Shown: positions 1-32,011 of the stretch, piece by piece
Layout of the letters: each line of letters opens with the position of its first letter
Position numbering within the stretch: the stretch's first letter is position 1
DNA from: Paludibacter propionicigenes
GTDB taxonomy: Bacteria > Bacteroidota > Bacteroidia > Bacteroidales > JAFGXI01
Direction: 5' to 3'
Assembly (NCBI GenBank): GCA_020721655.1
Contig: DYMG01000027.1
Span: 1-32,011 of the forward strand
Length of the DNA stretch: 32,011 nucleotides
The notes under the pieces: generated by a model
The model's input: the letters and a program-made list of their open reading frames with translations, nothing else
What the model was told of the DNA's origin: nothing
Databases searched by the model: none
Made by a program: the position numbers and the translations under genes

Positions 1-6
1 TTAGCT

Positions 7-996
7 ATGTTCAGAGAGGGGCATAAAAATATTTATTCAAGTCCACATAGGGAAGAAAAATATATTGAACGAAACACAGAAAGTGATATTAGAAATTATA
101 ATTCAATTGTAGAAAAGCCTGAGGCAAACCCTATTCAAGAAGAAGCGATTGAAATAAAGTCTCAGAAAGTAGTAGTCTCAGAAATATTTCAAATACCGTT
201 TAAAAAATTACGTTTTGAATTTGGTTGTGTATCTTTCAAAAAATGGATACAAGAGTTAGGACAAGAAATAAAGTTTGAAATCACTAATTATAATGTACGA
301 GAAGAATATGATGCAATTAAAAATTACTTTTCAAATGTATTGAAAACTAAAAAGATTACAGTTTCAATAAACCTTACAGCAGTAGATGGTATTATTAATA
401 ATGTTAGTGTAAAATCGAAAGAAATAGATAAAATTGACGATAAATTGATTGATAATGTCAAATTTGAATTTGTCCGTAAAACTAAGAAGAAAAAAATTGA
501 TATAGAAATTGATAAGTCTATATTTACAATGGATGAGTATTTTGATACATTTTCTGACGAAAAATTTAAATCAAATACTTTTTATTCAGAAGAAACTGAT
601 TTTTTTGATGATTTATTAAAAATATCTAATACTAAACATTATAAAAGCCTTAGATTTTTATCGAGTAAGCATGCTTACAAAATAATGAAGCTTCGCTTTG
701 TTCATAAACCTTTTTCGTTTATTTTTCTTATTGAAGGCGACAGGGATTATCATATTATTTGGGAAACATTAGATACAAAAGAAGCAACATATGTTTGGCA
801 TATTGAAAAAGACTTAGAAGTGTTGAAACGAACTATTAAGAAATTGGAAGATACTATAAATACGATTAAGATAGAAGGTAAAATTGCGTATATAAATTAT
901 AACGAAGATAAATTTGAAAGGATATATCATGATTATTCGGAATTAGTGGATGGATTTGTAAAGTGGAAAGGAGAATTAGAAAGTAAATTAACATAG
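7..996 (+). CDS. Unrecognised protein, possibly the 3' part of a longer gene
   Basis: I do not recognise this protein. The reading frame stays open to the first base of the window, so the ATG at 7 may be internal and the gene may begin outside. The first residues (MFREGHKNIYSS) look like mid-domain sequence and there is no signal peptide. The visible part is 329 residues, rich in Lys, Glu, Ile and Phe and probably cytoplasmic. Residues about 30-60 look like a low-complexity linker. A compact region near the C-terminus carries the string EGDRDYHIIWETLD and is followed by a Lys/Glu-rich helical stretch. The stop codon is followed within about 20 bases by an attC-like element, so the gene could be a mobile cassette cargo gene. 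No function is proposed. Confidence 0.6.
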   Translation: MFREGHKNIYSSPHREEKYIERNTESDIRNYNSIVEKPEANPIQEEAIEIKSQKVVVSEIFQIPFKKLRFEFGCVSFKKWIQELGQEIKFEITNYNVREEYDAIKNYFSNVLKTKKITVSINLTAVDGIINNVSVKSKEIDKIDDKLIDNVKFEFVRKTKKKKIDIEIDKSIFTMDEYFDTFSDEKFKSNTFYSEETDFFDDLLKISNTKHYKSLRFLSSKHAYKIMKLRFVHKPFSFIFLIEGDRDYHIIWETLDTKEATYVWHIEKDLEVLKRTIKKLEDTINTIKIEGKIAYINYNEDKFERIYHDYSELVDGFVKWKGELESKLT

Positions 997-1015
997 TAAT
1001 TGATTTAAAAAAACT

Positions 1016-1145
1016 GCCGCCAACAACGTTATAATTCATAAGGGATTCAGAGGTTTTCGAGCGGTATCTCCTGCATCAAATTTGGGTGGTAACTTGACAG
1101 TTTTGAACTCAGTAATCGCCTACTTTTCATATACTAACCGTTGCA
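1016..1145. repeat. attC-like imperfect inverted-repeat element
   Basis: The element starts just after the stop codon of the gene ending at 996. Its left end reads GCCGCCAACAACGTT and its right end reads AACCGTTGCA, so CAACG...CGTTG cores face each other. Extended arms pair imperfectly: the left arm passes through GGGATTCAGAG at about 1041-1051 and the right arm through CTCAGTAATCGCC at about 1108-1120. A gene, a short gap and then an inverted-repeat site of about 130 bases resembles integron cassette architecture. No integrase gene lies in the window, and the R-box consensus is only approximately met. Confidence 0.4.
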
Positions 1146-1191
1146 CTATTTTATAAATTTACAATAGCTTAGCCCAATTTTAATCGGGAGT
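1145..1191 (-). repeat. Dispersed intergenic repeat, copy 1
   Basis: This 47-base stretch matches the reverse complement of 17898-17944 at 42 of 47 positions by direct reading. It begins ACTATTTTATAAATTTACAA and ends TTTTAATCGGGAGT. It is followed at about 1195-1207 by CCGATAATACTT, a string also found beside the repeat at the right end of the window. It lies in the 318-base gene-free gap between 996 and 1315, which otherwise holds only the attC-like element. Confidence 0.7.
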
Positions 1192-1314
1192 TTTGCCGAT
1201 AATACTTGAAAATATTGTTCAAAAAAACTAAGTTGAAAGTTGTCCATATTGAAAGTAAAATCGGTATAATAATTAAACTGTATTGTTTTGTAAATTTAGC
1301 GATATGCTTTTTTG

Positions 1315-1758
1315 TTATTCTATAGGCATAACAACAAAAAGACTTTTGGCTTCGGTTATTATTTGTTCGTTTTGTCGAATGTATATTGAAACACGAATTA
1401 AATTTTGACTAAAACTTAAAATTTCGGCTTCGGCATATAAGTCATTGTTTGCTACTGCTGGTAATAAGTATTTAATTTTCATTTCAACAGTACTCAAGTT
1501 TATATCGTTATCATCTAAAATTGTACTGGCAGCGGTAGCACCTACCCAATCAACAATACCAGACAAAACACCTCCAAACCAAATATTTTTTTTATAATTA
1601 CCTATAAATTTTTTATTAAATGGAAATAGAGTTTTTACATAACCCTCTTTTATTTCAATAATTTTACCTTTAAAAATTTTATTTGCAGGCATAAACTCTT
1701 CCATCTTTTTTTTAAGACCAAGTAGTTGTTTGCGTTTATCAGATAAAATTTCAGACAT
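1315..1758 (-). CDS. PaaI-type hotdog-fold thioesterase
   Basis: A 147-residue cytoplasmic protein of the hotdog superfamily, close to PaaI/DUF4442 thioesterases, which hydrolyse acyl-CoA thioesters. The N-terminus is helical and charged. The central WFGGVLSGIVDWVGATAAST region (about residues 60-80) fits the hotdog helix with its conserved Gly and Asp. The later strands (about 90-145) include VEMKIKYLLPA, the usual strand lining the substrate tunnel. Length is typical for a single-domain member. It lies 65 bases downstream of the PUR-domain gene on the same strand, so co-transcription is possible. The substrate cannot be told from sequence. Confidence 0.78.
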   Translation of the reverse strand: MSEILSDKRKQLLGLKKKMEEFMPANKIFKGKIIEIKEGYVKTLFPFNKKFIGNYKKNIWFGGVLSGIVDWVGATAASTILDDNDINLSTVEMKIKYLLPAVANNDLYAEAEILSFSQNLIRVSIYIRQNEQIITEAKSLFVVMPIE

Positions 1759-1823
1759 TTATTGTTTTATAAAACACAATTAAACCAAAACGTATTTTAT
1801 AAGTGTTTATAAATCGTCAAAAT

Positions 1824-2138
1824 CTAAATTGTCGATATTGTTTTAGGGGTATCGATGTGGTCAAAAGGTTGTTCCAATTTAATGTATTCAATAATATTAT
1901 GAAGCCCATCTACAAATTTCTCGAAATCTTCTTTGTAAAGAAATATTTTGTGTTTTTCGTAAACAGGTTTTCCATCAGAAGTAATTCGTTTTTTACTTTC
2001 AGTTATTGTCAAGTAAAACTCATCTTTTTTTGTTGCTTTAACATCAAAGAAATAAGTTCTTTTGCCTGCTCTTACGGCTTTAGAAAAAACGTCTTTTCGT
2101 TCGTCACGTTCTAAATCATCAATTCTCTCTTCTTCCAT
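1824..2138 (-). CDS. PUR-domain (DUF3276) single-stranded nucleic-acid-binding protein
   Basis: A 104-residue acidic protein of the DUF3276 family, the bacterial relatives of eukaryotic Pur-alpha (Borrelia BpuR is a characterised member). These proteins bind single-stranded DNA or RNA and can act as regulators. The core at about residues 16-90 shows the PUR pattern: VRAGKRTYFFDVKATKKDEF, a TITESKK strand, KHKIFLYKEDFEKF, then an amphipathic helix ending LHNIIEYI. The acidic N-terminal lead (MEEERIDD) is usual in Bacteroidota copies. A -7 element lies 28 bases upstream of the ATG, so the start is well placed. The RNA or DNA target is unknown. Confidence 0.85.
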   Translation of the reverse strand: MEEERIDDLERDERKDVFSKAVRAGKRTYFFDVKATKKDEFYLTITESKKRITSDGKPVYEKHKIFLYKEDFEKFVDGLHNIIEYIKLEQPFDHIDTPKTISTI

Positions 2139-2165
2139 CTCCCTTTAATTTCAAATTTTGACCTG

Positions 2166-2173
2166 CAAAAGTA
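2166..2173 (-). promoter_or_regulatory. Putative -7 promoter element of the PUR-domain gene
   Basis: On the minus strand this reads TACTTTTG, a perfect match to the Bacteroidota -7 consensus TAnnTTTG, 28 bases before the ATG at 2138. No convincing -33 TTTG is visible. Confidence 0.5.
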
Positions 2174-2243
2174 ATAAATTTATCTTAGTTATTAATATTT
2201 ATAGTGGTAATTTTGGTTGTTAAAATAAGGAAATTATTCAAAT

Positions 2244-3098
2244 TTATTGATTTGAATAATTTATTGATTTGTTGATTTTTTTTACTCTACAATTTTGCTT
2301 GTTGTTTCTTAAAAAGTAATTGCCTATCAATATTTGTTTTTCAAGATTTTTATCGGTAATTTTTTTGTTTAGTATTGATTTAACTTTTGAAAAACTAATG
2401 TTGTTTTCTTCAATATTATTTATCAATTTTTGGGTTTGGGTAAGATTAAATTTATCAAAATCAATCATTACTTTTATTATTTGACCTTCATTTATAGGAT
2501 CGTTTTTAAATAAACTTGGCAAATTATTGGTCGAAAAATATTTTTTTGTTGCTTCTTTTATTTTAGTTTGGGCAATTCCATTTGCAATATGCCAAAGTGT
2601 GTGAGTTGTTTTTACAGCTCCTTTTATTTTAGTTTTGTCAATAAATTTTATTGTTGCACTTGTATTTCCATCAGTTTTATACCATTTATCGGCTTGTTTT
2701 TCAGTTAAATCAGTAAATTTTAAATCTTTAAGTTTCGATGTTTTATCGTTCAATAATTTATGCAATTTAGAATATTCGTATTTTTTAAATTCTTTATGAT
2801 TTACTTTTGTTAGTGGCGAGCTTTTTGGATAAGTGTATTTATAATAGTTTCCGTAAATATCCCAATATAAATCTACATTAATTAATTTACATTCTCCTGT
2901 ATTACAAGCTGGTATTAGCAATTCGCTGTAATAATAAATTGGCAAATTTGTTTCAAGTTCAATTACTTGTATTATAGTTATTTCGGTTGAATCGTTAATT
3001 TTTACGGTTATTTTAACGCCTTCTTTTATATTATTATGAGTAATATTTGCCGAGCTAATAAATAAAATGGCTATAAATAAAATGCTTAAATATTTCAT
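2244..3098 (-). CDS. Exported protein of unknown function next to kdsD
   Basis: I do not recognise this protein with confidence. The start chosen is the ATG at 3098, which opens directly into a signal peptide (MKYLSILFIAILFISSA) and lies 7 bases after the kdsD stop. The in-frame ATG at 3116 would add six residues and overlap kdsD. The mature part is about 265 residues. It contains a possible Cys pair (ACNTGECK), then a Tyr/Trp-rich stretch (VDLYWDIYGNYYKY), and a GAVKTTHTLWHIANG motif near the middle. The last motif faintly recalls the GAT/TT segment of FMN-binding electron-transfer proteins, but this is only a weak resemblance. The C-terminal third is Lys/Asn-rich. It is probably co-transcribed with kdsD. 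Confidence 0.7.
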   Translation of the reverse strand: MKYLSILFIAILFISSANITHNNIKEGVKITVKINDSTEITIIQVIELETNLPIYYYSELLIPACNTGECKLINVDLYWDIYGNYYKYTYPKSSPLTKVNHKEFKKYEYSKLHKLLNDKTSKLKDLKFTDLTEKQADKWYKTDGNTSATIKFIDKTKIKGAVKTTHTLWHIANGIAQTKIKEATKKYFSTNNLPSLFKNDPINEGQIIKVMIDFDKFNLTQTQKLINNIEENNISFSKVKSILNKKITDKNLEKQILIGNYFLRNNKQNCRVKKINKSINYSNQ

Positions 3099-3105
3099 AA
3101 TTAGA

Positions 3106-4074
3106 CTATTGTACAATTCCTTCGTTTAAAATATCGTGTAAATGAATTATTCCAATATAAGTTTTATCATCAACAACAGTTAGTTGAGTTATTTTATTGG
3201 TTTCCATAATGTTAAGTGCATCAATAGCCATAGTGTTTTTTTCAACAGTTTTCGGATTTATTGTCATTATATTTGAAGCTATAATTTTTGTTATGTCTAA
3301 GGATTTTTCGAGCATTCGTCTAATATCGCCATCGGTAATAATACCTAAAAGTTCATTTTCTAAATTTATTACAGCAGTTGCACCAAATCTTTTTTCCGAT
3401 ATTTCAATAATTACTGTTTTAATACAATCGTTTGGTTTAACAGATGGCATTTTTGTTGATTTTAGCAAATCGGAAACTTTTAAGTATAATTTTTTACCTA
3501 AACTACCGCCCGGGTGGTATTTTGCAAAATCGGAATTTGAAAAACCTTTAAGTTGTAATAAACAAACAGCTATTGCGTCGCCAATAACAAGTTGGGCGGT
3601 TGTACTCGAAGTTGGTGCCAAATTATTTGGGCAAGCTTCTTTTTCTACAGTTGCTTTTAATACGTATTTTGAATGATTTGCAAGGTAAGAATTTGCGTTT
3701 GAAACCATTGCAATAAGAGTATTTCCTGCATTGTTAATTATTGGAACTAATGATTTTATTTCTGGGGTATTTCCACTTTTTGAAATACAAATTACAATAT
3801 CGTCTTTTTGAACAATTCCCAAATCGCCATGAATTGCATCGGCAGCATGCATAAATACGGCTGGAGTTCCTGTTGAATTTAGTGTTGCAACTATTTTATT
3901 CCCTATATTTGCACTTTTGCCTATTCCTGTAATTATTAATCTACCTTTCGATTTATATATTTCTTCTATAGTTTTTACAAAATCGTCATCAATAAAATTT
4001 ACTAAATTACTAATAGCTTCGGCTTCGGCTGTTATGGTATTTTTAGCTATTTTAATTATTTCTTGAGAGTGCAT
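3106..4074 (-). CDS. kdsD: Arabinose-5-phosphate isomerase (KdsD/KpsF family)
   Basis: Interconverts D-ribulose-5-phosphate and D-arabinose-5-phosphate, the first committed step to Kdo, the inner-core sugar of LPS. It is cytoplasmic. The SIS domain occupies about residues 35-175, with the phosphosugar-binding ITGIGKSANIGNK (48-60), HAADAIHGDLG (76-86) and ISKSGNTPEI (97-106). The family-specific AKYHPGGSLGKKL follows at 184-196. Two CBS domains fill about 205-320, the first ending ITDGDIRRMLE. The length of 322 matches the full SIS-CBS-CBS form. A -7 element lies 24 bases upstream. The unknown exported gene starts 7 bases after its stop. The product fits with the OstA-like LPS-transport gene elsewhere in the window. 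Confidence 0.94.
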   Translation of the reverse strand: MHSQEIIKIAKNTITAEAEAISNLVNFIDDDFVKTIEEIYKSKGRLIITGIGKSANIGNKIVATLNSTGTPAVFMHAADAIHGDLGIVQKDDIVICISKSGNTPEIKSLVPIINNAGNTLIAMVSNANSYLANHSKYVLKATVEKEACPNNLAPTSSTTAQLVIGDAIAVCLLQLKGFSNSDFAKYHPGGSLGKKLYLKVSDLLKSTKMPSVKPNDCIKTVIIEISEKRFGATAVINLENELLGIITDGDIRRMLEKSLDITKIIASNIMTINPKTVEKNTMAIDALNIMETNKITQLTVVDDKTYIGIIHLHDILNEGIVQ

Positions 4075-4097
4075 AGTTAAATAAAAATTTTGTTGGA

Positions 4098-4105
4098 CAA
4101 AACTA
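4098..4105 (-). promoter_or_regulatory. Putative -7 promoter element of kdsD
   Basis: On the minus strand this reads TAGTTTTG, matching TAnnTTTG, 24 bases before the kdsD ATG at 4074. The -33 element is not clear. Confidence 0.45.
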
Positions 4106-4140
4106 CATAAAATTAACAGTTTTTTTATTATTGACTAAAA

Positions 4141-4178
4141 CAAAAAACGAGGCAATAAATTTTGCCTCGTTTTTTTTA
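4141..4178 (-). terminator. Rho-independent terminator after the DUF4476 gene or kdsD upstream region
   Basis: A perfect 9-bp stem (4147-4155 with 4062+100, that is 4162-4170, ACGAGGCAA/TTGCCTCGT) is flanked by an A-run on the left and a T-run on the right, so it could terminate in both directions. It sits between kdsD (starting at 4074, minus) and the end of the DUF4476 gene (4192, minus). Its natural client is therefore the DUF4476 transcript on the minus strand. Confidence 0.85.
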
Positions 4179-4191
4179 TAATTGATATGTT

Positions 4192-5070
4192 TTAACGCTT
4201 ATTTCTAATATATTCGTCGAGTTCTTTTACATTGCTTTCGAAACTAAACACGTTGTTAACTTGGTAATAATTGTTAACATCATAAATATAATCGTAAGCA
4301 AATTTTGCAAGCTGAAGTTTTGTATCATCGAAACTAAATAAGTTTAATATTTGAATTAAATGCCCAACTGTCATACAATTAGATGAAATTATTTGCTTTG
4401 CTACTGTTAATTTTGTGTCGTTAAAACTTTGATTTTCTATAGTATTTAGCATACTGTTAAATCTATCTGACGATAACGGAGGTGTGCAACCAACAACACC
4501 TTCGTAACCTGGAACATAAATAATTACTGGTTGTTGAGGTTGGTTATGTCCATCATTATAACCGCCGCCATTGTTACCACCGCCATTGTGTCCATTTCCG
4601 TTATAGCCACCATAGTTTCCTTCATTACCATAGTTTCCTTCATTACCATAATGATGTGGGTTATTATTATAATTTGGGTCAATCATTCCCCAAGAAAAAA
4701 CACAACTATTGTTATTTGGTATTGGGGTATTATCAAAAATTGGTTCTACGCTTTTTATTCTTATTTTGCCTTGCGGATTTCGTTTGCTTGGGAAATAGAA
4801 TTCGTAAACTATCTGCGAAGCTGGTGGTGCATATAAGTTTAAATTCATTGGGTTTCTGTTACTGCCGGCAATGTAAATTGTTACATTATAAAAATTTTCG
4901 TACAATCCATAAATTCGCACCTCTTTTAAAGGTATGTTATTTACAGGAAACTGATTTATGAAAACTTTGCAGTTTAAATTTTCGCCCGAAACAAGGTTCA
5001 TATTTCTTGCTTGTTGGGAATATAGGTTTATAAAAAACAACCCAAATAATAATATTAAATATTGTCTCAT
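4192..5070 (-). CDS. Exported DUF4476 protein with a Gly/Asn/Tyr-rich linker
   Basis: A 292-residue exported protein. A signal peptide covers about residues 1-19 (MRQYLILLFGLFFINLYSQ). An N-terminal beta-rich region (about 20-130) looks like a small adhesive or Ig-like fold. A low-complexity linker at about 135-180 is built from NEGNYG and NGGG units. The C-terminal DUF4476 domain (about 195-290) shows its two characteristic helical repeats, SFNDTKLTVAKQIISSNC and SFDDTKLQLAKFAYDYI. DUF4476 is common in Bacteroidota and has no assigned biochemical role. The gene is monocistronic: a strong terminator follows it and another separates it from the operon upstream. The linker DNA has a tandem 18-base repeat, so its length may vary between strains. 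Confidence 0.85.
   Translation of the reverse strand: MRQYLILLFGLFFINLYSQQARNMNLVSGENLNCKVFINQFPVNNIPLKEVRIYGLYENFYNVTIYIAGSNRNPMNLNLYAPPASQIVYEFYFPSKRNPQGKIRIKSVEPIFDNTPIPNNNSCVFSWGMIDPNYNNNPHHYGNEGNYGNEGNYGGYNGNGHNGGGNNGGGYNDGHNQPQQPVIIYVPGYEGVVGCTPPLSSDRFNSMLNTIENQSFNDTKLTVAKQIISSNCMTVGHLIQILNLFSFDDTKLQLAKFAYDYIYDVNNYYQVNNVFSFESNVKELDEYIRNKR
4610..4645 (-). repeat. Two tandem 18-base units in the linker of the DUF4476 gene
   Basis: The unit CCATAGTTTCCTTCATTA occurs twice in a row (4610-4627 and 4628-4645) and begins a third time at 4646. It encodes the repeated NEGNYG hexapeptide. The unit length is a multiple of three, so copy-number change would keep the frame. Confidence 0.85.
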
Positions 5071-5108
5071 ACTTATTAATTTTTGCGATTTTAAACAATT
5101 AGCGTACC

Positions 5109-5143
5109 AAAAAAAACGATGCTAATAATTAAATAGCATCGTT
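5109..5143 (-). terminator. Terminator of the PqqD-like/ATP-grasp/decarboxylase operon
   Basis: A perfect 10-bp stem, AACGATGCTA (5115-5124) with TAGCATCGTT (5134-5143), carries a run of eight A immediately to its left. On the minus strand this becomes a stem followed by a T-run. It lies 21 bases after the stop of the decarboxylase gene. Confidence 0.88.
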
Positions 5144-5163
5144 GTAAAATTAGCAAATATTAA

Positions 5164-6510
5164 TTATTTTAAATGTTCTGGTATTATTTCATTTGCAGAA
5201 ACATTGTTCATAGTTTCGGCTTTTCGCACAATATTTACGTTTCCTTTTAAATCTATCATAACAATATTTGGTCGTAGTGTAATAAATTGCATCCATTGAG
5301 TCATATTGTATGCACCTATTCTGCTAATAACAAAATTATCGCCTTTTTTAAGCAGTGGAAATTCTATGCTTTCACGAATTACATCAATATTCATACAAAG
5401 AGGTCCGTACATTTTTGTTATTTCCGTATGATGCGAAAAACTTTGTGCTGGTGTAATTTTATGGTCGTACCAGAAAGATGTAAATAGCATATTTACGCCA
5501 ACATCAAGTATCATTGTTTTAGTGCCATCTGCCAATCGTTTATTAGCAAGCACAGTTCCTGCAATAGAGCCTGCATCGTCAATTAGTGCACGCCCGGTTT
5601 CTAGAATAAGTGTTGGTAGGTTTTCCGGTTTTATTGCAGAGCGAAGTAAAGCCGAGGTTATTGAGTTTGCGTATTCGTCGAAACTTGGAGTTGTATCGGT
5701 TCCGGGTAAGTAAGCCCCTTTTAAGGTGTTTTTTGATGCAAATCCTCCACCCATATCAATATATTTTATTACGTGGTTGTATTTTATGTATAGTTGCGAT
5801 GCTAAATCGGCAAGTTTAGTTGCTGCAACACCGTATGCACTCGCAATCATTACGTAAGTGCCAATATGTGAGTGCAATCCAATTAAATCTATTTTACCAG
5901 ATACCATAATTCTATTAAGGGCATCCCAAGCCTCTCCATTTTCGTAATTAAATCCAAAACGTGTCCATTGTGGGAAAATTCCGGTATCCATATTCACTCT
6001 AATAGCAACTTTTGGGCGTTCGGAAATTGTTCCGGTAAGTTCAATAATTGAGTATAGTTCGTCGAAATGGTCTATATGAATTAACGACCCATTTTTTATT
6101 GCTTTTGTTAAATCTTGCACAGATTTATCGGGACCGTTAAATATTATTTTAGTTGGTTCAACTCCATTTGCTATTGCTTTATCGTATTCGAATCCGGAAA
6201 CAACTTCTGCCCACGAGCCTTCTGAATGATATACTTTACAAACTGCATTTAAGTAATTTGTTTTATAAGACCATGCAAATTGCACTTTTGGGTATTTAGT
6301 AGAAAATGCACGATAAGCATCTTGATATGTATCTCGTATTGTTTTTTCCGAAATTATAAAACAAGGAGAACCATAATCTTTAATTATATCTTTAATTAAC
6401 ACATTGTCAATGTCAGAAATTATTTGAGTTGTAGAACGCATACCAAATTTGCTTGGCATTCCGGTTTCAATTCTCTTTATTGCGGGACGTTCGAATTGTA
6501 ATTTTTCCAT
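5164..6510 (-). CDS. Fold-type III PLP decarboxylase-like enzyme (DAP/ornithine decarboxylase family)
   Basis: A 448-residue cytoplasmic PLP enzyme of the alanine racemase/diaminopimelate decarboxylase fold. The barrel carries the Schiff-base lysine in FAWSYKTNYL (K83), IGLHSHIGTY (about 210-219), the phosphate-binding MGGGF (253-257) and the ETGR motif (304-307). The C-terminal beta domain keeps YGPLCMNIDV with Cys372 and Asp376, equivalent to the catalytic Cys and Asp of decarboxylases. GAYNMTQW with Tyr401 follows. These residues argue for a decarboxylase rather than a racemase. It is probably not the lysine-pathway LysA: it is somewhat long, has a distinctive N-terminal extension and sits in an operon with an ATP-grasp ligase and a PqqD-like protein. 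It starts 23 bases after the ligase gene and is followed by a strong terminator. The substrate is unknown. Confidence 0.85.
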   Translation of the reverse strand: MEKLQFERPAIKRIETGMPSKFGMRSTTQIISDIDNVLIKDIIKDYGSPCFIISEKTIRDTYQDAYRAFSTKYPKVQFAWSYKTNYLNAVCKVYHSEGSWAEVVSGFEYDKAIANGVEPTKIIFNGPDKSVQDLTKAIKNGSLIHIDHFDELYSIIELTGTISERPKVAIRVNMDTGIFPQWTRFGFNYENGEAWDALNRIMVSGKIDLIGLHSHIGTYVMIASAYGVAATKLADLASQLYIKYNHVIKYIDMGGGFASKNTLKGAYLPGTDTTPSFDEYANSITSALLRSAIKPENLPTLILETGRALIDDAGSIAGTVLANKRLADGTKTMILDVGVNMLFTSFWYDHKITPAQSFSHHTEITKMYGPLCMNIDVIRESIEFPLLKKGDNFVISRIGAYNMTQWMQFITLRPNIVMIDLKGNVNIVRKAETMNNVSANEIIPEHLK

Positions 6511-6533
6511 AATAATATTTTTATTTTGTTATT

Positions 6534-7580
6534 TTAAAGTTCACCATTAATTGATAGTAGTTGAAATTTATTGATGTCGGTTATTAAATCGTATGAGTAG
6601 CGAATAAACATTTTACCAATTTCGTAAGATGTAAATGGTTTTACGTTTTCGCCTAAAGCCAAACGAACTAACGCTTCGGGTAGGTTTTGTCCGGCACCAA
6701 CTGCAAGGTAAACCCAAGCTGGTATTCGTGGATTTATTTCAATAATGTAGTATTCGTTTTCTGTTGTTTTAATCATTTCCATTTCCATACCTCCAGCCCA
6801 TTTTGTTTTAGATATTAGGTCTTTGGTAATTTCTAACATTTTATTGTCGGATAGGGTAATTCCAGCCCATGCTTTTCCCTTATCGGTAATAAATTGCTTA
6901 CGCATAGGAACTGCACCAATAGTTTCACCTTTACCATTACCAAGAGCTATTACATTTACTTCGGTGCCTTGTATAAATTCTTGAATTATTACCGGAACTC
7001 CCCATTTAGAAGATAATTTATTAAATTGAGTAATAACTTGCTCTGCCGAATAGCATACGTAAGCATCATAAAATTTACCCTTTACCAAAACAGGGTATGT
7101 AAATTCTTTATCTATAGTATATATTTCACTAAGGTTAGAAATTGTAATACTTTTTGGTATTTTTAAGCCATATTTTTTGCCATATTCGGGTAAATTGGCT
7201 TTATGTCGTTCTTCAAACTGCTCTAAAGTTGGCATAAATGTATGAATACCCATTTGTTTTAACCGCGAAGCAGATTTCATAAAAGTATATAATTCTGCAT
7301 CAAAATTTGGGATTAAAACATCAATATGTTCCTTGCTTGTTATGTATTCTAAGCGTTTTAAAAGTTCGTCGGTTCCTAAACTAGGGTATGGCAAACTATA
7401 CACTTTATCGGCAATGTTTTCCATATATATACCCGGTTCTAAGTTTTCGTAAGCTAAACCTATTATTCGCACATCAAAATAGTCGCTTTCTAAAAGAGCT
7501 CTAATAACTGGCACACCAGGTCCCGGATTGTCGGTATTATTGAGTCCGGTAACTGCTACTGTAATTTTTTTTCGTTCCAT
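6534..7580 (-). CDS. ATP-grasp carboxylate-amine ligase, CarB/PylC-like
   Basis: A 348-residue cytoplasmic ATP-grasp enzyme. The N-terminal Rossmann-like preATP-grasp domain (about 1-110) starts KITVAVTGLNNTDNPGPG. The ATP-grasp core (about 115-315) shows the ATP-binding lysine in YPVLVKGKF (K167), the VIIQEFIQGTEVN hinge (198-209) and the Mg-binding YIIEINPRIPAW (278-289, with E281, N283 and R285). The tail GAGQNLPEALVRLALGE is typical of CarB-like subunits. Such enzymes activate a carboxylate as acyl phosphate and join it to an amine. It starts 6 bases after the PqqD-like gene and is followed after 23 bases by the decarboxylase, so the three are surely co-transcribed. I infer a peptide or amino-acid modification pathway; the substrates cannot be read from sequence. 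Confidence 0.87.
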   Translation of the reverse strand: MERKKITVAVTGLNNTDNPGPGVPVIRALLESDYFDVRIIGLAYENLEPGIYMENIADKVYSLPYPSLGTDELLKRLEYITSKEHIDVLIPNFDAELYTFMKSASRLKQMGIHTFMPTLEQFEERHKANLPEYGKKYGLKIPKSITISNLSEIYTIDKEFTYPVLVKGKFYDAYVCYSAEQVITQFNKLSSKWGVPVIIQEFIQGTEVNVIALGNGKGETIGAVPMRKQFITDKGKAWAGITLSDNKMLEITKDLISKTKWAGGMEMEMIKTTENEYYIIEINPRIPAWVYLAVGAGQNLPEALVRLALGENVKPFTSYEIGKMFIRYSYDLITDINKFQLLSINGEL

Positions 7581-7586
7581 AAAAAC

Positions 7587-7826
7587 TTACTCTGTAAGGT
7601 TATAGTCTATAATCATTTTTTCGAAATCGGAAATACTTTTTTCCAACTCAAACTCTGTTACATTATATTTTTTAATAAGTGTTTTCATTATTTCTTCTTT
7701 CGATTTGGTTTCTCGATATAATTTTAAAATTTCTACACCAATTGTATTTAGTGAGAAACTTTCGCCACTAACAGGGTTAAATACAAAACCTGTATCGCTT
7801 ATTGCTATGTCTTTTTTTATTTTCAT
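7587..7826 (-). CDS. PqqD-like small protein (RRE fold)
   Basis: A 79-residue protein with the PqqD/RRE pattern: an N-terminal beta-hairpin (about 5-27, IAISDTGFVFNPVSGESFSL), then helices beginning NTIGVEILKLYRETKSKEEIM and ending LEKSISDFEKMI. PqqD-like domains normally bind a precursor peptide and present it to a modifying enzyme. It is the first gene of the operon with the ATP-grasp ligase and the decarboxylase. No RiPP precursor gene is visible nearby. The protein ends in Glu (NLTE), which leaves open that it is itself a carrier or substrate, as amino-group carrier proteins are for ATP-grasp ligases. That idea is inference. The ATG at 7826 is the natural start; no clear promoter motif is visible upstream. 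Confidence 0.83.
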   Translation of the reverse strand: MKIKKDIAISDTGFVFNPVSGESFSLNTIGVEILKLYRETKSKEEIMKTLIKKYNVTEFELEKSISDFEKMIIDYNLTE

Positions 7827-7920
7827 TACATTAAAATTTAAAAATTAATTTTATGTTACAAAAAAAAGCCAAAAAACAGATAAATATTTATAGAATTTAG
7901 TTAATGTTTTATAATATTAT

Positions 7921-7928
7921 TACATTTG
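7921..7928 (+). promoter_or_regulatory. Putative -7 promoter element of the cysteine peptidase/lipB transcript
   Basis: TACATTTG matches the Bacteroidota -7 consensus TAnnTTTG and lies 24 bases before the ATG at 7952. A TTAG at 7897-7900, 20 bases upstream, is a possible degenerate -33 element. The 125-base region is shared with the divergent PqqD-like operon. Confidence 0.55.
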
Positions 7929-7951
7929 CTTAAATAATAAATTTTATAAAA

Positions 7952-9352
7952 ATGGCTATAAATAAATTTTTCAGTTTTTTTCTTTTAGTAATATTAATTT
8001 CTTTAAATAACAATATGAAAGCTCAACAAACAATAAGCGAAAAAGAATTACAAGAAATAAAAAAAGGCTACGATGCTAACAATAGCTATCTAAAAGCTGT
8101 TACAAATGCTGTATCGAATAACGATATTAGAGATTTAGCATTGAACCGCAAAAATGTTGGTATTGTTGATGGCGACTTTAAATATAAAGTTAGTGTTAAG
8201 GGTATTACAGACCAGAAAAGTTCTGGACGTTGCTGGATGTTTACCGGATTAAACGTTTTGCGTCCAAAAGTTCAAGATGTTTTTAATGTAAACGAGTTTT
8301 ATTTTTCGCAGAACTATTTGTATTTCTGGGATATTTTAGAAAAATCGAATTTATTTTTAGAGCAAATTTTAGTTACAGCCAATAAAGATATTGATAGTAG
8401 AGAGGTAAATCATTATTTTAAAAATCCGGTTAATGATGGAGGTGTTTGGAATTCGCTATCAAATGTAATTACCAAATACGGTGCAGTTCCACAAAGTGTA
8501 ATGCCCGAAACAAATTCGAGCAATAACACTTCAGCAATGATAAACATTATAAACACAAAATTACGCGAAGATGGCTTATTGCTTAGAGACGAAATGAATA
8601 AAGGAAACAAGGGTGTTAGAAATATTAAAATAAAAATGCTTGCCGATATTTATAAAATTCTTGCCATTAATTTAGGCGAACCACCAACAGAATTTATGTG
8701 GCGTTTTACCGATAAAGACGGCAAAACATCTGAATATAAAAAATACACCCCTAAAACCTTTTTTAACGAAGCGGTTTTAGATTTCGACCAAAATAACTAC
8801 GTTCTTTTTATGAACGACCCAACCAGAGAATATTACAAACTATATGAAATTGATATGGATAGAAATATTCAAGAAGGATTAAATTGGAAATATATTAATC
8901 TGCCTGCCAACGACATAAAAAAAATGGCTATTGAAAGCCTAAAAAATAATGATGCAATGTATGCTTCGTGCGATGTTGGAAAACAATTAGAAAAAAAATC
9001 GGGAATATTAGACCCAAATAATTTCGATTACGAAAGCCTTTTTAATGTAAAATTTGGAATGGATAAAAAACAACGAATTTTAACTTACGAAAGTGGTTCT
9101 ACTCACGGAATGGCTTTAGTTGCAGTAGATACCGATAATGATGAAAATCCTACAAAATGGATGTTCGAAAATTCATGGGGAAGTGCAAACGGACATAATG
9201 GCTATTTAATTTTTACCGATAATTGGTTCAACGAATATTTATTTAGACTTGTAATACTAAAAAAATATGTTGACCCTAAAACACTAAAAATACTTGAACA
9301 AAAACCTATTCTTTTGCCAGCTTGGGACCCAATGTTTAGTGCCGACGAATAA
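7952..9352 (+). CDS. Exported bleomycin hydrolase/aminopeptidase C-like cysteine peptidase (family C1)
   Basis: A 466-residue papain-fold peptidase of the bleomycin hydrolase/PepC group. The three catalytic residues are visible: Cys94 in KSSGRCWMF, His385 in GSTHGMALV and Asn407 in MFENSWGS. The Asn-Asp-rich middle part and overall length fit PepC-like enzymes. Unlike cytoplasmic PepC, it starts with a hydrophobic signal peptide (about residues 1-24, ending NMKAQ), so it should act in the periplasm or outside. Classical members are aminopeptidases controlled by their C-terminus; here the C-terminus is MFSADE. lipB follows after 8 bases on the same strand. It diverges from the PqqD-like operon, so a link to that system is possible but unproven. 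Confidence 0.9.
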   Translation: MAINKFFSFFLLVILISLNNNMKAQQTISEKELQEIKKGYDANNSYLKAVTNAVSNNDIRDLALNRKNVGIVDGDFKYKVSVKGITDQKSSGRCWMFTGLNVLRPKVQDVFNVNEFYFSQNYLYFWDILEKSNLFLEQILVTANKDIDSREVNHYFKNPVNDGGVWNSLSNVITKYGAVPQSVMPETNSSNNTSAMINIINTKLREDGLLLRDEMNKGNKGVRNIKIKMLADIYKILAINLGEPPTEFMWRFTDKDGKTSEYKKYTPKTFFNEAVLDFDQNNYVLFMNDPTREYYKLYEIDMDRNIQEGLNWKYINLPANDIKKMAIESLKNNDAMYASCDVGKQLEKKSGILDPNNFDYESLFNVKFGMDKKQRILTYESGSTHGMALVAVDTDNDENPTKWMFENSWGSANGHNGYLIFTDNWFNEYLFRLVILKKYVDPKTLKILEQKPILLPAWDPMFSADE

Positions 9353-9360
9353 ACCACTTA

Positions 9361-10053
9361 ATGCAAAACGAAATAAAATATCACAATTTAGGATTATTAA
9401 AATATTCCGAAGTTTGGGCTATTCAAAAAACAATTTTTGACAACAAGGTTAAAGCAAAAGGTCAGAAAATAGTTCCTACAATTGAAAATGATTTATTATT
9501 ATGTGAACACCATCATGTTTATACTTTAGGAAAATCGGGCGAACAAAATAATTTACTTATTAACGATGAGTTTTTAAAATCTATTTCGGCAGAATATTTT
9601 AAAATAGATAGAGGTGGTGATATTACTTATCACGGTCCGGGACAAATTGTAGGATACCCTATTTTAGATTTAGAACAATTTAATATGCTTGCAAAAAAAT
9701 ATATCTATAATTTGGAGCAAGTAATTATTAATGTTTTAAAAGAATATGGAATAAACTCTGAACGATTAGAGGGTGCAACTGGCGTTTGGTTAGATACAAA
9801 CGCACCTTCTAAAACCAGAAAAATTTGTGCAATTGGCGTAAAGGTTAGCCGTTGGGTTTCTATGCACGGATTTGCATTTAATGTAAACACCGATTTAAAT
9901 TATTTTAACTACATAAACCCTTGTGGCTTTACCGAAAAAGGTGTAACCTCTTTAAACAAAGAATTGGGAGAAACTATTGATATTAAAGATGTTACAGTAA
10001 AATTATTACACCATTTTTCAATAATTTTCAATTCAAAATTAATAGGACAATAG
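9361..10053 (+). CDS. lipB: Lipoyl(octanoyl) transferase
   Basis: Transfers the octanoyl group from octanoyl-ACP to the lipoyl domains of 2-oxoacid dehydrogenases and the glycine cleavage H protein, before LipA inserts sulphur. The hallmark RGGDITYHGPGQIVGYP lies at residues 84-100. The catalytic lysine is K154 in RKICAIGVKV, the conserved HGFAFNVN follows at 169-176, and the acyl-carrying Cys188 is in INPCGFTEKGVTSL. Length 230 is normal. It starts 8 bases after the cysteine peptidase gene and is probably translated from the same transcript. A separate lipoate ligase (lplA) lies at 25767-26741. Confidence 0.95.
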   Translation: MQNEIKYHNLGLLKYSEVWAIQKTIFDNKVKAKGQKIVPTIENDLLLCEHHHVYTLGKSGEQNNLLINDEFLKSISAEYFKIDRGGDITYHGPGQIVGYPILDLEQFNMLAKKYIYNLEQVIINVLKEYGINSERLEGATGVWLDTNAPSKTRKICAIGVKVSRWVSMHGFAFNVNTDLNYFNYINPCGFTEKGVTSLNKELGETIDIKDVTVKLLHHFSIIFNSKLIGQ

Positions 10054-10067
10054 ATTTAAGTATAGGT

Positions 10068-10190
10068 TGTAATACCGATTTTATTTTAAATATAGGCGAA
10101 TTATAAAATATGATTCTCCTGTTTCAGGACAGATTGATGAATAGTATTGATATATTGCCATTTATCAAAGTGTGATTTTTCACACTATCA
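10068..10190. repeat. Hairpin-rich intergenic region between convergent lipB and the LruC gene
   Basis: The 208-base gap between two converging genes starts with TAATACCGAT (from 10070), the same string that opens the repeat at 31921. It contains the hairpins TCCTG/CAGGA (10117-10129) and AGTGTGA/TCACACT (10169-10186). It may serve both genes as a terminator zone. The AATACCGA end suggests membership of the intergenic repeat family described for other gaps. No coding region is seen. Confidence 0.5.
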
Positions 10191-10261
10191 AAATTAAGAT
10201 ACTTTCTATCGAAACAAAAAAAATACAAAGCCTAAAAATTTTAGAAAACATATATTTTTTA

Positions 10262-12385
10262 TTAACGATAAATATTGCTGTTATTTCTATACCCTGATAA
10301 GTCTTTATACCAATCTTTATATGAACTACCTGAACTTACTGCCCAATTTGCAAAAAATAAATGAGCTTGAGTAATTTGTGTTTTTTCTGTAGGATAATCA
10401 AAAGAACTAAAAGTGCCAAAAAACGTATTGCTTCCTTTTAAATATTTAGATTTATAATCGATAGAAGCCGATGTATTTATAATATTCATAGCCCAAGGTA
10501 AATTAGTAGTAGTTTTGTAATATCTACCTGTTATGGGATTACTATTATCGTTTCCCATTCCAAAAAAGTTTGGTGATGCTAAGTCTGTAGGTGGAAAATC
10601 GGGCAAATGTAATTCTTTTGTTCTATCATCATTAATAAAAATAAATGGGTTGTATGGAGCTAATCCAAACACATCAGCATTTATTGGATTAACAAAATTT
10701 ACAACTAAATGTATAGTATCTGATTCTCCTGTTTTACCTAAAATTGAAGTATTAATTCCAGCACTTCCTTGAGGATTAGTACCTGTAATATTGTGAAAAT
10801 TATCCCAAGCATCGTCAAAAACAATTAAAGTTGCTTTAGATTGAGCTAATTCTGTACCATTTCCAGCTAACGAAACAATTCCTTTTGTTAAATTGTAACC
10901 TGTGGCATTTTCTATAGAGCCAGGAGGAACAGATAATTGAAATCCAAAACCATTGTGATAGCTAGCACCGTTTGCTTTCACATAAAAATCAGCTTTTAGT
11001 TGTACCATTTCATTAGCCGCGTTTGTAATATTTATAAATCTATAATCGACAATCATATCGTTGAAATCAAAATCGCCTTTATATGGCCACAAGTCTTCAA
11101 AAGCTAATGACCCATAAGTGTTTTCGTTTGGAAAATAATTATTGAACGCCTTGTCTATGTCGTTAGGGTAATCGTCGAAATTGTCAGGAACGCCGTCACC
11201 ATCAGTATCTTGGTCGGTGTAATTTATATTAGGCATTGATGAGTAATTTATAGCTTCAACAGGGTTGCTGGTTAAATAAAAAACAGCATCATTAAAATCG
11301 TCGTCAGAGCCACTTATTCTATTTAGGTCTTCAAAACCTAAAAGCACTAAGTTTCTTCCGGGGTCCATAATAAGAACATTATGTTGTTTTTTTGCATCGT
11401 CGGCTTCAGGGTTTAACCATTTATCGGAATAAAATTTTGGAGCATTTATATTGACAGTTCCATTAAAAGCATTTTGAAAAAGTGCCCATCCAATTTTTGT
11501 TCCTGGTTGAAAATGTCCAATATTAACTTTATTGCCCGAATATAAACCGCCTCCGCTGTTGTGAAAACTTACATTTGGAAATATAACTATTAGGGAGTCT
11601 ATGTCTTCTGTGGTTGCTGGCGGGTCATTTTCTGGGTAAACGTAAAAAGCAAGCACATTTTTGTAGCCTGCACCTTCGTGAACAAATGTAAGCCACACAT
11701 CTGCTTCTTGAGTAACGAGAAGTGTTGTTTGATTACCTTGCTCTAAATATTCTGGGTTATATGTTGGAACAGGTTTTTGTTCGGGTAATGTTGCATTTAT
11801 ATCGTTTAACAAATTTCCGTCTAGCACATCGTTAGGTGTTTCTAAATATGTAGGAACTCCTGTTGTTGTGTATGTTCCTAAATACTTAACTGGTACAGAT
11901 TTAGCAGACATAGTTTTAGGAAAAATAATATTCCCCGAATTTGTTTTTTTATATTCTTGTGTTCCTCCAAATGTATATGCTAAATTGTTTGAATTTTTGT
12001 CAATTTTTACCATATTTGATAAACCTATATAATTTGTTCCCACATATAAATTTTTGGAGAAGCTAGCTAATGGAAATTTAACTGTATAAACCCCACTGTA
12101 GTTTGTTGCTCCCGAGCACATTATAAATCCTCCCGAATCTGGGTGAGCTGTATAAACATCAAAACGCACGTTTTTAATAGGGTTATTTAAATTGTCTAAT
12201 GATTTTATTGTTAATGTAACATCGTCGGTTGTTTTATAATCAAAATCTGGGCTAATTATTAATTCATCAATTTGGTTTGATATTATTGGAGTTTCATCTG
12301 GTTCAACAATATAAGCTTCTTTTTTGCATGAAGATAAAATAAAAATAACACACACAGATATAATAAACGCTACATTTGTTTTCAT
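10262..12385 (-). CDS. LruC-domain lipoprotein with DUF4114 region
   Basis: A 707-residue surface lipoprotein. The signal peptide ends FILSSC with the lipobox Cys at residue 20, followed by KKEA. An Ig-like or carboxypeptidase-regulatory-like beta region covers about 40-125. A DUF4114-type domain covers about 285-372 (WALFQNAFNG, LVLLGFEDLN, DDDFNDAVFYL). A calcium-type DTDGDGVPDNFDDYPND motif at 393-409 resembles thrombospondin type 3 repeats. The LruC domain (about 415-690) begins AFNNYFPNENTYGSLAFEDLWPYKGDFDFNDMIVDY. LruC domains were named from a Leptospira surface protein and are common in Bacteroidota; the molecular role is not established. It is probably anchored in the outer membrane. 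A TACTTTTA -7-like motif at 12403-12410 is a possible promoter. Confidence 0.87.
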   Translation of the reverse strand: MKTNVAFIISVCVIFILSSCKKEAYIVEPDETPIISNQIDELIISPDFDYKTTDDVTLTIKSLDNLNNPIKNVRFDVYTAHPDSGGFIMCSGATNYSGVYTVKFPLASFSKNLYVGTNYIGLSNMVKIDKNSNNLAYTFGGTQEYKKTNSGNIIFPKTMSAKSVPVKYLGTYTTTGVPTYLETPNDVLDGNLLNDINATLPEQKPVPTYNPEYLEQGNQTTLLVTQEADVWLTFVHEGAGYKNVLAFYVYPENDPPATTEDIDSLIVIFPNVSFHNSGGGLYSGNKVNIGHFQPGTKIGWALFQNAFNGTVNINAPKFYSDKWLNPEADDAKKQHNVLIMDPGRNLVLLGFEDLNRISGSDDDFNDAVFYLTSNPVEAINYSSMPNINYTDQDTDGDGVPDNFDDYPNDIDKAFNNYFPNENTYGSLAFEDLWPYKGDFDFNDMIVDYRFINITNAANEMVQLKADFYVKANGASYHNGFGFQLSVPPGSIENATGYNLTKGIVSLAGNGTELAQSKATLIVFDDAWDNFHNITGTNPQGSAGINTSILGKTGESDTIHLVVNFVNPINADVFGLAPYNPFIFINDDRTKELHLPDFPPTDLASPNFFGMGNDNSNPITGRYYKTTTNLPWAMNIINTSASIDYKSKYLKGSNTFFGTFSSFDYPTEKTQITQAHLFFANWAVSSGSSYKDWYKDLSGYRNNSNIYR

Positions 12386-12420
12386 AGTTCTTAGATTTTA
12401 TCTAAAAGTACCGTCTATGC

Positions 12421-12450
12421 ATAAAAAAAAAAGGGTTTTTATACCCATTT
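12421..12450 (-). terminator. Probable terminator of the MORN-repeat gene
   Basis: On the minus strand GGGT, a short loop and ACCC are followed by a T-run (an A-run on the plus strand, 12423-12432). The stem is short. It lies 25 bases after the stop of the MORN gene at 12475. Confidence 0.5.
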
Positions 12451-12474
12451 TTGTCAATTTATTTTTAAAAGTTT

Positions 12475-14223
12475 TTATTTTTTTAGTTCATTAACTATAA
12501 CATTCGTAGGTACATTGTTTTTAAAAGTTGCTTCGTAGGTAATTTTACCGCCTTTTTCGTAATAAATCATTTTACCGTTTTTTATTCCTTTTTTATAGTT
12601 TACAATGCTACGAATTCCTCCGTAATCGAACCATTCTGTCCAAGTTCCGTGAGGTTCGCCTTTATCGTTATATGTTTCTTGTCGCATTTTAGTACCGTGT
12701 TCGTCAAAATAGTCCCACACTCCTATTTTTAAATTATCTTTAAATTGCCCTTGTACATTAATTTTACCTTCTTCTGTCCAACGTTTAAATTCTCCTTGAT
12801 ATACTGAATCTATTTTTGTTTCTAAAAGTAGGTCATTTCCATTTTTGTACCAATAGTGAGCTGTACTGTCTTGTATTCCATTTTTGTAATAAATTTCGTA
12901 TTTTTTTCCCCCATTATCGAACCAAGCTTGCCATTTGTTAGTCATTACGCCTTCTTGAAAAAAGCCTTGCATTTTTTTTTCGCCATTTTCGTACCATTCT
13001 GTCCATTCTCCGTTTTCGTTTCCTTGGTTAAATGTTCCGGTTTTAAATATGCGTTTATTTTCGAAATAATATTCCCATTTTCCGTTTTTTATGCCATCTA
13101 CATAGTTTCCTTTTTTCCAAATTTCGCTGTTGCCGTACCACCAAGTCCAACTTCCATTCATTTTGTCGTTTTTGTAGTAGCCTTCGTTTCCTTTTGTTCC
13201 ATCAGAACGCCAATAAGTCCAAAGTTCTTCTTGTAAATCATCTACAAAATAGCCTTCTATATCAAGTTTTCCTTCTTTGTTATACCATATAGCTTTTCCA
13301 TTTTTTTTACCATTACTGTAATTTAATATAGCTTCTGTATTACTATTTTCGTAATACATAATGTTTTCGCCATTTTTAACATCGTTAACAAAATTAGATT
13401 TTATTTTTATATTTCCGTTAGGGTAATAAAATTGCCATTCGCCGTCTTTTTTCTCGTTTATCATTTTTCCACGCATTTTAATAATGCCAGATTCAAACCA
13501 AATAATATTATCGCCTGTTTCATAATTTAGACTACTACGTTTTTCTCCTGTTTCGTACCACGATGTCCAACTTCCAATTCTTTTTCCATTGGCAAATTGT
13601 CCTTCTGTAAATTTTTTCCCATTGGCATACCAATATTCCCATTTTCCGTTTTCTTTTCCGCCAATGTATTCTCCTTTAGATTGTTTTTGTCCGTTTGCGT
13701 AATATTCTAAAGCAAAGCCTGTTCCGTTTGTAACTGTTTGATTTTCAGATTTATCCCATAAATTTACGAGCATAGGTATTTCTGCTCTATAATCGTACAT
13801 TTCTTCTTTTATTTTTTTTCCATTTTCGTAATAATAGGTCCATAAACTATCTTTATAACCCGATTTATATTTGCCAGTAATTTTAATATTTCCGTTTTCA
13901 AACCATTCGGTGTATTTTGATGTTTGCAATCCATAGTAATAGAATGTTTCTATCATTTTTTTACCATTCTTAAAGAATTTTTCAGTTTTGCCGTTTAGTG
14001 TTCCTTTGTAAAAATCGGCAGTTTGAATTAGATTTCCTTCTTTAGTCCAAAACTTCCAATTTCCATATTCTAAGCCGTATAAAAGTTCGCCTTCCGATTT
14101 TTTTTGTCCGGTTTCGTATTTAGATATAAATGTAAAAGCAGAATCGGTATTGTATTGCGAGAAAGTTGTACTAAATAATGCTAAAAGAGTTAATAACGCT
14201 AAGCTAAATTTATTTTTTATCAT
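12475..14223 (-). CDS. Exported MORN-repeat variant protein
   Basis: A 582-residue protein. After a signal peptide (about 1-22, MIKNKFSLALLTLLALFSTTF), it consists almost wholly of MORN_2-type repeats of about 22-25 residues. These have the form NGKW-x-YW-x-NG-x-K, as in ENGKWEYWYANGKKFTEGQF and KNGKWEYYFENKRIFKTGTF. The repeats run from about residue 35 to 570 and should form an extended beta ribbon. Automatic pipelines often name such proteins YwqK antitoxin; nothing here supports a toxin-antitoxin role. It starts 12 bases after the stop of the large T9SS protein, so the two are probably one operon and the product may work with the secreted protein at the envelope. Ligand and function are unknown. 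Confidence 0.88.
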   Translation of the reverse strand: MIKNKFSLALLTLLALFSTTFSQYNTDSAFTFISKYETGQKKSEGELLYGLEYGNWKFWTKEGNLIQTADFYKGTLNGKTEKFFKNGKKMIETFYYYGLQTSKYTEWFENGNIKITGKYKSGYKDSLWTYYYENGKKIKEEMYDYRAEIPMLVNLWDKSENQTVTNGTGFALEYYANGQKQSKGEYIGGKENGKWEYWYANGKKFTEGQFANGKRIGSWTSWYETGEKRSSLNYETGDNIIWFESGIIKMRGKMINEKKDGEWQFYYPNGNIKIKSNFVNDVKNGENIMYYENSNTEAILNYSNGKKNGKAIWYNKEGKLDIEGYFVDDLQEELWTYWRSDGTKGNEGYYKNDKMNGSWTWWYGNSEIWKKGNYVDGIKNGKWEYYFENKRIFKTGTFNQGNENGEWTEWYENGEKKMQGFFQEGVMTNKWQAWFDNGGKKYEIYYKNGIQDSTAHYWYKNGNDLLLETKIDSVYQGEFKRWTEEGKINVQGQFKDNLKIGVWDYFDEHGTKMRQETYNDKGEPHGTWTEWFDYGGIRSIVNYKKGIKNGKMIYYEKGGKITYEATFKNNVPTNVIVNELKK

Positions 14224-14235
14224 ATTAATAGCAAT

Positions 14236-17200
14236 TTATTTTTCTATAATTAACTTGTTAATTAAAAAATTAGTGCCATCTATAATTTTAACGAAGTAAA
14301 TTCCATTTTCTAAATTAGAAACATCAATTTTTGTATTTAAATTGTTTATAGATGCAGATTGAATTATTTTTCCTGTAATATCGGTTATTTCTATTTTGCT
14401 ATTTATTAAATTTTTGTTTGAAGTATGAATAATTGTAAAATAAGTAGCGGGGTTTGGAAATATTTGAACATTATTGTTATTATAAATATTTTCAACATAA
14501 TTATCGTCTAAAACATTAATAATTGTGGTATCGCTTGCAGTGCAGCCCCCCAAAGAAACGAATAACCAAATTTGATTTTGTCCAATTTGTAAATCTTGAG
14601 CATTAAAAACTTGTTCGTTTGCATCAGAACCATTGTTCCAATAATATATATCAAAATTACTTGATGTTCCTAATATTATAGATTGGTCGCTAAATAATGT
14701 GTAAGATTCGTCGAAATAAACGCTAGGTGTTGGTTTTATTGTAACATTTAACGTATCGAAACTTGGGCAACCAAAACTATCAACAACATAAATTTTGTAA
14801 GCTCCTGTTTCTAAAGGGGTTATAAGGCTACCGTCTAAAGCATTATAATCCCACTTATAATAAGAGAAGCCCTCCGGAGCATTATATGATTCGCCTCTAC
14901 ATAAGGCTGTATCGGCATTTATGCCCAATAAAATAGCTTGGCGTAGCGAAATATAAATACTATCATTGTTTTGGCAACCATTTGTTGCTGTTAAAGTTAC
15001 GTAAATTGTCCGATTTGTAAGAATTTTAGTATTTATTTCTTGTGTTGTATCGCCAGTGCTCCATTGGTAAGTACCAGTTTCACCCCATACTTTTAAATCA
15101 ACAAATTCCGATTTACAAACGGAAGTGTCGTTTGAGGTAAAAATTTCGGGATTTGGCAATATTCTAACTGGCTGACTGTAAGCACTACCACAAGTACTGT
15201 CGGTTTCAACCACATAAGTTATAAAATAAATTCCTTCGCCGGGTGTTTGGGTTGGATTAAAAGTGTTATTTACAATACCTTCACCAAAAAAACTTCCACC
15301 ACTTGGAATTCCCATAAGTGTAACTGCATCGGAAGTGCTACAATATTCCATTCCTAAGCCAATAAAACCAACGCCACCTTGCGAAGTAGTTTGAACATTG
15401 GCATAAACAGTATCGGCATTTGAGCATAAATTGCTGTCGGTATATGTATAAATAATTTCGTGATTTCCTTCGCCTGCAAGTTGTGGATTAAAAATGTTCT
15501 GTGTTAGTCCGTTACCTGTAAAAACTCCACCTAAAGGCGATACCTCTAAAGTGTCTTGTTGCGAATAAGTGCAATATAAATTTTCGATTGGATTTATTGT
15601 TACAATTGGTAATTGATTTACTGATACAGTAATTTGAGCAGTATCTTTGCAACCTCCCAATGTTGTAATATAAGCATAGTAAGTTGTTTCAGAACTTGGT
15701 GTTATATTAATTGATTGAGTTGTTTCGCCTGTACTCCATATATAAGTACCTGTATCTCCAACAATTGTAAGGTTTAGAGGATTGTTAAAGCAAATAGTAG
15801 TGTCGTTTCCAATTGTTATATCCGGATTTTGTACAACAACATTTTGGTTATAAATAGCAGTACAACCATTTCCTTGAATTTGTTGATAAGTAATAGTGTG
15901 TAGCCCAACTCCTGCGTTTACTGGAGAAAATATGCTATCGGTAATACCATTACCTGTGAATGTTCCACCTGTTGGGTTTGGAGTAAGTGTATCGGCTTCT
16001 GAATTAATGCAATAAGCAGCATCTAAGCCTGTAAAATTTATAGCTGTAACATATTTTACATCTGTAATTTGTGTACTTGAATTACTACAACCGTTTATAT
16101 CGGTATAGTTATAAACAATGGTGTGAAAACCTGACAGATAATTTGGATTAAATTCTGTTCCAGAAATTCCGTTTCCTGAGAAAACTCCACCTGTTGGTGT
16201 TCCTGTTAATATTGTAGCCTCATCGTTTGAACAATATTCGGCATCTAAACCTGTAAAACTTACAGCAGGTATAGAATTTAGAGTTAAATTAATGTTTGCA
16301 GAGATAACTGTATCGCAAAAATTTGAAATTTTACAATAATATATTCCGGCATTAACATTTGTTAGGTTATATAAATGAATTGTATCGTCTATAGCCCAAT
16401 TAATTAAAGTTCCATCTTTATACCAATGATAAGTGTTATTAGTTCCCGAAGCTGAAACATACATTTTAATATTATTTCCTAAACAACTTGCTGTATCAGA
16501 AATTTGGGAGTTCAAAGCAACGTGTTCGTTAACAACCACATCAAAACTTGAAGAAATGGCATGTCCAAATTGGTTATAAACATCGCAATAATATGTTCCC
16601 GACCAGTTAGAGCTTATTGATGAGAAATTAAGTGTACTATTTGTAGAATCAACCAACTCAACACCATTTAAATACCAGCGATATGTTTGAGGGACAGAGC
16701 TTTCCGACACTATTTCAAGAGTTAAATTTTCACCTTCGCACAATTCTTGATTAGTTGGTTCAGTAATAATTAAAGGGAAAGCACCCCAACGAGCAAAAAA
16801 TTTACTTTCAAAAAGTTCAGCATTTTGAAATACGCCACCAATATAAACATCGCGTTCCATTCCAGTAATTGTAAATGCAGAACTATCTAAGCCACCGCCC
16901 ATATTATTCCAAAAAGTACCATTCCATTGAGCAATTCTTTTAGCCGGTTTTGTAGATGCGATGTCGAAAATTCCGCCGGCATATAAAATTCCATTGTAAA
17001 GTTTTAATGCGTAAACATCGTTATTAAAAGCACCACCTGCTGTTTTCCAAACGCTGTTGTCCCAACAAGCACAGCCAGTTTCTGTTAATGCACCAGCTTG
17101 TGTAAAATCGCCCCCAACAAAAAGCATACTATTAAAATATTCTAAAGCCCTAACTGTATCGTTTACCGATGTTGCCAATGCATTCCAATTAGTTCCGTCA

Positions 17201-17832
17201 AATTTTGCTATGTAAGGTGTTGATGTTCCGTTTGATGTGGTAAAAGCACCACCTGCAAAAAGTCCGTTTTCAGAATTTATAGCATAAACACTACCATCAG
17301 GACCGGTTGGATATTTAACTAAACCACTTAAAATTGAATACGATGCTATATTGTTTGTTACGTTGCCGTTTACATTGGTAAATTCACCACCAAAATATAT
17401 AAACTCATCGCGAACATTAATTGCATAAACATTTCCATTTGTTCCTGTACCAATTGTAGTCCAATTAGTTCCATCAAAAACACCTATATGATTTAAAATT
17501 GTAGAGCCAGCCGTTGTAAATTCACCACCGGCAACAAGTTTTCCCTCAAAAATTGCAAGAGCATAAACTCTGCCATTTAAATCGTTACTTACTGTATCCC
17601 AATTAGTTCCATTCCATTTTGCGATGTAATTGGTTGTTTGTCCGGCAGCTGAGGTAAACACACCACCTATAAAAATTTCACTTCCGTTTGATGTTGAAGC
17701 AAGTATTTTATTGTTAACAGAATTATTTGCAACAAAAATAGTATCCCATCTATTTGTTTGGGAAATAGAATTTTTAGGAGCAATAACTCCTACAATAATT
17801 ACAGCTAAAATGCTGACAAACAGGTTTTTCAT
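14236..17832 (-). CDS. Large T9SS-secreted protein with propeller-like and Ig-like repeats
   Basis: A 1198-residue secreted or surface protein. A signal peptide covers about 1-24 (ending NSISQ). Residues about 25-355 are repeats of the form GGxF..ag...n.Ia.wnGt.W, likely a beta-propeller. Residues about 360-530 hold two Ig-like domains with paired Cys and WYLNG/WYKDG cores. From about 530 to 1000, four FTGLDxxYC...PxGGxFxGxGI units alternate with two IWSTGETTQ-type repeats like PKD or gliding-motility-associated modules. The C-terminal about 80 residues are a T9SS type A sorting domain (VQIFPNPATYF, ITDITGKII, LENGIYFVKI). It is exported across the outer membrane by type IX secretion. It is the first gene of a pair with the MORN protein. 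Adhesion is plausible but inferred. Confidence 0.92.
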   Translation of the reverse strand: MKNLFVSILAVIIVGVIAPKNSISQTNRWDTIFVANNSVNNKILASTSNGSEIFIGGVFTSAAGQTTNYIAKWNGTNWDTVSNDLNGRVYALAIFEGKLVAGGEFTTAGSTILNHIGVFDGTNWTTIGTGTNGNVYAINVRDEFIYFGGEFTNVNGNVTNNIASYSILSGLVKYPTGPDGSVYAINSENGLFAGGAFTTSNGTSTPYIAKFDGTNWNALATSVNDTVRALEYFNSMLFVGGDFTQAGALTETGCACWDNSVWKTAGGAFNNDVYALKLYNGILYAGGIFDIASTKPAKRIAQWNGTFWNNMGGGLDSSAFTITGMERDVYIGGVFQNAELFESKFFARWGAFPLIITEPTNQELCEGENLTLEIVSESSVPQTYRWYLNGVELVDSTNSTLNFSSISSNWSGTYYCDVYNQFGHAISSSFDVVVNEHVALNSQISDTASCLGNNIKMYVSASGTNNTYHWYKDGTLINWAIDDTIHLYNLTNVNAGIYYCKISNFCDTVISANINLTLNSIPAVSFTGLDAEYCSNDEATILTGTPTGGVFSGNGISGTEFNPNYLSGFHTIVYNYTDINGCSNSSTQITDVKYVTAINFTGLDAAYCINSEADTLTPNPTGGTFTGNGITDSIFSPVNAGVGLHTITYQQIQGNGCTAIYNQNVVVQNPDITIGNDTTICFNNPLNLTIVGDTGTYIWSTGETTQSINITPSSETTYYAYITTLGGCKDTAQITVSVNQLPIVTINPIENLYCTYSQQDTLEVSPLGGVFTGNGLTQNIFNPQLAGEGNHEIIYTYTDSNLCSNADTVYANVQTTSQGGVGFIGLGMEYCSTSDAVTLMGIPSGGSFFGEGIVNNTFNPTQTPGEGIYFITYVVETDSTCGSAYSQPVRILPNPEIFTSNDTSVCKSEFVDLKVWGETGTYQWSTGDTTQEINTKILTNRTIYVTLTATNGCQNNDSIYISLRQAILLGINADTALCRGESYNAPEGFSYYKWDYNALDGSLITPLETGAYKIYVVDSFGCPSFDTLNVTIKPTPSVYFDESYTLFSDQSIILGTSSNFDIYYWNNGSDANEQVFNAQDLQIGQNQIWLFVSLGGCTASDTTIINVLDDNYVENIYNNNNVQIFPNPATYFTIIHTSNKNLINSKIEITDITGKIIQSASINNLNTKIDVSNLENGIYFVKIIDGTNFLINKLIIEK

Positions 17833-17897
17833 AGTGTTTGGTATAAAAGTTTAATTTTGGATAAAGATAATATTTTTTTCTTAAAAATTTAGTATAA

Positions 17898-17944
17898 ACT
17901 CCCGATTAAAATCGGAACAAGCTATTGTAAATTTACAAAATAGT
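17898..17944 (+). repeat. Dispersed intergenic repeat, copy 2
   Basis: This matches the reverse complement of 1145-1191 at 42 of 47 bases. It runs into an adjoining perfect hairpin, AAAATAGT (17937-17944), TTGG, ACTATTTT (17949-17956), and then ATTGGTATTAAA, an AATACC-type end in reverse. It lies in the divergent 296-base gap between the large T9SS gene and the barrel gene. Confidence 0.72.
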
Positions 17945-18034
17945 TTGGACTATTTTATAAATACAATTGGTATTAAATATGGATTTAGACAAAAGCTTAT
18001 AAAGTCGCAAAATAATTTAATAGAATAAATAATT

Positions 18035-18064
18035 TTTGAAATTAAAAATAATATTATACATTTG
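18035..18064 (+). promoter_or_regulatory. Promoter of the outer-membrane barrel gene
   Basis: TTTG at 18035-18038 and TACATTTG at 18057-18064 are separated by 18 bases, close to the Bacteroidota consensus spacing. Transcription should begin around 18070, giving a leader of about 58 bases that begins with a hairpin. Confidence 0.68.
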
Positions 18065-18072
18065 ATTTTTAA

Positions 18073-18097
18073 AAACCGAAAATCGGTTTATTTTTTT
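18073..18097 (+). promoter_or_regulatory. Stem-loop plus T-run in the leader of the barrel gene
   Basis: AAACCGA (18073-18079) pairs perfectly with TCGGTTT (18083-18089) around an AAA loop. A T-rich run follows to 18097. Placed right after the predicted transcription start, it could be a stabilising 5' mRNA hairpin or an attenuator. It is too early in the transcript to be an ordinary gene-end terminator on the plus strand. Confidence 0.55.
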
Positions 18098-18128
18098 AAT
18101 TAAAAAAACTAATTTAAAACAAATTAAC

Positions 18129-18899
18129 ATGCGTAAAATTTTATTAATTGTAGTTGCAATATCGTTTGCAACAGTTATGAATGCACAGTTCTATATTGGT
18201 GTAAATGCTGGTTATGGCGTAGGTGCAGGTAAAAGTGCTATTGGTTCAGAAACTTCTGGAACAAAAACTACTAACATTTATGGTAGTTTTGGAAAAGGAA
18301 TTAATTTAGGTTTAAACCCTGGATTTATGTTTACAGAAAACTTAGGAGTTCAATTTGGCGTTAATTATTTAATGGGTGGAACACAAACATTATATAAAGA
18401 TGCTAATGAAATTATGGAAGGAAAATCTAATGGTTTAAGATTAACACCACAATTAGTTGTAAAATTAGAAAACGGGTTATACTCAAGATTTGGTATGATT
18501 GTGCCAGTAATGGGTAAAACTGTTGTTACAGATGTAGATAATGACTATTATGGCTCAGGCCAAAAATTAGAAGCTGAGTTTGAATCAGTAGGTTCGTTTT
18601 CTACAGGTTTTATAGGTTCAGTAGGTTATGGCTACAAAATGTCTGACAATATGACTTTATTTGGTGAAGTTGAATACATTAGTCTTTTAATTAAATCTGG
18701 AACAAGAACTATTACAAAATATGATGTTGCAGGTGTTGATCAATTAGCTAACATGACTACTTCTCAAAAAGAAACAGAATATGTTGATGAAATTGACTCA
18801 GCAACAGTTACAACAACTTCAGAGCCATCAAAAGCTTTAAAAGATAAAACAGTATTTTCTTCATTTGGAGTTAACTTTGGAATTATAATGAATTTCTAG
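18129..18899 (+). CDS. Outer-membrane beta-barrel protein
   Basis: A 256-residue outer-membrane protein. The signal peptide (about 1-19, ending VMNAQ) is followed by Gly- and aromatic-rich alternating strands, such as FYIGVNAGYGVGAG, GINLGLNPGFMFTENLGVQF and GSVGYGYKMSDNMTLFGEV. The protein ends IIMNF, with the C-terminal aromatic residue recognised by the BAM complex. Two loops around residues 20-60 and 195-235 are Thr/Ser/Lys-rich and probably exposed. It resembles the generic 8-stranded porin-like family of Bacteroidota; the transported substrate, if any, is unknown. It stands alone, with its own promoter, a leader hairpin and a strong terminator, which suggests an abundant, separately controlled product. 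Confidence 0.85.
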   Translation: MRKILLIVVAISFATVMNAQFYIGVNAGYGVGAGKSAIGSETSGTKTTNIYGSFGKGINLGLNPGFMFTENLGVQFGVNYLMGGTQTLYKDANEIMEGKSNGLRLTPQLVVKLENGLYSRFGMIVPVMGKTVVTDVDNDYYGSGQKLEAEFESVGSFSTGFIGSVGYGYKMSDNMTLFGEVEYISLLIKSGTRTITKYDVAGVDQLANMTTSQKETEYVDEIDSATVTTTSEPSKALKDKTVFSSFGVNFGIIMNF

Positions 18900-18920
18900 A
18901 ATTTAATACAACTAAAAAGA

Positions 18921-18958
18921 AGAGGCTATCTAAAACAAGGTAGTCTCTTTTTGTTTTT
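18921..18958 (+). terminator. Rho-independent terminator between convergent barrel gene and yggS
   Basis: AGAGGCTATC (18921-18930) pairs with GGTAGTCTCT (18939-18948) over ten positions including two G-T pairs, followed by TTTTTGTTTTT. It lies 21 bases after the barrel gene stop. The A-run on its left could let it work for yggS too. Confidence 0.82.
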
Positions 18959-19622
18959 AGTAATTTCGTTCGCCAAAAATTGAGCTACCTATACGTACCA
19001 TAGTGCTTCCGTTTGCGATAGCAATTTTATAGTCGCCCGACATTCCCATAGAAATTTCGTTAAAACTGTTATCGGTTGCAAAAAAAGTGTTTTTCAATTT
19101 TAAGTGAAGTTTTTTTAATGAGTCAAATTCCGAAGCTATTTGACTTAAATTGTTGGTATAAGTAGCCATTCCCATTAAACCAGATATATTTATATTTTTC
19201 AATGCTTTAAAATCGGAAGATTCTAAAAGTTGAAAAACTTCTTTTTCGTCTAATCCAAATTTTGTTTCTTCTTTTGCAATATAAATTTGCAATAAGCAGT
19301 TTACCGTTCTGTTTATTTTAAGGGCTTCTTTATTAATTTCTTTTAGTAGTTTTAAACTATCAACAGCGTGAATTAGGCTAACAAAAGGCACAATAAACTT
19401 AACCTTATTTGTTTGCAAATGACCAATAAAATGCCATTGAATATCTTTTGGTAAGTGTTCGTATTTTTGCACTAAATCTTGAACTTTGTTTTCGCCAAAA
19501 ATTTTTTGTCCAATATTGTATGCTTCTAAAATTAAGTTTTCTGGTTTGGTTTTAGATACAGCAACTAATGTTACGCTTTTTGGAAGCTCGTTTAAATAAA
19601 ATTTTATTTTTTCTGCAACCAT
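18957..19622 (-). CDS. yggS: YggS family PLP homeostasis protein (PLPBP/PROSC)
   Basis: A 221-residue single-domain PLP-binding protein with the fold of the alanine racemase N-terminal barrel, and no racemase or decarboxylase activity known for the family. It buffers cellular pyridoxal phosphate. The PLP lysine is K25 in LVAVSKTKP. Family signatures are FGENKVQDL, IQWHFIGHLQTNKVK, the VDSLKLLKEI segment, GLMGMATYTNN and the C-terminal SMGMSGDYKIAIANGSTMVRIGSS, which binds the cofactor phosphate. The length is typical. It starts 26 bases after the stop of the OstA-like gene and is probably its transcript partner, with no obvious functional link. Confidence 0.95.
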   Translation of the reverse strand: MVAEKIKFYLNELPKSVTLVAVSKTKPENLILEAYNIGQKIFGENKVQDLVQKYEHLPKDIQWHFIGHLQTNKVKFIVPFVSLIHAVDSLKLLKEINKEALKINRTVNCLLQIYIAKEETKFGLDEKEVFQLLESSDFKALKNINISGLMGMATYTNNLSQIASEFDSLKKLHLKLKNTFFATDNSFNEISMGMSGDYKIAIANGSTMVRIGSSIFGERNY

Positions 19623-19648
19623 TTTGTATTTTAATTAATGTTTGTAAA

Positions 19649-21364
19649 TTATTTCCAAATAAAAATATCGAATTTATCGACAGGACGTTTTTCTATTTGC
19701 CAGCTAAAATTTTTCAAATATAACTCTTTTGGGGCTTTGTAGTTATCGGGGTTTAATGCTCCGTCGGGCGATTTAAAATAAATAATTTTAAATGGTTTTC
19801 TATCTCTCAAATAGATTGTCATATTGCTACCGTTGGCTACATTAGGTCCAATTAAATCGCCTTTAGCTGTGCTGGTAGTATCTTTATTATCTTCTCGTGT
19901 GTAGTAAACCGATTCGGCATTTCCAAAAACTTTAACCATATAAATTTCATTTTCTTTAAAATAGCCGTAAATTTCTTTACCGCTAATTTGGTTAAATCTA
20001 ATAGTATCGTCTTGCGAAACAATAATTGCTTTGGCTTTCATATAAAAATGGTTAGCCTCGTTGTTTTTCATGAATAGCTCAATGTAATCGGCAGAAATTT
20101 GGTTTTCATCAGACCAAAGAACAGGTGTTCCAAAAAATTGAATTACCGAATCTTTAAATAAATACATAATAGAGTCGGTTTTGCATTGTAAATTCGATTT
20201 ATAAATGCGTGCTTTTTTAAACGCAAATACTTTCTTGTGTTTTTGAAGAGAGTCTGATGGTTGCAATAAAATAAGTTTTTTTGTTTCAATAATTGAGTTA
20301 GTGTCTGTTTTAAAGGCAATTGTATCTATTGTGTAAGTTGTTAATTTATTGGTTTTAATAAAATTATCGATGGTTTTGGGATTATCGAAACTAAAAGTAT
20401 CAGTAATATTGTAAAAAATAGTGTCGGTATATGTTCTTATTCTTAGTGTGTCGGCATGAAGAAAAAGTGTGTCGTTATCAGAAATTTGAATAAAAACTGC
20501 ACTATCTGTAACCGTAGCTACTTCTGGATTTTCAAAATAAGTAGCTTTTTGCCCCAATATTGTAACTTTTTGTGTTGTATCTATAATTTCGACATTTATA
20601 AAAGCTTTGCCTAAGCCTTTTTTTCTGTTATAATAAAGGCTATCGCCCGATAATTTTTGCGCACCTTTTAAAAAATAAGCGTTTTTATTGAATTGAGAAA
20701 CGTCGTTATATGTGTCGTACCAACCATTTTCGCAATAAATATAGTTTGAATCGCTAATTATTTCTGTTGGTCCAAAAAAGTACGATATGTCGGTATTTGT
20801 ATTGTATTTAAGTGTGTCGGAATACATTTTGTATTTTTTGTTTATGAGAACAACTTTATTAATTGCAAAATAATCTTTAGTGTCGGAATAGTAATATCCA
20901 AAAGTGCTGGTTAAATTGTTATTTACATCAACAATTTTGCCATAATTAAAGTAATGAGCACGGTTAATATTTCTGTCGAAATCTAAGGAATCGGTAGTTA
21001 AACTTGCATCGCTATGAATTAATCGAACATTTAGTCGAACATTTGCCATTTTAGTATTTCCGTTGTATTTAAGTAAATCGCCATATAAATGTAGCGAATC
21101 ACCTTGTACAATGTGTATTTTGCTGTATGCATCAACAATATTTAAATTTGAGTTAAAGTGAGCACTATCGCAATACATAATTGCGTTTTCGTGTTTAAAA
21201 CTAACATTTCCAATAAGTCGTTTAACATCAATACCTAAAGTTCCACCTCCTTTAAGTACATCTGCTCCAAGCAATTCAATTTTTTTACTTTTTTGTGAAA
21301 AAGAAATGTTATTGAATGTTATAATAATTATTATTGAAAAAAATATTTTCAGTTTTGACTTCAA
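19649..21364 (-). CDS. OstA-like LPS-transport protein
   Basis: A 571-residue exported protein. The signal peptide (about 1-23) ends SFSQ. The body is a long series of beta strands of the OstA/LptA jelly-roll type, shown by recurring D-x-L-x-Y/F-N patterns: MYCDSAHFNSNLNIVDAYS, LHLYGDLLKYNGNTKMA, TTDSLDFDRNINRAHYF and YCENGWYDTYNDVSQF. This family forms part of the periplasmic bridge that carries LPS to the outer membrane; the Bacteroidota form is much longer than LptA and lacks the LptD barrel. It ends DKFDIFIWK without barrel strands. A -7 element TACTTTTG lies 13 bases before the ATG. yggS follows after 26 bases. Confidence 0.83.
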   Translation of the reverse strand: MKSKLKIFFSIIIIITFNNISFSQKSKKIELLGADVLKGGGTLGIDVKRLIGNVSFKHENAIMYCDSAHFNSNLNIVDAYSKIHIVQGDSLHLYGDLLKYNGNTKMANVRLNVRLIHSDASLTTDSLDFDRNINRAHYFNYGKIVDVNNNLTSTFGYYYSDTKDYFAINKVVLINKKYKMYSDTLKYNTNTDISYFFGPTEIISDSNYIYCENGWYDTYNDVSQFNKNAYFLKGAQKLSGDSLYYNRKKGLGKAFINVEIIDTTQKVTILGQKATYFENPEVATVTDSAVFIQISDNDTLFLHADTLRIRTYTDTIFYNITDTFSFDNPKTIDNFIKTNKLTTYTIDTIAFKTDTNSIIETKKLILLQPSDSLQKHKKVFAFKKARIYKSNLQCKTDSIMYLFKDSVIQFFGTPVLWSDENQISADYIELFMKNNEANHFYMKAKAIIVSQDDTIRFNQISGKEIYGYFKENEIYMVKVFGNAESVYYTREDNKDTTSTAKGDLIGPNVANGSNMTIYLRDRKPFKIIYFKSPDGALNPDNYKAPKELYLKNFSWQIEKRPVDKFDIFIWK

Positions 21365-21376
21365 GTTTGTTTTTTC

Positions 21377-21384
21377 TGCAAAAG
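21377..21384 (-). promoter_or_regulatory. Putative -7 promoter element of the OstA-like gene
   Basis: On the minus strand this reads TACTTTTG, matching TAnnTTTG, 13 bases before the ATG at 21364. This implies a very short leader. Confidence 0.5.
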
Positions 21385-21408
21385 TAGAATATTATGCCGA
21401 ACTGACAT

Positions 21409-21575
21409 ATAATTAGCTTAAAAAATAAAGCTAATTTATGAATTTAACTCAAAATCAGCATTAAGAAATGCTGATTCGATTAAGATTTTGTAATTCAGAA
21501 TTTAAAAAAATCAAACAAAATCTAAATTTACCTGCTAATAAAAGCAATAGTTCAATTTTTAAATCTGCTATTGCT
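21409..21575. repeat. Three successive perfect hairpins in a divergent intergenic region
   Basis: The 368-base gap between the OstA-like gene and the TPR/barrel gene contains three hairpins: AATTAGCTT/AAGCTAATT (21409-21435), AATCAGCATT/AATGCTGATT (21452-21475) and AAGCAATAG/CTATTGCTT (21541-21575). None has a strong T-run, so they are poor terminators. No open reading frame of note lies here. They might be operators, leader structures or remnants of repeats. Confidence 0.65.
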
Positions 21576-21732
21576 TAATTCGGGTTTAAACCATTTTTCC
21601 ACATTAAGTGTAAACTCTTGTAATATAGTTTATTACAACATCTAATCAAAATTTTATTGTTTATGTTTTAATGTTTATATTTACATGTTTAAAAAATAGT
21701 TTTTAGCCCGAACACAAGAATACATTACAAAT

Positions 21733-23019
21733 TTGAAAAAGATTATATTTATACTCCTAATTACATTTAGCATTTATTCAAAATCGCAAGATACTTTGAG
21801 TATTTTTATTCAAAATAAATCATTAGAGCTTATTCAAAATAAAGACTGGAAAGAATTACAAAAATTAGCTTATCTAGCTTTTAACAATGATATTGATACA
21901 TATGAAACAAGAATGATTTTAGGCATAGCCTATTATGAGCAAAAGAAATACAACCTTTCTTTAAAAGAATTCATTTCTGCAAAAAAAATTAGCCACAATG
22001 ATTATGTTGATTTATATATTTACAAATCATACTTATATGGTGGGCACATTTCTGATGCTGAAGAATATACAGAAGAATTATCAGATTCGCTTAAATTGAG
22101 CCTTTCTCTTAAGAAAAGCTCTGTTTTTTATAGCTTATTTATTAATTATGGAAATTCAATAAATACAGATTATAGCGATAAGATTGTTTCAGATTATCCA
22201 GAATCTGAAATTAATGTTTCTTTACAAGACAAATATTCATATATTATCGATTTAAACCTACGTATTCATACTTTACCTCACTATTTTACTACATTTGCTA
22301 TTTCAAAATATATTAAACCTTCTACTAAATACGAAATAAATTCTAACATAACTAAAAAAACAAATGATGAAATTATAGATAACATCTATCATTTTTTAAT
22401 AAATTATGAATCAATTCATAACAAAGCGTATTTTAGAATAATGGGCTCTAACAAAACAGGTTCGCTTTCAGGTGGATTTATATGCGATTTTGACTATATC
22501 GGCTTAGGATTCAGCACGTCTATTTATAATTCTTTTATGTATTCTCATAACAGTGCAGGTATTTATTTTTACCCAAAAGCTAATAGAAATTTTATATTTT
22601 CTTTTGAACCTCAGTTTGAACTAATATTAAACAGACAATTTTCTAATAACAATATAATTACATATAAAAACTCTAATTTATTATATCATTTTAAATTATA
22701 TTCAAACATTAATAAAAAACTAAACATAGAGCTACAATTAGGATTTGGACAAAGTGATATTGCTGCAGAAAATGGTTACCTATCTAATTATGGCAACATG
22801 AACACTATAACACAGTATTACAGAACCAACATAAATTATATGCTTACGTCTAAATTACGATTGTTTGCATCTGCATCATACTTTATCACAAAATTTTCTT
22901 ACAAAGAAACATCTGTTAATAATACTAACTGTTGTTTTTTTGAACACATAACTAATTATAAAACAATTGAAAATATCCCCAATATAAATATAACATTTGG
23001 ATTAATGTGGTATTTCTAA
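21733..23019 (+). CDS. Exported TPR protein with C-terminal outer-membrane beta-barrel
   Basis: A 428-residue protein of unknown role. It starts at TTG (21733); this start is needed to keep the signal peptide (KKIIFILLITFSIYSKSQ), and no upstream ATG serves. About residues 20-115 form helical TPR-like repeats (LIQNKDWKELQKLAYLAF, MILGIAYYEQKKYNLSLKEF). Residues about 165-428 alternate aromatic and polar positions as membrane strands, ending TFGLMWYF with a C-terminal Phe for BAM recognition. The layout resembles YaiO-type outer-membrane proteins with a periplasmic TPR, though I cannot assign it firmly. It stands alone, divergent from the OstA-like gene. Confidence 0.78.
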   Translation: MKKIIFILLITFSIYSKSQDTLSIFIQNKSLELIQNKDWKELQKLAYLAFNNDIDTYETRMILGIAYYEQKKYNLSLKEFISAKKISHNDYVDLYIYKSYLYGGHISDAEEYTEELSDSLKLSLSLKKSSVFYSLFINYGNSINTDYSDKIVSDYPESEINVSLQDKYSYIIDLNLRIHTLPHYFTTFAISKYIKPSTKYEINSNITKKTNDEIIDNIYHFLINYESIHNKAYFRIMGSNKTGSLSGGFICDFDYIGLGFSTSIYNSFMYSHNSAGIYFYPKANRNFIFSFEPQFELILNRQFSNNNIITYKNSNLLYHFKLYSNINKKLNIELQLGFGQSDIAAENGYLSNYGNMNTITQYYRTNINYMLTSKLRLFASASYFITKFSYKETSVNNTNCCFFEHITNYKTIENIPNINITFGLMWYF

Positions 23020-23041
23020 TATTTATGCTATAATAGGAGAT

Positions 23042-23160
23042 GTTATACCAATTACAAACAATATATTGTCCAATAAATGAATTGTATAATGCCGATGCAA
23101 TAGCTGTTTAGTCCAATTCATATTGGACTTCCGAACAAAGTTCGGAATGCTTTCGGTATT
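23042..23160. repeat. Intergenic element with nested palindromes, related to 31922-31973
   Basis: It contains a stem TTATACCAATT/AATTGTATAA (23042-23089, one bulge) around the palindrome ACAATATATTGT (23058-23069). A hairpin AGTCCAAT/ATTGGACT follows (23110-23129), then TTCCGAAC/GTTCGGAA (23129-23147) and the end TTTCGGTATT. The reverse complement of 23122-23160 closely matches 31922-31973: AATACCG, AAAGCATT, the CGAAC hairpin and GAAGTCCAAT occur in the same order. The gap between convergent genes holds nothing coding. Confidence 0.72.
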
Positions 23161-23184
23161 AATTAGTCAAGCCTTAAAAACCCC

Positions 23185-23236
23185 AATTAAAAAAGCCTAC
23201 AACATTTTACTTTAGAAAAATATTGTAGGCTTTTAA
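23185..23236 (-). terminator. Terminator of the small exported protein gene
   Basis: A perfect 12-bp stem, AAAAGCCTACAA (23191-23202) with TTGTAGGCTTTT (23223-23234), extends further inward by A-T pairs. On the minus strand it is followed by a T-run. It lies 22 bases after the stop at 23256. Confidence 0.88.
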
Positions 23237-23255
23237 AAATATAAAATTTTAATTA

Positions 23256-23660
23256 CTAAAAATCTATTTTTATGCTTTTTAGAGTTTTAGTAGAGTCGCC
23301 TTTTTTATGTAAAGGAATTCTTAGGTTATAAGCTTCAGTTTTTCCTTCAATAGTTGAGTTTGCAGCAATAGTTAAGGATTTAGATTTTTGAACTTTTTCT
23401 TTTAAATTGGCGTATTCAACAATTGTGTTTGCGTTTAAAGTTACATTAGAGTTCGATTTATTAACGATTTTAAACTCTACAAATGTTTTTGTATCTTTAG
23501 AAGTTAAACTGCCTTCTTTAATCATGTAGTAAAATTCTATTGACTCGGTTTCATAAACTTTTTCCCAAGAAGTGTTTGTGAAATTAGTGATTTCAATTTT
23601 TTGTGAAAATCCTAATATACTAATTCCAATAAAAGCAAATAATAAAGCAATTTTTTTCAT
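23256..23660 (-). CDS. Small exported protein of unknown function
   Basis: A 134-residue exported protein with a clear signal peptide (about 1-19, MKKIALLFAFIGISILGFSQ). The mature 115 residues form an all-beta pattern, with FVEFKIVNKSNSNVTLNANTIVEY typical of an Ig-like or transglutaminase-accessory sandwich that lists how a field should be extended. There are no cysteines or catalytic motifs. I do not recognise a family. It is flanked by a strong terminator downstream and by a 97-base gap to the DUF4421 gene upstream, so it is probably transcribed alone. It is likely periplasmic. Confidence 0.75.
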   Translation of the reverse strand: MKKIALLFAFIGISILGFSQKIEITNFTNTSWEKVYETESIEFYYMIKEGSLTSKDTKTFVEFKIVNKSNSNVTLNANTIVEYANLKEKVQKSKSLTIAANSTIEGKTEAYNLRIPLHKKGDSTKTLKSIKIDF

Positions 23661-23757
23661 TTTTTAAATTTTAAAGCGTTTATAAATGTAAATATACAAA
23701 TAATATTTTATTAATCGTCTTGTATGACTTAAATTTTAAAAATTAGTTGCTTAAATG

Positions 23758-24753
23758 TTAAAATCTTTTTCCAAAAAATATTTTAACATTGCTGGTTGAG
23801 GGTTGAATTTTTAGATATTCATAATCATAAGCAGAACCTATAACAAAAGCAGTAATGCCAAAGTAATATTTATTTTTCTCATAGCCTATTGCCATACGCC
23901 CAATATAATTTGTTGCTAAAATTGGTTTCAATTTTAACAATTCGTTTTGCGATTTAATATTAGAACTTACTATTCCTAAACCTGGGGTTAACGATAAATT
24001 TAAGAATAATTTTTTGGCTATTATAAAAGTATAAGTATATCCAAAATTAACCCCATAACTTTTTGATAATATGTGCGATATATTTAAATTAGTGTGCACC
24101 GAATCTGGAATAACCTCAACACCAAACCCTTGGTCATTATTTGCTACATTTAAATTGTAGTACGATCCTAAAACCATACTTCCTTGCCCTTTTTTTTGTA
24201 TTTCATTTCTAATGTAAGCGGCTCTGTAGGAAAACTTTTTATTATTAAAAAAATAATAACCAGATATTCCGGCTGAATATAGTTTCATATTAGGTAATTG
24301 CGGATAAATAGTAAAGGCTGTATCTATATATTGTTGGGCATTACTTATGTAAAAGCCAGTATATTTTTGAAAATGAAAATCAATTCCGTAATTTCTTTGG
24401 TATAAGTTAAGTTGCATATCTAAACGCGATGTTTCGCCGTAAATATCGTTATCGTTATTAGAATATGGCATTTTAAAGGCTATAATGAGAGCTAACCATT
24501 TGTAGTTTATGCCAACGCCAATATTTACTTGTCCGTTTGGAGATAGAACTAAATATTTACCAGTTTCTTTATTTGTTAGTGTTAGGTCGCTTCTTTTTAT
24601 AATATTAACAATACGCAATGATAATTTTTTAGACATATCGCTAACATACAAAGTGTCTGTTTTTTCTTTTTTGTTAGACTTTATGCTATCAGTTTGCGAA
24701 AAAGAAATATTAAAAAATGATATAAAAATTAAAGCAACACTAAATTTGAGCAT
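23758..24753 (-). CDS. DUF4421 outer-membrane barrel protein, copy 2 of a tandem pair
   Basis: A 331-residue exported protein of the DUF4421 family, predicted outer-membrane barrels of Bacteroidota with no known function. The signal peptide covers about 1-19 (ending ISFSQ). The family pattern is seen in LRIVNIIKRSDLTL, SPNGQVNIGVGINYKWLALII, YSAGISGYYFFNNKKFSYRAAY and YGVNFGYTYTFII. It ends FFGKRF, an aromatic C-terminus suited to barrel insertion. It is a close paralogue of the preceding gene: NEIQKKGQGS and IYPQL are identical blocks. Its ATG overlaps the end of that gene by 14 bases, so translation is probably coupled. Confidence 0.83.
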   Translation of the reverse strand: MLKFSVALIFISFFNISFSQTDSIKSNKKEKTDTLYVSDMSKKLSLRIVNIIKRSDLTLTNKETGKYLVLSPNGQVNIGVGINYKWLALIIAFKMPYSNNDNDIYGETSRLDMQLNLYQRNYGIDFHFQKYTGFYISNAQQYIDTAFTIYPQLPNMKLYSAGISGYYFFNNKKFSYRAAYIRNEIQKKGQGSMVLGSYYNLNVANNDQGFGVEVIPDSVHTNLNISHILSKSYGVNFGYTYTFIIAKKLFLNLSLTPGLGIVSSNIKSQNELLKLKPILATNYIGRMAIGYEKNKYYFGITAFVIGSAYDYEYLKIQPSTSNVKIFFGKRF

Positions 24754-25780
24754 TTTGTTTTGTATTAATTTTTCGTTTTTTCATGCCAAATCGTTTTCCA
24801 AAAAAGAATTTCATGTTACTTGTTGATGGTTGTATTTTAGTTGTTTCGTAGTTATATGCATACCCATTTGCAAATGCTGTTAATCCAAAATAAAAACTTC
24901 TTTTTTCTAAACCAATAGATAGCTTTGCTATATAATTTGTTGATAATAAAGGTTTATTATTAATAGTATTGGTACTTGTAATTATATTAGCTTTTGCAAA
25001 TCCAATACCCGGAGATACAGAAAGATTAATAAAAAATATTTTCCCAATAATAAAAGTATATGTGTAACCAAAATTTAAGCCATAACTTTCTGCCGTAAAA
25101 GATGTTATGTTGAATAGGCTCTTTATAGAGTCTGGGATTATATCTGATGTAAAACCAGTTTTATTTGTAGCAGAATTTATATTGTAGTATGCACCTAAAA
25201 TGATACTTCCTTGCCCTTTTTTTTGTATTTCATTTCTTACATAAGCTGCTTTGTACGAGAATTTTTTATAATTGAATAAATAATATGCCGAAATACCGGC
25301 TGAATATAATTCCATGTCGTTTAATTGTGGATATATTGACATTGTTGTATCGGCATAAATTTTTGCATTGCTAAAATAAAATCCTTTATATTTTTGAAAA
25401 TGAGCATCAAAACCATAGCTTGTCCCATATAAACTAAACTGGAAATCGAATCTATTTGTTTTGCCATAAATGCTATCGTCATTGCTAATTTTATTTATTC
25501 CTAAATCTAAGCCAAAACCAAGCCATTTATAATCGAATTCTAAGCCTAAATCTACTGAATTGTTAGGAGATAGTATAAGCGATTTATTGGTTTCTATATT
25601 CGTAAATATAATATCGCTATTTTTCCAAATATTATAAACTCTTACAGATAAATGGTTTGAAACATTTTCTATATATAACGAGTCTATTTTGCTTTTTTTT
25701 GCTTTTGGTATGGTATCTTTCTGCGAAAAAGCAATATTTATAAGAAAAATACACGCCAAAATTATTTTAAATATGCTCAT
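24740..25780 (-). CDS. DUF4421 outer-membrane barrel protein, copy 1 of a tandem pair
   Basis: A 346-residue exported protein, paralogous to the DUF4421 gene downstream. The signal peptide covers about 1-19 (MSIFKIILACIFLINIAFSQ). Shared features include LSPNNSVDLGLEFDYKWLG, the YSAGISAYYLFNYKKFSYKAAY block, NEIQKKGQGS and LNFGYTYTFIIG. Where the paralogue ends at FFGKRF, this copy continues for 15 residues (GMKKRKINTKQNAQI) into the start of the next gene. Its own ATG overlaps the end of lplA by 14 bases, the same overlap length as at the next junction. This supports an lplA-DUF4421-DUF4421 operon and suggests that the tandem duplication carried the junction with it. Confidence 0.83.
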   Translation of the reverse strand: MSIFKIILACIFLINIAFSQKDTIPKAKKSKIDSLYIENVSNHLSVRVYNIWKNSDIIFTNIETNKSLILSPNNSVDLGLEFDYKWLGFGLDLGINKISNDDSIYGKTNRFDFQFSLYGTSYGFDAHFQKYKGFYFSNAKIYADTTMSIYPQLNDMELYSAGISAYYLFNYKKFSYKAAYVRNEIQKKGQGSIILGAYYNINSATNKTGFTSDIIPDSIKSLFNITSFTAESYGLNFGYTYTFIIGKIFFINLSVSPGIGFAKANIITSTNTINNKPLLSTNYIAKLSIGLEKRSFYFGLTAFANGYAYNYETTKIQPSTSNMKFFFGKRFGMKKRKINTKQNAQI

Positions 25781-26741
25781 TTTTACTGAAAAAACTGTTT
25801 AAAATGTTTTCCAATTGGGTATTTAATTGTTCGCTTATTTTATTTGCTAAAATTATATTTTTTATTGTTATTATATCGTATTTTTTTTGCAAAAATGCGT
25901 CTTTTAACATTTTCAGTTGAATATTTTCGGTGTCAATTTTTGTTATTATGCCATTTTCGACATAAATTTCAAAGTATATGATGTTTGAACCTATTTTTAG
26001 ATTGCTAAATATTTTAAATTTAGGCGAATAATTGTAAATCCAATTTTTGTTATTGTACTTGTTTTTAATGCTAAGGTTTATATTCTCTAAATCTGTTTTT
26101 GTAAGGGTAAATTCCTCATTTATACTATAAGAATTTTTTACAAAATTTTGTAAATTGTTAGTAAATTTAGTTATACTGCTTGTTTTTAGATGATATAACA
26201 AATTAGTTACATCTTTTTTAATCGATTTTATTGCTTTGCTTTCAATTTTAAGTTCGTTTTTAATGGAATTTTCTAAATTAATTAAATTGGAGTTGTAAAG
26301 CAATGTTCCGTGATGTAAAACTCTGTTTTTATAAACGTGTTCGGCATTGCCCGAAATTTTGTTATTATCAATAAATAAGTTATTATGCTCATTGTAATGT
26401 ACATCAATATTTAAGGTTTTCAAAAATTCGTATATCGATTTTGTATGTAGTTTAAAATCAATTTGTTTGCCTTTTTCTTTATTAAAAATGAAAGTGAAAT
26501 TTATATTTCCTTTATCTTGATAAACTGTTCCACCACCGCTTAGTCTTCGTGCAATTTTTATTTTATTTTGTGTTACAAATAATATGTTAATTTCTTCATA
26601 TATATTTTGATGTTTGCCACAAACCAACACATTATTAGTTTGCCATAACATAAAAAATTCGTCGTTAAAATTTTTTAGAAGATATTCTTCTAAAGCTAAA
26701 TAGAAATAGATGCTTTTGTTTTTAATTGATAGAAATTTCAT
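25767..26741 (-). CDS. lplA: Lipoate-protein ligase
   Basis: Activates free lipoate with ATP and attaches it to lipoyl domains. The hallmark is ARRLSGGGTVYQDKGNINFT at residues 64-83; the catalytic lysine is K128 in NKISGNAEH; and HHGTLLYNSNL (143-153) is the conserved strand after it. The C-terminal accessory domain (about 235-324) is present, as in E. coli-type LplA, so it need not use a separate LplB. The protein is cytoplasmic. It is very AT-rich and Asn/Lys-rich, like its neighbours. It is the first gene of an operon with the two DUF4421 genes. Together with lipB at 9361 the cell has both lipoylation routes. Confidence 0.92.
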   Translation of the reverse strand: MKFLSIKNKSIYFYLALEEYLLKNFNDEFFMLWQTNNVLVCGKHQNIYEEINILFVTQNKIKIARRLSGGGTVYQDKGNINFTFIFNKEKGKQIDFKLHTKSIYEFLKTLNIDVHYNEHNNLFIDNNKISGNAEHVYKNRVLHHGTLLYNSNLINLENSIKNELKIESKAIKSIKKDVTNLLYHLKTSSITKFTNNLQNFVKNSYSINEEFTLTKTDLENINLSIKNKYNNKNWIYNYSPKFKIFSNLKIGSNIIYFEIYVENGIITKIDTENIQLKMLKDAFLQKKYDIITIKNIILANKISEQLNTQLENILNSFFSKNEHI

Positions 26742-26776
26742 AAAAAAACCCCTAACAAATATTTTAATGTTAGAGG
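26742..26776 (-). terminator. Terminator of the endonuclease gene
   Basis: CCCCTAACA (26749-26757) pairs with TGTTAGAGG (26768-26776) with one mismatch. The A-run 26742-26748 becomes a T-run on the minus strand. It lies just before the lplA start and 23 bases after the endonuclease stop. Confidence 0.8.
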
Positions 26777-26798
26777 CTATAAAGTTATATTTTTTGGT

Positions 26799-27848
26799 TT
26801 AAAGAACTACAAATTTCTTTGTTATTTCTGAAGTTTGTGTTTTAATTTTTATAAAATACACCCCATTTTCTAAGTTTTGAATATTTATTTTGTTACTGTT
26901 TTGAATTAATTCAATATCAGTAATTTTTTCACCAATTGCATTATAAATAGTGGCAGTTGTTTTGTTGTTATCTATAGAGTTGTATGTTATATTTATAAAA
27001 TCTGTTGCAGGGTTTGGGAATATTGTTACAGAAACATTAGAACCAATTTTTGAAATATCGGAAGTGCATCCGCTCCAAATATAGCATATATATTCCGGAT
27101 GGTCTATAAAAGGGTTTCTGTTATTTTGATAAGTATAAACGGCGTTGTTTCTGTCAATTTCTTTTTGGCTTACAGGGTCTAATTCTGACCAATCAATTAG
27201 CATATTTATTGCCCAAGTTGTTAGGTTGTTGCTTGTAATCATATCGCTAGACCAACTCGACATAACAGTTTTATATCTGGTAACCATATAAAAGTATGTT
27301 CTTGCAAAATCGCCTTTATATTCGTCAATTGGTTCAAAAACAGTTCCTGTATATCCAGGGTACGAACAACTCCCTAATTTACTACCGTTTGTAGATGTCC
27401 AAGATGCTGTTCCTACTTCACCAAAAGGATAATTGCTTCTTTTTCCGTTTACGTATCCATCTGTTGGGTAAAGGTGAAACAAATCGGTGTACATTGGACT
27501 AGCGTCGTTAAACCAACTTTTAGGGAATGAGTGTTCTCTATTATAGCAAGAACTTTCTCCAGAATAACTACCACATTGGTCTGTTACAAAAGTGTATTCG
27601 TAGGCAAATGTGCCATCGGCACGTGTTGAGTACATATCCCAAACTTTACCGTTAGTTTTTTTATCGGTGGTTTTAAAGTCGGTCCAAAGTTCGTCGTAAG
27701 TTTCTGCGTGGTGGTTATCAATAATACCATTTAAGGCAGTTCTTAAATTTTCGCCAGTTAAACCTTCTGCGTCGTCATAGTAACCAGCAGGTATTTGTGC
27801 ATTTAAAAATGCTGTAACAAATAGTAGTAAAAAAGTTATGTTTTTCAT
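26799..27848 (-). CDS. Secreted endonuclease I (EndA/NucM family) with T9SS sorting domain
   Basis: A secreted non-specific nuclease. The start chosen is the ATG at 27848, which opens directly into a signal peptide (MKNITFLLLFVTAFLNAQ). The in-frame ATG at 27866 overlaps the predicted -7 element and is unlikely. The length is then 349. The endonuclease I domain covers about 25-260. The ββα-Me motif reads NREHSFPKSWF with the general base His at 106, followed by DLFHLYPTDGYVNGKRSNYPFGEV, the metal and Asn region. Cysteines at 92 and 101 may form a disulphide. The last 75 residues are a T9SS type A sorting domain (VTIFPNPATDFINI, LENGVYFIKI). The protein should cleave DNA and RNA outside the cell for nutrient scavenging. 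Confidence 0.93.
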   Translation of the reverse strand: MKNITFLLLFVTAFLNAQIPAGYYDDAEGLTGENLRTALNGIIDNHHAETYDELWTDFKTTDKKTNGKVWDMYSTRADGTFAYEYTFVTDQCGSYSGESSCYNREHSFPKSWFNDASPMYTDLFHLYPTDGYVNGKRSNYPFGEVGTASWTSTNGSKLGSCSYPGYTGTVFEPIDEYKGDFARTYFYMVTRYKTVMSSWSSDMITSNNLTTWAINMLIDWSELDPVSQKEIDRNNAVYTYQNNRNPFIDHPEYICYIWSGCTSDISKIGSNVSVTIFPNPATDFINITYNSIDNNKTTATIYNAIGEKITDIELIQNSNKINIQNLENGVYFIKIKTQTSEITKKFVVL

Positions 27849-27863
27849 TTTGTTATTTTTTAT

Positions 27864-27871
27864 CAAAAGTA
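27864..27871 (-). promoter_or_regulatory. Putative -7 promoter element of the endonuclease gene
   Basis: On the minus strand this reads TACTTTTG, matching TAnnTTTG, 16 bases before the ATG at 27848. Its position argues against the upstream ATG at 27866 as the start. Confidence 0.52.
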
Positions 27872-27940
27872 TTTATTAAAGAAAAATATATAAGCGATTA
27901 AAAATGTTAGTTTGTCAAGTTAAAAAAGCAATTAGAAAAA

Positions 27941-27972
27941 ATAAGCTGTTTCATAATTCTGAAACAGCTTAT
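27941..27972 (-). terminator. Terminator of the OmpA-family gene
   Basis: A perfect 13-bp stem, ATAAGCTGTTTCA (27941-27953) with TGAAACAGCTTAT (27960-27972), is followed by a T-run on the minus strand. It lies 22 bases after the stop of the OmpA-family gene. Confidence 0.9.
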
Positions 27973-27993
27973 AAAATCTTTCAAACTGAGTGT

Positions 27994-30132
27994 TTATTTT
28001 TTCAAAACTTTAAATTCTACACGTCTATTTTTTGCTTTTCCTTCAGGATTATTGTTAAAGGCAATTGGTCTAGATTCTCCATAACCGTGAACAATTAATC
28101 TATTGGTTTCAATTCCATGAGATATTAAATAGTCGGCAACAGCTTGTGCTCTGTTTTGCGATAATTTTTGATTTGTTTCTTCAGAACCGTCAGAATCGGT
28201 ATGTCCGGCAATTTCTATTTCCATTGTTGGGTTGTTTTTCAAGAAATCTATGGTTCTATTTAATTCAGGGAACGATTCTGTTTTTAATGTTGCCTTTGCT
28301 GTTTCAAAGAAAATATTGTTTAGTCGAACTACTTGTCCTACTTCTATTGGCGATAATCTAATGGCTTCTTCTTCAATTTCGGTATATTCCTCAACTTCAG
28401 TTAAATCTATATTTTTATTTACATCAAAGAAACCTAAGCCAACTGCACGGAAACCGTATTTTTTTCCAGCAGGTAATATTATTTTAAATCTACCAGTTTT
28501 TGGGTCGGTACGTGCAATTGCAACCTCTTCTCCACCAGGCAGTTCTTCTACAATAATTCGGGCATCAACTGGTTTGTTTGTTTTGTCGTCGCGAACAATT
28601 CCGGTAATTAATACAACAGGATTAGGCTTTACGCTTTGTGGCAATTTAATTTTAAATAAATCTTCTTTTCCTTTAGATTTATGTGTTGATGCATAAAAAG
28701 CATAGTCTCCAGAGGCTGGAATATTGTATTTTGAGTCAACACCTGGTGTATTAATACCTTCTCCAAGGTTTTGAGGGTCTTTCCATTTTGCCCAAGTGTC
28801 GTCTAATCGGGTTGTTGAAAAAATATCGGCTTCACCATATCCTGATAATCCAGATGTTGAATAAAATAAAGTAACACCATCGGCAGCTAAGAAAGGACTG
28901 TAGTCATTTTCACGAGTATTTATTGTAGGTCCTAAATTTTGAGGTTTACTCCAACGGTTTTCACCTTTTTTAAAACTTACATATAGGTCTAATCCTCCAT
29001 AAGAATCACTCATTTGAATAGCCATTATTAAGCTTTTTCCGTCGTTTGTTAAGTAATAGTTTGCGTATTTATTAAAATTTATAAAACCATCAATAATTTG
29101 TTTTTCAGGGAAAGCCCATCCAGTACGAGTTCTATAGGTAAAAGAAACGCCTTCTTCCATTTGTCCGTTTGGTAAATAAGTGTTTGCTAATAACAGTGCA
29201 TTACCATCGGGAGTAATTGATTGAACAAAATTATTTAATTTATTATTTAAAGGTTCTCCAATATTTTTTGCTATTTCCCAAGCATTAGTTTCTTCGTTGG
29301 CTTCAGAAAACCAAATGTCGTTTTCGTCGTTGTAACCACCTATGTTTTCGGGGTGTAATCTGCGAACAAAATATATAGTTTTTCCGTCTGGGGAAATCAT
29401 AGGGGCATCTTCAGAGTAAATAGAGTTAATTTTATCGCCTAAGTTTATGGCTTCAGAATCCCAAACAATGTTAGGAATTACATTTATTTTTGCTTTTACA
29501 GAGTCGCTACATTCGGCAATACCGATGGCATCGATTTGATTTTCGCCTGGAACTGAAACTGGGTCTAATTGAATTTCAACTTCACTTACATAAAAATCGG
29601 TTGGTTTATCAAGAAAAATATTCATCATTTTTCCTTTAATACCTTCTTGTTTAGGGGCTCCTTCGTAAATTTTTAATTCTTGTTTTTCGGGGCTGTAAAT
29701 TGTAACTTTAGTTATTGCACCAGGGTTATGACTTTGAGCAATAACAACTTGCTGAATTCTAGCAGGATTAGCAAATGCAACTCTAATTGAAGAGATGCCA
29801 TCTGTTTCTTTGCCATTTTTGGTTTTAACAGACCATGCTTTTTTTGATTCTCCTCCTTTTGGAAGCACATTAGGCTGTCCTAATGCTTCGTCGGCAGATT
29901 TTTCTTCTTTCGAGAATTGCGAACTAAATTTAATTACTTTGTTTGCCCATTGTGCCTTACATTCTTGTTTTACTGCTGTGTCGCCAATTAAATCGCCTTC
30001 TTTTGCTAAAACAGCATTCCATAGTACTTTGTTGCTGTCGGCTTTTGTTTTGTTTATAACATCTTGTGCAAATAAATTTATTGCAAATAAGACTAAAATA
30101 GCTGATAGAATAGATATTCTCATTTTTTTCAT
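27994..30132 (-). CDS. OmpA-family protein with discoidin-like, WD40-like and carboxypeptidase-regulatory domains
   Basis: A 712-residue envelope protein. The signal peptide covers about 1-22 (ending NLFAQ). Residues about 60-215 form a discoidin-like domain (ALGQPNVLPKGG, HNPGAITKVTIYSP). Residues about 230-500 carry PD40/WD40-like propeller repeats (APMISPDGKTIYFVRR, YSPFLAADGVTLFYSTSG). A carboxypeptidase-regulatory-like domain follows at about 505-585 (ITGIVRDDKTNKPVDARI). The C-terminal OmpA domain (about 600-712) holds IEIAGHTDSDGSEETNQKLS and NRAQAVADYLISHGIETNR, which bind peptidoglycan. The order propeller, regulatory domain, OmpA resembles PorE of type IX secretion, but the N-terminal TPR of PorE is replaced by the discoidin-like domain. 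It is probably periplasmic or outer-membrane associated and anchored to peptidoglycan. It has its own terminator. Confidence 0.88.
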   Translation of the reverse strand: MKKMRISILSAILVLFAINLFAQDVINKTKADSNKVLWNAVLAKEGDLIGDTAVKQECKAQWANKVIKFSSQFSKEEKSADEALGQPNVLPKGGESKKAWSVKTKNGKETDGISSIRVAFANPARIQQVVIAQSHNPGAITKVTIYSPEKQELKIYEGAPKQEGIKGKMMNIFLDKPTDFYVSEVEIQLDPVSVPGENQIDAIGIAECSDSVKAKINVIPNIVWDSEAINLGDKINSIYSEDAPMISPDGKTIYFVRRLHPENIGGYNDENDIWFSEANEETNAWEIAKNIGEPLNNKLNNFVQSITPDGNALLLANTYLPNGQMEEGVSFTYRTRTGWAFPEKQIIDGFINFNKYANYYLTNDGKSLIMAIQMSDSYGGLDLYVSFKKGENRWSKPQNLGPTINTRENDYSPFLAADGVTLFYSTSGLSGYGEADIFSTTRLDDTWAKWKDPQNLGEGINTPGVDSKYNIPASGDYAFYASTHKSKGKEDLFKIKLPQSVKPNPVVLITGIVRDDKTNKPVDARIIVEELPGGEEVAIARTDPKTGRFKIILPAGKKYGFRAVGLGFFDVNKNIDLTEVEEYTEIEEEAIRLSPIEVGQVVRLNNIFFETAKATLKTESFPELNRTIDFLKNNPTMEIEIAGHTDSDGSEETNQKLSQNRAQAVADYLISHGIETNRLIVHGYGESRPIAFNNNPEGKAKNRRVEFKVLKK

Positions 30133-30253
30133 TTTTTTTTGTTAATAAAATTGGTGTTACTAATTTTAAAAGGCTAAGGTACTTATAATAAAATTAATTT
30201 TAAAATTTTTACTAAATAATTTTAAAATAATTTTTATTTCAGAAAAATAGTAA

Positions 30254-30261
30254 TAAATTTG
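30254..30261 (+). promoter_or_regulatory. Putative -7 promoter element of tRNA-Leu
   Basis: TAAATTTG matches TAnnTTTG and ends 11 bases before the first tRNA base, a good distance for a tRNA promoter with a short 5' leader. Confidence 0.55.
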
Positions 30262-30272
30262 CAATCCAATTT

Positions 30273-30357
30273 GCGGGTGTGGTGAAATTGGCAGACACGC
30301 TAGACTTAGGATCTAGTGCCGCGAGGCTTGGGGGTTCAAGTCCCTTCACCCGTACCA
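30273..30357 (+). tRNA. tRNA-Leu (anticodon UAG)
   Basis: An 85-base tRNA with an encoded CCA end. The acceptor stem is GCGGGTG with CACCCGT (the first pair is G-U), followed by discriminator A and CCA (30355-30357). The anticodon stem CTAGA/TCTAG encloses the loop CTTAGGA with anticodon TAG at 30307-30309, which reads CUN leucine codons. The variable arm GTGCCGCGAGGCTT is long, as expected for leucine, and the T-loop GGTTCAAGTCC is canonical. Confidence 0.97.
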
Positions 30358-30362
30358 ATGAT

Positions 30363-30395
30363 AAACCGCTGTGGTGTTCCAAGGCGGTTTTTTTT
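30363..30395 (+). terminator. Rho-independent terminator after tRNA-Leu
   Basis: AAACCGC (30363-30369) pairs with GCGGTTT (30384-30390) and is followed by eight T. It stands 5 bases after the tRNA and 30 bases before the trigger factor ATG. Most tRNA transcripts should end here, unless trigger factor depends on read-through. Confidence 0.85.
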
Positions 30396-30425
30396 AATTT
30401 TGAACAAACACGTAAACTTTTAGTA

Positions 30426-31790
30426 ATGAATATAATAAAAACCGAAATTGACCAGCTTAATTACTCAATAACAGTTGTAGTAGAAAAGTTAGATTATAGT
30501 GAAAAAGTAACTGCAGCACTAAAAACATTTCAAAAAAAAGCCAGTATCGACGGATTTAGACAAGGAAAAGTTCCTTTTGGATTAATTCAAAAAAAACATG
30601 GTGTATCTTTTTTAGTTGAAGAAATGAATAAAATTATTTCTGAAGCTATTTCAAATTATTTAAAAGAAACAACAGATAAAGTTTTGGGCGAGCCTCTTCC
30701 ATTTAACGAAGAACAAAAATCAATAAATTGGGGAGAACAAGATACTTATGAATTTATTTATAAAGTTGGTATTGCACCAAAATTTGACGTTAAATTATCG
30801 AAACACGAAAAAATTGCAAACTATAAATTAAAAGTTGAAAAAACCGATATAGAAAAACAACTAAATAACTATAAAAAAAGTTATGGACATTACGATGAAC
30901 GAGAGATAATTTCTGAAAACGATATGCTTACCGGATCTATTGTTCAATTAAATGATAATGAAAATATTTTAGATGGTGGTGTTTTTGCAGAAAACACATC
31001 ATTATTGATGACATCGTTTAAAAACGATGAGCAAAAACAATTTTTTTTAGGAAAAAAAGTTGGCGATAAAGTGATTTTTAATCCAAAAATTTCTTTTGAA
31101 AACGAATATGAAATAGCTGGATTATTAACAATTAAGAAAGATGCCTTAACCGAAAACATTTTATTAAGTCAGTTTGAATTTACTATTGATAGCATAAAAG
31201 AATGGATTGAGGCAGATAATAATCAAGAATTATGGGATAAAGTTTATGGAAAAGACATTGTTAAAGATGAAAAAGAGTTTACTGCAAAAATTGAAGATAG
31301 TATTAGAAATTCATTTTTACCACAAAGCAATTATAAATTTGGCATAGACTCAAAAGAACATTTGTTGGCAAAAATTAATATAGATCTGCCCGAAGCCTTT
31401 TTAAAAGATTGGCTAAGAACAATAAATACCCAAGAAAAATTAACCGATGAAACTTTAGACAAAGAATTCCCAATGTTTTTAAAAGATTTGCGTTGGCAAC
31501 TAATTAAAGAGCAAATAGCTACAGATAACGACATAAAAATTAATGATGACGATTTATTAGATGCTGCTAAAATGCTAATAAATGCACAATTCCAACAATA
31601 TTACGGAGCAATGCAAATTCCTGAAGAATACTTAATTAAATATGCTCAAGAAATTGTTGAAAAACCTGAAGAAAGAAGAAATTTAATTGAGACTAAAATA
31701 GAAGAAAAAGTGTTGGAAATTATTAAAACTTCCGTTAAACTTAGCGAAAACGAAGTTACTATTGAAGAATTTAATGGATTATTTAAATAA
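30426..31790 (+). CDS. tig: Trigger factor, ribosome-associated chaperone
   Basis: A 454-residue chaperone that binds nascent chains at the ribosome exit tunnel. The start is the ATG at 30426; the frame is open further upstream but that part lies inside the tRNA and terminator. The ribosome-docking signature GFRQGKVP is at residues 43-50, in an N-terminal domain of about 1-115. The middle PPIase (FKBP-like) region, about 140-245, is divergent (VGDKVIFNPKISFENEYEIAGLL), and I see no clear catalytic FKBP motif. The C-terminal helical arms, about 255-454, are rich in Lys and Glu. The length matches Bacteroidota trigger factors. No promoter is visible in the 30 bases before it, so read-through from the tRNA promoter is possible. 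Confidence 0.92.
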   Translation: MNIIKTEIDQLNYSITVVVEKLDYSEKVTAALKTFQKKASIDGFRQGKVPFGLIQKKHGVSFLVEEMNKIISEAISNYLKETTDKVLGEPLPFNEEQKSINWGEQDTYEFIYKVGIAPKFDVKLSKHEKIANYKLKVEKTDIEKQLNNYKKSYGHYDEREIISENDMLTGSIVQLNDNENILDGGVFAENTSLLMTSFKNDEQKQFFLGKKVGDKVIFNPKISFENEYEIAGLLTIKKDALTENILLSQFEFTIDSIKEWIEADNNQELWDKVYGKDIVKDEKEFTAKIEDSIRNSFLPQSNYKFGIDSKEHLLAKINIDLPEAFLKDWLRTINTQEKLTDETLDKEFPMFLKDLRWQLIKEQIATDNDIKINDDDLLDAAKMLINAQFQQYYGAMQIPEEYLIKYAQEIVEKPEERRNLIETKIEEKVLEIIKTSVKLSENEVTIEEFNGLFK

Positions 31791-31794
31791 TACC

Positions 31795-31918
31795 TTAAAT
31801 CCGCAAGCCGATATTTATATGTTTGAAATTCAGTCAGGTGAAAACACTTGAATGGTGCAAACTGCACGTTGCAGGTGTTTTTACCTGCAACCATTTACGA
31901 AAAGACTTGCAGATTTAA
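31795..31918 (+). repeat. Highly structured intergenic element after trigger factor
   Basis: The outer stem is TTAAATCCGCAAG (31795-31807) with CTTGCAGATTTAA (31906-31918), with one mismatch. Inside are CAGGTG/CACTTG (31835-31850) and a three-way junction: AATG (31851-31854) with CATT (31892-31895) encloses GTGCA/TGCAC (31855-31867) and GTTGCAGGT/ACCTGCAAC (31868-31891), leaving only hairpin loops unpaired. It starts 5 bases after the trigger factor stop. It could be a structured RNA, a recombination site or a small mobile repeat. Confidence 0.72.
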
Positions 31919-31920
31919 TG

Positions 31921-32005
31921 TAATACCGATAATACTTAAATTAAAGCATTTCGAACTCGTTCGGAAGTCCAATTATATTTGATTGTATATTATCAATTTT
32001 TGATA
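31921..32005. repeat. Dispersed intergenic repeat at the right end of the window
   Basis: It starts TAATACCGATAATACTTAAA and contains the hairpin TTTCGAAC/GTTCGGAA (31949-31966), then GAAGTCCAAT, then TATCAA/TTGATA (31991-32005). The part 31922-31973 matches the reverse complement of 23122-23160, and its start recurs at 10070 and 1195. It continues past or ends at the window edge; no gene is visible here. Confidence 0.68.
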
Positions 32006-32011
32006 TAAGCT

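Follow-up and report, generated by a model that had tools for sequence, protein, structure and literature searches.

Which pathway a PqqD-like protein, an ATP-grasp ligase and a fold-III PLP decarboxylase could serve together is the question raised by a compact locus in a 32,011-nucleotide stretch of DNA (the window) from an uncultured Bacteroidota bacterium. The initial annotation had listed three genes separated by gaps of 6 and 23 bases and followed by one terminator, and had proposed that a peptide or carrier-bound amino acid is ligated and that an amine is made by decarboxylation. Our coordinates confirm the three ORFs, all on the minus strand, together with both gaps, and Pfam backs the PqqD, ATP-grasp and fold-III PLP classes. 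The terminator was found by reading the sequence, as a hairpin (5143-5115) with a 10 bp stem (5143-5134/5124-5115) and a 9-nt loop followed by a T run; it is absent from the automatic scan because its loop exceeds the scanner limit of 8 nt. The features of the window that matter here are the following:

7587..7826, minus strand: PqqD-like protein of 79 aa with an RRE-type fold (Pfam PqqD, and position 5′ of the ligase gene in relatives)
6534..7580, minus strand: ATP-grasp ligase of 348 aa with K167, E281, N283 and R285 intact (Pfam, profile, alignment)
5164..6510, minus strand: fold-III PLP decarboxylase of 448 aa, FigC/FslC-like and not LysA (Pfam, NCBIfam, tree)
5109..5143, minus strand: Rho-independent terminator-like hairpin 3′ of the PLP gene (read from the sequence)
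21733..23019, plus strand: tentative diverged homologue of the operon's outer-membrane TPR/beta-barrel protein (profile match, 14 kb from the operon)

Elsewhere in the window, a secreted C1-like (Peptidase_C1_2) peptidase is encoded at 7952-9352, divergently from the operon, and is not a conserved neighbour in relatives. Two genes of the lipoyl ligase/transferase family (LplA-B_cat) lie at 9361-10053 and 25767-26741, and a tandem pair coding for related secreted proteins, at least one of them with DUF4421, occupies 23758-25780.

Conservation of the operon and its fourth partner

A genome scan with the ligase yielded 167 related stretches, the best 80 of which were kept; these come mostly from Bacteroidales and other Bacteroidota, and some of the records are labelled Balneolaceae, Chlorobi/Chlorobiota or Kapabacteria. 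Among these best 80, the PqqD-like gene is directly upstream of the ligase gene in all 75 assessable loci and the PLP gene directly downstream of it in 72 of 73, and a PqqD-like gene precedes the ligase gene in 12 of 13 further loci. The order is mostly kept in diverged copies as well, in which the ligase is 39-45% identical. Such conservation across relatives excludes a chance arrangement, and the three genes, whose separation in related genomes would have refuted the initial annotation, stay together as a genuine functional unit.

The unit is larger than the three genes first recognised. In 59 of 62 assessable loci (again among the best 80 of 167), the gene next after the PLP gene encodes a protein of ~730 aa that begins with a urea-transporter (UT) domain and ends with a peptidase M23 domain at its C-terminus, here called UT-M23. 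Co-inheritance of these genes is observed, as is their usual order on one strand, PqqD-ligase-PLP-UT-M23. In the genome of the window, UT-M23 is encoded away from the locus, on another contig (C86, 9685-11856), so that the earlier statement that no transporter is present holds for this locus but not for the genome, which has this membrane partner elsewhere. Across a sample of 296 Bacteroidota genomes, with strong matches taken as E <1e-80 for the ligase, E up to 1e-70 for the PLP enzyme and E up to 1e-50 for UT-M23 and with the resulting sets compared by eye, the three proteins turn up in one identical set of 27 genomes, belonging to 22 genera, and are absent from the other 269. Because the genomes are related, these 27 co-occurrences are not 27 independent events. 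The association nevertheless holds where the genes lie on separate contigs (genomes G000, G001 and G031), in G031 even on three different ones, and since the genes have been retained together after linkage was lost, a functional bond between them is very likely. Among the 41 closest relatives, too, the proteins almost always occur together; G021 and G027, the only two exceptions, are at contig ends. We are close to certain that the PqqD-like protein, the ligase, the PLP decarboxylase and UT-M23 work together. One 3.74 Mb contig (G164:C1) carries the operon region at both ends with identical match scores (loci L084 and L085), which probably represents the overlap of an unclosed circular chromosome and not a duplication.

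The UT domain of UT-M23 scores well above the Pfam cut-off (PF03253; 199 vs 25 bits) and below that of the Yut equivalog TIGR03441 (113 vs 274.6 bits). A model of the protein from the window genome (pLDDT 92.1) is matched by Foldseek to the Desulfovibrio urea transporter dvUT (3k3f; E 7e-15) and, separately, to LytM/M23 domains. The N-terminal half shares with dvUT the UT fold and the first pore Gln/Phe; unlike dvUT, it reads SLGAIFFQ instead of GEVMFQ in the second pore motif, with Ala in place of Glu187, and it is fused to the M23 metallopeptidase and another, beta-rich domain. In the M23 domain, the residues for metal binding and catalysis (H375, D384, H459, H492 and H494) do not vary among 58 sequences. 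Both termini of urea transporters are cytosolic, and the loop charges of UT-M23 agree with this N-in/C-in topology, for which reasons we predict a cytosolic M23 domain, an unusual situation for M23. At one locus (L093), the UT and M23 halves are encoded by two separate, overlapping ORFs (G045:C1:2246033-2248164).

Two envelope proteins usually follow UT-M23, first a secreted outer-membrane TPR/barrel-like protein and then a TPR protein. The product of 21733..23019 in the window matches a profile of 58 operon members of the former, itself excluded, with 102.7 bits (E 6.4e-32), and may tentatively be regarded, from its sequence, as a diverged homologue. Upstream neighbours vary. The commonest is an AraC regulator whose N-terminal part contains Cys, on the same strand in ~31 of 80 loci (shortly upstream of the operon at L025:7044-7634, L048:5681-6271, L063:7083-7673 and ~30 other loci), the second commonest is a DUF2202 protein (13 loci), and metal RND or CDF pumps, recognised by eye from the sequence, stand beside a few loci. 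These neighbours hint at metal stress; neither the regulator nor the DUF2202 protein nor a pump is present in the window. Genes inserted into the operon at single loci encode T9SS-tailed, acyltransferase-like membrane and multicopper-oxidase-like proteins and show no consistent theme.

Relatives of the decarboxylase, the ligase and the PqqD-like protein

The PLP enzyme matches the Pfam families Orn_Arg_deC_N (3e-29) and Orn_DAP_Arg_deC (1.3e-10) and carries the motifs WSYKTN, ETGRALIDDAG, LFTSFWY, GPLCMNID and GAYNMTQW. Its residues K83, C372, D376 and Y401 align with positions conserved in at least 97% of 74 homologues, and the same level of conservation applies to the four ligase residues listed above among 81 homologues; the initial annotation had numbered all of them correctly. 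It had also allowed that the decarboxylase might prove to be the sole LysA of the organism. Identity as LysA, or as a polyamine decarboxylase, was ruled out by cut-off, substrate residues and coexistence with a true LysA. The superfamily and the catalytic residues are shared with LysA, but the score against the LysA model TIGR01048 (193 bits, or 192.5 in the genome search) misses the curated cut-off of 297.9, and the LysA motifs LIRP and CESSD read LFTS and CMNID, with Thr344 and Met373 replacing the DAP-contact Arg and the CESSD Glu. In DAP decarboxylase, R343 binds the distal (second) carboxylate of DAP (PMC7857480). The DAP-contact residues are missing in all operon copies examined and present in the LysA of the same genomes, and 28 genomes have a LysA above the cut-off in addition to the operon enzyme, 23 of 26 from the phylum and 5 of relatives. 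In the six genomes of the window's own family (f1, G000-G005; 90-99% complete), all of which have the operon enzyme, the search yielded no LysA above the cut-off; these bacteria may be either lysine auxotrophs or equipped with a replaced final step.

The closest characterised homologue is instead the N-citrylornithine decarboxylase FigC/FslC of rhizoferrin synthesis (PDB 7kh2; PMC7857480). The FslC/FigC model NF041039 is the best in NCBIfam, at 236 bits and thus under its curated cut-off of 500, and 7kh2 is the best solved relative with 204 bits, compared with 124 for the best LysA. In a tree with weak support for some of its deeper branches, the operon enzymes group as a single clade on the FigC branch, apart from the LysA of the same genomes. 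FigC, SbnH, AcsE, MccE and BtrK constitute, with the DAP decarboxylases, one clade whose members for the most part have conjugated amino acids as substrates (PMC7857480). Common to FigC and the operon enzyme are W-x-RFGF, the Cys-Met in the CMxxD loop and the GAYN motif. In FigC, Met follows the catalytic Cys, and H357 and R387 contact the citryl group (PMC7857480); in the operon enzyme, the equivalents of the latter two are Ile375 and Gln405. Judged by these residues, the operon enzyme resembles FigC yet is unlikely to bind citrate, and because the citrate contacts are replaced, the distal group of its substrate may be more neutral than citrate. By analogy with FigC, we propose that it acts on a conjugated amino acid, although its partner, unlike that of FigC/FslC, is an ATP-grasp ligase.

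The ligase matches Pfam ATP-grasp families with E down to 4e-10. When the model of a homologue was submitted to Foldseek, 2pn1 came first, followed by biotin carboxylase, GAR synthetase and RizA. Since the relatives by sequence and fold are thus only generic ATP-grasp proteins (2pn1, of unknown function, biotin carboxylases, GAR synthetases and the L-amino-acid ligase RizA), amide formation by this ligase is something that we infer. The small PqqD-like protein is above the gathering cut-off of Pfam PqqD (PF05402; E 1.6e-7, 32.0 vs 23.4 bits) and below that of the PQQ PqqD model TIGR03859 (15.6 vs 46 bits). Comparison of homologues revealed a conserved N-terminal hairpin region, with the motif (n)IAxSxxGFxFxPxxGxSxxxN, and a C-terminus variable in both length and sequence. 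This variability speaks against a LysW-type carrier loaded at its end; a LysW-like role was rejected on these grounds. A joined model of PqqD-like protein and ligase (locus L072, reading through the intervening stop; pLDDT 85.8, pTM 0.75) is uninformative on the interface.

A known parallel to this pairing of enzymes is butirosin synthesis, where BtrK, together with BtrJ and the carrier BtrI, achieves fold-III PLP decarboxylation of a previously attached amino acid. BtrJ is an ATP-grasp ligase. Unlike butirosin synthesis, no acyl carrier protein was found in the cluster, the only small conserved protein being the PqqD-like one, which has no carrier-type C-terminus, and the set includes UT-M23.

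A possible pathway and its alternatives

We propose that Bacteroidota and relatives possess a dedicated pathway, as yet uncharacterised, whose cytosolic part is encoded by the three genes, and we would give the mechanism as a whole an even chance of being right. Because the set is inherited as one unit in many bacteria, it probably represents a real pathway that makes and handles a small amine. Going by what is known of the families, the ligase would spend ATP to activate a carboxylate and would couple this to an amine, so that an amino acid with a conjugated far end results, and the FigC-like enzyme would then strip the alpha-carboxylate off the conjugate to leave a primary amine. The PqqD-like protein may be an adaptor docking on the ligase or on its substrate. 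The UT-like channel, with its pore Glu changed to Ala, could pass the small product or a precursor, the predicted cytosolic M23 domain might hydrolyse or trim an amide or peptide of the same pathway, and the outer-membrane and TPR proteins may provide the rest of the way through the envelope. We assume an order for the two reactions; ligation before decarboxylation appears to be the most economical reading since FigC, SbnH and BtrK decarboxylate a conjugate (PMC7857480). Speaking for this model are the kept gene order, the 27/27/27 co-occurrence, the position of the PLP enzyme on the FigC side, the conserved catalytic residues, the invariant M23 residues and the UT fold. Against it, ATP-grasp enzymes are not all amide-forming, and the fold neighbours suggested by the structural model include bicarbonate-using members; moreover, the solutes that pass UT-like channels are very small and neutral, and there might be no room for a conjugated amine.

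A RiPP pathway, which we regard as unlikely, would have the PqqD-like RRE present a ribosomal peptide encoded elsewhere, which the ATP-grasp enzyme would modify or extend; the PLP enzyme would, like MccE in microcin C, decarboxylate a modified residue, and M23 would remove the leader. This account is in keeping with the RRE fold of PqqD, with the place of MccE in the same PLP clade (PMC7857480) and with a peptidase belonging to the system, and graspetide and PqqD/RRE peptide systems share with the operon an ATP-grasp enzyme and an RRE-type protein. Unlike them, however, the operon has no radical SAM enzyme, and no conserved small ORF that could encode a precursor peptide was found near it in 81 loci; the ligase is far under the grasp-with-spasm ligase model (13.8 vs 230 bits), which represents this class of graspetides only, and export of a peptide through a urea-type channel is unlikely. 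The view of the initial annotation that this is not a standard RiPP cluster is upheld; its suggestion of a peptide substrate found no supporting evidence, given that no conserved small ORF was found at these loci.

The relationship of the PLP enzyme to DAP decarboxylase, and the usual role of M23 domains as wall hydrolases, would alternatively suit a cell-wall pathway, in which the ligase and the PLP enzyme act on diaminopimelate-containing peptides and M23 cuts wall-derived peptides. We consider this quite improbable, as the equivalent of R343, for the second DAP carboxylate, and the CESSD Glu are Thr344 and Met373, and as M23 is predicted from UT homology and loop charge to be cytosolic. Little probability attaches also to the making and export of an amide-linked amine ligand as a metal chelator or metallophore. 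The nearest characterised PLP relative does make part of a siderophore, and the loci often stand beside the AraC regulator, DUF2202 or, sometimes, metal pumps; but these neighbours vary and none is in the window, the neighbours seen to be conserved include neither a TonB receptor nor a siderophore synthetase, and the citrate contacts of FigC are missing. Ordinary lysine or polyamine metabolism, with the PLP enzyme as the organism's diaminopimelate or basic-amino-acid decarboxylase, would fit the six genomes of the window's family in which no LysA above the cut-off was found, but is very improbable indeed given the score of 192.5 bits, the many genomes with a LysA besides, the altered substrate residues in every operon copy examined and the strict tie to UT-M23.

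Returning to the conjugate pathway, no description of such a system was found in the open CC-licensed literature on ATP-grasp, PqqD, decarboxylase and UT/M23 combinations. Its parts are of known kinds, the combination is apparently new, and the system seems undescribed in the open literature searched. It is conceivable, and we put it forward tentatively as somewhat short of probable, that the system is a new natural-product or osmolyte route, in which a PqqD-type adaptor, the ATP-grasp ligase and a decarboxylase specific for conjugates would together produce a small amine, and a modified urea channel equipped with its own cytosolic metallopeptidase would let this amine through. If true, this route would escape the mining rules for both RiPPs and siderophores. 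About 9% of a broad Bacteroidota sample (27/296) carries the ligase, the decarboxylase and UT-M23, always together, and the set therefore very likely reflects a real pathway in common environmental bacteria. The fusion of a urea channel with a metallopeptidase, an unusual architecture, thereby gains a strong functional partner, which makes its role testable.
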